This document shows, piece after piece, positions 1-64,000 of a stretch of DNA of 64,000 nucleotides. Position 1 is the stretch's first letter. Each line of letters opens with the position of its first letter. The notes below the pieces were generated by a model. It was given only the letters and a program-made list of their open reading frames with translations. It was not told where the DNA came from and ran no database searches. The position numbers and the translations under genes are program-made. Source of the DNA: Bdellovibrio bacteriovorus (lineage in GTDB: Bacteria; Bdellovibrionota; Bdellovibrionia; Bdellovibrionales; Bdellovibrionaceae); the NCBI RefSeq assembly GCF_001592745.1, contig NZ_LUKD01000005.1, positions 124,001 through 188,000 on the forward strand. Reading direction: 5' to 3'.

Positions 1-129
1 ATGACAAAGTATTGTGGTGTCAGCGCCATGGTTGTGAAGGCGTCTCCGATTCACTATGAGGTTTATGTCAACGAAGCGAAGGTCGGGGAGGCTTACGCGG
101 ATTTCAATCAGGAACCTGTCACGACATGA
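1..129 (+). CDS. C-terminal end of an unidentified protein (partial)
   Basis: The first frame is open from base 1 and ends at TGA 127-129, giving a 42-residue tail. The TGA overlaps the ATG of the next gene as ATGA (126-129), so the two are probably translationally coupled. The visible residues show no motif I recognise. The real start lies upstream of the window, although an ATG happens to be at base 1, so a complete tiny gene cannot be strictly excluded. Confidence 0.55.
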   Translation: MTKYCGVSAMVVKASPIHYEVYVNEAKVGEAYADFNQEPVTT

Positions 130-530
130 TTTCTATTCAGATTCCTTTTCACGAAATGGACTTCACATACGCGCGGTCACGGGGGCCAGGTGGGCAGAAC
201 GTGAATCGCACGAATTCAGCAGCCATTTTACGATGGAATCTATGGGCCTCAACGTCTTTGACAGATGAATTGAAAGAGCGTTTAGGTCAAAAACTGAAAG
301 GCAAACTGACAGAAGAGGGAGATCTTATCGTGCGCAGTGATGTTCACCGCGATCAGGATCAAAATCGATCTGAATGTATTCGTCGTCTACATGAAACTTT
401 GAAGAAAGCGCTCTTCGTTCCGAAAAAGCGCATCGCTACAAAGCCTACTAAAAGTTCTCAACGCAAAAGACTTGAAAGCAAAAAACAGCACTCCGAGGTC
501 AAGTCTTTACGTCAGAAAGTTAAAATTTAA
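126..530 (+). CDS. arfB: ArfB/YaeJ-type peptidyl-tRNA hydrolase (ribosome rescue)
   Basis: ArfB releases the nascent chain from ribosomes stalled at the 3' end of broken mRNAs. The catalytic GGQ motif is at residues 22-24, inside GPGGQNVNRTNS, in a release-factor-like domain of about 105 residues. The last 35 residues are rich in Lys and Arg, like the ArfB tail that enters the empty mRNA channel. The length of 134 residues matches ArfB (about 140) and not a full release factor (about 360). The ATG overlaps the stop of the upstream gene (ATGA). Its stop is one base from the stop of the convergent MFS gene, leaving no room for a terminator between them. Confidence 0.93.
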   Translation: MISIQIPFHEMDFTYARSRGPGGQNVNRTNSAAILRWNLWASTSLTDELKERLGQKLKGKLTEEGDLIVRSDVHRDQDQNRSECIRRLHETLKKALFVPKKRIATKPTKSSQRKRLESKKQHSEVKSLRQKVKI

Positions 531-531
531 T

Positions 532-1800
532 CTAAACAACAGGCTCTGCAAGATGAGCGTCGGCGGATTTTGTTGGCGATGTTTCAACCGCTTGAATCTT
601 TTTTGAAAGATAAATCGCCACAAATGTGAAAGCCACGGCGACGTAACCGACTATGTTATAGTTTTCGAGTTGTCCCGTCACATTGGTCGTTACGATCCAG
701 CCTGCGATATAACTAGAAACCGCAGACGAAAGCTGCTGCACACAGCTGACGATACTCATAAAGCTTCCACGAGTTTGTGGCAGGGCCGTTCCAGACACCA
801 ATGCAGTGGCCGGAATCATGCGCCCTCCCGACGAAACAAAGAAGAAGGCGCAAATAGCTAGAATAATCCAAAGAGGTGTCGGGCCTAAATGCGTGATCAC
901 CCAGTAAGGAAGCAAAGTGATTAAGGCGCCCCATAAAAACACTTTGTGCTTACCATAACGATCTGCCAAGCGACCGATCCAAGGGGACGTGAAGATCGTA
1001 AAGATCCCGCCAGTCATGTACATAAACGGAAGTTGTGCCTCGGTCATTCCGGCATTGGCCACCAATGAAGGTGAAAGAAAAGGGATGATCGCAAAGTGAC
1101 CAAACATCACCGAGGACATGAACAATAAAGCGCGACGCTGATTCTTGTTGTGAAGAATGCGAGTCAGAACCCGATGAGGTGGCTCCTTGGCGCGGGCTTC
1201 CATCAAATGCAAACGCATCGGAGGCACATGGAACCAAATGACTAAGCAGAGCGCTAAAGAGATCACGCCCAAAAACACAAAAGGAGCATGCCAAGAATAC
1301 TGATTTGCCAAGAACAAACTGAACGGCACGCCTAATACAGATGCCATTGAAAAGGATGTCATGATCACACCCATGGCGCTTCCACGGCGTTCGTAAGAAA
1401 TCGCATCACTGACGATAGAAAGAACAAGGGAACTTAAAACACCACCAAAGATTCCGGTCAATCCGCGAGCCAAAAGCAAGGTTTCGTAAGAGGGAGAAAC
1501 CCCGCACGCCACTGTGCCCAAAGAGAAACCAATAAAGAAAAATAAAAGACTCAGTTTGCGATCAAACTTATCCATAAAGAACGAAGCCATGAATCCGCTA
1601 ATGCCGGCACAGAATGTATACGATGACACAAGGAGTCCGAACTGATGAGGATTGATTGCAAACATGCGCATCAATTGCGGCCCCAACGGCATCATGATCA
1701 TGAAGTCGACGATAGAGCTGAATTGAATTGCTGCGAGAATGCCTAAGAGAATCTTTTCTTGCTTTGAAAACACGGCGGGGGTCCTTTTTGTTGACGCCAC
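532..1800 (-). CDS. Major facilitator superfamily transporter, exporter-like
   Basis: A 422-residue inner-membrane protein with about 12 hydrophobic segments, the standard MFS size. The conserved loop between helices 2 and 3 appears as MDKFDRK (about residues 76-82), and its pseudo-repeat between helices 8 and 9 as GRLADRYGKHK. It resembles the DHA1/AraJ-like proton-driven exporters of drugs or sugars; the substrate cannot be read from sequence. The start at 1800 is GTG with no clear ribosome binding site. A second in-frame GTG at 1773 follows AAGGA at about 9 nt and is a credible alternative that removes nine residues. It is divergent from the 1826 gene and tail-to-tail with arfB. Confidence 0.88.
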   Translation of the reverse strand: MASTKRTPAVFSKQEKILLGILAAIQFSSIVDFMIMMPLGPQLMRMFAINPHQFGLLVSSYTFCAGISGFMASFFMDKFDRKLSLLFFFIGFSLGTVACGVSPSYETLLLARGLTGIFGGVLSSLVLSIVSDAISYERRGSAMGVIMTSFSMASVLGVPFSLFLANQYSWHAPFVFLGVISLALCLVIWFHVPPMRLHLMEARAKEPPHRVLTRILHNKNQRRALLFMSSVMFGHFAIIPFLSPSLVANAGMTEAQLPFMYMTGGIFTIFTSPWIGRLADRYGKHKVFLWGALITLLPYWVITHLGPTPLWIILAICAFFFVSSGGRMIPATALVSGTALPQTRGSFMSIVSCVQQLSSAVSSYIAGWIVTTNVTGQLENYNIVGYVAVAFTFVAIYLSKKIQAVETSPTKSADAHLAEPVV

Positions 1801-1825
1801 TTAAAGTAACCGATAATTCATTTCT

Positions 1826-2215
1826 ATGGCAACAATTTGGAAGTTTACAAAATTCGTATTGGGACTTGTTCTCGTCATCGCGCTTGTGTGGGTTGTTATG
1901 GCGAATTACAGTGTTATTTTTTCTAAAACCATTATCGGAGAAATCACCGCTGTTGAGCGCGTAGAGCTGCCAGTTGCTTTGGTAACCAGAGCAGAAGGTG
2001 ATATTACCTCGAAAGTCTTTTCATTTGCGATCGGTATCAAAGATAGTAAGACCGGCGAAATCTACACCGCCTCTTCAGAAGATCGTCAATGGGCGGTGGC
2101 GCAAAAGGGACAATGTGCGGAAGCGGTGTTCCTGCCATACCCACCTTGGCAGTTTACAAAAAAAGATACTTTCTTCGGAGCTCGTTTAGTTCGTCTTTAC
2201 GAATGCGCGAAGTAG
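1826..2215 (+). CDS. Small membrane-anchored protein of unknown function
   Basis: 129 residues with one N-terminal hydrophobic segment (about residues 8-26) and a soluble remainder that should face the periplasm. The mature part contains a motif-poor beta-rich region and two cysteines near the C-terminus (QCAEAVF and YECAK) that could form a disulfide. No family recognised. No clear ribosome binding site precedes the ATG. It is followed after 10 nt by the TauE/SafE gene, so the three genes 1826-3430 look like one operon. Confidence 0.75.
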   Translation: MATIWKFTKFVLGLVLVIALVWVVMANYSVIFSKTIIGEITAVERVELPVALVTRAEGDITSKVFSFAIGIKDSKTGEIYTASSEDRQWAVAQKGQCAEAVFLPYPPWQFTKKDTFFGARLVRLYECAK

Positions 2216-2225
2216 GCCTTAGAAA

Positions 2226-3041
2226 ATGTTAGAGCTCTTGCTGTTCGCCACGGCTATCGGTGCTGGATTTTTAGGAGCCCTTTTGGGGCTCGGCGGTGGT
2301 TTGATTATCGTTCCTGTTTTGACTCTCGTGTATCACGTCAATATTCGATATGCGATTGCAGCAAGTTTGATCTCGATTGTGGCGACAAGTTCCGGTGCGG
2401 CGGCCAGTTACCTGAAAGACTCCCTGACTAATTTACGACTTGCGGTGTTTCTTGAAATCGGCACCGTGACGGGCGCCATTGTCGGATTTTTTATTGCTTC
2501 TTATATTCAGGCTCAGTTTCTATTTCTGCTTTTCGGACTCCTTTTATTATTTTCCGCTTTGATGATGTTTAGAAAAAGATCCGAACATCTCACAGCAGAA
2601 AACCACCCGTGGGCGCAATCTTTGAAGCTTGATGGCTCCTATCCAGAAGCTGATGGCAAATGGATGTCTTACAAAGTTCAGAACGTTCCTTTCGGTCTTT
2701 TTGCCATGTTTGGTGCGGGGATTCTTTCGGCCCTGTTGGGTATTGGCAGCGGCATCTTTAAAGTTCTGGCGATGGACGGCGCGATGAAGCTGCCGATTAA
2801 AGTCTCTTCAGCGACGTCAAATTTCATGATCGGGGTCACAGCTTCAGCAAGCGCGGGGGCTTATCTTTTACGTGGAGATATTCATCCGCAGATCGCAGCT
2901 CCGGTTGCTGTGGGGATTATTGTCGGCTCATTTGTTGGAGCAAAGGCCATGACGAAAATGCCTGCCAAAAGAATTCGACAGATCTTTGTGGTCGTTCTTG
3001 TAGTTGTTTCTGTGCAAATGATTATTAAGGGGCTTTCATGA
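2226..3041 (+). CDS. TauE/SafE family membrane permease (anion/sulfite exporter family)
   Basis: 271 residues, highly hydrophobic, with the internal duplication typical of TauE/SafE (formerly DUF81): the glycine signature GLGGGL (residues 21-26) recurs as GIGSGI (residues 172-177), each after a hydrophobic segment. Family members move small anionic sulfur compounds such as sulfite, sulfoacetate or taurine products across the inner membrane; the substrate here is not determinable. Its stop overlaps the start of the next gene (ATGA at 3038-3041), a DUF1634 protein that commonly accompanies TauE/SafE. Confidence 0.9.
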   Translation: MLELLLFATAIGAGFLGALLGLGGGLIIVPVLTLVYHVNIRYAIAASLISIVATSSGAAASYLKDSLTNLRLAVFLEIGTVTGAIVGFFIASYIQAQFLFLLFGLLLLFSALMMFRKRSEHLTAENHPWAQSLKLDGSYPEADGKWMSYKVQNVPFGLFAMFGAGILSALLGIGSGIFKVLAMDGAMKLPIKVSSATSNFMIGVTASASAGAYLLRGDIHPQIAAPVAVGIIVGSFVGAKAMTKMPAKRIRQIFVVVLVVVSVQMIIKGLS

Positions 3042-3430
3042 CGGTGCAATCTGTGAACTCGGAAGAGAAAACATTGAACCGCTTGGAATATCGTATCAGC
3101 CAGCTTTTGCGTAGTGGTGTCTTGTTTGCGGGAATCTTTCTTTTGGTAGGTTGGTTGTGGATGTGGTGGAAAGGGGAGCAAAGTCTTTCCTCTTTCACTG
3201 AGTATCAACCGACATCCTTGTTTGAGAATCTGCAATGGGCTTTGCTTATGCAAGATCGCGCGATGCTTATTTCCTATGCGGGATTGATTGTTTTGGTATC
3301 GCTACCTGTTCTGCGTGTGTTCCTGACGGGAATTCTTTTTATTAAGCAAAAAGAAAACAAGCTTGCGCTGATGGCGTTCACGGTCTTTATCATTTTAATT
3401 GGCAGCTTCTTTTTAGGAATTGATCTTTAA
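3038..3430 (+). CDS. DUF1634 family membrane protein
   Basis: 130 residues with three predicted membrane segments (about 28-48, 82-102 and 108-126). The N-terminus begins with a conserved-looking LNRLEYRISQLLRSGV stretch leading into the first helix, as in DUF1634 proteins. That family is usually encoded next to a TauE/SafE permease, as here with a 4-nt overlap, and probably forms an accessory subunit; this role is inferred from context. Its TAA at 3428-3430 overlaps the stop of the convergent transposase-like gene. Confidence 0.85.
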   Translation: MTVQSVNSEEKTLNRLEYRISQLLRSGVLFAGIFLLVGWLWMWWKGEQSLSSFTEYQPTSLFENLQWALLMQDRAMLISYAGLIVLVSLPVLRVFLTGILFIKQKENKLALMAFTVFIILIGSFFLGIDL

Positions 3431-4323
3431 GAACTGCCCCCTTTGCCTGTGGCAAGGCGGCGATTATGAAGCAGAGCATAGAGAGCAATGTGTCCCGCTA
3501 ATTGATCGGCTCTCTTAGTCGTACACCAGGTTTTTCTAAAGAGCCTATTTATATGGGCTCTAAACATCGCACAAGTGTGATTCAAACTAAAAATCGGATC
3601 CCACTTGAGCTTCTTTAATTCCCCCTGGCCAACGATAGCTCCTCTTCCGCCTAAGATAGTTTCGTGTCGGGCTTTCGGGAAATACCTTTTTACATCTTTT
3701 GGGTAATAAGGATTTGAATCTGATCGTATAAGCGCTGTTGGTGAAACAAAGGATCTCATCTCTGAAAATAACTTTTTACGAGCCTGGGATCGGTGATCTG
3801 CCCGAGGTCCGTACTTCTTCCTCGCAAAAGCAGCTATTCTTCCTTTGGCTGGCATTTGCGCAACTTCAAACCCTAAGATTCTCCTTGTTCGATATTCAAC
3901 CATCAAAGTTACTGAAAGCGGCTTGCACTTTGTATGTTCAAAAGTTTCCAAGTCATCGAATTCAACTTCAGTACAGGGCTGAAACTTTTGATTCCATCCT
4001 TTGAGTTCTTCTTTTGCTGTAGTTATGGCGAATCGAAACTTTCGAACCACCGTTTTTGGATTGATCTTTAGTATCCGTGCGGCTTCTCGTTGACTCACTC
4101 CTCCAGTTAATAGGTCACAGATAGCTTTGTTAAGGTGTCTTTTCTTCTGGCTTTTCAAGGGACTTGTGGTCGCTGCAGAAAAGCTTTTTTTGCATGGAAA
4201 ACACCAGAATCTAGTCAGATGCTGACCATCCGACTTGCGATAGTATGAACCAAGCTTACGAATCGTCCGAGAGGCAGATCGTTTGTTTCTTTGGGTGTGG
4301 CAATATGGGCATTTGAACTTCAT
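3427..4323 (-). CDS. IS1-like transposase, solitary copy
   Basis: 298 residues from the ATG at 4323, which puts the zinc-binding CPYC at the N-terminus (MKFKCPYC); an upstream ATG at 4362 would add 13 hydrophobic residues and is less likely. Order of parts: CxxC...CxxC zinc ribbon (about 4-48), helix-turn-helix (GVSQREAARILKINPKTV), then a DDE-type core with FDDLETF and IRSDSNPYYPK. The C-terminal RKTWCTTKRAD resembles the end of IS1 transposase. The third acidic residue is not obvious: where IS1 has VERHN, this has FSLNH. No terminal inverted repeats flank it, and its stop overlaps the stop of the DUF1634 gene, so it is a lone gene and not a whole element. Confidence 0.8.
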   Translation of the reverse strand: MKFKCPYCHTQRNKRSASRTIRKLGSYYRKSDGQHLTRFWCFPCKKSFSAATTSPLKSQKKRHLNKAICDLLTGGVSQREAARILKINPKTVVRKFRFAITTAKEELKGWNQKFQPCTEVEFDDLETFEHTKCKPLSVTLMVEYRTRRILGFEVAQMPAKGRIAAFARKKYGPRADHRSQARKKLFSEMRSFVSPTALIRSDSNPYYPKDVKRYFPKARHETILGGRGAIVGQGELKKLKWDPIFSLNHTCAMFRAHINRLFRKTWCTTKRADQLAGHIALYALLHNRRLATGKGGSS

Positions 4324-4400
4324 GGTTATCAACAATGGCAAGTACAGAGCCAGGAAGTTCAAATTTCGTTTACACAGAATAAGGGTGCAGTTTTTGATCT

Positions 4401-4610
4401 TTAAAAAAGCTTATTCGCTAAATACAGCGGCAACAGAATATATAAAGTCACATCACGAATCAGGTAATAGGCAAAGAAGACGGCAAAAAACTTCCACCCA
4501 TAGCGTTTAATCACGCCTTTAAGGCCGCTTTCGCGAAAGACCTTCTTGGCTTCGCGGACGACTTTGGGAGTCATGCGGTCAAGCAATGGAGGTTTTGAGG
4601 AATTTGCCAT
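4401..4610 (-). CDS. Small single-pass membrane protein, unknown
   Basis: 69 residues: a basic, soluble N-terminal half (KVVREAKKVFRESGLKGVIKRYG) and one hydrophobic segment at about residues 41-64. Comparable small proteins are often called hypothetical membrane proteins; no function can be named. The ATG at 4610 is preceded by AAGGGG at 8 nt. That site is the 3' arm of a stem-loop and is followed by six T bases before the ATG, an arrangement described separately. It appears to be a single-gene unit. Confidence 0.7.
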   Translation of the reverse strand: MANSSKPPLLDRMTPKVVREAKKVFRESGLKGVIKRYGWKFFAVFFAYYLIRDVTLYILLPLYLANKLF

Positions 4611-4666
4611 AAAAAAGGCCCCTTAACTGAAGTCTTCTCTCCTTTATAAGAGCTTAGTTTAAGGGG
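4611..4666 (-). promoter_or_regulatory. Leader stem-loop hiding the ribosome binding site of the 69-residue gene
   Basis: Bases 4619-4626 pair with 4659-4666 (8 bp, CCCCTTAA with TTAAGGGG), extended by about four more pairs past a bulge. Read on the minus strand, the 3' arm is the AAGGGG ribosome binding site. It is followed by CC, six T and the ATG at 4610. The hairpin could sequester the site or act as an intrinsic terminator right before the gene. Confidence 0.5.
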
Positions 4667-4794
4667 TCAAGTAAAAGGGCAGGACCGCAAAGAGGGGTTT
4701 TCGCGGGAGCCTGCTTCTATATCCTTATTTCATTCTTGATGGTGCGTTTTGTCAATGCTGGTAGGTCCTCGGGCGTGGGCCTAGAATTTCAAAT

Positions 4795-5280
4795 ATGAAC
4801 ATGAAAAATTTCAAACTGACAGCATTTGTGAATCTTTACGGTCTTTTAAAAATTCCGTTGGTTTTATTCGTCAATCCACGCGTGATTGAGTCGACAGCGC
4901 AACGTTTCGTTTTAAAAATTCCTTTAAACTATAGGACTAAGAATCATCTTAATTCCATGTACTTTGGAGCTTTAGGAATAGGTGCTGAACTTTCAATTGC
5001 CGCAGCCGCCGTGGTGGCGATTTCTGAAAGTAAGCAGAAAATTGATTTTATTTTTAAAGATTTCTCAGGTCAGTACATCAAACGTGCCGACGGTGATGTG
5101 CATTTTATTTGTGATGAAATCGAAGCGGTTCGCAGTTTGATTGAAGAATCAAAAACCAACCCGGCTCGTCTTGAAAGAAAGATGAAAGGGTACGCCGTTG
5201 TGCCGAAATCCAATCCGACCGAGCCCGTAATGACTTACGAGCTCACTCTGTCGGTGCGTAACAGATCAATCAAGTCCTAG
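4795..5280 (+). CDS. DUF4442 (hotdog-fold, thioesterase-like) protein
   Basis: 161 residues. The stretch RTKNHLNSMYFGAL (about residues 43-56) matches the NH-x-x-S/T-M-x-x-GAL signature of DUF4442/PaaI-like hotdog proteins, where the Asn-His and following helix form the acyl-CoA site. The family is thought to hydrolyse or bind acyl thioesters, but no substrate is known here. The ATG at 4795 is closely followed by a second ATG at 4801; neither has a strong ribosome binding site. The last 15 bases overlap the convergent nitronate monooxygenase gene. Confidence 0.8.
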   Translation: MNMKNFKLTAFVNLYGLLKIPLVLFVNPRVIESTAQRFVLKIPLNYRTKNHLNSMYFGALGIGAELSIAAAAVVAISESKQKIDFIFKDFSGQYIKRADGDVHFICDEIEAVRSLIEESKTNPARLERKMKGYAVVPKSNPTEPVMTYELTLSVRNRSIKS

Positions 5281-6264
5281 GCTTGAAAGATTTTTTACGC
5301 TTTCATCATATTCGGTGATGAGTTTTTCATAAATCTCTTTCACGCTCAGAATTTCCTCCACCAGACCCACGGATTGGCCGGCTGTCCAAACAGTTTTCCA
5401 AGTGGGTTTGCTGGCGGCTTCTTCTAAAGACTTCATTCCCATAAGATGAATCAGCGGCACCATGTATTTCTTTGTCATCTTATGGTCTTTTAGAACTTTC
5501 ATCGCCCAAGGTAAATCCGTCCCGATTTTTTGCACATAAGGAGTGTTGATGACGGCCGCGGGAGTCCCAGACACTCTTGTCGTCATAACAATATCCTCAG
5601 GAGTGGATTTGATAATGGCTTCTTTGTAGGCTTCATCCACTTGTGCTTCATAGCTGGCAATGAATCTCGTTCCTACGCTCACGCCGGAGGCTCCTAAAGC
5701 TAAAACAGCAGACATCATCGAGCCGTGTGAAATTCCACCGGCAGCCACAATAGGAATTTGCAAACGAGTTTTGAGCCAAGGAATTAATACCAAAGGAGAA
5801 ATAGGCCCAGCATGTCCGCCAGCGCCACTGGATACCGCAATCACACCATCAGCGCCCATGTCTTGTACTTTCAAAGCGTGCTCTAAGTTTGTAACGTCAC
5901 AAAGAACTTTCGCTCCGTTTTTATGTGCTTCTTTAATCACCTCTTTGGGGCTTCCTAAGGAGGTAATAAAAAGTTCCACTCCATTGTCTAAGGCGTGTTT
6001 GAGGTCCTCGTTTTGGCGTGCATTGCTTTTATTAACGATGATGTTAACGCCGATAGGTTTTTTCGTGCGACTTTTGATTTCTTTCAAAGCTTCGACGTAT
6101 TTTTCAATCGGACGATAATTCAAGGCGGGGAAGGTTCCGATGCCACCGCTTTCACTGGCCTGAACGACGATGTCGGCGTTGCTCACTAGAAACATCGGTG
6201 CCGCGATGATGGGGTAATCGATCTTCATCATCTCCGTGAATGGCGTCTTGATTTTCTTTAACAT
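5266..6264 (-). CDS. Nitronate monooxygenase / 2-nitropropane dioxygenase family flavoprotein
   Basis: 332-residue TIM-barrel FMN enzyme of the NMO family, which oxidises alkyl nitronates such as propionate-3-nitronate. Diagnostic pieces include YPIIAAPMF at residues 17-25, GVNIIV, the FMN phosphate-binding IVAAGGISHG (about 173-182), and SSGAGGHAGP with the active-site-region His of class I/II enzymes. Related fatty-acid-synthesis enzymes (FabK) share this fold, so the assignment is to the family, not to a proven substrate. It lies 75 nt downstream of a TetR gene in the same direction, separated by a hairpin that contains its own AGGAGG ribosome binding site, which suggests linked control. 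Confidence 0.9.
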   Translation of the reverse strand: MLKKIKTPFTEMMKIDYPIIAAPMFLVSNADIVVQASESGGIGTFPALNYRPIEKYVEALKEIKSRTKKPIGVNIIVNKSNARQNEDLKHALDNGVELFITSLGSPKEVIKEAHKNGAKVLCDVTNLEHALKVQDMGADGVIAVSSGAGGHAGPISPLVLIPWLKTRLQIPIVAAGGISHGSMMSAVLALGASGVSVGTRFIASYEAQVDEAYKEAIIKSTPEDIVMTTRVSGTPAAVINTPYVQKIGTDLPWAMKVLKDHKMTKKYMVPLIHLMGMKSLEEAASKPTWKTVWTAGQSVGLVEEILSVKEIYEKLITEYDESVKNLSSLGLD

Positions 6265-6309
6265 AAAAAAACCCTCCTGAAGTCCTTTTTAAGGATACGA
6301 GGAGGGTTT
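6265..6309 (-). promoter_or_regulatory. Terminator-like hairpin that sequesters the nitronate monooxygenase ribosome binding site
   Basis: AAACCCTCCT (6269-6278) pairs perfectly with AGGAGGGTTT (6300-6309), with an inner TCCTT/AAGGA stem at 6283-6295. On the minus strand the 3' arm is AGGAGG, a perfect ribosome binding site, 8 nt before the ATG at 6264, and a run of T fills the gap. The structure could terminate tetR transcription, block translation, or both. Confidence 0.65.
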
Positions 6310-6339
6310 GAAGAGGCAAGGGAATTCTTAGTTTTAATC

Positions 6340-6966
6340 CTAAGGATTCAAGTAACGACGGATCAATAAGAACACTTCTTTTTTGATCGCATCTTCACGC
6401 TCTTGCGATTGCGGGCCTAATAAAGCCAGATGCAAAATATTATTAAAGCAGCTGACGATGAAAAGAGCCATCATGTCACGATCGCGACCAGGAATTGGTG
6501 GCATGTGAGCTAATACCGCTTTTTGATAATGTTCAAAGAACACACGGCGGGTATCCCAGTAGTCCAGCATCCCTTGTACGCCTTGCAATGCCGTTCTTAG
6601 GGGGCGGTTGTCGTGGAAACGTGTGAACCCGATGTCAATAAATGCATGAACTTTGGAATCCAAGTCTGTGGCTTGAAGCTTTGCTAAGTTTTCCTCGATA
6701 TAAGCGAGGTCTTTTTGCAAAAGGTCATCAATAACCGCAGCAACAATGGCTTCTTTGTTTGCGAAGAATTGATAAAGAGAACCGATACTCACTCCGGCCA
6801 TTTCTGCGATTTTATCTGTCGTAATCGCATGATACGGCTCTTGAACGAGAAGTCGGGCACAAGATTCCACAATGCTCGCAACGGTCTCTTTGGAACGTTT
6901 TTGAACCGGAATTTTGAGCATATATTTCTTTTCAGGACTTGTGTGGCTGATAGGAGCAGCACCCAT
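6340..6966 (-). CDS. TetR family transcriptional regulator
   Basis: 208 residues from the ATG at 6966, chosen because AAGGAGG sits 5-6 nt upstream; an ATG at 7008 would add 14 residues but has no ribosome binding site. The N-terminal helix-turn-helix (ITTDKIAEMAGVSIGSLYQFFANKEAI, about residues 49-74) is classic TetR, and the remaining helices form the ligand and dimer domain. It is the first gene of a pair with the nitronate monooxygenase, so it probably controls that gene and itself; the ligand is unknown. Confidence 0.9.
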   Translation of the reverse strand: MGAAPISHTSPEKKYMLKIPVQKRSKETVASIVESCARLLVQEPYHAITTDKIAEMAGVSIGSLYQFFANKEAIVAAVIDDLLQKDLAYIEENLAKLQATDLDSKVHAFIDIGFTRFHDNRPLRTALQGVQGMLDYWDTRRVFFEHYQKAVLAHMPPIPGRDRDMMALFIVSCFNNILHLALLGPQSQEREDAIKKEVFLLIRRYLNP

Positions 6967-7505
6967 AACTTCCTCCTTTCGAGGCTTATAAACTTTGCTC
7001 GTGTTCATATTCGGTCTTTAAGGGTTAATATTCAATACTAGTAACCAAAGTATCGATTAGCAGTACCACGGTGCCGACAGGGAGTACGTCTTTACTGAAT
7101 TTTAACATAAATCACGAACGTTAGTCTCATTTTAGTCCAGAGACCTTTAAGTCCAGCAATATTACTAGACCGCAATCAAAAATCGAATGAAATACGAAAT
7201 TTATAATATCTTCTGCCTAATAAATCACAAAAATCATCTCTGAAATTTCAGTTTCATAATGTAGATCCGTGGATCCTTCATCATTTTTTTGCCAACGATC
7301 GACATCAAAATACCCAAAAATGGGCTGTTTTAGCTTCTTTCGTAGTATGAATGAAGCGTCTTCTGGCGCGCTGCGCATGTTGTATTTTCCGCGGCTCCTC
7401 ACATTTTCGCTTCTAACAATTGTGAGGCGAAAATAAATTTGAATCATGATCTGCATCATCGACATGCGAGGCCGTATTCACGAAACTGACTGTAGGAGGC
7501 TTCGC
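6967..7505. other. 539-nt intergenic region between divergent tetR and luxR-type genes
   Basis: AT-rich and without a credible gene; the longest frame in it (minus strand, about 82 codons) lacks a ribosome binding site and a family signature. It must hold both divergent promoters. The only clear structure is an 11-bp inverted repeat, 7403-7413 with 7424-7434 (one G-T pair), about 70 nt before the LuxR-type start. Confidence 0.5.
7403..7434. promoter_or_regulatory. Inverted repeat upstream of the LuxR-type gene
   Basis: ATTTTCGCTTC (7403-7413) and GAGGCGAAAAT (7424-7434) form an 11-bp stem with one wobble pair and a 10-nt loop. It may be an operator for the downstream regulator or a weak terminator. 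No T run follows on the plus strand. Confidence 0.4.
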
Positions 7506-8024
7506 GTGAATCTGAATGAAATGCTCAATGCTGAAACAAGTATGGGTAAAAAACTGGGTGTCTGTGTAAAGGATTTAGAACAACGGGTTCTCTTTCAGAA
7601 CGACAACTCCATTAAGACCTGCGGCCCTATGGCCGGACAAATCTGCAATAAGACCTGCAATGCCCTCTGCAAGAAAATCGATGAATGTGCGGCGGTTTCT
7701 CCCGGTATGCATCTTTTCAAAGATCATGAGATCGATGGTCAAAAAGTCGATATCACAATCGTGAATGATGGCGAGCGTATCATGACATTCATGTACCTTC
7801 TTGAAAACCAGCAAGAATCTAAACTGAAGCAAGAAGCCTTCTTCCGAGAAAAAGGTTTAACGAAGAGCGAGCTGCGAATTATGAGCATGGTGTTAGACGG
7901 GCACACGAATGCGGCGATTGCCGAGAAGCTTTTCATTTCTAAGGCGACGCTAAAAACGCATTTAAATAATATTTATAAAAAACTTCCAGACTCGATGCGC
8001 CCGTCACAGGGACGCGGTGCCTAA
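7506..8024 (+). CDS. LuxR-type DNA-binding regulator with a Cys-rich sensor region
   Basis: 172 residues from the GTG at 7506, chosen because AGGAGG (7494-7499) is 6 nt upstream; an ATG at 7446 has no such signal. The C-terminal 60 residues are a LuxR/FixJ helix-turn-helix (LTKSELRIMSMVLDGHTNAA, then KLFISKATLKTHLNNIYKKL). The N-terminal part is not a receiver domain: it carries five cysteines spaced C-x7-C-x3-C-x3-C-x5-C at about residues 39-61, which could bind an Fe-S cluster or metal, and sits in a small sensor-like domain. Its stop overlaps that of the convergent stress-protein gene by 4 nt. Confidence 0.85.
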   Translation: MNLNEMLNAETSMGKKLGVCVKDLEQRVLFQNDNSIKTCGPMAGQICNKTCNALCKKIDECAAVSPGMHLFKDHEIDGQKVDITIVNDGERIMTFMYLLENQQESKLKQEAFFREKGLTKSELRIMSMVLDGHTNAAIAEKLFISKATLKTHLNNIYKKLPDSMRPSQGRGA

Positions 8025-8995
8025 GGTGCAGGTGTATCGATAAAGCGATCCTCTTGCTTGTCATAGAAGTGACGAGTCAGAACATACACGGGGCAGGTCG
8101 CTTTACGAACCACATTGCGCGTGTAACTTCCTAAAAGAGCGGCACTCATGGGGCCGCTTTGAGCCTCCATCACAATCAAATCTGACTGATGGGTTTCTAT
8201 GGCATCAAGAATCAATTCATCAATAGGCTTAAAGGTGTTGTCGATATGAAAATGTGCGATGACGCCTTCCTTTGCCGCCCAATCCACCCATTGCTGAGCC
8301 CGATGGGATTGAGCTTCAATCTGACTTTCTACGATTTGTTCTAACGTCATCATTTTTCCATCATAGTTGTACACGCGAGGACGCGTATCCAGATCAAAAA
8401 GGCTTTCAATAGGGCGCGCGATGGCGTGCAACAGCAACACTTCAGCATTGAATTTACGAGCCAGATCCAAGACGTGGCGGAAGTTATCCTTAGAGTGTTC
8501 ACCAAACTCCGTTGGGAATAAGATGCTGCGGCTAGAGCGGGTTTTTAAAGCGTGACTGCCCACCACACAGACGGGCACCTCGGATTGCAGGAGGAGGCTT
8601 TCGGCGAAGCTTCCTAAGATAAATCTTTGAAAGCCTTGTCGTCCATGGCTGCCAACGATGATCAAGTCAGCGTGACTTTTTAAAGCATAGTTTGAAAGTG
8701 TTTCTGCAGCCCCCGCGTGGGATTGCGAAGCGTGTGGAATAACTTTAGGCTCTTTTAAAAAGGGAAGATTGTAGTCCGAGAGCACTTCGCGAAATAAAGA
8801 CTCAGCGGTTTTAGAGTGGTCTGTCACCCAAGCTGGCACTTCATACGTGGGAAGAACGATTTCATTTTCCCTGAGCAGATAAAGAGGTTCAATCTCTGCC
8901 TGCGTGGTTTCGTGAAGATGGGTGATGTAGTCCGCCATCTTCTGGTTTAGCTCTTTGTTATCCTCAAACGCGTCAATAGCCCAGATGATTCTCAT
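8021..8995 (-). CDS. Universal stress protein with two UspA domains
   Basis: 324 residues from the ATG at 8995, preceded by GGAGG; the longer form from 9073 lacks support. Two UspA domains (about 1-145 and 155-305). Domain 1 has the ATP-binding signature G-x2-G-x9-GS (GSHGRQGFQRFILGS). Domain 2 keeps only the end of it (LLGSYTRNVVRKA), so it probably does not bind ATP in the same way. Tandem Usp proteins respond to starvation, redox or respiratory stress. It is tail-to-tail with the LuxR-type gene and follows the LTA-synthase-like gene in the same direction, about 97 nt downstream. Confidence 0.92.
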   Translation of the reverse strand: MRIIWAIDAFEDNKELNQKMADYITHLHETTQAEIEPLYLLRENEIVLPTYEVPAWVTDHSKTAESLFREVLSDYNLPFLKEPKVIPHASQSHAGAAETLSNYALKSHADLIIVGSHGRQGFQRFILGSFAESLLLQSEVPVCVVGSHALKTRSSRSILFPTEFGEHSKDNFRHVLDLARKFNAEVLLLHAIARPIESLFDLDTRPRVYNYDGKMMTLEQIVESQIEAQSHRAQQWVDWAAKEGVIAHFHIDNTFKPIDELILDAIETHQSDLIVMEAQSGPMSAALLGSYTRNVVRKATCPVYVLTRHFYDKQEDRFIDTPAP

Positions 8996-9092
8996 AGAAC
9001 CTCCCACACATCCATTTTGCGCTGAAGGTTCGATGTTATAAAAGAACGGTGAGGCTCGTCTGTCAGGAATCAAGAATCCCGACAGAGCCTTG

Positions 9093-10946
9093 TTATTTGA
9101 AAAGCAGTTCTTGAGATTCTTTAAGGTAGCTGAGGCCTCTTAAGTACATTTGTTCGCCATCGGTCGGGCACGGAAGAGGGTAGTGAAAAAGCATGTCGTT
9201 CTGCCAGTGATAACACTTGTAGTTCCCGTAATCGCGAATATTAAAAACAACGGCCCATTCTCCCTCAAACCAAACAGAGGTTCCTAAATGGAAAAGGTTG
9301 GCGCCTGTTGAAAACTCCTGGGGGCGCAGCAAAGATCTTCCCAAAAACTCCGGTGCTGCGTTTCCAGTAAGGTCCGCTATCGTTGCACCGACATCATTTT
9401 GTGAAAACGCTCCATGAATCAATTTGTGTTCAAAGGGAGGTTTTCTATTTCCACCCACGGAATGATATTTCATTAAAAATGGAATCGAGTAGTGTTCAAA
9501 AATTCCATTTGCAGCAAAGCTGGTGTGATCCGATACAAGAACAAAGAGCCAGTCTTTTTTCCAAGATCTTTTCTTTAAAGTCTCATAAAAACCCCTCAGC
9601 TCTTTGTCCGCGTGGTGGGTGACGCTGAGATGCATGGATTGATTGTTCTCTTCACCAAAGGCAGGACGAACACCTTTCGGTAACGCCAGATCATGGGTTG
9701 TATTGGTGTTAATGCCAATCAACATGGGTTCTGTCATCGTGTCCATCTTTTGGGTCGCAAATTTATAAAGATCCTGATCGAACACGCCCCAAGCGTTTTG
9801 TTCAATCATCGTCCAATCCGGAATTTCACGTTTGCCGTAAGAATTCTGAAAGCCTGTTTTTAAAACTAAAAGACCCACGCCGCTGGTGTATTGATCAGAT
9901 CCTTGAAAGAAAGCAGAGCTGTAGCCTTTTCTCTCTAAGAACTGCGGAAAGCACTTAAAATCTTTGTTTTCGATTTCAGTGAACATGATGCTTTTTCCGG
10001 GAGGATTGGGCAGACTGCAAAGAGTGGCAAAAAGTCCTTCCGTTGTACGGTGCCCTCCCGCGAGCATCAAGTCCACCCGCAGGGATTCTGCACGAAGAGA
10101 GTTAAAGAAAGGAAGAACTTCTTCTTCGCCGACTTTTTTATCGACGTACACGCCAGGCCAGCCTTCCATGAAAACAATCACGATGTTGCCATCGAAATTG
10201 CCAACGGCTTTTTCTATACCACGACGAACGCGCCATTCATTGAAGATATCAAGACTCTTCACGTGCAGAGGAACTTCGATATTTTCCTTACTCGATTTTT
10301 TTCCGGCAAAGGCCGCCCACACAATACCGTAAGCTCCATTTAATGCCAGTGTCGCACCCTTACTGCCGCCCCCGGCGCGATATGCCCAAGAGGGATCCTG
10401 GGGAATGCCTTCAAAGCCACGCGCAAAGACTAAGCTGATGACTAATACAAAAAGCAAAGCCAAAGTGCGCTTCACAATTCCTTGAACCGGCTTATAACGT
10501 GGAGTGAAAAAGCGACCGACGAAAGATGCGCCCAAGAAGGCGAAGAGCAGTTGTAACCAGTAAAGTTTTAAAAGATTTCCTAAAGAGCCTTGAATTGTAA
10601 AGAGGTTGTAGACCTCATAAGAAATGTGACGGCCGGACTCTTTAGCGTAAATCGCGTCTGTAGTAATCAAAATCGTGTAACAAAATAACAAAAGACTGTT
10701 GAGTCGCGAAAATGTTTTTTCGGAAAACGAAAAAAGCAACGAGCTTCCGTAAAGCAAAAGATAAAGAAAAGCAGTAATCGCGAGATCGAAATGCCATCCA
10801 TAAAGAAAGGGACCTAAAGTGTTATCAAAGCTTGCAGGGACAGAAAAGTCCCAAAGATTTAGGTAAAGGGCTACGACAGCACGTAGAACCATTCCGAAAA
10901 TTACAAGACGAAGAATGTAGCGGCCAGAAGAAATTAAAAACGACAT
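9093..10946 (-). CDS. LTA-synthase-like sulfatase-fold phosphotransferase
   Basis: 617 residues: about five membrane helices in the first 180 residues, then a large periplasmic domain of the alkaline phosphatase/sulfatase superfamily. The metal and nucleophile elements are visible as VFMEGWPG, the Thr-containing GGHRTTEGLFATLCS, TNTTHD and LVSDHTSF. Gram-positive members transfer glycerol phosphate from phosphatidylglycerol to make lipoteichoic acid. Gram-negative relatives decorate periplasmic glucans or lipid A with phosphoglycerol or phosphoethanolamine, which is the likelier role here. The start is the ATG at 10946; its ribosome binding site is weak. A terminator at 10971-11000 separates it from the upstream transporter gene. 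Confidence 0.88.
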   Translation of the reverse strand: MSFLISSGRYILRLVIFGMVLRAVVALYLNLWDFSVPASFDNTLGPFLYGWHFDLAITAFLYLLLYGSSLLFSFSEKTFSRLNSLLLFCYTILITTDAIYAKESGRHISYEVYNLFTIQGSLGNLLKLYWLQLLFAFLGASFVGRFFTPRYKPVQGIVKRTLALLFVLVISLVFARGFEGIPQDPSWAYRAGGGSKGATLALNGAYGIVWAAFAGKKSSKENIEVPLHVKSLDIFNEWRVRRGIEKAVGNFDGNIVIVFMEGWPGVYVDKKVGEEEVLPFFNSLRAESLRVDLMLAGGHRTTEGLFATLCSLPNPPGKSIMFTEIENKDFKCFPQFLERKGYSSAFFQGSDQYTSGVGLLVLKTGFQNSYGKREIPDWTMIEQNAWGVFDQDLYKFATQKMDTMTEPMLIGINTNTTHDLALPKGVRPAFGEENNQSMHLSVTHHADKELRGFYETLKKRSWKKDWLFVLVSDHTSFAANGIFEHYSIPFLMKYHSVGGNRKPPFEHKLIHGAFSQNDVGATIADLTGNAAPEFLGRSLLRPQEFSTGANLFHLGTSVWFEGEWAVVFNIRDYGNYKCYHWQNDMLFHYPLPCPTDGEQMYLRGLSYLKESQELLFK

Positions 10947-10970
10947 GAGCCCACATTAATCGAGAAAAAT

Positions 10971-11000
10971 AAAAAAGCCCACTTGGAAGTGGGCTTTTTT
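10971..11000 (-). terminator. Intrinsic terminator after the GlpT-like gene
   Basis: A stem of AAAAAAGCCCACTT with AAGTGGGCTTTTTT around a 2-nt loop, ending in T-rich sequence on both strands. It lies directly after the stop of the GlpT-like gene at 11025 on the minus strand. Confidence 0.85.
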
Positions 11001-11024
11001 TAAGATTTCGTCAAGGTGCAAAGA

Positions 11025-12569
11025 CTAGTTTGGAACACCCGCTGGATCTGTGGAGGCACGCGCTTGCTGTTGTTGCAGCTTTTCTTCTTTTTTCTCTACT
11101 TCCAAGATGTACTTTTTAGTAGCTGCTGGAAGTTCATTCCACATTCTAAGAGCTAAGAAAAGACCCATCACTGCAAACGGGATCAAGAATAGCGGCCAGT
11201 AGATCCAGTTCTTGTGTGAAAGATAACCAATCGCCAAAGATTGGATACCACTTCCTAAGTAAACGCAGCCGTCGACGATGCCAGAGGCAGTTGCCGTCAT
11301 TTTTTTACCACCGAAGTCCGCCGCTGCTGTACCCGACATCAACGAGTGAACGCCGATAACGGTCAATGTGATCATAACCGCTGCAAGACCCAGCATTGTT
11401 GGATGATTCATCAAAGAGAACACCATGATGATCAAAAGAATAATCATGATACCGTTGTTGATCGCGGCTGGAGGGCCACGACGCGACTGGAATAAACGGT
11501 CTGAAACGATACCTGCTGCGAATCCGCCGAAGATACCTGTTAAGCAAAGAAGCAGACCCCAGTTTTTAATGAAGAATTGGGAACCTTCAAAGAAGACCGG
11601 ATTTGTCTCTTTTGTTTCGTGGGCATAAACCAAGTACCACTGCATGATACCGTTACGAAGAACACCGGAAGTGAAGTCTACTAAAGCGATTGTGATCATC
11701 ACTGGATTAGTGAAGATCTTTTTAAGCATGAAGCCGATTGAGATTTTCAAGTTAGAGTCATCTTCACCTGGAGATGAAGAAGCATCTGCCGTATCAAAGT
11801 CATCAAAGTTGGCTTCTTTAGGAGAGTCTTTAAGAAGAACGAAGTCGATCAATGCCCAAACAATCAAAAGGAATGCCGGGATTGTGAACACCAACCAAGT
11901 TGCATTTGTCGTTCCTGTGTCGATAGCGAAGATGTGTTGGATAAAACCTTGGAACGCCGTTTTTTGACCTTCAATATGAAGCTTAGAAGCTTCAACGATT
12001 GCTTGTCCCCAGTCGAAGGCAAAATAAACACCGAAAGAAATCAAAGTCCCGAAGATCGCGCCGAAGACACCGCGTTCACGTACGTGGAACCAATAAGCTT
12101 TTACTTTGATAATCGAAACCGCGCCGTAAGATTGGAAGAACATATTCAATGCGAACAAGACGGAGAACGCAAGGACCATGTTGGTTTTTAAACGACCCAT
12201 CAAATAAAGATAAGTCACGCCACCCATAAGGATGTTCATCAATGCAGAACCTAAAGCGGCAATGATGATTCCTTTTTTACCACCGATTTTATCGACAATG
12301 GGACCATTCAGGAGGAAAGAAAGACCGTAAGTGATTGTACCGGCCGCGAAGATCAGACCAAACTGCTCTTTCGTCATCATATCGCCCAAAGCGTTCTTAG
12401 AAACGTTCAGGTTGTAACGACCCATATATAGGAAGGCGTAAGTCATGCCTAGAGGAAACCAGTTAACAAAGCGTCGGATCATGAATTTGCGCGAGTGTCC
12501 CAACGGATTGTTCTTAAAGTAGAGCGTGATCACCGCTGCAAGACATAAGCTTACGAGCAAAAGAGCCAT
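11025..12569 (-). CDS. MFS transporter of the organophosphate:phosphate antiporter (GlpT/UhpT) type
   Basis: 514 residues from the ATG at 12569, chosen because GGAGG precedes it by 5-6 nt; starting at 12623 would add 18 residues. About 12 membrane segments. MGRYNLNVSKNALGDMMTKEQFG and the following TYGLSFLLNGPIVDKIGGKK are typical of the OPA group (GlpT, UhpT, PgtP), which exchange sugar phosphates or glycerol-3-phosphate for phosphate. A long charged cytoplasmic loop in the middle (about 265-295) and a Gln/Lys-rich tail are unusual. The substrate is unproven. Note that the downstream gene is LTA-synthase-like, but a terminator lies between. Confidence 0.85.
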   Translation of the reverse strand: MALLLVSLCLAAVITLYFKNNPLGHSRKFMIRRFVNWFPLGMTYAFLYMGRYNLNVSKNALGDMMTKEQFGLIFAAGTITYGLSFLLNGPIVDKIGGKKGIIIAALGSALMNILMGGVTYLYLMGRLKTNMVLAFSVLFALNMFFQSYGAVSIIKVKAYWFHVRERGVFGAIFGTLISFGVYFAFDWGQAIVEASKLHIEGQKTAFQGFIQHIFAIDTGTTNATWLVFTIPAFLLIVWALIDFVLLKDSPKEANFDDFDTADASSSPGEDDSNLKISIGFMLKKIFTNPVMITIALVDFTSGVLRNGIMQWYLVYAHETKETNPVFFEGSQFFIKNWGLLLCLTGIFGGFAAGIVSDRLFQSRRGPPAAINNGIMIILLIIMVFSLMNHPTMLGLAAVMITLTVIGVHSLMSGTAAADFGGKKMTATASGIVDGCVYLGSGIQSLAIGYLSHKNWIYWPLFLIPFAVMGLFLALRMWNELPAATKKYILEVEKKEEKLQQQQARASTDPAGVPN

Positions 12570-13044
12570 GGTTCCTCCAGTAAAAATTTCCGAGAAGCTA
12601 ATAGATAAATGATCAATTGGCAATCTAAAGAGCCTCTAAATCCTCCTCGTAAATTTTAGGATTTTGTTAAGATGGCGCAGAGCCGCGCTCAGAGTGAATT
12701 TCCCTCTGAAAAATCCGCTGATACGATGCAAAAACTTCATTGATTGGCGCCCAAAACGTGTTTATTCGGCGCCTTCATTTGCCATAAGCAAAACTTATGG
12801 AAAGTCTAAAAATTATGAGTTTGTGCTTATAGGTCTAGGGCGATAAGTTTGTTTCAGAAGGAGACATAAGAAATCTTCTTCGACCCTCGGTAAGGTCCTT
12901 GACCACCTCTCACATACGCAAAGAGAGGACCCGGTCCCCCAAATTTTGCCGTACTCACGGCTCCTTAAATCCCACCATCAAAGCCCACCTAAAAGCCGCA
13001 CCGAGGCTTGCGCGCGCTTAAGACGCAATGCTACATTCAATTGC
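12570..13044. other. 475-nt divergent intergenic region between the GlpT-like and fumarase genes
   Basis: No credible protein gene. The right half contains a stem-loop: CCTCTC (12906-12911) with GAGAGG (12923-12928), enclosed by GACC (12901-12904) and GGTC (12933-12936). This may be a leader structure or small RNA upstream of fumarase. I cannot match it to a known riboswitch, SRP RNA or 6S RNA. Confidence 0.35.
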
Positions 13045-14661
13045 ATGTCATTTAAATATTTCCCTCTCTACGAAAAACAAAAAGATACTACTCAATATAA
13101 AAAAATCTCTTCAGACCATGTCCGCGTCGAAAAACTAGGAGACAAAGAAGTCTTAGTCGTAGCACCCGAGGCATTAGAGCTTATTGCTCAAGAAGCCCTC
13201 AGCGATGTGTCGCATCTTCTGCGCGCGAGTCACTTGGAAAAATTAGAAAGAATTTTACAAGATCCCGAAGCCTCTCCGAACGACCGCTTCGTTGCTGTGG
13301 ATCTTTTGAAAAACGCGATCATCGCGGCACAAATGGAGTTTCCTTCCTGTCAGGATACCGGGACGGCCATTGTTGTCGGAAAAAAAGGAGAACGTGTTTT
13401 TACGGGTACAGACGACAAAGAACATCTTTCTAAAGGCATTTTTAATACTTATCAAAAAAGAAACCTGCGCTTTTCGCAAATGGCTCCAATTTCTTTCTTT
13501 GAAGAAAAAAACACGGGCTCTAATCTTCCAGCGCAAATTGATATCTATTCAGAACAAGGGGATGAATATCATTTCTTGTTCATGGCTAAAGGTGGCGGCA
13601 GTGCCAATAAGTCTTATCTTTATCAAAAAACCAAAGCGGTTTTAAATCCCGAGGGCTTTGAAAAGTTTGTACGCGAGACTTTGAACTCACTGGGGACGGC
13701 GGCTTGTCCTCCGTATCACTTGGCATTCTGTGTAGGTGGTACCTCAGCAGAAGAAACTTTAAAAATCGTGAAGTATGCTTCTGCAGGTTATTTGGATGGA
13801 CTTCCTACTTCAGGTAGTGAGGGTGGTAGAGCTTATCGTGATCTGGAAATGGAAAAGCAAGTTGAAAAGTGGGCCCGGGACACAGGAATCGGTGCGCAGT
13901 TTGGTGGAAAGTATTTCGTGCACGATGTGCGCGTGATTCGTTTGCCTCGCCATGGTGCAAGTTGCCCGATCGGAGTCGGCGTGAGCTGCTCTGCTGACCG
14001 CAATATCAAGGGCAAGATCACCCGCGACGGTATTTTCTTAGAGCAGCTAGAGCTTCACCCTGAACAGTATCTTCCGAATCATCTTAAAGATACAAGTGCA
14101 GAGGCTATTCAGATTGATTTGAATAAGCCGATTCAGGAAACTCTTAAAATTTTATCGGAACAAAAAGTGGCCACGCGAGTGATGCTCAATGGTCCGATGA
14201 TCGTGGCCCGTGATATCGCACATGCGAAACTCAAAGAAAAAGTGGATCGCGGTGAAGGTGTTCCAGAGTATTTCAAAAACTATGCGGTTTATTATGCGGG
14301 CCCTGCAAAAACTCCGAAGGGTTATGCTTCGGGTTCTTTTGGTCCTACAACGAGCGAACGTATGGATCCTTATGTGGGTGCCTTCCAAAGCTTGGGTGGT
14401 TCTATGATCATGTTGGGTAAAGGGAATCGCAGCCCGCAGGTCACTGAAGCCTGTAAGACCTACGGAGGATTTTATTTGGGATCTATCGGTGGACCTGCAG
14501 CTCGTTTAGGAAAGGAATGTATCACGAAAGTGGAAGTTCTGGATTTCCCTGAGTTGGGTATGGAATCAGTGTGGAAAATCGAAGTGAAAGACTTCCCAGC
14601 CTTTATCATCGTGGATGACAAAGGAAATGATTTCTTCAAGTCCGTGATTCGCAAGTTGTAA
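13045..14661 (+). CDS. fumA: Fumarate hydratase class I ([4Fe-4S], single-chain FumA/FumB type)
   Basis: 538 residues, same length class as E. coli FumA (548). Converts fumarate and malate in the TCA cycle with a labile [4Fe-4S] cluster. Cluster ligands are expected at the cysteines in [25 protein letters not shown] and [18 protein letters not shown]. The C-terminal beta domain has [20 protein letters not shown] and [13 protein letters not shown]. The ATG at 13045 gives an N-terminus (MSFKYFPLY) aligned with E. coli FumA; an in-frame ATG at 12946 adds 33 low-complexity residues and is rejected. No clear ribosome binding site. A bidirectional terminator follows. The symbol could equally be fumB. 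Confidence 0.95.
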
Positions 14662-14684
14662 TCGGTACAGGTATAGCTAGAAAT

Positions 14685-14717
14685 AAAAAAAGGCGTCTTT
14701 GAAGGACGCCTTTTTTT
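14685..14717. terminator. Bidirectional terminator between fumarase and the AI-2E permease
   Basis: GGCGTC (14692-14697) pairs with GACGCC (14705-14710), flanked by seven A and seven T, so it works for both converging genes. Confidence 0.88.
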
Positions 14718-15771
14718 ATTGTATCAGATCAGGCTCTTCGCGCTTTAAAAGAAGCGGACTTAAACCTGCAAAAAGATTCATGATCACCGGGCCAATCAGA
14801 AGACCTGGTAAGCCAATCATAATGATGGCCCCCACGACACAGGTAAATCCAATCACGGCAGAGATTTTATTTTCTTTTCCTACCATGAAGGGCTTCAGGA
14901 TATTGTCGATACTACCTGCGATGGTCGCAACAACCACCAGGCCGACTCCATTTCCAGTGCGTCCGCCGATAAAGGCCAAAATCGCAAGTAAATAACCCAC
15001 GGGTGCCGCGCCAATCACCGGAATAAAGGAAACGAAGAAGGTGAGAGTCAGGACTAAGAAGAAATCTCCTTCACCAAATATTAAACTTCCGATCCCAATG
15101 ACACCGGCTTGAATAAGGCCTATGACCAAGGTTGAAAACAATGTGATCGAACAGCTTTTTTTAGAGACATCAATCAGTCGAACTGTCAGATCGGGTTTCA
15201 AAAGGCTGTATTTAAATACGAATTCTTTAATCGCCTGAGCTTTTGATAAAAGTAAAGCTAGGGTGATAACAAAAACAAAGCTTGCTAAAAAGATGGCAGG
15301 CAGTTGTCCCAAAATTTCCGTGGAGTACTGAAAAACAATTTCGCCCGATTTACGAAGCAGGCTATTGGCCATGTCGGCTGCCGGAGTGGCAATGTCAGTC
15401 CCTGTCCAACCCGAGATCTTTTTAAGATATCCCAGTATTAAATCTTTGAGTTCGTGTATCTGTCCGACCAACTTATCTGTTTTAATAACTTCGGGTTGGC
15501 TGATATAAGAAATAAGACGATAGATCGCAAGAGAAATAGGAATCCAAAAAATTGCAAAGCCGCCTAGAAGTGTTAAAGCAATTGCGGGTTTTCTTTTTAT
15601 TTTTAGTTTTTTTCCAAGGCGCTCTACAAAGTCATTCAGGCCCAGTGCGAACACCCCGGCAATCAGGAAAGGCATTAAGAACGGTAAATTTACAAATAGA
15701 AACGCCGCCAATAGAACCAGGAAAAATCCCCAGCGTACAGCGACGTCTTTGTTTTTTAGAAAATCAATCAT
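14716..15771 (-). CDS. AI-2E family transporter (PerM-like permease)
   Basis: 351 residues with about eight membrane segments in the typical pattern: two or three helices, a long soluble loop (about 95-145), then a C-terminal membrane block with FVSFIPVIGAAPVGYLLAIL and GLPGLLIGPVI. The family was named for AI-2 export by TqsA but includes ion antiporters, so the substrate is open. The stop is at the fumarase terminator. The ATG at 15771 overlaps the stop of the upstream Cys-rich gene by 4 nt, so the two are translated together. Confidence 0.9.
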   Translation of the reverse strand: MIDFLKNKDVAVRWGFFLVLLAAFLFVNLPFLMPFLIAGVFALGLNDFVERLGKKLKIKRKPAIALTLLGGFAIFWIPISLAIYRLISYISQPEVIKTDKLVGQIHELKDLILGYLKKISGWTGTDIATPAADMANSLLRKSGEIVFQYSTEILGQLPAIFLASFVFVITLALLLSKAQAIKEFVFKYSLLKPDLTVRLIDVSKKSCSITLFSTLVIGLIQAGVIGIGSLIFGEGDFFLVLTLTFFVSFIPVIGAAPVGYLLAILAFIGGRTGNGVGLVVVATIAGSIDNILKPFMVGKENKISAVIGFTCVVGAIIMIGLPGLLIGPVIMNLFAGLSPLLLKREEPDLIQ

Positions 15772-16103
15772 TGGACTTCACAATCCATTCGACATTCAGA
15801 GCGGCAATTCACCCAAGTTCCATCGTGACGTGGTGGAAGATAGTTGGGATTGCAATAGGTACTGCAGAAAGCCGTGTAAGAAAGGGCGCGCCCGCGATGG
15901 CTCATTTCGCAAGTCCAGCGTGCATCACGTTCGGCATCTTGTTCCGCTCTGTTTTTAGCGTTGGATAAACAGAAAGAACCGCTGTTGGCGTTGCAGTAAG
16001 AATTTTCAGTGCCACGTCCCGTGACGGTGATTCGGCGAGTGGCCTCAGCGGTGAAGGAAAAAAGTTGAAGCAGTAATACCACGACGAAGAGTGATGTTTT
16101 CAT
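15768..16103 (-). CDS. Small secreted Cys-rich protein, unknown
   Basis: 111 residues from the ATG at 16103, preceded by GGGAGA; a longer form from 16151 lacks support. Residues 1-20 form a signal peptide (hydrophobic LFVVVLLLQLFSFTAEA). The mature part holds at least eight cysteines, many in pairs (YCNANSGSFC, FCSTYCNPN, NCRSECRMDCEV), fitting a disulfide-stabilised periplasmic or secreted domain. Not a known family to me. It overlaps the AI-2E permease gene by 4 nt. Confidence 0.8.
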   Translation of the reverse strand: MKTSLFVVVLLLQLFSFTAEATRRITVTGRGTENSYCNANSGSFCLSNAKNRAEQDAERDARWTCEMSHRGRALSYTAFCSTYCNPNYLPPRHDGTWVNCRSECRMDCEVQ

Positions 16104-16184
16104 AATGTCTCCCACTCTTACAATGAACGCACAGTTTAGAGTGGGAGGCAATATGTAGCTTTGTCAAAGCAGGGCGTCGAGCGG

Positions 16185-16847
16185 TTAAGCCTGTGTTAGA
16201 AATTGGACGCCCAACTCCTGGCTTTGATTTTTTTCATCCCACTTTGTCCAGCGAACTTGGCCTTCCACATTCACGTACTCTCCCTCTTTGGTTTGATAGG
16301 AAAGGGTGATGAAGTCCTTTTTCTGATAGAAGGGGGCTTTGATCTTCACACAGGACCCATTCAAAGAGATGTTCTCAAAAGCTCCGCCTAAAATGGGTTG
16401 GAAGCTTCGGTTTTCGGTGCCGAAGGGGAGCATAGAGGGGCTGAGCATGGCGCGCCTCTCATGCACCTCACGCTTGTCTTGGCGCAGTTCCAGATTCTTG
16501 CCGTTAAGATAAGCTTGGATATCTTTGGCGAGGTGAGCCTCTTCGGTTTTCCACAAGACGATAAAGTCTTTGAAAGTTTTCAACTTCATCTTCATCGGCG
16601 CGGAAAGTTCGCTGACAACGAAGAAGGTTTTCACATTTTCTATCGTCTTTTGTAAGAATGCGTAAATGTCAAAATGACGGACTTCTAAAAATGGCAAAAA
16701 AACGACGACGATTTTTTCCCCCTGTGTCGTTTGTAGTGCCGATCTCAGTGTGTATGGATTTTCAATGATGTGACAATCAAAGCTGTTTTCTTTTTTTAAA
16801 ACATTTGGAACTGTCAGTGTTCCCGTGATGAAGATCTGTGTATTCAT
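16185..16847 (-). CDS. PilZ-domain protein (probable c-di-GMP receptor)
   Basis: 220 residues. The C-terminal 100 form a PilZ domain: basic DKREVHERRAML (R-x3-R element) and NISLNGSCVKI (the N/D-x-S-x-x-G element), followed by beta strands with GQVRWTKWDE and ELGVQFL. The first 110 residues resemble a degenerate receiver-like fold (VVVFLPFLEVRHFDIYAFL) without the phosphorylation Asp. Role: cytoplasmic c-di-GMP-dependent control, target unknown. ATG at 16847 has a strong GGGAGGA upstream. Single-gene unit. Confidence 0.85.
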   Translation of the reverse strand: MNTQIFITGTLTVPNVLKKENSFDCHIIENPYTLRSALQTTQGEKIVVVFLPFLEVRHFDIYAFLQKTIENVKTFFVVSELSAPMKMKLKTFKDFIVLWKTEEAHLAKDIQAYLNGKNLELRQDKREVHERRAMLSPSMLPFGTENRSFQPILGGAFENISLNGSCVKIKAPFYQKKDFITLSYQTKEGEYVNVEGQVRWTKWDEKNQSQELGVQFLTQA

Positions 16848-16959
16848 GGAATTTCCTCCCGTGACTCCTCCTAAAGCAAATGCAAAGCCAACTGGAAATT
16901 CGGTGTGTGTCGTTTGATAAAGAAATTCCTGAACACCTGTCTAACTTTCACTAACAGTG

Positions 16960-17181
16960 TTAGATGAAATAAGTCTCAGCTTGAGAATTGGGCAAGTGGC
17001 GGCTCTCTTGCGCTGAGCCGCCACCTGGAGGGAAGGGATCTATTTTAATGGAAACTGCATAAACGCCGTCTCCGATATGAATGGCTGTGCCATCGCAGAA
17101 CATCTCTTTCACGAATTGCAGCCTCTCCTTAGAGAAGTGTTGGTGGTCAAAGTAGTGAAAGCGCAAGGTCATTTCTGTCAT
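16960..17181 (-). CDS. Short protein of unknown function
   Basis: 73 residues from the ATG at 17181; a TTG at 17199 would add six. The protein mixes aromatic, His and acidic residues (RFHYFDHQHFSKERL) and ends in a Gly/Pro-rich, polar tail. No family recognised. The ribosome binding site is weak, so this may be a real gene with poor signals or a chance frame. It lies alone between the PilZ and hybrid-kinase genes. Confidence 0.45.
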   Translation of the reverse strand: MTEMTLRFHYFDHQHFSKERLQFVKEMFCDGTAIHIGDGVYAVSIKIDPFPPGGGSAQESRHLPNSQAETYFI

Positions 17182-17369
17182 GTAATAGTTCCGTTGCAAC
17201 TGACAAGCCGAGCCTCAGATCAAGCATATTGCTTATAGGCAATAAAATGACTAATTTCGGGGTGAAACGCCCCAAACCTAGGGCGATATTCCTTCTTGCG
17301 ATGGGGAGCTTCTTCACCTAAAAATACGGTCATATGACAGAGCGACGTCAACAACAGTAAGGATGCTTT

Positions 17370-20159
17370 GTGAAACGACTAAAAAGAGTTTTTGTCTTAT
17401 CTCATGAGTGGAACGTGTTTCTCGTTCTCCTTATAATTATATCTGTCAGCTTGCTCAGCTGGTGGACCGTGAAAGTGCATTTGGAAAAAGAATGGAATGC
17501 ACGTCTTGAATCTGAAATCGGAAAAGTCAGTTCGACCATTCATCGAGAGTTTTCAGCCTATGGTCAGGCCTTGTTAGATACGCGCGCATTTATTCAGTCA
17601 AGTGGAGTCCCAACGGGGAAGCAGTACCAAGATTATATAGAATCGACAGAACTGTTAAAGCGCTCTCCAGGACTTCAAGGTATTGGTTTTGCGCAAAAAA
17701 TAGATAGATCTGAGATCCCTGAGCTTGAACGCAGGATGCGTGAACAGGGAGTTAAAGATTTTAAATTTTGGCCAGATTCTGAGCGCTCTCTTTATACATC
17801 GGTCGTAATGATTGAACCTGATGATTGGAGAAATAAGAAAGCTTTAGGGTTTGATCCGTATTCGGATCTTACACGGCGCTCGGCGATGGATAAGGCGTTA
17901 TTATCCAATGCTCTAGCAATGTCGGACCCTGTCGTTCTGCTTTCTGATGAAAGCGAAGGTCAAAAGGTCCTCCAAGGAGTCCTAGTTTATCTTCCTGTTT
18001 CAAAAGTTTTAGATGCGACAGGAGAAGCTGAACCAAAAAATTCATTATTGGGTTTTGCCTATTCGGTGATTCGCATCAATCGCTTTTTTAATGGGGCTTT
18101 CGGGACGCCTCAATTTTACGAAGAAAAAGTGAACTACAAAATCGAGATCTATGACCGTAAACTGGGGCGAACTTTGCCGCTTTACGAGCGCTTCCCCGCC
18201 AAGGAAGAAGATCGGGTGGTCTCAGATATTTCCGTAGATCGTGAAATTCAGGTTCTTGATAAAGTGTGGAAATTGCATTTTGAACCGTTGCCTCATTTCT
18301 TTAATTGGTATGAGCGTTATGTGCCGATCCTTTTTGCCTTCGTCACGCTGATTATGTTGTCGGTCATTTTTCTAGCATTATGGTCGACACAACAATTTTT
18401 GAAGTTTAGCGAAAAACATCAGGATTCCCTGGCGCTCATCTCCAAAAGTAAATCCGAGGAGTTGGCGTTATTCCGTCGTTTGAACGCTATAATTGCAGAT
18501 ATTTCTTCATCCATCGAAGGCAGTGACCTTTTTGAAAAATTCTGTCACCATTTGGAAGATGTTTTTCAAATTGAAGACTGTGTGGTCTTTGTTCGCGAAA
18601 ATCGCGGACCTTATGAAAAACGTTTTCAGAAAGTCATCGACAGCTTTCCAGAGTTCTTGGATTTATCTGCCGAATTTGACAGCTTCTTAAAAGAGGGTGT
18701 CTTTGCCTTGGCTTCTAACACAGAGTCTTCGCGCAAGGTGATTTCGTTTTTTAGTTCCGAGATGCAAGAGCGACTGCGTGAAAGTCCTTACTTCATGATG
18801 CGCTCGGTTTTGCATGAATCAGGTAAAAGTAATTCGATCTTGATTATCGTGAAGGGGCCTAAAACCTTGGTGGATTCGAAGGTTTTAGAATACGCCTTAG
18901 CAAGCATCGTGGGGCAATTTGCGATGTCCTACGATAAAGCGATTTTATTAAGAAAAGCAGAAGACGCGAACTTTATGAAGAGTTCCTTCTTGGCAAACAT
19001 GAGTCACGAAATCCGCACCCCTCTGGGGGTGATCGTTGGTTACTCTGAAATTTTGGCTGATGATGAGCTCGACGGGGAAGAAAAAAAGCAGATTGTAAAA
19101 AGTGTGAAGCGCAACGGTAAAGAGCTCGCTCGTCTTATTGATGATATTTTAGATATCTCAAAGGTCGAAGCTGGAAAACTGCAGTTTGAAATGGCACAAG
19201 TGAACCTGGAAAGCCTGATTCATGAAGTGAAGTCCGTGATGGAAGTTCGCGCCTCTGACAAAAAAATTCAGTTCAACGTGGCGAAGCTTTCGAATGTTCC
19301 GACCTATCTCTTCACGGATGATATTCGTTTAAAACAAATTCTGGTGAATGTTGTGGGCAATGCCATAAAGTTCACGGAAAACGGAAGCGTAAAACTTCTT
19401 TATAAGACCTATGTGAACGAGATGCAGGAAGAATTCCTCGAGTTCCAGATTCAGGATAGCGGTATTGGTATCAGTGAAAGAAACAGAGAAAATCTTTTTA
19501 AGCCTTTCTCGCAAGGCGATGTTTCTACGACCCGTAAGTATGGCGGCACTGGTTTGGGTTTGGCCTTGTCGCGCCGTTTGGCAGAGCTTTTGGGTGGCGA
19601 GCTTTTTCTTTTGGCTTCGTCCGTGGGTAAGGGATCTACTTTTTGCCTTCGCGTCCCTCTGCGAGGGGTGAATAAGGAATTCCTGAACCTGCGTCAAACA
19701 CCAGTTAAGAAAGACTTCGAAGAAGTTGAGCAGGGACCCGTGCGTGATATCGATTGGAATGGTCTTGATTTAAAAAATCTTTTGAAAGATGTGCGCATTT
19801 TGTTGGTGGAGGATTCTGAAGACAATCAAGAGATCTTTCAGCATTTTTTAAAGGCTGCGGGCGCTGATGTTGTTGTTGCGGACGACGGTGAAAAAGCCGT
19901 TGAAAGTGCCTTCAAAGTGGAGCCCGATATCGTACTTATGGATATCCAAATTCCGAAGATGGATGGTAAAGAAGCGACGAAGCGCATTCGTCAGCGTGGC
20001 TTTACGAAACCTGTGATTGCTTTGACTGCGCATGCACTCAACGAAGAAGTGCAAAGCTGCCTGGCCGCCGGGTGTAATGGTCAAATCACAAAACCGGTTT
20101 CGGGAGAGCTTTTGGTTCAAGAGGTGTATTTCTATTTGAATCATCGGGCGGAAGCATGA
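17370..20159 (+). CDS. CHASE-domain hybrid sensor histidine kinase
   Basis: 929 residues, GTG start at 17370 after AAGGA. Order: membrane helix (about 14-34), periplasmic CHASE sensor domain (about 60-295), membrane helix (about 313-335), cytoplasmic linker with a GAF-like segment (about 370-520), HisKA with phospho-acceptor His546 (MSHEIRTP), HATPase_c with DSGIGISERN and GGTGLGLALS, and a C-terminal receiver with Asp858 (VLMDIQIPKMDG). CHASE domains sense small extracellular ligands such as cytokinins or amino-acid-like molecules. Its stop overlaps the HPt gene (ATGA), so the phosphoryl group likely passes His546 to Asp858 to the HPt. Confidence 0.93.
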   Translation: MKRLKRVFVLSHEWNVFLVLLIIISVSLLSWWTVKVHLEKEWNARLESEIGKVSSTIHREFSAYGQALLDTRAFIQSSGVPTGKQYQDYIESTELLKRSPGLQGIGFAQKIDRSEIPELERRMREQGVKDFKFWPDSERSLYTSVVMIEPDDWRNKKALGFDPYSDLTRRSAMDKALLSNALAMSDPVVLLSDESEGQKVLQGVLVYLPVSKVLDATGEAEPKNSLLGFAYSVIRINRFFNGAFGTPQFYEEKVNYKIEIYDRKLGRTLPLYERFPAKEEDRVVSDISVDREIQVLDKVWKLHFEPLPHFFNWYERYVPILFAFVTLIMLSVIFLALWSTQQFLKFSEKHQDSLALISKSKSEELALFRRLNAIIADISSSIEGSDLFEKFCHHLEDVFQIEDCVVFVRENRGPYEKRFQKVIDSFPEFLDLSAEFDSFLKEGVFALASNTESSRKVISFFSSEMQERLRESPYFMMRSVLHESGKSNSILIIVKGPKTLVDSKVLEYALASIVGQFAMSYDKAILLRKAEDANFMKSSFLANMSHEIRTPLGVIVGYSEILADDELDGEEKKQIVKSVKRNGKELARLIDDILDISKVEAGKLQFEMAQVNLESLIHEVKSVMEVRASDKKIQFNVAKLSNVPTYLFTDDIRLKQILVNVVGNAIKFTENGSVKLLYKTYVNEMQEEFLEFQIQDSGIGISERNRENLFKPFSQGDVSTTRKYGGTGLGLALSRRLAELLGGELFLLASSVGKGSTFCLRVPLRGVNKEFLNLRQTPVKKDFEEVEQGPVRDIDWNGLDLKNLLKDVRILLVEDSEDNQEIFQHFLKAAGADVVVADDGEKAVESAFKVEPDIVLMDIQIPKMDGKEATKRIRQRGFTKPVIALTAHALNEEVQSCLAAGCNGQITKPVSGELLVQEVYFYLNHRAEA

Positions 20160-20449
20160 GTGGAATGACTGTGCCTTTGGATGCTAAGCAGAAATATCTT
20201 TCGCGCAGGCTAGCGGAGCTTGCAAAAATTCAAGAGATGGCCCACGCGCCCGATTGGGAGTTCGTAATAAAAGTGGGTCACCAAATAAAAGGAAACGCGA
20301 AAACTTTTGAGTTTCCTTCTCTAAGTCATTTGGGAGCTCGTTTGGAAGAGGCGGGAAATGTCAAAGACCCGCACTTACTAAAAGATGTGTGTGATGAGTT
20401 GCAGGCGAATCTCGAATCACTTAATCAAAACCTTACGTCGTCCGTCTAA
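20156..20449 (+). CDS. HPt (histidine phosphotransfer) protein
   Basis: 97 residues, all-helical. His42 in VGHQIKGNAKTFEF fits the HPt signature H-x-L-K-G-x(3)-x-F, with G46 and F52-like neighbours following it. It starts within the stop of the upstream CHASE hybrid kinase (ATGA), so it is the obvious partner for that kinase's receiver. Its C-terminal 17 bases overlap the convergent GlsB-like gene. A downstream response regulator at 20972 may be the next step. Confidence 0.85.
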   Translation: MSGMTVPLDAKQKYLSRRLAELAKIQEMAHAPDWEFVIKVGHQIKGNAKTFEFPSLSHLGARLEEAGNVKDPHLLKDVCDELQANLESLNQNLTSSV

Positions 20450-20678
20450 CTAAAATCCGATATAGAAAAAGAATGAACATCGCGCCGAGGATGGCAGCAA
20501 TGAATCCGACAGGTTCGTAGTCGCGATAATATCCTGCGGATGTTCCCAGGATGTGGGCGACAGTTCCCCCGGCAATGCCCAATAAACAAGTGATGATCCA
20601 GCCACCGGGATCCTTTCCAGGCATCAGTATCTTTGCGGCAATACCTACAGCAAAACCCAGAATGATGGATGAAAGCAT
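20433..20678 (-). CDS. GlsB/YeaQ/YmgE family small membrane protein
   Basis: 81 residues from the ATG at 20678 (AGGAG 8 nt upstream); a longer form from 20726 is unsupported. Three hydrophobic segments with the family's GFAVGIAAKILMPGKDPGG and LLGIAGGTVAHILG. Family length is about 80-85. Members are general-stress inner-membrane proteins of unknown mechanism (E. coli YeaQ, GlsB in Gram-positives). A very GC-rich hairpin sits 30 nt upstream of the start. The 3' end overlaps the convergent HPt gene by 17 nt. Confidence 0.9.
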   Translation of the reverse strand: MLSSIILGFAVGIAAKILMPGKDPGGWIITCLLGIAGGTVAHILGTSAGYYRDYEPVGFIAAILGAMFILFLYRILVRRTT

Positions 20679-20707
20679 ACAGTTCTCCTTTCTCCTGAAA
20701 TTAGGAA

Positions 20708-20738
20708 GGCCCCCCTCACATGGCAAGGCAGGGGGGCC
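20708..20738. promoter_or_regulatory. GC-rich hairpin in the leader of the GlsB-like gene
   Basis: GGCCCCCC (20708-20715) pairs perfectly with GGGGGGCC (20731-20738) around a 15-nt loop. It is about 30 nt upstream of the start on the minus strand and has no T tail, so it is more likely a leader or RNA-stability structure than a terminator. Confidence 0.5.
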
Positions 20739-20971
20739 GCTTATCGTTGCTGCTCGTGGACTGCCAGCAACGAACTATATATGTCTAAAAGTGCCCGGGA
20801 CAATGTCCCCGACGCATATTTGTTATGCAAACGCGGTTCCTTACAGAAAATCAATGAAGTCTAATATATAGGATATAAAAGAGTATAAACGTCTTAATGT
20901 GGCAAAACGCCATAAAAATATTGCGGAGATATGCCCCGGTTTGGTAAGAATAACCTATTCAGGAGGCAGTC

Positions 20972-22369
20972 ATGGACAAGCATAAAACAATTCTTCTGAT
21001 CGAAGACGACCTAGATTTAGCAGAATTGGCCACGGCTTATTTTCGCCAAAAAAACATCACGGTGATTCACGAAGAAAACCCTCTCTCCGCGCTTCAACAG
21101 GTGGTAGCTCAAAAGATCACTCCTGATGCCATCATCACGGATTTAAATTTACCCACGATCAACGGGATGGAGTTCATCAAACGTTTGCGCGCAGAAGGAG
21201 TGCAAACTCCCATTATCCTCATCACCGTATCAAACGATGTGGACGTGGCGGTGGAGGCCATTGAAGCGGGTGCTTACGATTTTGTCGTGAAGCCATTGCA
21301 TTTTCCGCAACTATTGATTTCGGCTCAGCGGGCATTTAAGTTCAACATTCTCAGTGCAGAAAATAAAACTTTGAAAGAAACTTTGGATATTAGTAAGGGG
21401 CTTCATCCAGAAGGTATCATCGGGAAAAGCGAAAGCATTCATCGAATCATGGATCTTGCACGCCGAGTTTCGAAAAGTTCTTCGACGGTATCTATCACAG
21501 GTGAAAGTGGTACGGGGAAAGAAGTTTTCGCCAAAGCGATTCATCGCTGGAGTCCTCGTAACAAAAAGCCTTTCGTGGCCATCAACTGCTCGGCAATTCC
21601 GGAAAACCTTTTAGAGTCAGAACTTTTCGGTCATGCCAAAGGTGCCTTCACCGGAGCGGTCGATAAAAAAACCGGACTTTTTGAAGAAGCTGACGGAGGC
21701 ACCTTGTTCCTTGATGAAATCGGGGACTTAAATCTCACTTTACAAGCGAAGCTATTGCGTGTGCTTCAAGAAAAAGAAATCAAAAGAGTCGGCGAAAACC
21801 AAGCTCGTCCTGTCGATGTGCGCGTGATTGCCGCGACTCACAAAGATTTGCGCCTAGAAGTTCAAGAAAAGCGCTTCCGCGAAGACTTATTCTTCCGTCT
21901 AAATGTAATTCCCATCAAAATTCCACCTCTACGTGAAAGAAGAGAAGATATCATTCCTTTAGCTGAGCATTTCTTAAAGAAGTTCAACACTTTGAACGGC
22001 ACACAAATCGTGGGCTTTAAAAAGAATGCCAAAGAGTTTTTGCTGACTCATCCGTGGCGCGGGAATGTGCGCGAATTAGAAAACACGATTGAGCGCGCCG
22101 TGGTCTTGGCAACAGGCCCTGAAATCGACGTAAGTGCTTTGACGTTGTTTGACGAGGGGACAGGAAGCTCGGCCATCGTTGATGACGACAAAAAGAATGC
22201 TTTTATCTTCCGCTTTGGTGAAGAAGTTTCCTCATTGCATGAGCTTGAAAAGAAGTACGTGCAGTTCGTTTATGAAAGACACAATCGTGCAAAAGAAATG
22301 ACGGCGAAGGCCTTGGGTATCGATCGGAAAACTCTGTATCGCAAATTGCAAGAAATCGAAACGACTTAA
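20972..22369 (+). CDS. Sigma-54-dependent NtrC-type response regulator
   Basis: 465 residues: receiver domain (about 1-125, phospho-acceptor Asp57 in ITDLNLP), AAA+ domain with Walker A GESGTGKE from residue 177, the sigma-54-contacting GAFTGA at 224-229 and FLDEIGDL, then a Fis-type helix-turn-helix at the C-terminus (AKALGIDRKTLYRKL). This architecture opens sigma-54 RNA polymerase promoters upon phosphorylation. The ATG at 20972 follows AGGAGG. The nearby CHASE kinase and HPt are likely input partners, inferred from position. A hairpin without a T run follows the gene. Confidence 0.94.
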   Translation: MDKHKTILLIEDDLDLAELATAYFRQKNITVIHEENPLSALQQVVAQKITPDAIITDLNLPTINGMEFIKRLRAEGVQTPIILITVSNDVDVAVEAIEAGAYDFVVKPLHFPQLLISAQRAFKFNILSAENKTLKETLDISKGLHPEGIIGKSESIHRIMDLARRVSKSSSTVSITGESGTGKEVFAKAIHRWSPRNKKPFVAINCSAIPENLLESELFGHAKGAFTGAVDKKTGLFEEADGGTLFLDEIGDLNLTLQAKLLRVLQEKEIKRVGENQARPVDVRVIAATHKDLRLEVQEKRFREDLFFRLNVIPIKIPPLRERREDIIPLAEHFLKKFNTLNGTQIVGFKKNAKEFLLTHPWRGNVRELENTIERAVVLATGPEIDVSALTLFDEGTGSSAIVDDDKKNAFIFRFGEEVSSLHELEKKYVQFVYERHNRAKEMTAKALGIDRKTLYRKLQEIETT

Positions 22370-22377
22370 TCATGAAT

Positions 22378-22406
22378 CAGAATTCCCCTTCGCGAGGGGA
22401 ATTCTG
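22378..22406. terminator. Perfect hairpin after the sigma-54 regulator (no T run)
   Basis: CAGAATTCCCC and GGGGAATTCTG form an 11-bp perfect stem around TTCGCGA. The stem has a terminator shape but no T tail follows, so termination is uncertain; it may protect the mRNA end. Confidence 0.5.
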
Positions 22407-22498
22407 CCTCGCGAAGTCTCTCTAGCTGGCTTTTATCCATTCTTAAACTGGTTCACACATTGCAAACTCATCCTTCGTGCTAACAAGGAGAGTAAAGC

Positions 22499-23047
22499 AT
22501 GATGTCAATTGTTCGCTTCCTTTTACCGATTTTGCTGCCGATCACACTTGTCGCTTTGTTTGTGGAGGCGCAACAGCCGGACACCGAAATGGCCACGGCG
22601 AAAATGGTGGGAGCGTCGAATGTCGCACCGGTGTTCTTTGATCCGGGTGCGAAAGTTTTAACTGCAACCGAAAAAGCCGAGATGCAAGCTTTTGTAACGA
22701 CAATCAGAGAAACCCAAGAGATCAAGTCGATCAAAGTTCTTGCCTGGGGGGATCGTGAGTACCCAGATAAGAAAGAAAAAAAGGCTTCACCAAAACAAAT
22801 TGAATTGGCCAAAGCCCGTGCTGAAGCTATCAAAAAATATCTTCAAGAAGACCTGAAGGTTCCTTCCGTGGATATCCACAACATGGCCGAGCGTCCATCA
22901 AAATTAAGCGAGTTTTTCAAAACCGATGACTATGAAGTGAAGTCGTCCGCTGAAGCGACAGGAGCCGCGCCTACACAGAATAAGCGCGGCTTTTTCGAAG
23001 AAATGGGCCGTTCGACGACGGCCCTGATGTTAGTTGTTGTAGAATAG
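22499..23047 (+). CDS. OmpA-like exported protein
   Basis: 182 residues. An N-terminal signal sequence (about 1-24, LLPILLPITLVALFVEA) directs export. The core has an OmpA-like peptidoglycan-associated pattern: a beta strand with FFDPGAKVLTATEKAEMQAFV, then IKVLAWGDREY and ASPKQIELAKARAEAIKKYL, the usual helix after the conserved strand. No C-terminal anchor beyond residue 180. The ATG at 22499 (or 22502) follows AAGGAGAG. Likely role: periplasmic cell-wall contact. It ends 16 nt before the stop of the convergent lon gene. Confidence 0.75.
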   Translation: MMSIVRFLLPILLPITLVALFVEAQQPDTEMATAKMVGASNVAPVFFDPGAKVLTATEKAEMQAFVTTIRETQEIKSIKVLAWGDREYPDKKEKKASPKQIELAKARAEAIKKYLQEDLKVPSVDIHNMAERPSKLSEFFKTDDYEVKSSAEATGAAPTQNKRGFFEEMGRSTTALMLVVVE

Positions 23048-23063
23048 AATTCATCCTCGGCAC

Positions 23064-25439
23064 TCACCCTGCTGGCAGCAGGGGAGTTCCCGAAGGTTTG
23101 ATAGGAAACTTGTTCCAGCGTGGAAGATCCACTCCCAAAGCGACTTTCAAAACATCGTTCACGTCATCGACAAAGTGGAATTGAATACTGCGACGAATTT
23201 CTTCGGGGATTTCACGAAGATCTTTTTCGTTCTTAGTACACATGATGATCTCTCGCACGCCCGCACGGTGTGCTGCTATCACTTTCTCTTTAATACCACC
23301 CACAGGCATGACGCTTCCTCGTAATGAAATCTCGCCGGTCATGGCTAGCTTCGGATCGACGGGTTTATTCAATAACAAAGACGCTATCGAGGTCAGCATT
23401 GTGACGCCCGCAGAAGGTCCATCTTTGGGAATAGCACCCGCTGGCACATGGACGTGCACGTCTTTTTTACTGAAATCCATCAATGGGTCCATAAGAACCA
23501 ATCGTGACTTCAATAAACTCAGAGCGATCTTAGCCGATTCTTGCATGACCTCGCCTAATTGACCTGTTAATAGCAATTGCCCTGAACCCGGCATGGAGGC
23601 TGACTCGACAAAGAGGATGTCACCACCCACTGGGGTCCAAGCAAGACCGGTCACCACGCCAGGCGGTAAAAGACTTTCAATCATATCGGATGAGAATCTT
23701 TCAGCGCCCAAGATCTCTTCAAGATCTTTCACATTCACGGTCAAAGTTTTATCTGGTGATTTCACAAGCTTCAAACTCATGAACTTACAGATCGTCGCTA
23801 TTTTTCTTTGCAGATCTCGAACACCGGCCTCACGTGTGTAGTGAGTTAATAACTTCACCATGGCATCATCGGTGATCTTCAGTGATTCCTCACTTAAGCC
23901 GTGCTCGCGAAGTTGTTTTGGCCAAAGGTATTTAAGCGCAATCTGTTTTTTCTCGTCCAAAGTGTAACCCGTAAGATCAACGACTTCCATGCGATCTAAA
24001 AGAGGCAAAGGAATGCCTTCTAAAGAGTTGGCTGTCGCAATAAAGAACACTTTAGATAAGTCAAACGGCGTATCTAAATAGTGATCTTGGAAGGTGTTGT
24101 TTTGCTCTGGATCTAAAACTTCCAGCATAGCTGCCGCCGGGTCGCCGCCAAAGCCGCGAGTCAATTTATCGATCTCATCTAGAATGAAGACAGGATCGTT
24201 TTCGCCGGCTTTTTTAATTCCAGCAATAATTCGACCGGGCAGGGCGCCAATGTAAGTGCGACGATGACCGCGAATCTCCGCATCATCGCGAACGCCACCT
24301 AAGCTGACGCGAACGTATTTTTTGCCTAGAGCGCGAGCAATACTTTTTCCTAACGAAGTTTTACCTACTCCTGGAGGTCCAATGAACAGCAAGATCGAAC
24401 CTTGATGAGTTTTACGCAACTTCATCACGGCTAGATGTTGCAAGATGCGGTTTTTAATTTTCTCTAGACCATAATGGTCTTCATTCAGAATCTTTTCCGC
24501 CTCTTCCAGGTCAATTTCTTTTTCAGGAGAAGATTTGCTCCACGGCAGATCCAACATTAATTCCAAATGCGTGCGAATCATCTGGTGTTCAGGTGAAGCG
24601 GAATTGATCGTCTCAAGACGCTTCAACTGACTGCGTGCCAATTCCAGTGCCTCGGCGGTCATTCCGGCTTTTTCAATACGCTCTTTGAATTTAGCGTACA
24701 TATCTTCGCCTTCACCTTCGCCAAGCTCTTCACGGATCACGCGCATTTGCTCGCGCAAAATGGTTTCCTTTTGCGTTTGCTGGAAGTTTTCATTGAGCTT
24801 GTCGCGAATTCCGCGTTGAATTTTTAGGCGCTCTTTAAGTTCTTGCAGGCGATCTAAAAGTTTTAACGTTCGGTCGCGAAGGACATTGATTTGCAAAATT
24901 TCCTGTTTTTCCGCGATGGCGATATCGGCATACGCAGCACACATATTGGTGAGCGTGGCCAGATCTTCAATTTCGGTCAGCATGTCTTTCACTTGACGTG
25001 TGTTGCCGGGAAGAAGATCTAATAATTCATCACTTAAAAGACGAAGGCTGGATAGCAAAGCTTCTTCTGTTTTTTTATCCATCGTGCCAACGTCTTCAAC
25101 GCTTTCACTCTGCACTTCAAAAAAACCTTCCTGATCACGGCTTTGCACGACGCGAACTCGCTGATGCGCTTTCACGAAGATATTGTAGCTTCCATCTTCA
25201 TCCATACGGAAGGATTCCACCTTAGCAAGTGTTCCCACTTGATAAAGATCTTCCATTTTCTCCACGTTATCGTGGGGACTTTTTTGTGTTAGAAGGACTA
25301 CCCAGTGATTTTCACGAAGAGCTTTTTGCAGGGCAGATATGCTTTTTTCTCTACCTACTCGAAGCGGCATGCTGATGTCGGGAAACAACACAGAATTCTT
25401 CAATGGGATCACGGGGATAAAACCTGAGACGTAAGACAT
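23064..25439 (-). CDS. lon: ATP-dependent Lon protease
   Basis: 791 residues from the ATG at 25439, close to the standard 780-820; the 814-residue frame from 25508 adds an unlikely hydrophobic leader. Order: N-terminal substrate domain (about 1-200), AAA+ module with Walker A GPPGVGKTS from residue 354 and FILDEIDKL, and C-terminal protease domain with catalytic Ser676 (KDGPSAG) and the following catalytic Lys in GGIKEK. Lon degrades misfolded and regulatory proteins in the cytoplasm. Monocistronic as far as seen; the ribosome binding site is AGAGG. No heat-shock element is obvious in the 200 nt upstream. Confidence 0.97.
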   Translation of the reverse strand: MSYVSGFIPVIPLKNSVLFPDISMPLRVGREKSISALQKALRENHWVVLLTQKSPHDNVEKMEDLYQVGTLAKVESFRMDEDGSYNIFVKAHQRVRVVQSRDQEGFFEVQSESVEDVGTMDKKTEEALLSSLRLLSDELLDLLPGNTRQVKDMLTEIEDLATLTNMCAAYADIAIAEKQEILQINVLRDRTLKLLDRLQELKERLKIQRGIRDKLNENFQQTQKETILREQMRVIREELGEGEGEDMYAKFKERIEKAGMTAEALELARSQLKRLETINSASPEHQMIRTHLELMLDLPWSKSSPEKEIDLEEAEKILNEDHYGLEKIKNRILQHLAVMKLRKTHQGSILLFIGPPGVGKTSLGKSIARALGKKYVRVSLGGVRDDAEIRGHRRTYIGALPGRIIAGIKKAGENDPVFILDEIDKLTRGFGGDPAAAMLEVLDPEQNNTFQDHYLDTPFDLSKVFFIATANSLEGIPLPLLDRMEVVDLTGYTLDEKKQIALKYLWPKQLREHGLSEESLKITDDAMVKLLTHYTREAGVRDLQRKIATICKFMSLKLVKSPDKTLTVNVKDLEEILGAERFSSDMIESLLPPGVVTGLAWTPVGGDILFVESASMPGSGQLLLTGQLGEVMQESAKIALSLLKSRLVLMDPLMDFSKKDVHVHVPAGAIPKDGPSAGVTMLTSIASLLLNKPVDPKLAMTGEISLRGSVMPVGGIKEKVIAAHRAGVREIIMCTKNEKDLREIPEEIRRSIQFHFVDDVNDVLKVALGVDLPRWNKFPIKPSGTPLLPAG

Positions 25440-25645
25440 CGAGGACCTCTTTTCCAACCCCAAAAGGGTTAATTGTAACAAACATGAGCACGATATAAAT
25501 TTCGTCAAGTCGGAGGTCCCAATTTCTTACAGAAAACTGAGAACTCCGCAGTTTAGCCCAGGAATGTTCTCGACACTCTTAGTTTAACATTGTGCGGTTG
25601 GAATGAAGGGGCCTTTTGCTCACCCTGCAATAAAACAAAAGGTGC

Positions 25646-26533
25646 TTAAGATTTAAATCCGTCCACCAAGGCGATATCGCGAGTCAGTCCGGCAAAGGGC
25701 CCGCAGTAAACAGTCTCTTCAAGCCAGGCTGTCTCAGAGGCGACCTCGTCCTTGAAAATTATTTTGGACCAGAAACGATTTGTACTATCCCAGCTATAAC
25801 CTCGACCTTTGAGATGGTCTTTCGACTCAAAGGGAGCTGAACTCGCAATGACGTGGGTCATCGGTCGACGGGCGTTGCTCAGCAATTCAGCCAAATAAGG
25901 CTTATGGCTTTTTGAATCTGATAAGCTCAGCAGATAGAGTAAAGCATCAACATCATTGATCGCGCGATGGGAATCGGTAAAGAACCCGTGATAGATATTA
26001 AGCAGTTCCAGTTTTGAACTCGTAAAGCCTTTGTTGCTCCAATCAATTTGCTTTAACGAGCAGGCCCAAACTCTTTCGGCAGAAATTTTAGATTTGCGGT
26101 CAATGAACGGGCGATCAAAGCGTGCATTGTGTGCGACAATGACGGAAGCCTCTTCCAGAAGTGCATTCACTTGCGTCCAATCAATATTCTGCCCGGCCAC
26201 CATCTCGTCAGTGATGCCGGTGAGCTCGGTGATTTCTGGAGTGATGGGTTTTCCTGGATCTTGAAAGCTGGAATAGGATTTACCCAAAGTTAAAATCTCG
26301 CCGGAATTTCGATTGAACAAAAATTGACGCAAGCCAATTTCAATAATGCTATCTTCAGCCTGATTTAAACCCGTGGTTTCTACATCGAGGACGATGCCGA
26401 CGCGAACAACATCGCTATTATTTTTAGCCCATTCTGGAGTCGCATACAGGGGAGTTTGTGCTGGACAACCTTCAAGACGCTTAAGAGTGACAGTGTTTCC
26501 ATCCTCTGACTTACCAATCCAACGAAATGCCAC
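25646..26533 (-). CDS. DEDDh-type 3'-5' exonuclease (DnaQ-like)
   Basis: 295 residues with GTG start at 26533 after GAGGAG. Exonuclease motifs: Exo I DVETTGL (about residues 51-57), Exo II AHNARFDRPF (about 136-145), and Exo III HRAINDVDAL (about 190-199), giving the D-E-D-D-H set. The C-terminal 80 residues (SWDSTNRFWSKII and following) form an extra domain seen in stand-alone bacterial relatives. It resembles the proofreading subunit of DNA polymerase III, but the polymerase contact is not evident, so a repair or RNA-processing role is possible. Confidence 0.88.
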   Translation of the reverse strand: MAFRWIGKSEDGNTVTLKRLEGCPAQTPLYATPEWAKNNSDVVRVGIVLDVETTGLNQAEDSIIEIGLRQFLFNRNSGEILTLGKSYSSFQDPGKPITPEITELTGITDEMVAGQNIDWTQVNALLEEASVIVAHNARFDRPFIDRKSKISAERVWACSLKQIDWSNKGFTSSKLELLNIYHGFFTDSHRAINDVDALLYLLSLSDSKSHKPYLAELLSNARRPMTHVIASSAPFESKDHLKGRGYSWDSTNRFWSKIIFKDEVASETAWLEETVYCGPFAGLTRDIALVDGFKS

Positions 26534-26634
26534 GAAATTCTCCTCGAAATAGGGTTCTCAAAGTCTGGCACATTTTCCCAGGCTTCTCAATATTCATTGC
26601 CCAGAGCGAAAACAAAGTTTTATTCTCTTTCCGT

Positions 26635-27495
26635 ATGCCTAAAAAGAATCTGTCTAAACCTGTCCCTTTAGAAGAACTTGGAAATCAGCTTGCACGGCGC
26701 GGTGATATCCGTGTTGAGCGCCTGGAAGAACGTTTGGAGCCTCGCGTTCCGTTTCCGCATCGACACGATTACTTTCAGCTCCTCGTGGTGTCCGCAGGAC
26801 GTGGATGGCATGAGATTGATTTTAAACGTCACGCCGTGAGAGCACCGCAAGTTTTTATGATGAAACCGGGGCAAGTGCATTCCTGGAAATTATCCGCCGA
26901 TTCACAAGGCTTCATTGTCGAATTCACCGAAGAGTCTTTGCCGAAAAATTCCTTTTTGCTGGATCTAGTTCCGAAGGCCTTGGCTTTGCCTGACGTCTGG
27001 AAGTTTGCAAAATCAGAATTTCTGATTTGGAAAAACAAACTGGAAATCATGCTTGATGAGTATGAAAAGCGTCCGTCGTATTACGAAGCGAGTCTGCAAA
27101 ACCATGTGGGTTTGTTGCTGATTCACGCCCTTCGTTCGCAAGGGGAAGGTGTTTCTTTTCATGGTGGAATCGCCGATAAATTCAAAGACTTGGTGGAACT
27201 TCACTTTAAGAAGGAGCATGGCCTTTCTTTTTACGCCAAAGAATTAAAAATTACGCCAAAGCAGTTGTCAGCCGTCCTTCAGCAAAAGCTTCATCGGTCC
27301 GCGAAAGAAATTATTGCGGAAAGGTGTTTGTTAGAGGCAAAGCGAATGCTGGCTTATTCCGCAACTCCCGTGGCGGACATCGGCTATGCGTTGGGCTTTG
27401 AGGATCCCAATTATTTCAGTCGATTCTTAAGGCAGAATTTGCAGATGAACGCTTCCTTGTTTCGTGAGGAAGCGCAAAAGAAAAAAGGAAACTAG
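26635..27495 (+). CDS. AraC family regulator with cupin sensor domain
   Basis: 286 residues from the ATG at 26635; an in-frame ATG at 26527 lies within the divergent exonuclease start region and adds a leader of doubtful value. The N-terminal cupin-like domain (FPHRHDYFQLLVVSAGRG, about residues 36-53) binds a ligand. The C-terminal two helix-turn-helix modules are seen in FYAKELKITPKQLSAVLQQ and DIGYALGFEDPNYFSRFLRQ. Likely a carbon-source or stress regulator; no target is obvious. Its TAG overlaps the convergent small gene by 4 nt. Confidence 0.9.
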   Translation: MPKKNLSKPVPLEELGNQLARRGDIRVERLEERLEPRVPFPHRHDYFQLLVVSAGRGWHEIDFKRHAVRAPQVFMMKPGQVHSWKLSADSQGFIVEFTEESLPKNSFLLDLVPKALALPDVWKFAKSEFLIWKNKLEIMLDEYEKRPSYYEASLQNHVGLLLIHALRSQGEGVSFHGGIADKFKDLVELHFKKEHGLSFYAKELKITPKQLSAVLQQKLHRSAKEIIAERCLLEAKRMLAYSATPVADIGYALGFEDPNYFSRFLRQNLQMNASLFREEAQKKKGN

Positions 27496-27674
27496 AATTT
27501 GTCCATAGGGTGCGCTTTAGCTTGGGCCCCTTCGTTGTGGCTTTGTTCCGCATCTAACGCCACTTTACCAGTGATGCCAACCCATTCTGGAAAAAATACG
27601 GCCAAGACAGCGTAAGCAAGGACGCTGATAACCACGATAGCAATGCTTCCCATAATAACAAAACCAGTGCTCAT
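27492..27674 (-). CDS. Small single-pass membrane protein
   Basis: 60 residues from the ATG at 27674, preceded by GAGG. One hydrophobic helix (about 4-27, FVIMGSIAIVVISVLAYAVLAV) and a charged tail with AEQSHNEGAQAKAHPMDKF. Unknown function. Its TAG shares 4 nt with the AraC gene's stop. Confidence 0.6.
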   Translation of the reverse strand: MSTGFVIMGSIAIVVISVLAYAVLAVFFPEWVGITGKVALDAEQSHNEGAQAKAHPMDKF

Positions 27675-27820
27675 AAAAACCTCAGCTCTTATCATATATC
27701 TACCGGTCATTTTTGGCTATGGATAAATCTCTGTTTCACTAGCACTTTTTTCCTGAAACCCCGGATTTTCCTCCTATCTTTTGCGTCTGATTCTTGTTTC
27801 AATAGGGTCGAGGATGCTTT

Positions 27821-28066
27821 ATGGCTAAAGATTTATTGGATTTGCATGGTTTTAAATCAGATGAAGTCGAAGATGCGATTGACGCATTTTTAATGAAACT
27901 ATCCAACTCTAATTTAAAACGCGCTCGGATTATGACTGGTAAAGGGTCTGGGGTCGTTCAATCCGTTGCTATCAAATATCTTAAGATGGCGGGATATCCT
28001 TGGCAGTACGAGCGTCTTCCCAATGGAAAACAAAATGAAGGTTGTCTGGTTATTTTTCTTGAGTAG
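27821..28066 (+). CDS. Stand-alone Smr-domain protein
   Basis: 81 residues consisting of only an Smr domain. The hallmark LDLHGF (residues 6-11) and the TGKGSGVV loop (39-46) are both present. Smr domains are nucleases or nucleic-acid binders; in MutS2 and SmrB they cleave RNA or DNA at branched or collided-ribosome substrates. Short forms like this are often called Smr family proteins. It leads an apparent operon with two unknown genes (28073-29325), the start of the next gene being 6 nt after its stop. Confidence 0.88.
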   Translation: MAKDLLDLHGFKSDEVEDAIDAFLMKLSNSNLKRARIMTGKGSGVVQSVAIKYLKMAGYPWQYERLPNGKQNEGCLVIFLE

Positions 28067-28072
28067 TTGCAA

Positions 28073-29020
28073 ATGAAAAAAACAAATAAAAAAGGCCGAA
28101 GGCCCACAAAAGAAGTTCAAGATTTTCTTCATGACGTGACACTTCTTTCCTCTATAGCTGTAAATAAAAAAGCGGCGAAGCAGGCAGTGGGTGAGTATCC
28201 CTTCGATGAACAGCTTTTATCAATCAGTCCCATATATCGGAACAGCCGAAAGCTTTTTTTGAAGCAAGGCGGGTTTTTTGTTCCCAGCGTGTGCTCGACC
28301 ATGCGGTCTTTAAGTTCCCCCGATTTATTTAAGAACGAATTGCAGTTCAGTCCGCTTGCTTCAGAGATGGCGTGGTTTAAAGATCACTGGCAAGAGGTTT
28401 ATGACCCGGAAGTTCTGGTGAGTGGGATGACCGCTTTCAACCAGATTTCTCTTTATCACGAGCAGAATCATCGCATTCTTTGGAACCTTTTGCCTCGCGC
28501 TCCCGAAGAACAGCGTGATTTCTGTCGTTATTTAAATTTTGCAGAAAGCCTGGTGATCACTTTAGATTTAATTTTGGGGGATCAGATCGGGCCGAAATAT
28601 TCAGAGGCGTTTGAGCGTTTAAAAAGTATCTATCGCCCTGCCGGAGCTGATTCCTGGTCGAAAAAATCTTTAGATCAGTATCGCCGCTATCTTCTTGCTG
28701 TGATGTATGTCAGCTATTTAGCTTTGGAATTAGCTCATCACGAAGACATTCCGAAAGCTTTGGATTATGTACTGCCAGGTCAAAAGAAAATCAATAAAGA
28801 TGCCGTAGAGCGCGGATTAGAGCTAAGCGAGCTCTTCACCTTAAATACGAATCTTCAATGGCAAAAAAGATACTGGAAGCAAGCTCAAGAGCAACTGTTC
28901 TTGTATCATAAAAATTCTAAAGAAGACGTGCACTATCTTCCCGAAGACCCCTTGGACTTTGAAGAGGAATTCGTAATCGCACAAAGGATTTTGGATTATT
29001 TTCTGGGAGAGGGATCATGA
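28073..29020 (+). CDS. Unknown protein in the Smr operon
   Basis: 315 residues from the ATG at 28073 (a TTG at 28067 adds two residues). N-terminus is basic (KKTNKKGRRPTKEVQ); the rest is mostly helical with a conserved-looking SLYHEQNHRILWNLLP stretch (about residues 117-132), containing HEQNH, and a second helical half with SYLALELAHHEDI. HEQNH is a loose resemblance to a zinc-metallopeptidase HExxH motif (H-E-Q-N-H at about 120-124), but the downstream ligand is not obvious. Function unrecognised. The stop overlaps the next gene by 4 nt (ATGA). Confidence 0.7.
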   Translation: MKKTNKKGRRPTKEVQDFLHDVTLLSSIAVNKKAAKQAVGEYPFDEQLLSISPIYRNSRKLFLKQGGFFVPSVCSTMRSLSSPDLFKNELQFSPLASEMAWFKDHWQEVYDPEVLVSGMTAFNQISLYHEQNHRILWNLLPRAPEEQRDFCRYLNFAESLVITLDLILGDQIGPKYSEAFERLKSIYRPAGADSWSKKSLDQYRRYLLAVMYVSYLALELAHHEDIPKALDYVLPGQKKINKDAVERGLELSELFTLNTNLQWQKRYWKQAQEQLFLYHKNSKEDVHYLPEDPLDFEEEFVIAQRILDYFLGEGS

Positions 29021-29325
29021 GAATCAGACAAGTGGGGTTTTCTTCCCGATTAAAAGCCCATAGAAAAATTCTGACCCTTGAGACCTTGAAGTTCATCGTC
29101 GAATATTTTAAAGATCGCGATGCACGGTTGGCGGCTTTGCGCTCGGGAGTGCCAGAAAACTATGCTTCTCGTCAAGGGGCTTGGTTAAAGAAGCATGCGA
29201 TTGTCTTAGCCGCTATGGAAACTGAAATAGATGACAGAGATCAACTTCGTTTGGAAAAAGCCTTGGCAGAGATCGAAAAGCAAATGGACATCTGCAAAGA
29301 AATTTTGAATCTTCAAGATTTCTAA
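29017..29325 (+). CDS. Short unknown protein, last gene of the Smr operon
   Basis: 102 residues, ATG at 29017 overlapping the previous stop. N-terminus RIRQVGFSSRLKAHRKIL is basic; the remainder (YFKDRDARLAALRSGVPE, then LEKALAEIEKQMDICKEIL) suggests helices with a coiled-coil end. No known family. Tight coupling to the 315-residue gene suggests that the two proteins act together. Confidence 0.65.
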   Translation: MRIRQVGFSSRLKAHRKILTLETLKFIVEYFKDRDARLAALRSGVPENYASRQGAWLKKHAIVLAAMETEIDDRDQLRLEKALAEIEKQMDICKEILNLQDF

Positions 29326-29399
29326 TTGCTTTTTTACAGAAGCGTTTCCGCTTTAATTTTTTGAAGTGTAATACTGTCATATTAGATGACGGAGAATCA

Positions 29400-29657
29400 A
29401 TGGCGCATTTTCGCAAAAACTCTAAAGTTGAATGGTCCTGGGCGGGAAGTACGGTTCACGGTGTGGTCGTCGATGTTTTTAAAGAGTCGGTCACGAAAAC
29501 CATCAAAGGTAAGAAAATCACTCGGCATGGCAGCGACGAGAAACCTGCGTACCTGGTTGAGTCGGATAAAGGCAATCAAGCTTTAAAGCTCGAGACGGAA
29601 CTTCGAAAATCTTCAGTAAAAGCAGAATCTAAAAACGGCCCGAAAATGTTTAGGTAA
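29400..29657 (+). CDS. DUF2945 (hypervirulence-associated TUDOR-like) protein
   Basis: 85 residues from the ATG at 29400 after GGAG. The sequence KVEWSWAGSTVHGVVVDVF, then SDEKPAYLVESDKGNQALKLETEL, matches DUF2945, a small SH3/Tudor-like domain that binds other proteins or nucleic acids. The cellular role is unknown. A perfect 9-bp hairpin follows (29667-29695). Confidence 0.85.
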   Translation: MAHFRKNSKVEWSWAGSTVHGVVVDVFKESVTKTIKGKKITRHGSDEKPAYLVESDKGNQALKLETELRKSSVKAESKNGPKMFR

Positions 29658-29666
29658 AAAAGAGGT

Positions 29667-29695
29667 GTTCCAGAGCGCTTTTCGCACTCTGGAAC
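29667..29695. terminator. Hairpin between the DUF2945 gene and the chemoreceptor gene
   Basis: GTTCCAGAG (29667-29675) pairs with CTCTGGAAC (29687-29695). It sits between two convergent genes but lacks a T run, so it is only a candidate shared terminator. Confidence 0.5.
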
Positions 29696-29704
29696 AAGTT
29701 AGAT

Positions 29705-31366
29705 CTAGAAACCCTCTGTCGTGCCGACCTTAGCACGGATTTCCTGATCCTCATCGAAGGGGATTGTCGCCTCGGCGCGGGTGGCCTTAGCGGGCGTTTT
29801 AAATTTCAAAACATTGTTACTGCGAAGAACGGCCGCCTTTTTGGCGGGGACGACGGCGACCGCCTTCGGTTGAAAACTTTTTAAATTTGCCTCTGGCTCT
29901 TGCGAACCTCCAAAGATGACTCCTTGAAGATTTCCAAGAAGATCTTGCGTTGACTGAGCCAGGCCATTGATCTCGACCGTGGTTGCAGCAATTTCTTCTG
30001 CCGAAGCGGCGTTACCTTGCGAAGACTGATCCAGTTGATTCATCGCTTTGCTGATTTGTTGTATGCCCGTTGTTTGCTCAGTGCTTGCTACCGAGATTTC
30101 ATTGTTGAGGTCTGCGACTTTTTTAACTGAATTTGTGATGTTACTTAGAACCGCACCGCTATTATCTGCGATACGACCTCCTTCCTCAACTTGTGTCACC
30201 GAATCTTTGATTAAAGAGGTGATGTCTTTAGCTGCCGCCGCACTTCTTTGGGCAAGGGAACGCACGGCTTCAGCGACAACCGCAAAGCCTTTACCTTGTT
30301 CGCCGGCACGAGCCGCTTCAACGGCGGCATTGAGGGCTAGTAAGTTCGTCTGAAAAGCAATGTCATCGATAACAGAAATAATCTCTTCAATTTTTTTAGA
30401 CGACTGAGAGATTTTCTGCATGGAAAGGATCAGAGCTTGGATTTCTTGCTCGCCTTTTTCCGCAGTTTCGCGCGAAGAAGCTGAAAGTGACGCTGCTTGT
30501 TTTGCATTGTCTGAGTTCATCTTCACCATGGATGTGAGTTCTTCAAGTGAGGCGACAGTTTCTTCTAAGGAGGCCGCGGCAGACGTTGAGGATTGGGAAA
30601 GACTGTTGCCGGCTTGGCTCAATTGGTCCACAGAAGCGACAACATTCTTATTTGCTTCATTGATTTTGTTAGAGATAACTCCTACCGCATTGGCAATTCT
30701 TGAACCTATAAATAGAAGAACGGCAAAGATAGCCAGACCCGCGATAGCGGTGATACCAATAAGAGTACGGAAGGATTTCTTTTCGGTTAATTCCGCAGAA
30801 GCAGCAGACTCTTCTGCGACTTTTCTAAAGACCTTCGCTAGGTCACGGTTCCAAATACGAATCACGGCACCGTCTTTTCCGATGGGACCTTCAAGAAGAC
30901 GTTTTGCCTCGGCGATTTTCGCTGGGTCGTTGGACTGAACTAGCGTGAGGACTTGTTTAATATTTGCGTAATAACCCGGAAGAATCTGCTGAATCGGCTC
31001 AAGCATTTTCTTTTCTTCATCGGACAATGTCGATCCGGTGTAAAGCTTTTCCGCCGCTTGGAACTCCTCGATAGAGTCCGACGCACCTTTGATGAATTTC
31101 GTACGAAGTTCAGGGTTCTCTGTCGCCATCGAAGCCCATACATTATATAGAAACTTATTTCGAGACTGGCGCATCTCACCTAAATTATCAAAAGCGGGAA
31201 CTATAATGTCTGTATTTTGATCTAAAAGTTTAACAATGTCGCGCAAACTATTGTAGGCGACGCCACCTAAAAGACCAAAAGCGATCAGCGGAAAAAATGC
31301 AGCGATCAGCAAGCGACCTTTGATTCCTCGAAACCATGTAATTAAAAATCCATTTTGAGCGCCCAT
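29705..31366 (-). CDS. Methyl-accepting chemotaxis protein
   Basis: 553 residues. Cytoplasmic start, membrane helix (about 18-36), periplasmic four-helix-bundle sensor (about 40-195), membrane helix (about 203-223), and a cytoplasmic signalling coiled coil. The hairpin tip [20 protein letters not shown] contacts CheA and CheW. I see no clear HAMP domain between the second helix and the signalling part, and no C-terminal CheR-binding pentapeptide. The ligand is not predictable. Transcription starts in the 310-nt region upstream, which is rich in inverted repeats. Confidence 0.93.
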
Positions 31367-31676
31367 GACAACGTTCCTTTCAAGACTTCAAAACTTTTGT
31401 TGGACCTGAATTAGTTCGGAGTACTTTTGCGGGCACTTGAATTTTCTTAACCGAAACTTAACTGCGATAATGGAAAAGTGTTTCGTTCTGAAACGAACAT
31501 GCAAGGAGTGTATGAAGTTTCAGACACAATGTTGAATCAACCTGAAACGGTTTCTCAGAATGAGACAGTGTCGTAATAAGAATGTGTTAAGGCAACTACA
31601 ATGCTGTCTCATTGCGAAACACTTTGAAGAGATTTGTCATGTTTTCGTAACAATGACGGAAGAGTGCGTTTTAGAT
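31367..31676. other. 310-nt intergenic region with dense inverted repeats upstream of the chemoreceptor gene
   Basis: No gene. The sequence CTGAAAC occurs at 31488-31494 and 31542-31548, and its inverse GTTTCAG at 31517-31523. AATGAGACAG (31559-31568) is a perfect inverted repeat of CTGTCTCATT (31604-31613). TTCGTT/AACGAA around CTGA lies at 31482-31497. The region must include the chemoreceptor promoter on the minus strand and lies after the 3' end of no gene on the plus strand. It may contain a regulator-binding array or an sRNA. Confidence 0.5.
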
Positions 31677-32642
31677 TTAATTTTGCGTCGGATCCCGTTG
31701 GGCCTTTTCAATATCGCGAGCGAACAATCTTAAAACCCAGGCATCATTCAGGCGCACCTGTGAATTTGAAACGTTCATATTTACTTTCGAGCGGTAAAGA
31801 GGATCATAGCCCAACTTCTTGGCGTCGATCCCGGCGGACTCAAAAAAGTTTTGCATTTCTTTTGCAGCTTCATCAGCGTTGTAGGAATCGCCTTGATTTA
31901 TTGTTTTTTCCATTTGCTCACAAAATGTGCGTGTTGCAGAATCGCGAGCCAATTCAGGTTTCTGCGCGACGGCGCGTGCGAGGTAATGCAGGTTGTATGA
32001 CTTCTGAAGAATGTCGTCCATGGCGCGCGTATTTTCTTTTAAGAAGCCTCCGGCGCGATAAATCTCGTAATAGAACTCGGCCTTTTTTAAAAGTGACGGA
32101 TCATTTTGTTCTTCCGACTTCATGATCATATCAACGGCCGCAGACATGCCCGGCGCTCGAAAAACATAGCGAAGAATAGGCGCCGCAGATTCCACTAACG
32201 GATCTTTTTCACCTTGAGCTAAGCTGTGAAAAAAAGTTTTTGCATTCGCATTCGTGGGATCACGAAGAAGATGACTGTCGGAAGCTTTTTCCAAGTTGTG
32301 ACAAGTTTCGATAAGTGGTTTTCGTGAGTCCGTAAAGTCTTCTAAAAGAACTTTCGCGGTGTCGTCTGCTAAAGCTTCCTGAGAAGAGCGGGCTTGATCC
32401 GGCACATTTTCTATCTTCGCCGGTGTGGAGGTTATCTTGTTTTGTGAGTCGTCGATGGCAGAGAGGGGACTGGTTGTGCTTGTTTTCGCGGCAGTTTTCT
32501 TTAAAGCAGGAGGAGTGAGTCCTTGTCGAATCTCAAAGATAGAAGGCAATTTCGAAAGTCCCCACACACCTAGACCGACAAATACCAGTGCTAGAATCGC
32601 AATACTTGCTCCTAATGTCTTGAGAACACTTTTGAGTTTCAT
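31677..32642 (-). CDS. Membrane-anchored periplasmic protein, unknown
   Basis: 321 residues from the ATG at 32642 (AGAGGAGAA upstream; a start at 32669 is unsupported). One N-terminal membrane helix (about 8-28, LGASIAILALVFVGLGVWG), a Thr/Ser/Lys linker, then a long helical domain without recognised motifs (about 85-321). Two cysteines (ETCHNLEK and RTFCEQME) may form a disulfide. No family known. It is upstream of the tRNA in the opposite direction. Confidence 0.7.
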   Translation of the reverse strand: MKLKSVLKTLGASIAILALVFVGLGVWGLSKLPSIFEIRQGLTPPALKKTAAKTSTTSPLSAIDDSQNKITSTPAKIENVPDQARSSQEALADDTAKVLLEDFTDSRKPLIETCHNLEKASDSHLLRDPTNANAKTFFHSLAQGEKDPLVESAAPILRYVFRAPGMSAAVDMIMKSEEQNDPSLLKKAEFYYEIYRAGGFLKENTRAMDDILQKSYNLHYLARAVAQKPELARDSATRTFCEQMEKTINQGDSYNADEAAKEMQNFFESAGIDAKKLGYDPLYRSKVNMNVSNSQVRLNDAWVLRLFARDIEKAQRDPTQN

Positions 32643-32743
32643 AAGATTCTCCTCTGAAAGTGAGTTCAACCATGCTTTTACGGCACGAGCAATGAGGCCT
32701 AAATGATACAGGCTGTTATATTCATTCTTTTAATAATGAGGGG

Positions 32744-32772
32744 TTGACGCTGCGACGCTTTCAACCTATACC
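32744..32772 (+). promoter_or_regulatory. Sigma-70 promoter of the initiator tRNA gene
   Basis: TTGACG (32744-32749), 17-nt spacer, TATACC (32767-32772), with transcription expected 7-8 nt before the tRNA at 32786. This is the clearest promoter in the window. Confidence 0.75.
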
Positions 32773-32785
32773 TTAACTTCCTTGT

Positions 32786-32862
<77 letters not shown>

Positions 32863-32864
32863 AT

Positions 32865-32895
32865 AAAGGCTCGAAGGTAAACCTTCGGGCCTTTT
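32865..32895 (+). terminator. Terminator of the initiator tRNA gene
   Basis: A 13-bp stem (AAAGGCTCGAAGG with CCTTCGGGCCTTT, one G-T pair) with a TAAA loop, followed by TCCATTTTT. It ends the single tRNA transcript. Confidence 0.88.
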
Positions 32896-33063
32896 CCATT
32901 TTTAAGTCTCTGGTTTGCTAAACATCATCGTCCTCTTTGATCGTCGGGATTGCATTGTCTTTTGCAATACTCAAGCTGTGCTTTTTATTTCGCAGGCCTC
33001 ATTTTTTTTAGGCATGTTAAAGCTTTGGTCTAAGCTAGAGGTAAAGCTTGTAAGGTGCATTGA

Positions 33064-36000
33064 ATGAGTACACGCGAACTCGCCTCTGTTCTAAAAAAAT
33101 CTAAAGAGCTGGTGCTAAAGACATGGGAAGAACGATGTCGAAGCTTGTTGCCAGCAGCGGGGCCCTTGGCGCCACGAGCTTTGCGCAATTCTCTTCCGCA
33201 GTTCTTGGATGAGCTGGCTAAAACTTTAGAATACCCCCAATCGCAACGGTATGTTCTTGATGAAGAAAGCCGTATGGCCAAAGAGCATGGAAAGAAGCGG
33301 AGTGAGCAGCTTGAGTACGATCTTTCACAGGTCATTGATGAATACCAAATTCTGCGACAGGTGTTGTTTGAAATATTAGAAGCTGAAACATCCGTCGATG
33401 TGAAAACACGGGACATAATTCTTGATGCGATCAGCGTTGGCATACGAAAAGGGGCGGTGGAGTTTGTCCAAAGTCGCAACCAAGCTTCCTTGCAGGCCAG
33501 CGAAAATTTGCGTATCAGCGAAGAACAATTTCGTCTGGTTGTTGAAGGCGTGAAAGACCATGCCATCATCTGCACTGACCCTGAAGGGGTTGTTGTTTAC
33601 TGGAGCCCTGGTGCTGAAAACCTCTTCCTTTGGAAAAGCGATGAAGTTTTGGGAACCAGCGGCTCGCGAATTTTCATTCCCGAAGACCTTGAGCAAGGCA
33701 TGGATCGTAAAGAGATGAAGACCGCCGCAGATGAAGGAATGGCTGAAGACAATCGCTGGCATATCAGAAAGGATCAAAGTCGTTTTTTTGCCACCGGCAT
33801 CATGAATCCTCTGCGCGATTCGCAAGGGAAGTTGATTGGTTTCGTTAAAGTCTTACGTGATTTTACAGAAAAGATGATCACTCAGGAAAATCTACATCGG
33901 GTGAAATCGGAAGCCGAAGCGGCCAGAAACACGCTCAACGAACTTGTGATGCAGGCTCCAGTGGCGATGGTTTTAGTGATGGAGCCAGACTACAGGTTTG
34001 TCATGGCAAATCCAGCGTATGAAAAAATCGTCGCCCGCAAAGTCGCCGGAAAAACGGTTCTTGAGGCCTTCACGGATGAGGAGGTTGGGCACTTCATACC
34101 TCTTTTGGATAAGGTTGTAAGAACCGGTCAACCTTTTGTTGGAAAAGAAATACCTCTCACTCTTCCAGAGCCGGATGGTCATCTTAAAACGCAGTATGTG
34201 AACCTTTCCTATCATCCTTTTCAGGAATCTGGAGGAGAAGTTAAAGGTGTCTTCGCCGTCGTACAAGACGTAACGGAACAAGTTGAGTCGCGCAAAGAGC
34301 TGGAACTGGCAAATCAGAAGCTGCAAGCCATATTGGATCGCGCTCCCATGGGGATTTCCTTCATCGAAGCCCCTTCGGGTAAGATGATAATGATGAATGA
34401 TCAAGCCCGAAAAATTCTGGGTCATGAATCTCGAGTCACAGACAACTACAAGCAATATGGGAAAATGGGTGCCATTCATAAAGATGGCACTCCTTATAGC
34501 GCGGAAGATTACCCTACGGTTCGTGCATTTAAATACGGAGAAACCATTATTGACGAAGACATGAGTTACATCCGTCATGACGGTAAAACCATTGATCTTT
34601 CCGTCAGTGCCGGTCCTATCTTCACTCATGACGGTAAAATCAGTGGGGCCGTCGGAACTTTTTTTGATGTGACCGAACGAAACAGATTGCGAGCGGAACT
34701 TGAAGAGCGCGAAGAAAACTTTCGAGCTATTTTTGCGCAAGCCGCATCCGGTATTGCGCGTATGTCTACCGCCAGTCGTTGGGAGCTGGTAAATGTTAGA
34801 CTGACAGAAATTCTGCAGTATTCTGCAGAGGAACTATCACAGAAGACATGCACAGAAATGACCCATCCTGAGGATGTCGAAACCGAGCTTTCTCATCTAG
34901 AAGAAATGCGAGCCGGAAAATACGACAGCTTCTCGATGGAGATTCGTTATCTTAGAAAAGATGGCTCTTATGTCTGGGTGATTCTGACAAAGTCCATCGT
35001 TCGCGATGTCGATGGAAAGGCGAAATATTATATTTCCGTTATTGAAGACATCACGGAACGTAAAAAATTGGAAGAAGAACTGCATAGGGCAAAACAGGCC
35101 GCCGATCGCGCCAGCGCTTCCAAATCCGCATTTCTTGCGAACATGAGTCACGAGATCAGAACTCCAATGACCGCTGTTTTGGGATTTACGGAAATCCTGA
35201 AAGATTCAACGCTGACTCAAGCTGAAAGAATCGATGCTATCTCGCGAATAGATAACAGCGGCAGGGCTCTGCTTCGTCTTATCGACGATATTTTGGATAT
35301 TTCTAAAATTGAAGCCGGAAGATTGGACATTCAAAAGTCGCGATTCTCGCCGGTAGCCGTCGTGTCTGATGTGGTGTCGTTCATGCGGGTTAATGCCGAA
35401 AGAAAAGGTGTCTCATTAAGACTTAAAGTCGATGCCAGCGTGCCCACAGAGGCGACTTCGGATCCTGGAAGGTTGCGACAAATTCTGGTGAACCTCATTG
35501 GGAATGCTATTAAATTCACATCCGTCGGTGAGGTCTTAGTATCACTGAAAGCTGAAGACTTCCGCTACCTGATTTTCGAAGTGCGTGATACGGGTATTGG
35601 TATTTCAGAAGAAGATCTCAAAAAACTTTTTAAACCCTTTGCGCAAGCTGATGGCTCTATCACTCGTAAATTTGGTGGTACAGGGCTGGGACTTGTACTT
35701 TCGCGTCGGCTTGCAGAAACATTGGGCGGAAGTCTTGACGTCGCAGAAAGTATTGTCGGTGTAGGGACGACCTTTGTAGTACGTATCGATGCAAAACCTT
35801 TTAGCTATACCGAAGGTCCTTCGGCACCCTCAATCCCTGAAATAAAACACGACGGAGGAGCTCGCGCAGAACTTGAAGACGTGAGGGTTTTGCTTGCCGA
35901 AGACGTGATCGACAATCAGATTTTGATCAGCAAATACTTGGAAAAAGCAGGCGCTTCGGTGGCTTTTGCTAATAATGGTGCAGAGGCCGTCGAGCTGGCT

Positions 36001-36234
36001 TTGCAAAGAGACTTCGATATTATCTTAATGGATATACAAATGCCGGTGTTAGACGGAATTAGAGCCACTAAGGAGCTGCGCTCCAAAGGTTACACAGGCC
36101 CCATCGTCGCGCTGACAGCGCATGCCATGGCTGAAGAGGTGAAGAAGTCTATTGAAGCAGGATGTAATGCACATCTGACAAAGCCCATCGATAAAAAAGC
36201 TTTGGTCGAAGCCGTCCAAAAATTTTCGAGATGA
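33064..36234 (+). CDS. RsbRD/PAS multi-domain hybrid sensor histidine kinase
   Basis: 1056 residues, no membrane segment. The N-terminal RsbRD-like domain (residues 1-140, with SKELVLKTWEERCRSLLP) is followed by about four PAS/PAC modules (about 155-285, 290-420, 425-545 and 555-680), then HisKA with His696 (MSHEIRTP), HATPase_c (DTGIGIS and GGTGLGLVLS) and a C-terminal receiver with Asp990 (IILMDIQMPVLDG). A cytoplasmic kinase that may integrate several cofactor or redox signals. The ATG at 33064 follows AAGGTG. It is 60 nt upstream of metG in the same direction; the functional link is unclear. No DNA-binding output domain, so it needs an HPt partner. Confidence 0.93.
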   Translation: MSTRELASVLKKSKELVLKTWEERCRSLLPAAGPLAPRALRNSLPQFLDELAKTLEYPQSQRYVLDEESRMAKEHGKKRSEQLEYDLSQVIDEYQILRQVLFEILEAETSVDVKTRDIILDAISVGIRKGAVEFVQSRNQASLQASENLRISEEQFRLVVEGVKDHAIICTDPEGVVVYWSPGAENLFLWKSDEVLGTSGSRIFIPEDLEQGMDRKEMKTAADEGMAEDNRWHIRKDQSRFFATGIMNPLRDSQGKLIGFVKVLRDFTEKMITQENLHRVKSEAEAARNTLNELVMQAPVAMVLVMEPDYRFVMANPAYEKIVARKVAGKTVLEAFTDEEVGHFIPLLDKVVRTGQPFVGKEIPLTLPEPDGHLKTQYVNLSYHPFQESGGEVKGVFAVVQDVTEQVESRKELELANQKLQAILDRAPMGISFIEAPSGKMIMMNDQARKILGHESRVTDNYKQYGKMGAIHKDGTPYSAEDYPTVRAFKYGETIIDEDMSYIRHDGKTIDLSVSAGPIFTHDGKISGAVGTFFDVTERNRLRAELEEREENFRAIFAQAASGIARMSTASRWELVNVRLTEILQYSAEELSQKTCTEMTHPEDVETELSHLEEMRAGKYDSFSMEIRYLRKDGSYVWVILTKSIVRDVDGKAKYYISVIEDITERKKLEEELHRAKQAADRASASKSAFLANMSHEIRTPMTAVLGFTEILKDSTLTQAERIDAISRIDNSGRALLRLIDDILDISKIEAGRLDIQKSRFSPVAVVSDVVSFMRVNAERKGVSLRLKVDASVPTEATSDPGRLRQILVNLIGNAIKFTSVGEVLVSLKAEDFRYLIFEVRDTGIGISEEDLKKLFKPFAQADGSITRKFGGTGLGLVLSRRLAETLGGSLDVAESIVGVGTTFVVRIDAKPFSYTEGPSAPSIPEIKHDGGARAELEDVRVLLAEDVIDNQILISKYLEKAGASVAFANNGAEAVELALQRDFDIILMDIQMPVLDGIRATKELRSKGYTGPIVALTAHAMAEEVKKSIEAGCNAHLTKPIDKKALVEAVQKFSR

Positions 36235-36294
36235 CCGACAAAAAGGGTGCATCACCCCTGGATTTTAGCTAAATTAAGGCCTTTAGAGGTTAAT

Positions 36295-38244
36295 ATGCAG
36301 CCAGGATCTTCAAAGCCCGAAAATAAATTCTCTCCTCCTACAGATGTGAAGTCGGCTCTTGCCCAATTCAAAAAACCAAAGAAGGTTGTCGTCACGGCGG
36401 GGATGCCGTATGCCAACGGTCCTTTGCATCTTGGACACTTGGCGGGGGCGCACGTGCCCGCGGATATTTACGCTCGTTGGATGCGCATGTTGATTGGGGC
36501 CGAAAATGTTTTATTCGTTAACGGCAATGACGATCACGGCTCTACCAGTGAAGTTGCCGCGATTAAAGCAGGTAAAACGATTCGTGAATTTATCGATACA
36601 ATTCATGAGCAGCAAAAAGACACTCTTAAAAAATATTCTGTGCAGACAGATATTTTCACTGGGACTTCTCGGCCAGAAACTTATCCTTTGCACGAAGAGT
36701 ACTCGCAAGATTTCTTGCGCCGCCTTTTTAAGAACGGCTTGCTTGAAAAGCGCGTGACAAAGCAGTGGTATGATCCAAAAATGAATCGCTTTTTGCAAGA
36801 TCGTTTCGTTCGCGGAACATGTCCAAACTGTGGCAACACCGAAGCCTATTCGGACGAATGCGATGTGTGTGCAAGTTCCTTTGATCCCAGTCAGCTTAAA
36901 GATCCCCGCAGTCAGTTGAGTGATGCAAAGCCCGAGTTGAAGGACACGGCTCACTGGTGGTTGGACATGTGGAAAGTGGCAGATCCATTGAAAGCTTGGA
37001 TCGAGACTAAACAAAAATCCTGGCGTTCTGCTGTGGTGCAAGAAGTGATCAATACTGTTTTGATCGGCTGTCGTTTTGAAAATGTGCATGAACCAAAATA
37101 CAAAGAGATCAAAGATACTTTGCCGAAGCATAAATCTCGTTATGTTCCTGGGAAAAAAGTGGAATGTCTTTTTGATACGAAAGCAGATCTAGCAAAAGCC
37201 CAAGAGATCCTCGAAGCTGCGGGCATCCCTTCTTTTGTGACAGATAAGTGGGGTTATCGCCCCATCACTCGCGACGTCTCCTGGGGGATTCCGGTTCCTG
37301 CGGAGCTTGATCCTGACATGAAGGGAAAAACTCTTTATGTATGGCCGGATTCTTTGATTGCACCGATCGTGTTTACACAAGTTGCGTTGGAAAAATCCGG
37401 CAGAGGCAAGGATCTTTATAAAGAATTCTGGTGTGATCCTGAGGCGACAGTTGTTCAGTTCCTAGGACAAGACAACGTTTTCTTCTACGTGATTATGCAA
37501 GGATCTATGTGGCTGGGCCACAAAGATCAACCTCAAGAGTTGCCGAAGAAGGGCGACTTACAGATGACAGAAATCTTGAGCGTTTTCCATTTGATGGTGA
37601 ACGGCGAAAAGATGAGTAAGTCGAAGGGCAATTTCTACACTGGGGATCAGTTGTTAGAGATGGGCTATTCTCCAGATCAAATTCGTTATTTCTTAGCGAT
37701 GTTAAGCTTGCCAGTGAAGGCCTCGAATTTTGATTTCGAGCACTTTGCCGAAAGAAATAAATTCTTAGCAGGGCCGATGAACGCCGCCTTCGAAAAGCCG
37801 ATTTCTGCGTGCAATTCCAAATTCGACGGAAAAGTTCCGGAAGGTAAGTTGATCGGAAAAGCGGAAGCGGAAACATTGAAGCTGGTACAGCTTTATCTTC
37901 GCTCGATGCAAAAGGGAGACTACTCCACTTTGTTAGGCCAGATTGAGAACTACGCGCGTTTGATCAACTCGTTGTTCTCTCAGCACAAGCCTCATGATGA
38001 TCGTGCGGAAGAGACGGGAAGAAAAGACGCTCTTTTCACGTGCTTCTATGTTTTGAAGAACTTGATGATCATGCTGGCCCCTTTTGTTCCAGAAACGGTG
38101 AACGAGCTTCGTAAATCGCTCAACTTGCCAGAATCTGTTCTGCGCGCCGAAGAATTAGGGACAGGCATCCCGGCAGGTCACGCGATCAATGCCAAAGGGG
38201 TGTACTTCCCCGCCGTTGCCGAAGAATCTTCCGAGGCCACTTAA
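36295..38244 (+). CDS. metG: Methionyl-tRNA synthetase
   Basis: 649 residues from the ATG at 36295 (AGAGGT upstream). Charges initiator and elongator tRNA-Met. The class-I HIGH signature is HLGH in GPLHLGHLAGAH (about residue 45), KMSKS is at about residue 439 in GEKMSKSKG, and the four-Cys zinc knob is CPNCGN...CDVC (about 176-193). The C-terminus lacks the EMAP-II-like tRNA-binding/dimer domain, so it should be monomeric. It sits 3.4 kb from the initiator tRNA gene. A strong terminator at 38267-38299 ends the transcript. Confidence 0.96.
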   Translation: MQPGSSKPENKFSPPTDVKSALAQFKKPKKVVVTAGMPYANGPLHLGHLAGAHVPADIYARWMRMLIGAENVLFVNGNDDHGSTSEVAAIKAGKTIREFIDTIHEQQKDTLKKYSVQTDIFTGTSRPETYPLHEEYSQDFLRRLFKNGLLEKRVTKQWYDPKMNRFLQDRFVRGTCPNCGNTEAYSDECDVCASSFDPSQLKDPRSQLSDAKPELKDTAHWWLDMWKVADPLKAWIETKQKSWRSAVVQEVINTVLIGCRFENVHEPKYKEIKDTLPKHKSRYVPGKKVECLFDTKADLAKAQEILEAAGIPSFVTDKWGYRPITRDVSWGIPVPAELDPDMKGKTLYVWPDSLIAPIVFTQVALEKSGRGKDLYKEFWCDPEATVVQFLGQDNVFFYVIMQGSMWLGHKDQPQELPKKGDLQMTEILSVFHLMVNGEKMSKSKGNFYTGDQLLEMGYSPDQIRYFLAMLSLPVKASNFDFEHFAERNKFLAGPMNAAFEKPISACNSKFDGKVPEGKLIGKAEAETLKLVQLYLRSMQKGDYSTLLGQIENYARLINSLFSQHKPHDDRAEETGRKDALFTCFYVLKNLMIMLAPFVPETVNELRKSLNLPESVLRAEELGTGIPAGHAINAKGVYFPAVAEESSEAT

Positions 38245-38266
38245 TCTTTTCTGACCATATATTGGC

Positions 38267-38299
38267 AAAAAGACCTCCTACTTTTAGGAGGTCTTTTTT
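38267..38299 (+). terminator. Terminator of metG
   Basis: AAAAAGACCTCCTA pairs with TAGGAGGTCTTTTT around a CTTT loop. It forms a near-perfect stem with a T run, and may act in both directions for the small minus-strand gene that ends at 38327. Confidence 0.9.
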
Positions 38300-38326
38300 A
38301 TCTATCGACGATAATGATGAGTGGAA

Positions 38327-38521
38327 TCAGTGTTTGCCATCGGCTTCGCGCATTTTTCTTACGACTATTGCGATAGTCTGCGCATCGACCCGCGCTTTTT
38401 TCATAAGGCGTACGGCTTCTTGGGTGTCATCGGAGTCAATAGCCTCAAAGAATTCATCTAGTTTATTAATAGAAGCCATTTGCTCTAAAACCAACGTTCC
38501 TTCAAAGTCACGTTCATCCAT
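38327..38521 (-). CDS. Small unknown protein
   Basis: 64 residues, strongly acidic at the N-terminus (MDERDFEGTLVLEQM) and helical (SDDTQEAVRLMKKARVDAQTI). The strong AGAGGTTGAT before the ATG supports a real gene. No family recognised. It ends near the metG terminator. Confidence 0.65.
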   Translation of the reverse strand: MDERDFEGTLVLEQMASINKLDEFFEAIDSDDTQEAVRLMKKARVDAQTIAIVVRKMREADGKH

Positions 38522-38646
38522 ATCAACCTCTTGTCTCTATTAAACTTGAGCTTCCTAGGAAATTCAACTGAACCAGGGGATCAGGACCGCTTTCAGCCAG
38601 TGTCATTGTCCAAAGCAGTCTATCTTTTGTTTAAAAAGGAGATGGA

Positions 38647-39417
38647 ATGAAATCACTCAACGGTAAAATCGCATTGGTCACCGGTGGCAGCCGCGGTATT
38701 GGAAAAGCTATTTCTTTGCGGCTTGCTTCGGAAGGAGCTTTTGTCATTGTTCATTATGGAAGTAATAAAGTCGAGGCTGAACAAACTTTAAAAGAAATCC
38801 AGCAAAAGGGCGGTGATGGCGTTTTGGTTTCTGCTGACTTTAAAAAATCAGAGGCGGTCGAAAACCTGTTTTCCCAGATAGACAAGGTTGTTGTTCGCGA
38901 GAGCGAAGTCTATCTCGATATTTTAGTGAACAATGCGGGGATCGGAATGATCCAAGATTTTGAAACGACTTCTGAGATGCAACTCGATGCTTTGCACGCC
39001 ATCAATATCAAATCTCCGTTTCTTGTAGCGCAAAAAGCCTGTCAAAGGATGAAGCGTGGAGGACGCATCATCAACATCACCTCCATTGTCACTCGTATGG
39101 CCAGTTCTTCAGTAGGCGCTTACTCGATGACGAAGGGGGCGGTGGATGTACTGACATTATTTCTGGCGAAAAAATTAGGACCTCAGCAAATCACGGTGAA
39201 CTCCGTAGCTCCGGGGGTGATTAATACAGAAATGAACGCCGAGGCCTTAGGTCACCCTGAAAGTCGTAAGTTCATGGAGTCTTTATCAGCGTTAGGCAGA
39301 GTCGGGGAGCCTCAAGATATCGCGGATGTCGTAGCTTTCGTAGCTTCGGAGGAAGCTCGATGGATATCTGGACAGCGAATTGAAGCTTCGGGAGGATCTT
39401 TTTTAGGAATTTCGTAA
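38647..39417 (+). CDS. Short-chain dehydrogenase/reductase (FabG-like)
   Basis: 256 residues of classical SDR. NAD(P)-binding TGGSRGIG (about residues 12-19), NNAGIG (about 98-103), a catalytic Ser in NITSIV (about 145-150), and YSMTK (about 159-163). Sequence context resembles 3-oxoacyl-ACP reductases but the substrate is unknown. The ATG at 38647 follows AAGGAG. It precedes the PadR-regulated operon but is separated by 136 nt with an operator-like region. Confidence 0.9.
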   Translation: MKSLNGKIALVTGGSRGIGKAISLRLASEGAFVIVHYGSNKVEAEQTLKEIQQKGGDGVLVSADFKKSEAVENLFSQIDKVVVRESEVYLDILVNNAGIGMIQDFETTSEMQLDALHAINIKSPFLVAQKACQRMKRGGRIINITSIVTRMASSSVGAYSMTKGAVDVLTLFLAKKLGPQQITVNSVAPGVINTEMNAEALGHPESRKFMESLSALGRVGEPQDIADVVAFVASEEARWISGQRIEASGGSFLGIS

Positions 39418-39474
39418 TAACAAAAGTTCAATCAAATCCATGACTTAAGAATTTAATGAAAACCTCCTTGCTAT

Positions 39475-39514
39475 TTCGATATATCGGATTTATATTTTAA
39501 TTCGATATATCGAA
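39475..39514. promoter_or_regulatory. Twin palindromic operator of the PadR operon
   Basis: TTCGATATATCGGA (39475-39488) and the perfect palindrome TTCGATATATCGAA (39501-39514), 26 bp centre to centre, bracket a TTTATATTTTAA spacer that could hold a -10 element. The arrangement just upstream of padR fits autoregulation by a dimeric repressor. Confidence 0.7.
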
Positions 39515-39553
39515 AGATATTACGTAATCCAGACGCAATTCAAGGAGGTCCTT

Positions 39554-40156
39554 ATGCGCGGACATGGTAAAGGCGGTTTTCGCTTCGGTCGACACTCTCA
39601 TTCCCACCATCAACATCATCCACATCACCATCACGGTATGGAAGAAAAGATGGGAAGGCTCTTAGGGCACGGAGATCTTCGCTATGTGATCCTGTCTCTC
39701 TTAGAAGAAAAGCCAAGGCATGGTTATGAAATTATCAAAGCTTTAGAAGAGCTTTCGTCGGGTGCTTATTCTCCCAGTCCAGGTTCCATCTATCCGACAC
39801 TGACTTTTCTGGAAGAAGGCGGATTTGCAACCGCAACGACAGAGCAAAATAAAAAACTTTATACGATCACCGCAGAAGGAAAAATTCTTCTAGAGGAAAA
39901 TCGTGATTTCTTAAATATGATTCTTCAGCGATTTGAAATGGTCGGGGAAAGAATGTCTCGTCTCAAGCACTGGATAGGGCGCGATGAAGTTGAAGAGATT
40001 GCCAAAGCAAAATCAGAACGCTCTTCGATTCGCGGTTCTATGCACCGTTTGAAGGCCGAACTATTCTCATTTACTGAAGCAACAAAAGAGCAAAAGCAAA
40101 AAGTGGCTGACGTTATTGATCGCGCTGTGGAAGAGATTAGAAAAATCAAAGGATAG
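39554..40156 (+). CDS. PadR family transcriptional regulator with His-rich N-terminus
   Basis: 200 residues. The first 30 include a His-rich segment (HSHSHHQHHPHHHHG) that may bind a transition metal. It is followed by a winged-helix PadR domain (about 40-115) with LEEKPRHGYEIIKALEELS and YSPSPGSIYPTLTFLEE, then a helical C-terminal region for dimerisation. The ATG at 39554 has GGAGG upstream. The next gene encodes a siderophore-interacting flavoprotein, so iron or another metal may be the signal. The operator is described separately. Confidence 0.92.
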   Translation: MRGHGKGGFRFGRHSHSHHQHHPHHHHGMEEKMGRLLGHGDLRYVILSLLEEKPRHGYEIIKALEELSSGAYSPSPGSIYPTLTFLEEGGFATATTEQNKKLYTITAEGKILLEENRDFLNMILQRFEMVGERMSRLKHWIGRDEVEEIAKAKSERSSIRGSMHRLKAELFSFTEATKEQKQKVADVIDRAVEEIRKIKG

Positions 40157-40159
40157 CGT

Positions 40160-40948
40160 ATGTCATCAAATGAAAGAGAATTGAAAACAGTCATGCATCC
40201 CGTGAAGATGCGCACTCTGAAGGTTAAAAATATTCAGCAGATTGCACCTCATTTGAAACGAATTACTTTTTCCGGTGAAGAGCTTGCTGACTTCACATCT
40301 TTATCTCCCGACGATCATGTGAAAGTATTTTTCCCTTATCCGGGCGAAGAAACTCCGGTATTGCCAGTTATGACGCCGGAGGGACTCAAAGTTCCTGAAG
40401 GCAGTCGACCCGCCATCATGCGCGACTACACTCCTCGCCGCTATGATAGCGAGGCAAAAGAATTAGATATTGAATTCTTTCTGCACGGAAGTGGCCCGGG
40501 ATCCCAATGGGCGGAACAGGCTCGTATCGGGCAAACTCTGACGGTGGGCGGCCCTAGGGGTTCTAAGATTGTTCCGTATAATTTTGATTGGTACCTGATG
40601 ATTGGTGATGAGTCGGCAATTCCATCGTTTGCCCGTCGATTGCAAGAGTTGCCGAAGAATTCTAGATCTTTACTTATCGTTGAGGTGGAAAACGAGTCAG
40701 ACAAAATAGATTTCGTTCATGAAGGTCTGGTAGAAGTCTTCTGGATTTTCAGAAAAGGAGACGCTCCTGGAAAAAGCGAACGCTTAAAGACACAGTTGGA
40801 AAGAATGAGGTTTCCAGTCGGGGACTACTTTGCTTGGGTGGCTTTAGAAAAATCTTGCGCCTTTGAATTGAAAGAGTTTCTTCTTCATATAAAAGGCGCT
40901 CAAGAGGAATGGATCAAAGCGACGGGCTATTGGAAAATCTTATTATAA
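40160..40948 (+). CDS. Siderophore-interacting protein (ViuB/YqjH-like ferric reductase)
   Basis: 262 residues. FAD-binding SIP domain with MRDYTPRRYD (about residues 78-87, the R-x-Y-T-x-R flavin signature), then IEFFLHGSGPGSQWA and a NAD(P)H-binding C-terminal part (LMIGDESAIPS). SIP enzymes reduce ferric siderophores to release iron in the cytoplasm. It starts 4 nt after padR, so the pair is an operon under the palindromic operator. The adjacent gene context suggests an iron-response system. Confidence 0.92.
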   Translation: MSSNERELKTVMHPVKMRTLKVKNIQQIAPHLKRITFSGEELADFTSLSPDDHVKVFFPYPGEETPVLPVMTPEGLKVPEGSRPAIMRDYTPRRYDSEAKELDIEFFLHGSGPGSQWAEQARIGQTLTVGGPRGSKIVPYNFDWYLMIGDESAIPSFARRLQELPKNSRSLLIVEVENESDKIDFVHEGLVEVFWIFRKGDAPGKSERLKTQLERMRFPVGDYFAWVALEKSCAFELKEFLLHIKGAQEEWIKATGYWKILL

Positions 40949-40962
40949 CTATAGTTCTGCAA

Positions 40963-41376
40963 TCAGTTCGAATTATCGGTTTGATTCCAGTAAGCTATAA
41001 TTCCTTGCACCGTATACTGCGGTTGTGGTGTGGAACCGCTTGAAAGGTCCGCGTACAAATATACTTTAGAAGTGTCTTGCACTAGCGTGAATCGTCCACG
41101 GATATATTCGCCGCCATTTTGTGTAATACTGATTTCCAAGGGGCGCTGATCTTGAATAAATGCATGTGTAACGACTTCACGTGTTCTTGAATTAAGAATT
41201 TGAATTTCTACAGCAAGGTCTGGACCGTTAAACTGCCTAGAGGTGATTTGATAGTTTCCTAGGACATAAGCTTGAACAGAAGAAGTTCGTGGAGTCTCAT
41301 GTAAAAGCTCTGAGGCTTCAGCTTGTACAGATGAAATAGTTAAAAAAGAAAGCACAGTTAATAGAATTGATTTCAT
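40963..41376 (-). CDS. Secreted protein of unknown function
   Basis: 137 residues from the ATG at 41376 (AAGGTGG upstream); a longer form from 41487 overlaps trhO and is unsupported. N-terminal signal peptide (ILLTVLSFLTISSVQA, about 3-19). The mature part is beta-rich (VQAYVLGNYQITSRQF, then YIRGRFTLVQDTSKVYLYAD). No family recognised. It lies after the trhO terminator in the same direction. Confidence 0.7.
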   Translation of the reverse strand: MKSILLTVLSFLTISSVQAEASELLHETPRTSSVQAYVLGNYQITSRQFNGPDLAVEIQILNSRTREVVTHAFIQDQRPLEISITQNGGEYIRGRFTLVQDTSKVYLYADLSSGSTPQPQYTVQGIIAYWNQTDNSN

Positions 41377-41417
41377 AGGAAACCACCTTTCAATGCAGCT
41401 ATAATACAAGAAAAAGA

Positions 41418-41455
41418 ATAAAAAAAATAGAGGGTGCCGGAAACCCGGCAGACCC
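41418..41455 (-). terminator. Intrinsic terminator after trhO
   Basis: On the minus strand: GGGTCTGCCGG with CCGGCACCC around a GTTT loop, then TCTATTTTTTTT. It begins one base after the trhO stop. Confidence 0.85.
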
Positions 41456-42493
41456 CTAGTTCTTATCGCTGACGGTGACAGATTCACCCTTGGCGTTTAC
41501 CGTCACAACCTTCGTTTTAGAGACACGGATAGTTGGAATCTCGTCGGCCCCTTCGGCTTTTAATTTTTCAATTTCAAAAGGTACGATTTGTTTTGGACCT
41601 TTTTTGCCAGGGTGAAGTTTGTATTGGTGAGCGCAGTTTTTAGAGCAGGTGTCTTTTTTAAATTCGACTTCTGCGCAATCCACGCAAATAAGCTCTTCGG
41701 AATCACAGCGTTTGCATTCAATCTTGATTTCAGAAGGTTGACCGCAGTGAGGGCAAAGACCGTACTTTGTCGATGGCTGAAGGTTTTGATCTAAAGCCAC
41801 GCGGTGATCGAAAACAAAACATTCGCCTTCGAATTGATCGTTCGGATATTCCTTCATGTAGTTGATGATGCCGCCTTCCAATTGGAAAACATTGTCATAA
41901 CCTTGCTTTTGAAGTTCTAAAATTCCTTTTTCACAGCGGATACCACCGGTGCAAAAGATCAGCATCTTTTTATCTTTAGGAATACCTTGTTCTTCAATGT
42001 ACTGAGGGAAATCCGTGAACTTTTCAATATCTGGATTCAAAGCCCCTTTGAAAGTTCCAATCTTATACTCGTACCAATTGCGAGTATCGATCATCACAAA
42101 ATCTTTTTCTTCCTTCATAACTTGATTCCACTCTGCGGGAGTCAAATGATGATTCTTTCCCTCTGGAGGCATCACTTCTGGAATGCCGGTTGTCACGATC
42201 TCTTCACGGATTTTTACTTTGAATCGGCGGAAAGGAGCTTTGTGTGACTCGGAATCTTTAAAGAACAATTGCGGCGCATTGAAGTATTCACGAATGAACT
42301 GCTTCCAAGCTTCAAAAGATTCGACAGAGCTTGCAGAAATTGTAGAGTTAAAGCCCTCAGTGCCTAAAATCACTAAGCCCTTAACGTTCAGCTCATCAGC
42401 TTTGTTTTCGAGATCTTTTTGTACAGCGGGAACATCAGAAAGTTTTAAAAACTTATAGAAAGTCGTAACATAATGCTTCGACATAGCAGTCAT
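41456..42493 (-). CDS. trhO: tRNA uridine(34) hydroxylase (TrhO, YceA)
   Basis: 345 residues. TrhO makes 5-hydroxyuridine at the wobble base using O2. The N-terminal region starts MTAMSKHYVTTFYKFLKL, a rhodanese domain follows with the active-site Cys in IFCTGGIRCEKG (about residue 160), and the C-terminus has zinc-type Cys pairs (LCPHCGQ, ECKRC, CVDC, CSKNC). The ATG at 42493 follows GAGGTGA, so this start is favoured over the ATG three codons later. A terminator follows directly. Confidence 0.93.
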   Translation of the reverse strand: MTAMSKHYVTTFYKFLKLSDVPAVQKDLENKADELNVKGLVILGTEGFNSTISASSVESFEAWKQFIREYFNAPQLFFKDSESHKAPFRRFKVKIREEIVTTGIPEVMPPEGKNHHLTPAEWNQVMKEEKDFVMIDTRNWYEYKIGTFKGALNPDIEKFTDFPQYIEEQGIPKDKKMLIFCTGGIRCEKGILELQKQGYDNVFQLEGGIINYMKEYPNDQFEGECFVFDHRVALDQNLQPSTKYGLCPHCGQPSEIKIECKRCDSEELICVDCAEVEFKKDTCSKNCAHQYKLHPGKKGPKQIVPFEIEKLKAEGADEIPTIRVSKTKVVTVNAKGESVTVSDKN

Positions 42494-42750
42494 AATTTCA
42501 CCTCAATTGTCCTAAAAGGGCTCCAAACCCATCGGAGTTGTAGTTCAACGAGGTTATAAGGGAAAAGTGTTGGAATGCGCAAGGGGTGGAGGCTCAAAAC
42601 CTTTAAAATCCACCCAGATTTGAATGAAATTCCTAAAATTGGCTGTTTTCCCAAAAAATCCTCGAAATGCTTCATGGTGGCGCTGCGCTAAATGCTTGTA
42701 ACCTAAAGCTTTTACTCGTAAAAATGAGTCTTTTAGACAGGATGCTTTCT

Positions 42751-44358
42751 ATGTTAGCCACACCTCAGGTTCAAAAAGAAATTCAACGCCGCCGCACGTT
42801 TGCGATCATCTCGCATCCCGATGCTGGTAAGACAACGTTGACCGAAAAACTTCTCTATCACGGTGGAGTCATCCATGAAACAGGTGAGGTGAAGGGAAAA
42901 CAAGGAACCAAAGCGGTGACATCCGACTGGATGGCCATGGAAAGAGAAAAAGGGATCTCAATCACGTCTTCAGTGATGACCTTTGATTACAATTCGTTGC
43001 GAGTGAACTTGCTGGATACTCCGGGCCATAAAGACTTCTCTGAAGATACGTATCGCGTTTTGATGGCGGTGGATTCAGCCTGCATGCTGATCGACGTGGC
43101 AAAGGGTGTGGAAGAACGTACTAAAAAGCTTTACGAGGTTTGTCGTCTTCGTAAAATTCCTATTTTTACTTTCGTTAACAAGTTGGACCGTGAAGGTAAA
43201 GATCCTCTGACTCTCATCGACGAAGTTGAAAAAACATTGAACATGCAATGTTACCCGGTGACCTGGCCCTTGGGGATCGGTCAACGTTTCCGCGGGATCT
43301 ATAATCGCCTGACAAAGGAAATCTGGGTTTACGATCAACGTCGTGAAGAAGTGGAAGACTACAAAATCATTCCATTTGAAAAAGGCAAAGACGATCAAAT
43401 TCTTTATGACTATCTTGATAAAGAGTCTGCAGACCAAGTGATTGACGAGTTGGAACTGATCGAAGGGGCACTTCCACCCTTTGACGTGAATGAGTTTTTA
43501 AATGGAACGATTTCTCCGGTGACTTTCGGTTCTGCAAAACAGAACTTCGGGGTGGATACATTCCTGCAGTTCTTCACAAAGTACGCTCCGGGCCCTCAAC
43601 CTCGTCACACAAAAGACGATAAAGAGATGGACCCTTGTGATGCGAACTTCACGGGGTTCGTATTTAAAATTCAAGCCAATATGGATAAGCGTCACCGTGA
43701 CCGCATCGCCTTCATTCGTATTTGCTCCGGTAAGTTTGAGCGTGGCATGAAAGTAAAGCACTCTCGTCATGACAAGGAGCTGCGCCTTTCTTATGCCAGC
43801 CAATTTATCGCGGCAGACAAAGAGACTGTGGACGACGCTTATGCTGGTGATATCGTCGGTGTTGGTGACACTGGAAACTTCGCCATTGGTGACTGCGTGT
43901 ATGCCTCCGGAAAAGTTCACTTCGAGGACATTCCAAAGTTTGCTCCCGAGCTGTTCGGTCGTCTTTCCGTGCGCGATGCCTTGAAACGTCAAAAGATGCA
44001 AGAGGCTTTGAATCATTTGTCTGAAGAAGGCGCCATCCAATTGTTCATTGATCCGTTGGTAGGTCCTCAAGATCCTATCATCGGTGCCGTCGGTGAACTT
44101 CAATTCGAAGTTCTGCTTCGTCGTTTACAGGATGAATACAATTTGGAAGTGAAGCTGAATCGTCTTCCTTACGGAGTCGCTCGCTGGCCAAGAACAGAGG
44201 ACGGAAAGCCCGTCGCTGAATTGAAAGGTGGCGCCAATATGTTCCGCGATCTTCAAGAAAATCCAGTGGTCCTTGTAAATCAGGAGTGGGATCTAAACTG
44301 GTTAAAGCGTGAAAACCCAAGCGTGGAATTCCACACCAGCATCACACGAGCACGTTAG
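42751..44358 (+). CDS. prfC: Peptide chain release factor 3
   Basis: 535 residues from the ATG at 42751, chosen because AGGA is 8 nt upstream and E. coli RF3 is 529; ATGs at 42724 and 42742 are possible. Translational GTPase that recycles RF1/RF2. G1 is SHPDAGKT, the switch region has KGISITSSVM, G3 is DTPGHKDF and G4 is NKLD; the domain II/III sequences are RF3-like (HLSEEGAIQLF, GAVGELQFEVL). The ABC transporter genes 11 nt downstream probably share the transcript. Confidence 0.95.
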   Translation: MLATPQVQKEIQRRRTFAIISHPDAGKTTLTEKLLYHGGVIHETGEVKGKQGTKAVTSDWMAMEREKGISITSSVMTFDYNSLRVNLLDTPGHKDFSEDTYRVLMAVDSACMLIDVAKGVEERTKKLYEVCRLRKIPIFTFVNKLDREGKDPLTLIDEVEKTLNMQCYPVTWPLGIGQRFRGIYNRLTKEIWVYDQRREEVEDYKIIPFEKGKDDQILYDYLDKESADQVIDELELIEGALPPFDVNEFLNGTISPVTFGSAKQNFGVDTFLQFFTKYAPGPQPRHTKDDKEMDPCDANFTGFVFKIQANMDKRHRDRIAFIRICSGKFERGMKVKHSRHDKELRLSYASQFIAADKETVDDAYAGDIVGVGDTGNFAIGDCVYASGKVHFEDIPKFAPELFGRLSVRDALKRQKMQEALNHLSEEGAIQLFIDPLVGPQDPIIGAVGELQFEVLLRRLQDEYNLEVKLNRLPYGVARWPRTEDGKPVAELKGGANMFRDLQENPVVLVNQEWDLNWLKRENPSVEFHTSITRAR

Positions 44359-44369
44359 GGGCAAGTCGC

Positions 44370-45287
44370 ATGAACCTACCTTTGGAAATTCAAGACCTGC
44401 GTAAACAATACGAAGGCGCAAAAACGGAAGCTGTCAAAGGAATCTCTTTCTCTGTCAAAGGGGGAGAGATCTTTGGCCTGTTGGGGCCTAACGGCGCAGG
44501 TAAAACCACAATCATTTCTACCATCACGACACTGGAGCAACCGTCCTCAGGATCTGTAAAAGTATTCGGTGTTGAAGTGGCCAAAGATCCGATGTTCACC
44601 AAAAAACAAATCGGCGTTGTTCATCAGGAAGTGATCAACTCGGGCTTTTTTGATGTTCAAGAAATTCTGGAGTTTCATTCCGGATACTACGGTCTTCGTA
44701 AAAACAAAGACCGTATCGATTTCGTCTTAAGCAAGCTGGCTCTTTATGAACACCGTCATAAAAAAGTGAAGCAGCTTTCAGGTGGTATGAAACGCCGTTT
44801 GATGATTGCCAAAGCGTTGGTTCACAATCCCAAACTTCTGCTTTTAGATGAACCGACTGCGGGAGTTGATATTCGTCTGCGCGAAGATCTTTGGAGATTC
44901 GTACAAGAACTGCGCAACGAAGGCATGTCCATTCTTCTGACAACGCATTACCTCGAAGAGGCCGAAGAACTTTGTGATCGTGTGGGAATTATCAACTTGG
45001 GCAGTCTGGTCGAGTTGGGAAATACCAAAGATATCATCCGCCAATACACGCACAAAAAGATTCGCCTGATATTAACTGAACACTATGAGGTGCGCTCGTC
45101 GTATTTGATGGAAGTGATCGGCAAAGAATTTCTTTTCGTAGTTCCCCAAAATAAAACATTGGGTGATTTCTTAAATGAAGTCCGTATTCCCGTGAACATC
45201 ATTCAAGATGTTAAAATTGAAGAAGGTGATCTTGAGGAAGCCTTCCTTAAACTTGTAAGTAAAAAAGAAGCGCAGGCCCTGCAATGA
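44370..45287 (+). CDS. ABC exporter ATP-binding protein
   Basis: 305 residues. Walker A GPNGAGKTT (about residues 40-48), the signature QLSGGMKRR, Walker B LLLDEPTAGVD and the switch His in LTTHYLEEAEE. The C-terminal 70 residues follow the DRA/NodI-like exporter pattern. It forms a pair with the permease gene, overlapping by 4 nt (ATGA at 45284-45287). Likely exports a lipid, drug or polysaccharide; the substrate is unknown. The SD AGGGG sits after the prfC stop. Confidence 0.93.
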   Translation: MNLPLEIQDLRKQYEGAKTEAVKGISFSVKGGEIFGLLGPNGAGKTTIISTITTLEQPSSGSVKVFGVEVAKDPMFTKKQIGVVHQEVINSGFFDVQEILEFHSGYYGLRKNKDRIDFVLSKLALYEHRHKKVKQLSGGMKRRLMIAKALVHNPKLLLLDEPTAGVDIRLREDLWRFVQELRNEGMSILLTTHYLEEAEELCDRVGIINLGSLVELGNTKDIIRQYTHKKIRLILTEHYEVRSSYLMEVIGKEFLFVVPQNKTLGDFLNEVRIPVNIIQDVKIEEGDLEEAFLKLVSKKEAQALQ

Positions 45288-46057
45288 CCGGTTTTTTAAC
45301 TATTTTCCAACGCGAGATCGCACGTTTTCTGAAAGTGCTTGTGCAGACAGTGGTGACGCCATTCATCTCGTCATTTTTATACCTTTTGATTTTCGGTGTT
45401 TCCTTGGGTGAACAGATGGCCGCTCACCAAGGTGTTAGCTATATCGCTTTCTTGATTCCCGGATTAATGATGATGGGTTTGATCAATAACTCTTTTCAAA
45501 ACTCTTCGTCATCAATTGTGTCTTCAAAGTTCTCTGGGGACCTTGAGGATTTGCGTGTAGCACCCGTGACCGACCGAGAAATTATTTGGGCTATGAGTTT
45601 AGGGGCCTTAGTGCGCGGAAGTATTGTCGCCTTGATCACTTACACTGTGGGATCTATCTTCATGTATTATCAACGTGGAGAGTGGCTGGCCATTGCTCAT
45701 CCATTTGTCACTTTATTCTTTATCATTATTGCCGGTTTGATTTTTGGAATGATCGGTATCAGTGTGGCTTTCTGGGCAAAAACCTTTGATCAGTTGTCTG
45801 CGTTTTCGGCTTTTATCCTTTTGCCATTAACTTATCTGGGTGGAGTATTTTTATCCATCGAACACCTGCACCCATTCTGGCAGGCCGTCTCAAAAGCGAA
45901 TCCTCTTTTGTATTTGATCAATGGTCTTCGCTACGGCATTCTGGGAGTCAGTGACGTTAACGTATGGACAGCGGCGGTGATATCCGTTTTGGGATTTATC
46001 TTCTTCTATGCGGGTGCTCACTTCAGTCTAAAAAAAGGCTCTTTTCAACGTTGGTAA
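45284..46057 (+). CDS. ABC-2 type transporter permease
   Basis: 257 residues with six membrane segments, typical of ABC-2 permeases of NodJ/DRA type: FLIPGLMMMGLINNSF, then the LTYLGGVFLSIEHLHPFW motif. It starts in the stop of its ATPase gene. The next gene, a secreted MBL-fold hydrolase, begins 5 nt after its stop, so the three genes are likely co-transcribed. Confidence 0.92.
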   Translation: MTGFLTIFQREIARFLKVLVQTVVTPFISSFLYLLIFGVSLGEQMAAHQGVSYIAFLIPGLMMMGLINNSFQNSSSSIVSSKFSGDLEDLRVAPVTDREIIWAMSLGALVRGSIVALITYTVGSIFMYYQRGEWLAIAHPFVTLFFIIIAGLIFGMIGISVAFWAKTFDQLSAFSAFILLPLTYLGGVFLSIEHLHPFWQAVSKANPLLYLINGLRYGILGVSDVNVWTAAVISVLGFIFFYAGAHFSLKKGSFQRW

Positions 46058-46062
46058 ACTTC

Positions 46063-46932
46063 ATGAAGATTCGGTCACTGCTAAAAACAATTCCCCTTAT
46101 ATTTCTTTTAATGTCTTTACCAGTGTGGTCGCAAAACGAAAGTGTTAAATTCACGGTTTTAAAGACGGGATCTATAGATCCTTTAGAGGCGACGACGCTT
46201 CAAGGAGGCTCTTGGTTTAAGCGCTTCCCTATGACTCATCCAGCATTTCTAATCGAACATCCCAAAGGAAACTTTCTGTTTGATACGGGTCTGGGAACGA
46301 AGGCGAAAGAACAAGTTCAAGACATGGTCTGGTGGGCCCGTCTTGCGACGGAATTTAATCAGGATGTTTCAGCTCTAGAACAAATCAAAGAAAAAGGCAT
46401 TAAACTCGACAGAATCATTCTTTCGCATGCGCACTTCGATCACTCCAGTGGTGTTGTGGACTTCCCAGATTTGCCCATTGAGGTGACGGTTGAAGAAATG
46501 GCTTTCGCAAAAACGAAAGATGCAAGCGCGGCGATTTTTCCTTCTCTTTTTCCAGAAACGGTCCAATTTAAAACCTATGAACTTGAGGCCAAAGAATATG
46601 AAGGCTTTCCCAAAAGCCGTGACATCTATGGTGATGGTAAGCTTGTTCTGGTCGGTCTTCCGGGACATACTCCAGGTTCAGTGGGACTTTTTGTAAATCT
46701 GTCGATCGAAAAAAGAATCTTCTTGGTGGGTGATACAGTCTGGAATGCCGATGCGATAGAGCAAGGCGTGCCGAAATTCTGGTTCTCTAAAAAGTTCGTC
46801 GATAATAAGCCTGATGAAGTCATGCTGCGAATTCAGGAATTGCAAGCCCTTCAGAAAAGAAGCCCGGAAGTTTTAATTGTTCCGAGCCATGATGCCAGAT
46901 CTGTCGCCAAAGCCATGGAGCTAGCGAAGTAG
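46063..46932 (+). CDS. Secreted metallo-beta-lactamase-fold hydrolase (lactonase-like)
   Basis: 289 residues from the ATG at 46063, which follows the permease stop by 5 nt; a start at 45964 lies inside that gene. Signal peptide about 1-24 (LIFLLMSLPVWSQ). The metal-binding HAHFDHSSG (about 113-121) is followed by further ligands near LVGLPGHTPGSVG, VGDTVWNAD and IVPSHD. The pattern fits the AHL-lactonase/AttM-type subgroup more than class B beta-lactamases. Its export to the periplasm or outside is unusual for AHL lactonases; the substrate is unproven. Confidence 0.85.
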   Translation: MKIRSLLKTIPLIFLLMSLPVWSQNESVKFTVLKTGSIDPLEATTLQGGSWFKRFPMTHPAFLIEHPKGNFLFDTGLGTKAKEQVQDMVWWARLATEFNQDVSALEQIKEKGIKLDRIILSHAHFDHSSGVVDFPDLPIEVTVEEMAFAKTKDASAAIFPSLFPETVQFKTYELEAKEYEGFPKSRDIYGDGKLVLVGLPGHTPGSVGLFVNLSIEKRIFLVGDTVWNADAIEQGVPKFWFSKKFVDNKPDEVMLRIQELQALQKRSPEVLIVPSHDARSVAKAMELAK

Positions 46933-46960
46933 GGGCCTTAAGTTGGCCCCTTATGGCGAA

Positions 46961-47299
46961 CTAATAGTTCACTGTTTGTACAGCTTGCGTGTTGTTCTGT
47001 TGAACTTCCGATGGAACATATCCTGGAGCTGCCACTGCCGGAGCTTGAGCAGGCGCATGGTTGTAAGAAGAAGTTCCGTCATTGACGACGCTGAAATTCA
47101 AAGACTCAAATTGTTGGCGACGGTTTCTTTCGTCTTCCAAGCGAGCGGCTTCCAATTTTTCAAGAATTGAGTTTTCAGTTTTTACTTCAAGTTGTTTGCG
47201 CGCGTCTTTAAGTCCCTCAAGTGCTGCCGCATTGGAAGTCACAAGTTGGGCTTGAGCTGCAGTACTTACTAATAATGATACAAGAATGATTTTTTTCAT
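46961..47299 (-). CDS. Secreted protein with coiled-coil and Ala/Pro/Gln-rich tail
   Basis: 112 residues from the ATG at 47299 (AAGGGG upstream); a start at 47353 is not supported. Signal peptide about 1-18 (MKKIILVSLLVSTAAQA), then a Glu/Lys/Arg-rich helix (EGLKDARKQLEVKTENSIL) and a polar C-terminus with APAQAPAVAAPGYVPSE. Resembles small envelope proteins; no family is known. Confidence 0.65.
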   Translation of the reverse strand: MKKIILVSLLVSTAAQAQLVTSNAAALEGLKDARKQLEVKTENSILEKLEAARLEDERNRRQQFESLNFSVVNDGTSSYNHAPAQAPAVAAPGYVPSEVQQNNTQAVQTVNY

Positions 47300-47465
47300 T
47301 GTAGGGCCCCTTTTTGCGTCTCTCATAACCATAAAGCCGTCCGAATGAATCATCTAATGCTCTGCGCCTTACAATTCTACAAGGTGTTTGTGTATGCAGT
47401 GCGTCACAAGGTTCTTTGTCATTCGGTTCTTGATAGGTTAAACCTCTTTCTTTCGGGAGTTTCAC

Positions 47466-48797
47466 ATGTTCGAGAATTTATCTGACAAGATTATGGCGAG
47501 CCTTAAAAAGGTCCGTGGTCAAAGCAAGATCACGGAAGCTAACATTGAGGACGTCATTAAAGAGATCCGCCTCAGTCTTTTAGAAGCGGACGTGAACTTC
47601 AAAGTCGTTAAGATATTTATTGATAAGGTAAAAGCCAAAGCCCTGGGGGCGGAGGTTCTTCAAAACGTCAATCCAGGACAAATGTTCGTTAAGATCGTTC
47701 ATGATGAGCTCGTGAACGTTTTGGGTGGCGGCGCTGTTGATATCAACGTACGTGAAAATCCGAGCGTGATCTTTATGGTGGGTTTGCAAGGGGCGGGTAA
47801 AACCACGTCTTCAGCAAAGCTTGCTCTTTATATTCGTCAAAAATTGGGTAAAAAACCCGGCATGGTGCCAGCGGACATCTATCGTCCCGCGGCCATCGAT
47901 CAGTTGCAGACTTTAGGTCGTCAAAACAACATTCCAACCTTCCCAACTCAAGTCGGAATGAAGCCTGAGGAAATCTTAGAAAAATCCAAGCAGTGGGCGA
48001 AGGACAACATGGTTGATGTTGTGATCGTCGATACGGCGGGGCGCTTGCAGGTTGATGATGAACTGATGAACGAGTTGGGCCGCCTTCGCGAAATTTGGAC
48101 TCCGCAAGAAATCCTTCTTGTGGCCGATGCCATGCTCGGTCAGCAGTCTGTGAATGTCGCAGAAGGTTTCCATAAAAAATTAAATCTGACAGGACTTGTG
48201 CTCACGAAAGTAGACGGGGACGCGCGCGGTGGTGCGGCCTTATCTATTCGTGAAGTGACAGGCATTCCAATTAAGTTCCTGGGCGTGGGTGAAAAAGTCT
48301 CTGCTCTGGAAGTCTTCCATCCGGATCGTCTTGCTGGGCGTATCTTGGATATGGGGGACGTTCTTTCTTTGGTCGAAAAAGCGCAGGAAGTGATCGATGA
48401 AAAGTCGGCGCGTGATTCCGCGAAAAAGATCATGAAGAATGAATTTACTTTGGAGGACTTCCTAGCTCAGATCCAGCAGCTTAAAAAAATGGGCGGCTTT
48501 GAAAGCATCTTGAAATTTTTACCTGGCATGGGTGAACTCAGCAAACAGCTGAAAAATATGACCCCACCTGATGCTGAGATGAAAAAGATCGAGGCCATCA
48601 TTCGCTCCATGACCTATCAGGAAAGACACAACCATAAGCTTCTAAACGCTTCGCGTCGTCAGCGTATTGCGAAGGGGAGCGGAACTCAAGTTCAAGATGT
48701 GAACAAGCTGGTAAAGCAATTTGAGGACGCTAAGAAGATGATGGGTGGAATGATGAAAATGGGCATGGGTCGAGGTGGAATGAAGTTCCCATTTTAA
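47466..48797 (+). CDS. ffh: Signal recognition particle GTPase Ffh
   Basis: 443 residues. NG domain about 1-295: G1 GLQGAGKTT from residue 108, VDTAGRL (G3) and TKVDGD (G4). The M domain about 300-443 is Met-rich at the end (KKMMGGMMKMGMGRGGM) and carries the signal-peptide groove. It delivers signal-peptide-bearing ribosomes to the membrane with 4.5S RNA and FtsY; the RNA gene is not in this window. Strong GGGAG upstream. It leads the rpsP-khpA-rimM-trmD gene string. Confidence 0.96.
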   Translation: MFENLSDKIMASLKKVRGQSKITEANIEDVIKEIRLSLLEADVNFKVVKIFIDKVKAKALGAEVLQNVNPGQMFVKIVHDELVNVLGGGAVDINVRENPSVIFMVGLQGAGKTTSSAKLALYIRQKLGKKPGMVPADIYRPAAIDQLQTLGRQNNIPTFPTQVGMKPEEILEKSKQWAKDNMVDVVIVDTAGRLQVDDELMNELGRLREIWTPQEILLVADAMLGQQSVNVAEGFHKKLNLTGLVLTKVDGDARGGAALSIREVTGIPIKFLGVGEKVSALEVFHPDRLAGRILDMGDVLSLVEKAQEVIDEKSARDSAKKIMKNEFTLEDFLAQIQQLKKMGGFESILKFLPGMGELSKQLKNMTPPDAEMKKIEAIIRSMTYQERHNHKLLNASRRQRIAKGSGTQVQDVNKLVKQFEDAKKMMGGMMKMGMGRGGMKFPF

Positions 48798-48866
48798 CGC
48801 TTGATATTTAATCGTTAACACAGTACACACTTGGTCTTACTGTTTTTGAAACAAGAGGTTTAAGAA

Positions 48867-49115
48867 ATGGCAGTTGTAATTCGTTTGGCTCGTATGGGCG
48901 CAAAGCACGACCCTAAATACCGCATCACTGTAGCTGATTCTCGTCGCTATGTTACTGGTAAATTCCTTGATATTCTTGGAACTTACATCCCAACTCCTAA
49001 AGGTAACGACAAAAAAGTTGAGCTTGATCTAGCTAAAGTTGAAGAGTGGATCAAAAAAGGTGCTCAGCCTACAGACCGTGTAAAACACGTTATTAAGTTG
49101 GCTCAAGCTAAATAG
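48867..49115 (+). CDS. rpsP: Ribosomal protein S16
   Basis: 82 residues, normal length. The N-terminal VVIRLARMGAKHDPKYRITV and LGTYIPTPKG are family hallmarks. Small-subunit assembly protein. SD is AAGAGG. It lies 69 nt after ffh and 64 nt before khpA; these three are probably one operon. Confidence 0.96.
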   Translation: MAVVIRLARMGAKHDPKYRITVADSRRYVTGKFLDILGTYIPTPKGNDKKVELDLAKVEEWIKKGAQPTDRVKHVIKLAQAK

Positions 49116-49179
49116 TATTTGGCATTTGTTCCGATTTCGTTAGAATATCGGACAGGTACTATCTGTTGTGGGGGTAATT

Positions 49180-49419
49180 ATGGATAGCTTGAAAGACCTC
49201 GTGGAGTTCATGGCGAAATCTCTAGTAGATAAGCCTGAAAAAGTCGAAGTTGATGAAATCCCTGGTCAGCAAACCACTCTTCTTGCTTTGAAGGTTGATA
49301 AAGAAGACCTGGGCAAAGTGATTGGTAAGCAAGGTAAAACAGCAGCCGCAATGAGAACTATCATCCGCGCAGCTGGTACAAAACTTAACAAGCGTTATCA
49401 CTTAGATATCGTAGAATAG
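49180..49419 (+). CDS. khpA: RNA-binding KH-domain protein KhpA (YlqC)
   Basis: 79 residues from the ATG at 49180; a start at 49168 adds four residues. A single KH domain with the GxxG loop GKQGKT (IGKQGKTAAAMRTIIRAAG). KhpA pairs with KhpB in many bacteria to bind RNA. Between rpsP and rimM it is a standard member of this gene order. An intrinsic terminator follows before rimM. Confidence 0.92.
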   Translation: MDSLKDLVEFMAKSLVDKPEKVEVDEIPGQQTTLLALKVDKEDLGKVIGKQGKTAAAMRTIIRAAGTKLNKRYHLDIVE

Positions 49420-49465
49420 TTAAGCCGCAAGTCCTCAACAGGGGCAAAAATAAAATTCTCTAAGG

Positions 49466-49500
49466 AAGGGGTTGTCACAAGCAACCCCTTCATTTTTTTT
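49466..49500 (+). terminator. Intrinsic terminator or attenuator between khpA and rimM
   Basis: AAGGGGTTG (49466-49474) pairs perfectly with CAACCCCTT (49482-49490), then CATTTTTTTT. It ends 13 nt before the rimM ATG, inside what is otherwise an operon, so it may tune downstream expression. Confidence 0.8.
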
Positions 49501-49512
49501 CTGAGGTTTGAA

Positions 49513-50028
49513 ATGAAATTGGTAGGCAAGGTACGCGAGGCTCATGGACTTAAAGGTGATCTTTATGTTCTTATCTTTTCTGGCGATATCTCTTGGGCAA
49601 AAAGAATGAAGAGCTTTGGTCTAAAACCGAAAGACTCTGATGAAATTCGCACATTCTCTGTGGAAAGAACAAAGCCTTTTAAAAAAGGTCTGATCGTTAA
49701 GGCGGCTGAAATCGCGGATCGCACGGCGGCTGAAGGTGTTGAGCATTTAGAGTTCTTCGTCGACGACGACTTGTTCGTATCTAAGCCTGGGGAAACTATC
49801 TTCCTTTCTGAAATCAAAAACTTCAAATTGAAAGATCCAGAACAAAAACTTCTAGGTGAAATCGTGGATTTCTCTTCGAACGGCGTTCAAGATTTATTGG
49901 TCGTTGAAGCTGCAGGTAAAAAGGTGGAAGTGCCGTTCGTAGATGCTTTCATCAAAAAAATCGATTTCAAACACCAGACTGTGGTGATGGATTTGCCTGA
50001 AGGACTTTTTGATATCGAGAACGCTTAG
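49513..50028 (+). CDS. rimM: Ribosome maturation factor RimM
   Basis: 171 residues, normal family length. N-terminal domain with KVREAHGLKGDLYVLIFSG, and PRC-barrel C-terminal region ending VPFVDAFIKKIDF. Helps S19 and 30S head maturation. GAGG precedes the ATG. It abuts trmD without a gap (stop at 50028), so the pair is translated together. The intrinsic hairpin before it may make rimM-trmD expression lower than rpsP. Confidence 0.94.
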   Translation: MKLVGKVREAHGLKGDLYVLIFSGDISWAKRMKSFGLKPKDSDEIRTFSVERTKPFKKGLIVKAAEIADRTAAEGVEHLEFFVDDDLFVSKPGETIFLSEIKNFKLKDPEQKLLGEIVDFSSNGVQDLLVVEAAGKKVEVPFVDAFIKKIDFKHQTVVMDLPEGLFDIENA

Positions 50029-50856
50029 ATGCTAACGATTGATGTGATCACTCTTTTTCCTGAGATGATTGACGCCGCGGTTTCTCACGGTGTTCTTGGT
50101 CAGGCTTTAAAGAGTGAGCGTCTTTCGGTTAAAACGCACACGCCCCGCGAATTTGCTCAAGACCGTCATCGCACTGTGGACGACCGTCCTTTTGGGGGCG
50201 GTGACGGTATGATCATGTTGCCTGAGACTCTGGAAAAAACGCTCCAGAAAGTGCAACATAAGAATTCCAAAGTGATCTATCTTTCCCCCCAAGGAAAAAC
50301 TCTGACAGATGAAATGGCTCGTTCTTTTTCTAAAGAAGAGCATCTGGTTTTTATCTGCGGCCGCTATGGCGGTATTGATCAGCGTATTATTAATTCCTAC
50401 GTCGATCAGGAAGTGTCGATCGGGGACTATGTGTTATCTGGCGGAGAGCTAGGCGCTCTTGTTGTGATCGACGCCTTAGCGCGTTTTATCCCCGGGGTAT
50501 TAGGTCACGATGATTCCGCAGATAAAGACAGTTTTTCTGAAGGGCTGTTAGAGTATCCGAATTTCACCAGACCACGCGCGTATTTAGAGCAAGAAGTTCC
50601 AGAGGTTCTTCTTGGTGGAAATCACAAAGTGATTGAAGAGTGGAAGAAGAAAGTATCCGCGCTTGTGACACTTAAAAAACGTCCCGATTTATTTAAAGAA
50701 TTTCTTAAAGTAGAAAACGAAAAGTATCAGGCGCAGAAGAAAAAAAAGACAGCCGCTCCTTTAAAAGAACTGATCGAGTTTTATAAAACTCTCAGTGAAA
50801 ATGATTTAAAGGTGCTGGGGCTGGAAGATCTGCGCGAGGAAGATTTCAATGTCTGA
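50029..50856 (+). CDS. trmD: tRNA (guanine-N1)-methyltransferase TrmD
   Basis: 275 residues. SPOUT-fold enzyme that makes m1G37 in tRNAs. Key segments: [36 protein letters not shown] and [15 protein letters not shown], with the knot region 85-140. The C-terminal part is longer and Lys-rich ([17 protein letters not shown]), extending the usual 240-250. The downstream gene overlaps by 8 nt. Confidence 0.96.
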
Positions 50857-51439
50857 GACTCCCGAAACTCCCTACGTACCAAGACTGGCAATCGGTCTAG
50901 TTCACTATCCCGTGCGTGATCGATTGCAGAAAACAGTGTCGACGAATATCACAAATTTCGACATTCATGATATCGCCCGGGCGGCGACGGTCTTTGGAGT
51001 AGAAAAATATTACATCATCCATCCCATGCAAGAGCAGCTCATGTTCGTTGAGCGCGTCTTGGATCATTGGAGAACCGGGCAAGGCTCGAAGTTCAATCCG
51101 ATGAGGAAAACCGCTTTAAACCCCGTTAAAACCGCCGTGAGTGTTGAGGCAGCGTTGGCTGATTGGAATGTTCCAGACTGCCTAACCATCGCCACCACGG
51201 CCCGTGTGGAGTGGGCGAAAAGAAAGTACTCTTTTGCTGAGCTGCGCCATGAAATGCATGTAGAAAAAAAGCCCGTATTCATGTTATTTGGTACCGGTTT
51301 CGGTATGACAGAACAACTCATTGGGTCTTGCTCTGGAGTCTTGGAGAGTATCCGAGGGGCTCCTCCCAAGGACTACCGCCATCTTTCAGTAAGATCGGCA
51401 GTAAGTATCTGTCTTGACCGCGTAATGGGTCCATGGTAG
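50849..51439 (+). CDS. Stand-alone SPOUT RNA methyltransferase (Methyltrn_RNA_4 family)
   Basis: 196 residues. Matches Methyltrn_RNA_4, an RNA methyltransferase domain known mostly in deltaproteobacteria beside or fused to TrmD. Visible parts: [21 protein letters not shown], then the SPOUT knot-like [15 protein letters not shown] and the C-terminal [19 protein letters not shown]. The target RNA base is not known. The start overlaps the trmD stop by 8 nt, a classic coupled pair. Confidence 0.85.
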
Positions 51440-51487
51440 ACCCTTGTTTTACTTTTTGTGAAAATTGACTGCTACAAGGATTAAGCA

Positions 51488-51865
51488 ATGGCTAAAGAAA
51501 CAAACCTCGTTCGTCGCGTAAGTGTAAAAGCTGCTAACAAAAATATTCAAGCGTTCAGCTCTGGTGATACTGTTAACGTATTCGTTAAAGTAAAAGAGGG
51601 TGAAAAAGAACGTGTTCAGCTTTACAAAGGTATCGTAACTAAGATCCAAGGATCTGGCGCTGCGAAAACTTTCACAGTTCGCAAAATTTCTGCGGGTGTT
51701 GGCGTTGAAAGAACTTTCCCGTTTTCAAGCCCTGCACTTGATAAAGTTGAGCTTGTAAACGTAGGTAAAGTACGTCGTTCTAAACTTTACTACCTACGCT
51801 CTCTTGAAGGTAAAGCTGCGAAGATTGAATCTGAGCTAGTATCTGCTGCTAAAGCAGAAGCTTAA
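51488..51865 (+). CDS. rplS: Ribosomal protein L19
   Basis: 125 residues, usual size. Contains the L19 core [34 protein letters not shown] and [20 protein letters not shown]. Large-subunit protein at the 30S-50S interface. AAGGA upstream. It is closed by a strong terminator, so it is the last gene before rnhB. Confidence 0.96.
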
Positions 51866-51898
51866 TTCTTCTCGACAGAACATTTCTGTTAAATTTAA

Positions 51899-51930
51899 AA
51901 AAGACCTAGGACTCACGTTCTAGGTCTTTT
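51899..51930 (+). terminator. Terminator of rplS
   Basis: AAAAGACCTAG (51899-51909) with CTAGGTCTTTT (51920-51930) and a following CTTTTTT. It ends the ribosomal-protein operon. Confidence 0.9.
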
Positions 51931-52096
51931 CTTTTTTCTCGCATCACTAAATATTCCTACCAAAAGGTGCAACGGAACTTTGGCTATTTCGCCAAATATC
52001 CCAAAGAACTTTTGGTTTTCGACGCGATTGTTTTCCGGTGACCGCGACTGGCTCTATGTCTAATATGCGCAGGATTTGTGGGGATGGCGCTAAGAC

Positions 52097-52810
52097 ATGG
52101 TAGTATCGAAAAAAACGCTCGCTAAAAAATCTGCAGCTAAGAAAATCACACTCAAAAAAGCGAAGCCTAAGAAAACGCTCAAAAAGGAAGAGTATCCTAA
52201 GGTGAACTGGCGCGAGTTCTTTCCCGAGCCTGTGATTGGTGTGGATGAAGTGGGACGTGGATGTCTTGCGGGGCCGGTCTATGCAGCAGCTGTGATCTTC
52301 AAATCGGACGCTCTGGCTGAAGATGTCACAGATTCAAAATTATTATCCGAAGAACGTCGCGAAGAATTAGCGGCGCTCATTCAAAAAGAACATCATGTAG
52401 GAATTGGTTTTGCGACAGTAGAAGAAATCGACGAGATGAATATCTTGCGGGCTTCCTTGCTGGCGATGAAACGCGCGGTTGAAGCTTTAGGGGTGAAGGG
52501 TGGTCATGTGCTGATTGACGGCAACATGAAGATCCCCGGACTTGAAGGCTTTGAGCAAACGACTATGGTTAAAGGGGATTTGCGAGTGGCTCCGATTTCA
52601 GCGGCGTCGATTGTTGCGAAAGTGACAAGAGATCGTCTGATGAAACAGTTAGGAGAAAAATATCCTCTTTATGGATTCGAAGTTCACAAAGGCTACTCAA
52701 CGCCGGTTCACAAAGACAGCATCGTCGCGCACGGACCGTGCAGCGTGCACCGTAAATCCTTCGCGGGCGTTAAAGAATACCTCGCAGAACTCGTCGTCGA
52801 CGAAGAATAA
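52097..52810 (+). CDS. rnhB: Ribonuclease HII with Lys-rich N-terminal extension
   Basis: 237 residues. Removes RNA primers and single ribonucleotides from DNA. The active site begins with Asp50-Glu51 in [17 protein letters not shown]; further acids include DSKLL and DGN. The first 32 residues, [17 protein letters not shown] and so on, are an unusual Lys/Ala extension like a histone-type DNA-binding tail; E. coli RNase HII (198) lacks it. The 231-nt gap after rplS contains the terminator. yraN follows in the +1 frame. Confidence 0.94.
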
Positions 52811-53150
52811 ATCCCTTTATTGGGCCCATCAGCGTGGGCTTGATTCAGAAAAACTAGTTCAAAAATTTTATGAAAGAAAAGGCTATACACTTCTGGCGCA
52901 ACGGGTGGTCACGCCTTTTGCAGAAGTGGATTTGATTTTTCAAACGCCGGAAGGTCATGCCCTGATGGTGGAAGTAAAGACCACCAATATTGCGGATTTT
53001 CAACCGCATCGAATTTCCCGAAAGCAAAAAGCTCGATTGGTGCGGGCGCTCCAGTATTTAACAAGCAAACTTGAAAACCTCGTCGAAGTTCACTGGGCCT
53101 TTGTCACAAAAGACGGAACGGTCACCATTATTGAAGACATCAGTGGTTGA
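52809..53150 (+). CDS. yraN: YraN/UPF0102 family nuclease-like protein (start unresolved)
   Basis: The coding frame resumes with aaa at 52809 and has about 113 residues of UPF0102: RGLDSEKLVQKFYERKGY, then FAEVDLIF and MVEVKT with the E-x-D and E-x-K acids of an endonuclease-like fold. YraN is of unknown role and follows rnhB in many genomes. No ATG, GTG or TTG occurs in frame between the rnhB region and the domain start; the nearest ATG (52671) is 137 nt inside rnhB with a far ribosome binding site. Coordinates therefore mark the first codon after the rnhB stop, not a proven start. Confidence 0.75.
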   Translation, partial: KSLYWAHQRGLDSEKLVQKFYERKGYTLLAQRVVTPFAEVDLIFQTPEGHALMVEVKTTNIADFQPHRISRKQKARLVRALQYLTSKLENLVEVHWAFVTKDGTVTIIEDISG

Positions 53151-53182
53151 CTAAAACCCCTTATCGCAAGCGACAATGAAGT

Positions 53183-53518
53183 ATGCGCAAAATTATTTTT
53201 ATCATCGCTCTTCTTTGTCAGTTTCAAACCGCCCAAGCCGAAGGTCTTCGTGACTTTCTAAAAAGCTGTGCATGGGGAACTTTAGGTGGAGCCGCAGTAG
53301 GAGTGATGAGTTTGGCGGTTGAAGATAAGCCCAGTGAAAGCTGGAATAACGTCGCTAAAGGTGCTTCACTTGGCTTGTATGCGGGCATCGCTTACGGTCT
53401 GGTGAAAATGAATCAAGAGCCTAAGATGCAACAGGCTCCGGATTTTGCCATCGTCCCGCAGTTCCAAGAAGGAAAAGTCGATGGCGTCATGCTTTCTAAA
53501 ACCATTCTAGATTTCTAA
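53183..53518 (+). CDS. Small exported protein, Gly-rich membrane segments
   Basis: 111 residues. Signal peptide about 1-19 (IIFIIALLCQFQTAQA), then WGTLGGAAVGVMSLAVE and ASLGLYAGIAYGLVK, two Gly/Ala-rich stretches like a glycine-zipper membrane motif. Unknown function. A bidirectional terminator follows, shared with lptD. Confidence 0.7.
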   Translation: MRKIIFIIALLCQFQTAQAEGLRDFLKSCAWGTLGGAAVGVMSLAVEDKPSESWNNVAKGASLGLYAGIAYGLVKMNQEPKMQQAPDFAIVPQFQEGKVDGVMLSKTILDF

Positions 53519-53546
53519 ATTCAAATTGAATGTATGAATTCTAAAT

Positions 53547-53575
53547 AAAAAGGCTGAGAAACCTCAGCCTTTTTT
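53547..53575. terminator. Bidirectional terminator before lptD
   Basis: AAAAAGGCTGAG pairs with CTCAGCCTTTTT around AAAC, with T and A runs at either side. It serves both the 53183 gene and the convergent lptD. Confidence 0.9.
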
Positions 53576-53592
53576 ATTTTTTAAACTAAGAA

Positions 53593-56007
53593 CTAGAATC
53601 CGTAAGTGTCTAGTGTTTCCGGTGGAAGCGGTGGTTTTGGTACGCCGTCGAACGTGAATTCGAAATTCAACTTGAAGTTCGTATCACCACCAGTGACTTG
53701 GTCATGAATGAATGTGACTAAAAGACAGTCTCCCGGTGGTTTTAATTGCGCGATGTAAGCCCATGACTTGATTTGATCGCCTGAGCTGCGGTCGGCCCAG
53801 TTGGCATCGTAGACAAACTTACCCATCAAGTTTACATACTTTGAAACAAAGCCGGCAGAGAATGTGTAGTCCTCTTGACGAGCGCTGGTATCAACGGCTT
53901 GACCCGGAGTGATTTTATACTGACGAGTCAATTGCACTTGGAAGAATTGACCTAGGTCATTCATCAAACGCACACGTGACGAAGCGTTCGTGACGTTCTG
54001 ATAAGGGAAGTAGTTAAAGATAGAATAAGTTTGGAAGCGATCTAAGCGCACATCCAGTGTTGCTGTTAAGTCCGACCACGGCTCATAGATGCTTCCCCCG
54101 CGGTTCTGTTGAGAAGCATCGTAAGACTGCGCCAGTTTCAAATAGCCAATCTGACGGTATTCAGGACGATCCCCCACCCAGCGTTTTTCAGTGACTTTGT
54201 TTGTAAGAGCCATCGTCACGAGATTGCGATCGTAAACGCGGTCATTATAGTCAAACTGCACGCTGTAATCACTGGCGATATCTAAGTCGGTGATACTGTC
54301 ACGAGCGGAGTAGGGCGCATCCGTGACAGAGCCTTTACCAAAAAAGGGGCTTTCATCTTGTGAGAACCAGGGAAGGTTGCTGTAAGAAACTTCGGGAATG
54401 ATTTCGTGTTTGTAGCGCGTGGCTTTAGAGCTGACAGTGTCGCCATAGACGCGACTTAAGCTTAATCGGGCGCCGATCTCGGCCCGAAGATAGCGTCGCA
54501 CGACGTGAGAGTTGTCTTCGATATTAAAGTTATAATGAGTCTCGCGATAGGCCGCCGCCGGAACCAGGTCCAAGCCGTCAGCAAGCTTGATCGGATAATA
54601 GACTGTCGGTTCAAAATCGATGCGCTGTCCGGTGCGGATCAAGTCGACACTTGGATCAAATGACCCATCGTACACGCGTTTACACGCGGGGTTGTCTTCC
54701 CACTTAGGATCGTTACAGCTGTTCTTCGGAAAGCGCACTGTAGTGTCGCCCGAATTCTGCGTTGTCATATCGTCATAGGCGTTGCCTGAGCGAGTGAAGT
54801 TCACGACATCTAAATCAAACGCATAGATAAAGTTGCTCTCGCCGATGTTTTGCTGTGTGTGTGACCAGCGTACCTCGGGAATACGATGTACGGCATCGCT
54901 GTTGCCCGCTAAAGGATCTCCATGCAAGAGGTTCACATAGTAAGAGCTATCAACACTCATGTGCTGATCCTCGGTGTTCTTTGTGTAGGACACACGGTTT
55001 TCCATCGCTGAGTCACCGTGATTCAAAGTTTCTGTCGGGAAGTCTTTGGGATATTGAAGATCGCTGGCGTAATTGATCTGGGCGCGATGAACTCCGCCGT
55101 CAGGCATTTCTAGATAGTGACTGTATCTAACGAAGTAACGTTCAATCGGATCATTCTTTTCACTTAAAGGACGGTAAAGATTCAAGCGATCATCATCTGC
55201 GAAGGCTTTATCGAAAAGACTTCCGAAATTCAAAGTTCCTTCGGAGTTTTCGTTCAGCATGTAACGGTATTCTAATAAACCCTTCATACCACGCTTCGAA
55301 TAATCTTTAAGCTCGATGGTCGCATCACTGCTTCGGGAGATGGCCCAGAAATAGGGAAGTGAGATCGCAAAACCACCCGTATCTGAGGCTTCAAACGTCG
55401 GTGTTAATAATCCAGATTGGCGATCACTTTTCAGTGGAACAATCAGATAGGGAAACCAGAAAACAGGAAGGTGGCCGAAGCGCAAAACGGCATTCTTGAT
55501 ATAGGCATAGCCACCCAGTTCCGCACGCACTGTGGTTCCTGAAAAACTCCACGTTGAAGGGCAGTTGGTACAAGCCGTGTAGTCAGCAGAAGAAACCACG
55601 TAATCGGATTCACCCGTTTTTTGTAAGACAGTTCCCGAAAAAGTGATGGAGCCGGATTGAACATAGCCGTTGTAAATCACACCGGTGTTGTTTTCGTAAT
55701 CCAGATAAACTTGATCACCAACGATGGTGTTCTTCGCATCCATGATTTCGACATTGCCAAAAAGCTCCACCTGACGAGAGCGCAGAAGAACGCGGGCGCG
55801 GTCCGCACGTATGTGTTGTCCTTGATAAACGATTTGAACATTGCCTTCTAGTTCGGCCGTTTCTTTTTCGGTATCGCGAAACATGCTGTCGGCATTGATC
55901 AAGATGCCATGGATCTTCGCCGTGGGTTCGGCGGCCCATAGAGGTGTGCCCGTGAAAACGGTCACAAATAAGAATAAAAACAAGAAGATCCAGCTCTGAA
56001 GCACCAA
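53593..56007 (-). CDS. lptD: LPS-assembly outer membrane protein LptD
   Basis: 804 residues. Signal peptide about 1-25. The N-terminal OstA/LptA-like domain (about 30-140, with AELEGNVQIVYQGQHIRADRA and VELFGNVEIMD) is followed by a large beta-barrel (about 180-804) with regular Tyr/Arg-rich strands, ending in YGF. LptD with lipoprotein LptE places LPS in the outer leaflet. Disulfide Cys pairs include TACTNCPST and NSCNDPKWEDNPACKR. E. coli LptD is 784. No lptE gene is adjacent. The GC of this gene seems slightly higher than its neighbours. Confidence 0.93.
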   Translation of the reverse strand: MVLQSWIFLFLFLFVTVFTGTPLWAAEPTAKIHGILINADSMFRDTEKETAELEGNVQIVYQGQHIRADRARVLLRSRQVELFGNVEIMDAKNTIVGDQVYLDYENNTGVIYNGYVQSGSITFSGTVLQKTGESDYVVSSADYTACTNCPSTWSFSGTTVRAELGGYAYIKNAVLRFGHLPVFWFPYLIVPLKSDRQSGLLTPTFEASDTGGFAISLPYFWAISRSSDATIELKDYSKRGMKGLLEYRYMLNENSEGTLNFGSLFDKAFADDDRLNLYRPLSEKNDPIERYFVRYSHYLEMPDGGVHRAQINYASDLQYPKDFPTETLNHGDSAMENRVSYTKNTEDQHMSVDSSYYVNLLHGDPLAGNSDAVHRIPEVRWSHTQQNIGESNFIYAFDLDVVNFTRSGNAYDDMTTQNSGDTTVRFPKNSCNDPKWEDNPACKRVYDGSFDPSVDLIRTGQRIDFEPTVYYPIKLADGLDLVPAAAYRETHYNFNIEDNSHVVRRYLRAEIGARLSLSRVYGDTVSSKATRYKHEIIPEVSYSNLPWFSQDESPFFGKGSVTDAPYSARDSITDLDIASDYSVQFDYNDRVYDRNLVTMALTNKVTEKRWVGDRPEYRQIGYLKLAQSYDASQQNRGGSIYEPWSDLTATLDVRLDRFQTYSIFNYFPYQNVTNASSRVRLMNDLGQFFQVQLTRQYKITPGQAVDTSARQEDYTFSAGFVSKYVNLMGKFVYDANWADRSSGDQIKSWAYIAQLKPPGDCLLVTFIHDQVTGGDTNFKLNFEFTFDGVPKPPLPPETLDTYGF

Positions 56008-56133
56008 AGTAGTGTAGGGACCAGTTAGGCGTTTGTCGAGTTAGAAAATCCTATTTCCCAGCCTCTTTTTGGACTCAAAATGTCAGAAAATCCCACCGAC
56101 AAGAAGACACAGTGATTTAACGTGAGGTCTTTC

Positions 56134-56460
56134 ATGCAAGTAAAACTCGTGCTCGATGGGGATATTGCGATCGTGTCTTTAAGCGGTCGTATTGAGATCG
56201 AGAAAACTCAGTCTTTCAAAAAAGCGTGCTTACAAAACTTTTCTGATAAAAAAGTGGTGTTCTGCATGAAAAATCTAAGCTTTGTGGGTTCATCCGGCAT
56301 TCAGAACTTGTTCAATGTGTTGAATGATTTGAACTGCAACAAAAAGCTGAACGCGAAAATCGCGGGGTTAAACCCGGATTTCCAGCGTCTTTTCAGTTTT
56401 TCAGAGTGTGCAAACCTTGAGGTTCATGAAAGTATCGAAGGGGCTCTCCAAAGTTTCTAG
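56134..56460 (+). CDS. STAS-domain protein (anti-sigma-factor antagonist type)
   Basis: 108 residues from the ATG at 56134 (GAGG 6 nt upstream). A single STAS domain: LDGDIAIVSLSGRIEIEKT and LSFVGSSGIQNLFNVLNDL, the latter with the phosphorylatable Ser-Ser-Gly loop (SSG at about 49-51). STAS proteins of this size antagonise anti-sigma factors or set lipid-asymmetry partners. No kinase or anti-sigma gene is next to it. Its stop shares CTAG with the coiled-coil gene. Confidence 0.88.
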   Translation: MQVKLVLDGDIAIVSLSGRIEIEKTQSFKKACLQNFSDKKVVFCMKNLSFVGSSGIQNLFNVLNDLNCNKKLNAKIAGLNPDFQRLFSFSECANLEVHESIEGALQSF

Positions 56461-57575
56461 AGCCCGTCCTGTTTACGCAGCTCGTTGAGCTTCTGACTCA
56501 GCTCAAGGTTGATCCGCTCTAGTGCAGCGGCCGCAGCCTTGAGTTTTTCTGCTTCTTCATTCTTGGCATTCCACATATAGCGAAGACTTTCCAGCTGCTC
56601 CATGTATTGGAAATTTTCTTTTTCTAATTTTTGGATGCGCTCTTGATCTTCGACCACGCGAATCTGTAGATCTGCATGCTCAACACCCAGTTTTTGATTC
56701 TGCTTCGTCAGTTCGCTCATGCGCTCATGCTGGCGCTCGATTTCGCTTTCCAAACGCTCTTTCATGTCTTCTTTAGTGCGGCGAAGTGTCACAACTTCGT
56801 TTTCTAAAGTGTCTTGACGTTCTAGAGCCGTGTGCAGTTTCAAAGTCTTTACTTCAAGTTCTTCTTGAATTTGATGAAGCTGCTGAACTTCGCGGCTTAA
56901 GCTTTGAATTTGCGCCTCATAGAATTGAACCATCTCTTGAGCTTTTTTCTCGGAAGCTTCCACTTGATAGCGAGAGTTTTTCGTCACCTCGATGATTTGA
57001 TGACGAAGGTCACGAAGCTGCGCTTCTTTTTGCGCTAAAGAGCTCTCGGTCTCTGCCAGTTTCAAATCCTGTGTGCGAGAATATTCTTTCAATTGAGAGA
57101 TGTAAGGCTTCACCTGATTTTTGATGCGGTCATGGTATTTTACATGACGAGAAAGTTCTGCGCCCATATTTTGCAATTTTTCCTGCAACGCGCGCATTTT
57201 CTCAGTGTGAATTTCCTTTTCTCTTTCAAGCTGGTCGACTTTTTGTCTCCACAGATTGTCTTTTTCTTTCCAAACCAAAATCTGATCTGTGATCGAAGAT
57301 TGCGCCAGGCGAGCTTTGCCGGTCTCTTCCGTCATTCTTTGGTTTTCGGTTTCAAGCAAAGAAAGACGGCGAAGAGCCACCTTAAGGCGCGCCATCAAGT
57401 CTTCGTTTTGGGAAATAAGATTTTCCACCGTCGATGATTTTAGAATCTCTTTAGGAAGATGACTGTAGTCATTGCGCTTTGGAAGCTCGTCAGGCAAAGG
57501 AATTTGCCCCACAGTCTTCTGAGGGTTTTCGAAGTCTAAATGTCCTAAAATAGCTGTCTGAAAGTCGGTTTCCAT
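56457..57575 (-). CDS. Long coiled-coil protein, unknown
   Basis: 372 residues. After residue 50 it is one continuous coiled coil (heptad-rich Glu/Gln/Lys/Leu, RLKVALRRLSLLETENQRM, then QRHQRMSEL-like blocks and LEKENFQYMEQLESLRYM). The first 40 residues (LPDELPKRNDYSHLP) are disordered-like. Strong GGAGGAGG precedes the ATG. No family known; such proteins are often cytoskeletal or polar scaffolds. Stop overlap of 4 nt with the STAS gene. Confidence 0.75.
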   Translation of the reverse strand: METDFQTAILGHLDFENPQKTVGQIPLPDELPKRNDYSHLPKEILKSSTVENLISQNEDLMARLKVALRRLSLLETENQRMTEETGKARLAQSSITDQILVWKEKDNLWRQKVDQLEREKEIHTEKMRALQEKLQNMGAELSRHVKYHDRIKNQVKPYISQLKEYSRTQDLKLAETESSLAQKEAQLRDLRHQIIEVTKNSRYQVEASEKKAQEMVQFYEAQIQSLSREVQQLHQIQEELEVKTLKLHTALERQDTLENEVVTLRRTKEDMKERLESEIERQHERMSELTKQNQKLGVEHADLQIRVVEDQERIQKLEKENFQYMEQLESLRYMWNAKNEEAEKLKAAAAALERINLELSQKLNELRKQDGL

Positions 57576-57718
57576 AGCCCTCCTCCATGAAGTCTAGGTA
57601 GCCTTTGCTACATAATCTCAAGATGAAACAGGACTCGTCAAACTTAGGTCGATAAGACTAGACCTTGGTAATATAAAGAAAGCTTCAATGAATTGGGGTT
57701 TTTTCCGAAAAGGACTTC

Positions 57719-58306
57719 ATGGCATTACCTGTACCCAAAGATGACAACGCCGTTGTTGAAACGAAAAAACAAGATGAATCTGCGTTTTTTGACGTGGGTG
57801 TGGATAAAGCCGACTTCGGAAGACCGGATTCGATTCGCTACAATATTCTAACTTGGGTGTTGGATGAGCGCTATGACCGGGCGATTGAGGAACTTAAAGA
57901 CTTCCTTGAAAAGCCGTCTGAGTATCCTAACTTTAAATCTAAAGTAACACGTTACATTCATCATTCCGTAGACTTGATTTACGCCATCAAGGCTAAAAGA
58001 AGCTTCCCGGGGATCAATTCTTTAACGCGCGCCAAACAACAAGAGTTGCGCGAAAAATTCAAAGAGCACTTTAGAGAGCTTCAATATGTTCTTAAAATAG
58101 TTGAGAAAATCCAAGGAGACTTGCGCGTTCAAGACGTGCGTTCCACTATCTATGTGGTGAAAGCCATGTGGTTTGCTGTGTTGGGAATCATTATTTTGGC
58201 CTTCTGGATGGACATCGTCCACGGCCTGGCAAAGACAAGTTTCTTGGTCTTTGATGATGGATTCGGCAAACTTGCAGACTGGCTCGCCGAATCCATAGGT
58301 TTTTAA
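57719..58306 (+). CDS. Tail-anchored membrane protein, unknown
   Basis: 195 residues. Acidic and polar N-terminus, a helical middle (YDRAIEELKDFLEKPSEYPN, ARAKQQELREKFKEHFREL), and a C-terminal hydrophobic segment (about 152-178, WFAVLGIIILAFWMDIVHGL) with a short tail. Unknown function. The SD AAAAGGAC precedes the ATG. Ends 4 nt before the VKOR-DsbA gene's stop. Confidence 0.7.
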   Translation: MALPVPKDDNAVVETKKQDESAFFDVGVDKADFGRPDSIRYNILTWVLDERYDRAIEELKDFLEKPSEYPNFKSKVTRYIHHSVDLIYAIKAKRSFPGINSLTRAKQQELREKFKEHFRELQYVLKIVEKIQGDLRVQDVRSTIYVVKAMWFAVLGIIILAFWMDIVHGLAKTSFLVFDDGFGKLADWLAESIGF

Positions 58307-58310
58307 ACTA

Positions 58311-59516
58311 TTACTTTAAGCTTCTATAAGCGGCTTCCAAAATAGGAATCAATTGCCCGCCACTCAAAAGTTTACCGTTAGCGAAAACAGTCGGAGTTCC
58401 TTGAATCTGAGCTGTTTCACCTTCTTTAGCCATTTTGCGGATCAGTTCTGCTGTGGCTGGATCCTTCACGCAGGTTTTTAACTCCTCAAGTGCAAGACCG
58501 GTGGCTTTAGAAACATCTTCAAGGTTTTTATCTAAGTTGCCTGCGCGGATGATTTCTTCTTGTTTGTCGAAGAAGTAATCGTGCGCCGCCCAACCTTTTT
58601 GACCCATTTTTTCTGCACACATAACTGCGGATGCCAGTCCGCATGAGATGCCATCGCCGCCGCCACGGATAGCCTCGTTGCAGGTTCCATCAAGTGGGAA
58701 AGGTTTAAAGACCAATTTTACATCCGGATGGCTGTTTGTGAAAGCATGAAGGGTTGGTGCAGCGTGCTTACAGTGTGGGCAACGGAAATCTGCGAACTCC
58801 ACAATTGTCATCACCGGTTCAGACGACCCTTTTTGCAAAGTTAAACCAGCAGATAGATCAAAGGTTTGTTGGGGAGCCGCGGCCCAATAAGCCACTTTTT
58901 CTTTGGCCATCTTTTCAATGTCCGAAAGACCATGGCTTTCAAGATACATAATGTTTCCAAGAAAAGCGAAAGCGGGGATAGCAAGTAAGAATCCACCCAC
59001 CCATTTTTCTGTCGTGAAGATGTCTTTAACGTCTTCGACAAGATTCGCGACAGAAAGGTCTTCAGCGCCCAACCAGATGCCGATAAATCCGATGATAGAA
59101 AGAACATAAGCGCTAATGCAGAAGATGCACAAGTTGCTCATAAAGGATAACGAAATGGCTGCCATAACCAAGGTGCCGAGGATCGTAATTCCGGAGAACA
59201 AGAAAGCGTAGCGAGACGTCTTGGCTTGATCTTGAACCATGTTGAAGCGGGTCACCGCCAAAAAGTAAAGAAGTACCAGGTTGGTGACGACTCCCCAAAG
59301 GGCCACCGGAACTCCGAAAAGAGCCGAGTATTTACTCGCCGTTACAGCATCACAATTAAGGACTTCGTTGATATTACATGCGGAACCGCCCTCAGCTGTT
59401 CCATATTTCAACCCATAGTAGTGAAGAGTCAGGTAAAGATGCACGCCGATGGCGATCAAAGTGGCAATCAGGGCAAGATTCAAAAACTTCTTTTTGCTAG
59501 ATGCTGTATTTTTCAT
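58311..59516 (-). CDS. VKOR-DsbA fusion: disulfide-bond formation enzyme
   Basis: 401 residues from the ATG at 59516 (GGGAG upstream). The N-terminal half is a four-helix VKOR domain: loop cysteines in ACNINEVLNCD (about residues 47-57) and the CxxC CIFC in SNLCIFCISAY. The C-terminal half is a DsbA-like thioredoxin with FRCPHCKHAAPTL and cis-Pro GTPTVFANG. The protein oxidises periplasmic thiols and passes electrons to quinones, replacing the DsbA-DsbB pair. It is divergent from the ChaN gene, whose start lies 83 nt away. Confidence 0.93.
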   Translation of the reverse strand: MKNTASSKKKFLNLALIATLIAIGVHLYLTLHYYGLKYGTAEGGSACNINEVLNCDAVTASKYSALFGVPVALWGVVTNLVLLYFLAVTRFNMVQDQAKTSRYAFLFSGITILGTLVMAAISLSFMSNLCIFCISAYVLSIIGFIGIWLGAEDLSVANLVEDVKDIFTTEKWVGGFLLAIPAFAFLGNIMYLESHGLSDIEKMAKEKVAYWAAAPQQTFDLSAGLTLQKGSSEPVMTIVEFADFRCPHCKHAAPTLHAFTNSHPDVKLVFKPFPLDGTCNEAIRGGGDGISCGLASAVMCAEKMGQKGWAAHDYFFDKQEEIIRAGNLDKNLEDVSKATGLALEELKTCVKDPATAELIRKMAKEGETAQIQGTPTVFANGKLLSGGQLIPILEAAYRSLK

Positions 59517-59598
59517 GCTCCCATTGAATCGTAGATTCGTGTTTGAAATCAATCAAAATTATGTAAAAATCGGAAGCACGCTATCAAGGAAGACAGCA

Positions 59599-61233
59599 TT
59601 GAACGACTTACAGAAGTGGATTCGCATCCGCAAAGAGCTTTATCTCCAGATGCAACGTCAGGTTCGCCACAGACTGGGCGAGGACACGCCTGAGTTAATG
59701 CGCTACCATAAGACTTATAATAAAGAGTTTCTCAAAAAATGGACAGCGTCTAATAAAGAAGCGCTCTGGGAGCAGGTGTCGCAATCTCAAGTCGTGATGA
59801 TAGGTGATTTTCACGCACTTCATCAATCGCAGAAAGCTCAATTGCGAATACTGCGCAGCCTGCCTAAGGGGCGCAAAGTTGTTTTAGCGGTGGAGTTCTT
59901 CGAAGCTGCGGATCAAGAAAAAATCGACAAATACCTTTCGGGTAAACTTTCGGAGAAAGAATTTTTAAAAGCCGTGCAGTGGCAGTCGAAATGGGGATTT
60001 CCTTGGGAGCACTATCGTCCTTTAATGCGCTGGGCTCAGAAACATAAGATTTCTGTTCGCGGGTTGAATAAGAGTTATAAAAAAAGAACCGCCATCACTC
60101 TGAAATCCCGGGATGTCTTTGCTGGTAAAAAGATTGCAGAGCTCGTCAGTGAGTTTCCCGATCATTTGGTTTTCGTTATCTACGGCGATTTGCATTTGGC
60201 TGCACCCCATATTCCGGAAGAAACCACAAAAATTCTGGGGAAACCTTTCGCGAAAAAGATTCTGCGTATCTTTCAGAATTCCGAATCCATCTATTTTCAG
60301 TTACTGAATAAAGAACTTGAGGCTTCGACAGACTTAGTGCGACTTTCGCAAAATATTTTTTGTCTGATGAGTGTGCCTCCTTGGGTGAAGTGGCAAAATT
60401 ATCTCATGTACCTTGAGCAAACTTACGATCTGGGTTTGCAGTATGAAGACGAAGATGATGACGATGATGAGCAATTAGACTATACCGATCATGTCGGTCG
60501 CTATGTAAAAATCATTGCCGAAGAACTGGGGCTGAATGTTTCAGTGGATGCGCTGTCTGTGTACACGGCGCGAGACAGTTCGTTTTGGGTCCAGGCCCGG
60601 GAATCCTACGATGTAAAAACGTTGCGTTGGATTGAAGAGATGATCGCAGAAGGAATGTCTTTTTATCTTCCAGAGATCAAGGCCGCTTATCTGGCACGTG
60701 CGACTGTGAATCATGCGGCTTCGTTAGCCATGCGCTACGTTCACGCGCAAAGCAGTTCAATGACGAAGTTGCCGACGGATGTGCCGTCTGATTTTCTGAG
60801 TCTGATTTGGCTTGAAGGCACGGCTTATTTTGGGTCTAAAATTATCAACCATAAAAGAAAAACAGATACGATTGCGGACATTAAAGCAAGCTTAGCATCG
60901 CGGGGACCTTCTGAGTTGGGTAAAGAGGCTTTGCAGTTGGCGCTAGCGCAAAAAATGCATGAGTTGATGGTTATCACTGGAGTTCCCGGGCATCGCTTGC
61001 AAGCCAAGCCACGAAAGAAGTGGAGCTACATGATTGCGGCGCAACTACTGGGTGGTATGTTGGGTGAAAGACTTTATAATGGCTATCGTAAGAAGATGGT
61101 TTCAACAACAACACTGCGACATTTTTTAGCGAAACCTGTTGATAGCAAACATTTTCAAGTGGCCTACTATGATATGCTAGAAGTGATTGAAAGTTTGCCG
61201 ACTTTGTTTCACAGCAAGAAGGAAAAGTTATGA
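59599..61233 (+). CDS. ChaN/Tiki-type haem-binding family protein with acidic insert
   Basis: 544 residues from the TTG at 59599, selected because AAGGAAG lies 6-8 nt upstream and no ATG fits outside the divergent VKOR gene. The N-terminal ChaN-like domain (about 50-260) contains VVMIGDFHALHQSQ, LAVEFFEAADQEKI and VFVIYGDLHLAAPHI, which hold the conserved metal/haem-face residues of this fold. A strongly acidic run EDEDDDDDEQ (about residues 286-295) follows, then a helical C-terminal half without known family. No signal peptide is visible, unusual for ChaN lipoproteins. The next GYF-domain gene overlaps by 4 nt. Confidence 0.82.
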   Translation: MNDLQKWIRIRKELYLQMQRQVRHRLGEDTPELMRYHKTYNKEFLKKWTASNKEALWEQVSQSQVVMIGDFHALHQSQKAQLRILRSLPKGRKVVLAVEFFEAADQEKIDKYLSGKLSEKEFLKAVQWQSKWGFPWEHYRPLMRWAQKHKISVRGLNKSYKKRTAITLKSRDVFAGKKIAELVSEFPDHLVFVIYGDLHLAAPHIPEETTKILGKPFAKKILRIFQNSESIYFQLLNKELEASTDLVRLSQNIFCLMSVPPWVKWQNYLMYLEQTYDLGLQYEDEDDDDDEQLDYTDHVGRYVKIIAEELGLNVSVDALSVYTARDSSFWVQARESYDVKTLRWIEEMIAEGMSFYLPEIKAAYLARATVNHAASLAMRYVHAQSSSMTKLPTDVPSDFLSLIWLEGTAYFGSKIINHKRKTDTIADIKASLASRGPSELGKEALQLALAQKMHELMVITGVPGHRLQAKPRKKWSYMIAAQLLGGMLGERLYNGYRKKMVSTTTLRHFLAKPVDSKHFQVAYYDMLEVIESLPTLFHSKKEKL

Positions 61234-61646
61234 AAAGCAACTCGTGGTTTTACAACAAAGATTTAAAGCCTCAAGGTCCTTTGTCGCTCCAAGAAATGCG
61301 TTCTTTGATTCATCGTGGGGACGTGGGTCCTTATGATCTGATTTGTAACGACAGTTTAGGTGAATGGAAAGCGGCCTGCGAGTTTGCGGAATTTGAGCGA
61401 TCCCTTTTTCCTGCTGGGCAAACTTTTATGCCAGGGCAAGACATTGTTGAAGATGAAAAAGAGTGGGTGCTTTTAAGTCCTTCTGAATCAGGAAAGTCTT
61501 TGGTGCAGCAAGGACCTTATTCTGTGCGCGAATTGCGCGAAATGCTTACAACCCAGAAAGTAGTTGGGGAGCAATATATTTGGAAGTCGGGCTTGAGTGG
61601 CTGGTGCAGGCTTCAAGACCGACCTGAATTCGCCGGATTAATTTAA
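61230..61646 (+). CDS. GYF_2 (DUF4339) double-domain protein
   Basis: 138 residues with two GYF-like repeats: WFYNKDLKPQGPLSLQEM (residues 6-23) and WVLLSP...LVQQGPYSVRELREML (about 76-104), each followed by the expected acidic W motif (GEWKAA and GWCRLQDR). GYF domains bind Pro-rich or linear partners. It is translated with the ChaN-type protein (ATGA overlap), so the two probably form a complex. Stop overlaps HU gene by 9 nt. Confidence 0.88.
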   Translation: MKSNSWFYNKDLKPQGPLSLQEMRSLIHRGDVGPYDLICNDSLGEWKAACEFAEFERSLFPAGQTFMPGQDIVEDEKEWVLLSPSESGKSLVQQGPYSVRELREMLTTQKVVGEQYIWKSGLSGWCRLQDRPEFAGLI

Positions 61647-61910
61647 AGCGTCTTTAAGATCTTTTCCGGGTTTAAATCGGGGAACATAGGCGCTGGGGAT
61701 TTTAACTGTTTCACCCGTTTTAGGATTTCTTCCTTGGCGAGGTTTGCGAGCACTGCGAGAGAAAGTGCCAAATCCCACGAGTTTTACTTCATCGCCTTTT
61801 TTGAGCGCTTCTTGAATCACTTTCAGAGTGGCGTCGAGAATCTGTTCGGATTGACTTTTTGTCGACTTGGTTTTTTCAGCAACAAGTTCGACCAATTGTG
61901 CTTTATTCAT
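61638..61910 (-). CDS. DNA-binding protein HU
   Basis: 90 residues from the ATG at 61910; a start at 61967 adds 19. Contains MNKAQLVELVAEKT, GFGTFSRSARKPRQGRNPKTG and the C-terminal FKPGKDLKDAL, the HU/IHF signature with the DNA-intercalating Pro in NPKTGE. HU bends and compacts DNA. Whether it corresponds to HupA or HupB cannot be told. SD AAGGAACC. Confidence 0.95.
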   Translation of the reverse strand: MNKAQLVELVAEKTKSTKSQSEQILDATLKVIQEALKKGDEVKLVGFGTFSRSARKPRQGRNPKTGETVKIPSAYVPRFKPGKDLKDALN

Positions 61911-62090
61911 GTAACGCGGTTCCTTAATCGAAGGATTCAAACTAGTTTTGGCTCGAAAAATCGTCAAGGGAAATGCGTTGAATAAGAGTCGGGTCTAGAT
62001 GTGACGCGGAAAATTTCTGAATGTTAAGGATCAGCTTTCCAATTTCTAGTGACATCTAATATTGTTAGACAAATATCCAGGAGAAGACTC

Positions 62091-62804
62091 ATGAGCCTCT
62101 TTGTCGCGTTACTGGTGCCTTTTGTGGGATTCACTCAAATTGTTTCCACGGCAAATCTGTATGATTTGAAATCCGAACAAACGAAAAAACTCTACACTTT
62201 GGAAGTTCAGTTTTCAGAAGCTGGAGGACGGGTTCATAGTGAAGCTGTTTATAAAGATCTGAATGGTAAAACGGTGGTCAAAGAAAAAGGCGTGACTCAA
62301 GAAGCTCAAGTGAAAAGCTATGAAATTGAGCGTCCGCAAACTTCGGAAAAGGGAAAGTTCACCGTGGAGGGTGAGAAGATTCATTTCGAATACACCGGGG
62401 CTAACGGTAAAAAGAAAACATCGGATGAAAAGTTAAAAGGTCTTTTGCTTTCCACCGCGAACTTCAACGCGGTGGTTATGGAAAACTGGGAAAAGCTTTC
62501 GTCTGGGAAAGAGCTTGAGGTGCGCTTTGCGGTCTGGGACCGACTGGAAACGGTGGGATTCACCTTAAAGAAAATGAGCGATCTCGATAAGGGAACTGAC
62601 AAATGGATGGAGCTTCGAATGAAGCCGACAAGTTTTGTGATCGCCGCCCTGGTGGATCCGGTTTATCTTTGGTATTCCCATGACTCTAAAAAGCTTATGG
62701 TTATGAAAGGGCGAGTGGCTCCGAAGATCGAGGTGGGTGGAAGCTTTAAAGACCTCGACGCTGAAGTGGTCTACACCTACGACCAGAAGGCAGTCTCAAA
62801 ATAA
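62091..62804 (+). CDS. Exported protein of unknown function
   Basis: 237 residues from the ATG at 62091 (AGGAG upstream; a start at 62049 is not needed). Signal peptide about 1-20 (FVALLVPFVGFTQIVSTA). The mature part is beta-rich with repeated Lys/Glu strands (KLYTLEVQFSEAGGRVHSE, then KGKFTVEGEKIHFEYTG). No family recognised. First gene of a probable three-gene envelope operon, with a hairpin before the next start. Confidence 0.72.
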   Translation: MSLFVALLVPFVGFTQIVSTANLYDLKSEQTKKLYTLEVQFSEAGGRVHSEAVYKDLNGKTVVKEKGVTQEAQVKSYEIERPQTSEKGKFTVEGEKIHFEYTGANGKKKTSDEKLKGLLLSTANFNAVVMENWEKLSSGKELEVRFAVWDRLETVGFTLKKMSDLDKGTDKWMELRMKPTSFVIAALVDPVYLWYSHDSKKLMVMKGRVAPKIEVGGSFKDLDAEVVYTYDQKAVSK

Positions 62805-62818
62805 TACGAGGCCTTTCA

Positions 62819-62855
62819 GTCTCAATTTTTATCGGTTTTTGCCGATAAGTGAGAC
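62819..62855 (+). promoter_or_regulatory. Hairpin abutting the start codon of the TPR gene
   Basis: GTCTCA (62819-62824) pairs with TGAGAC (62850-62855) and TTATCGG (62829-62835) with CCGATAA (62842-62848). The last base of the stem is next to ATG 62856. No separate ribosome binding site is visible. Confidence 0.6.
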
Positions 62856-63536
62856 ATGAAGAATCAAAACGCTTTTTTCATAGTTTTTTGTTTGTCACTA
62901 ACGGTCGGCATTCTGGGTGCCTATGCCTCTTTTGTGGGGTATTTCAATGGTCATGAACAGTATGAATTAAAGCTCGCACATCTGCAAAAACAGGTGGAAA
63001 AAGAGAAGTTTAACAACTCTCTTTTAAGCTATCAGCTGAAGGACTTTCAGCAAACTGTCGCGCAGGTTCTTCCCGAGGATAAAAAACTTCAAGCAAAGTA
63101 TGAACTGCAGAATCTTTCCTCTGTCGTGAGATCGCCAGCTAGTGAAGACTCATTGGATCTATCAGGCGTTTTCTTTGAAAAGGGAAAGAAGTACTTTAAC
63201 AATCAAGACTATGACAAGGCGATTGGGGAGTTTAATAAGCTTCTTGATAAATATCCGCTTTCTCAGCACGTGGTCGAGTCACACTTTTTTATCGCTGAAA
63301 GCTATTTCCTTAAAAAGGACTTCCGCAACAGTCTTACGCAAATTGACTCGATGGTGACTTTGTTTCCACAGCATGAGCTGACGGGCTTTATTCTTTTAAG
63401 AATGGGTCAAATCAGTGAGTTCAACAATCAAACTGAAGAAGCTTCTGAAATCTACAAGACCGTTTTTAAGAACTTCAAAAATGACGATCTCAAAAAACAG
63501 GCTCGTAAGCTAGCTCAGAGTGTAGAATACAAATGA
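62856..63536 (+). CDS. Membrane-anchored coiled-coil/TPR protein (YbgF/BamD-like)
   Basis: 226 residues. Membrane helix about 5-28 (FFIVFCLSLTVGILGAYASFVG), a coiled-coil segment (about 34-70, ELKLAHLQKQVEKEKFN), then TPR repeats (about 105-226) with EKGKKYFNNQDYDKAIGEFNKLLDKYP-type helices, the repeat motif seen in YbgF/CpoB and BamD. Likely in the periplasm as a scaffold. A stem-loop ends at its ATG. The stop overlaps the next gene (ATGA). Confidence 0.85.
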   Translation: MKNQNAFFIVFCLSLTVGILGAYASFVGYFNGHEQYELKLAHLQKQVEKEKFNNSLLSYQLKDFQQTVAQVLPEDKKLQAKYELQNLSSVVRSPASEDSLDLSGVFFEKGKKYFNNQDYDKAIGEFNKLLDKYPLSQHVVESHFFIAESYFLKKDFRNSLTQIDSMVTLFPQHELTGFILLRMGQISEFNNQTEEASEIYKTVFKNFKNDDLKKQARKLAQSVEYK

Positions 63537-64000
63537 AGAAGTTCTTCCGTGTCCTCATTTTCATCATGGCTTTTCAAATGGAAGTGCGAGTTCGTGCTTC
63601 CGGGGATGTTCTTCAACAACCTTCAGAATGTTTAAAGTCCAAAGAAACTTGCGCCTTGCAGGTGACGGGGAAGGCTTTGCACTATTCAAGTGAAAGCTTA
63701 AAGATTCACGCTAAAGATGGTTCAACATTGGTTCGTCTGGCTCCGGATCAGTGGCGTTTTGTCAACGGTGCAGTATGGATGGAAAAATCTAAAAACGTAG
63801 AGCTAGAAACTCTTTATGGGACTTTGAAAGCTACACAGGGTCAGTACTTCGTCGTGGATCAGGGAAACAAGGTGCTTGTTCGTAATATGGATGCAACTCT
63901 GACCGTGACTCTTCGTGATGGTAAGACCTTGAGTTTGCCAGAGGGATTTGAGTTCTGGATTTCCGGCGTGAATTCCAAAGGTCAAACTGATTACGGAATG
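63533..64000 (+). CDS. FecR-like exported protein (partial)
   Basis: Runs out of the window after 156 codons. Signal peptide about 1-23 (FRVLIFIMAFQMEVRVRA), two Cys, and a FecR-like domain with TLVRLAPDQWRFVNGAVWM, TLYGTLKATQGQYFVVDQ and TVTLRDGKTLSLPEGFEFW. FecR-like domains bind peptidoglycan or regulators; the complete protein may be a much larger envelope protein. It starts within the stop of the TPR gene, so the operon continues beyond the window. Confidence 0.75.
   Translation, partial: MKKFFRVLIFIMAFQMEVRVRASGDVLQQPSECLKSKETCALQVTGKALHYSSESLKIHAKDGSTLVRLAPDQWRFVNGAVWMEKSKNVELETLYGTLKATQGQYFVVDQGNKVLVRNMDATLTVTLRDGKTLSLPEGFEFWISGVNSKGQTDYGM

Follow-up and report, generated by a model that had tools for sequence, protein, structure and literature searches.

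The short interval between a tetR-family regulator gene and a nitronate monooxygenase-family gene (nmo) of Bdellovibrio bacteriovorus probably combines a terminator, a nested promoter and a ribosome binding site within a single hairpin, an arrangement that would insulate expression of nmo, or of a ClC-nmo gene pair in other species, from tetR transcription. The element lies in a 64,000-nucleotide stretch of DNA (the window), to which unprefixed coordinates refer, and can be pictured as a compact junction that would perform three jobs in about 55 nt. In RNA derived from tetR, the stem 6309-6300/6278-6269 and the T run behind it would act as an intrinsic terminator. The next gene would have a sigma70-type promoter of its own, TTGCCT-N16-TATCCT, with the hairpin's 5' arm falling within the spacer and its loop carrying the -10; transcription from this promoter is predicted to start near 6285, about 7 nt after TATCCT. 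The 3' arm would carry the Shine-Dalgarno sequence (SD) of that gene. RNA begun at the nested promoter should be translatable because it has no 5' arm to cover the SD, and read-through RNA from tetR, with both arms present, would either end at the T run or have its SD masked. Transcription start, termination and translational masking in the cell are what we infer here.

Both genes are encoded on the minus strand in the order tetR, 75-nt gap, nmo, in agreement with the original prediction, which placed tetR upstream in the same direction. The tetR gene (6340 to 7008) carries a Pfam TetR_N domain (2.9e-12) and has an orthologue in all 24 genus genomes, and the sequences closest to it among public genomes come from Bdellovibrio; its actual start is likely to be the ATG at 6966, which is preceded by a conserved GGAGG. 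The nmo gene (5266 to 6264; Pfam NMO, 3.9e-50) has a match in 56 of 60 relatives. Read on the minus strand, the gap consists of GATTAAAACTAAGAATTCCC-TTGCCT-CTTCAAACCCTCCTCG-TATCCT-TAAAAAGGACTTC-AGGAGGGTTTTTTT-ATG. Its 5' arm, AAACCCTCCT (6300 to 6309), forms 10 pairs without mismatch with the 3' arm, AGGAGGGTTT (6269 to 6278), around a 21-nt loop, and AGGAGG occupies 6278-6273 within the 3' arm, where the SD is also found in most relatives. Seven T (6265 to 6271) would serve both as the terminator tail and as the spacer between SD and start codon, the first three of them also pairing within the stem, and the nmo ATG follows directly at 6264. The sequence thus bears out the perfect stem with an embedded AGGAGG, a T run and a following ATG that had been described beforehand.

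The stem, its covariation, the fixed -35/-10 spacing, the conserved SD placement and the difference in SD opening energy are all computed results. An SD-bearing stem followed by a T run, the make-up of an intrinsic terminator, is found here (10 bp, seven T) and in most relatives. The suggestion that the element could be a terminator holds to this extent, with the exception of two relatives, L039 and L054, in which the T run has been lost. A consensus terminator scan did not call the element, because its loop is too long. In folding of the interval, proposed originally as a check, the transcribed strand taken alone proved no more than moderately unusual (z -1.8, with 13 of 200 shuffles equally stable); the plus-strand fold gave z -2.8. 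Compensatory changes, also foreseen as a check, were found among the genus relatives. Column -9 pairs as C-G in 11 genomes, T-A in 6 and G-C in 5, and column -3 as T-A in 16 and C-G in 6, tallies that count related genomes and not independent events. T-A, T-G and C-G all occur at column -6, and four Watson-Crick types at column -10.

What the original prediction overlooked is a conserved -35/-10 pair bracketing the 5' arm, and this pair makes it probable that the hairpin harbours a promoter for nmo itself. The comparison set comprised 24 genomes of the genus Bdellovibrio; an orthologous tetR beside nmo was sought in more distant genera and none was found, which confines the test to one genus. 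The -35-like hexamer TTGCCT (6314 to 6319, minus strand) and the -10-like hexamer TATCCT in the hairpin loop (6292 to 6297, minus strand) are separated by 16 nt, within the 16 to 18 nt expected of a sigma70-type promoter, and the pair is conserved. The motif CYCCYCGTATnCT follows the tetR stop in 23/24 genomes; in all 23, TATnCT and the CG preceding it are invariant, and in 21 of them TTGC stands at a fixed distance, giving the pattern TTGC(n)(T)-N16-TATnCT. The other two have the core motif with TTGTGA further upstream, 18 nt before TATGCT. When the pattern TTG-N11-CCYCCYCGTATnCT was searched, 21 of the 24 genomes gave exactly one match each, always behind tetR, and the reversed pattern used as a control gave 0 matches across the genus genomes.

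Among the 21 distinct sequences, columns -22 to -19 (TTGC) are 95-100% conserved, the TTG at 95-100% and the next C at 95%, and TATnCT with the CG before it is invariant; the spacer has drifted over most of its unpaired length. The CG ahead of TATnCT is conserved even in ten genomes in which its C is unpaired. This conservation of an unpaired CG beside an invariant TATnCT is more readily expected of a promoter than of a structure. Taken together, a -35/-10-like pair at 16-nt spacing with the -10 in the loop is present in 21-23 of the 24 genomes, the start position being assumed from the motif. The RNA leader predicted from this promoter position spans 6265 to 6285 (minus strand) and is without the 5' arm.

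The two hexamers each match the sigma70 consensus (TTGACA/TATAAT) at just 4/6 positions, and a consensus promoter scan with a threshold of 9 of 12 did not call the nested promoter, whose hexamers score 8 of 12. In the intergenic regions of this genome, pairs of TTGAC and TAnnnT are most frequent at a spacer of 17 nt, with 14 matches against about 2.6 in shuffles, and TTGCC paired with TAnnnT gives 5, 7 and 7 matches at spacers of 16 to 18. Genome-wide, TTGCNT-N16-TATnCT showed no enrichment, with 4 matches versus 14 in controls. The published transcription start map is confined to attack-phase promoters (PMC3627812).

The accessibility of the SD was then computed for the two RNAs, with transcription from the nested promoter taken to begin 7 nt past the -10. 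Across the relatives, opening the SD costs a mean of 15.0 kcal/mol in RNA reading through from tetR, 4.5 kcal/mol in the predicted own leader, and 7.4 kcal/mol when the 5' side is shuffled. For this genome the values are 2.5 kcal/mol in the own leader versus 11.7 in read-through RNA. Pairing probabilities of the SD, which are less telling than the opening energy, are 0.99 for read-through RNA, 0.62 for the own leader and 0.81 for the shuffled control. With the covariation, these energies place the SD in the paired 3' arm of a hairpin predicted to form only in the long RNA, as in the phage T4 and sigG systems discussed below. Two genomes depart from the pattern: L039/G018 has lost the promoter motif together with its T run and keeps a 9-bp stem over the SD, and L035/G007 has an extra, unmasked SD after the hairpin. 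These two cases indicate that neither part is essential everywhere.

The gene served by the hairpin varies. Every one of the 24 genomes has nmo behind tetR; the gene stands immediately behind the hairpin in 11, where the tetR-nmo gap is 54-95 nt, whereas in 13 a ClC-family channel gene of about 1.2 kb (Voltage_CLC, 1.5e-76) lies between hairpin and nmo. This ClC gene begins right after the hairpin, usually with a TTG start, and nmo then follows. The SD in the 3' arm usually serves whichever gene comes first, nmo or ClC. The presence or absence of ClC (L004-L020 and others, 13/24 genomes) falls exactly between hairpin and nmo, as if the gene had been inserted or lost at that point with the module undisturbed. 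In L040 and L046, the ClC start behind the hairpin would have to be ATT, a rare start codon.

Several other explanations could account for part of these observations. The simplest is a plain tetR terminator whose 3' arm doubles as a ribosome binding site on account of the short gap, nmo being expressed by leaky read-through with no internal promoter. The stem and T run do make a good terminator in most genomes, and the gaps are indeed short where nmo directly follows, but we consider this account unlikely. Against it, the -35 and -10 do not vary and stay a fixed distance apart, both outside the stem; it would make a masked SD in read-through RNA the expression route, a poor one, for a gene found behind tetR in 24/24 genomes, and it sits badly with the reappearance of the promoter-hairpin pairing at an unrelated gene. 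Less probable again is a regulated attenuator or riboswitch, in which a signal, small RNA or protein would select the fold and so control nmo or ClC from the tetR RNA. Many attenuators likewise combine a terminator and an SD in a single hairpin, and the conserved CCTCCTCGTATnCT could act as an RNA recognition sequence. However, the stretch from tetR to the stem is merely a few tens of nt, and an antiterminator search across the relatives found no shared or conserved alternative partner for the 5' arm. Nor did Rfam return a family above its gathering score, the best being Phe_leader (28 bits versus 55) and PhotoRC-I (21.3 versus 45). The lack of both a shared antiterminator and an Rfam match at threshold makes a sensing attenuator less likely. 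Of the translational switch first suggested, then, the masking of the SD in computed read-through RNA stands, but no conserved antiterminator or ligand-type alternative fold accompanies it.

The remaining suggestion, a binding site for a regulator, fares worst. An inverted repeat adjoining tetR could in principle be a DNA operator for TetR or another regulator, but the hairpin loop, and with it the spacing of the arms, ranges from 9 to 40 nt among species. Such variation argues for pairing in RNA and against a dimeric DNA site, as a dimeric operator would not tolerate it, and we regard this reading as very improbable. A better candidate is the inverted repeat ATACT-N9-AGTAT before tetR (7035 to 7053), which keeps a fixed spacing and was found in most genomes when the tetR upstream regions were aligned; more probably, TetR acts on its own promoter through this candidate operator.

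To return to the terminator-promoter hairpin, similar elements appear elsewhere in the genome. A scan of 2.4 of 3.76 Mb, covering 2171 open reading frames of at least 100 aa, found a terminator-like hairpin holding the SD (a strong stem, then a T run) at 10 ATG starts, compared with 0.2 expected when 5' flanks were swapped between genes. This excess, and the relatives' stem formed from altered letters, is stronger evidence than folding alone. Some of the ten hairpins may be ordinary terminators ahead of misassigned starts.

An independent recurrence precedes an elbB/DJ-1-like gene (C1:1997569, minus strand; relatives L240-L263), where TTGCC(A/T)-N17-TAnnnT and a hairpin over the SD occur together in 22/24 genomes, with a spacer of 17 nt in all 22. 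About ten lineages have the 5' arm ahead of the -10, and in about twelve it begins where the -10 ends; if transcription starts 7 nt beyond the -10, as assumed, the gene's own transcript retains at most 4 nt of the 5' arm. That both placements lead to the same outcome points to selection acting on the logic, although some of these genomes have a short T run or none. At an NmrA-like gene (C1:720669, plus strand; L168-L179), a 15-bp terminator-like hairpin over the SD is conserved with changes; the stem is present in all eight relatives with a readable start and TAnnAT lies in the loop, with no -35 found at the correct distance from it. An upstream TTGTAAGTA is also conserved at this gene. At C1:1193436 (plus strand), a 17-bp stem covers GGGAGG, and TTGCCT-N15-TAAAAT ends in the 5' arm. 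The downstream protein there is best conserved in its C-terminal half (about residues 62-150); close orthologues occur in just two other genomes, and the start context was found in its own genome only. Whether self-insulating junctions are general in Bdellovibrio, with a hairpin of about 55 nt combining terminator, promoter and ribosome binding site at several unrelated genes, re-formed independently, and with many genes translated only from own-promoter RNA, is a more tentative proposal, to which we give somewhat less than even chances.

The masking logic itself is already known from phage T4 and from Bacillus subtilis sigG. In T4 and its relatives, a hairpin in read-through RNA hides the ribosome binding site of late genes and homing endonucleases such as I-TevI, and RNA from an internal late promoter, being without the 5' part, leaves the site free and is translated (PMC2988022). 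The Bdellovibrio case differs in being chromosomal, in its sigma70-type promoter and in its T run, so that it should also terminate; no early/late switch is known for it. For sigG, a large hairpin has been proposed to block translation in read-through RNA from the preceding operon; RNA initiated at the sigG promoter is unable to fold it (PMC5942855). With 20+ pairs, the sigG stem is far longer, and it is sporulation-specific, whereas in the Bdellovibrio hairpin the loop carries the -10, the promoter spacer supplies the 5' arm, and stem and T run resemble a terminator. An ordinary intrinsic (Rho-independent) terminator shares the GC-rich stem and following T run, but here the 3' arm and T run are also the SD and the spacer to the start codon, and the 5' arm and loop are also the promoter. 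In the fold-back inhibition of IS10, RNA coming in from outside masks the transposase ribosome binding site and RNA from the element's own promoter does not; IS10 thereby protects the transposase of a mobile element, in contrast to the housekeeping-type genes behind a regulator gene in Bdellovibrio. New relative to these precedents are the fused terminator, the use of the promoter spacer as the 5' arm, the genus-wide conservation and the signs of recurrence. Our literature searches, confined to open-access sources and hence weak evidence of absence, found no description of such a junction in Bdellovibrio.

These results carry a practical warning, since terminator callers and promoter callers run singly misread such junctions, and both scans missed the tetR-nmo element. 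If our reading is correct, the junction would also provide expression design with a compact insulated part. For the organism, it would mean that, through one short hairpin, a gene escapes transcription as well as translation from its neighbour's RNA while retaining its own promoter, with minimal intergenic DNA, in a conserved and possibly recurrent chromosomal arrangement with a built-in terminator.
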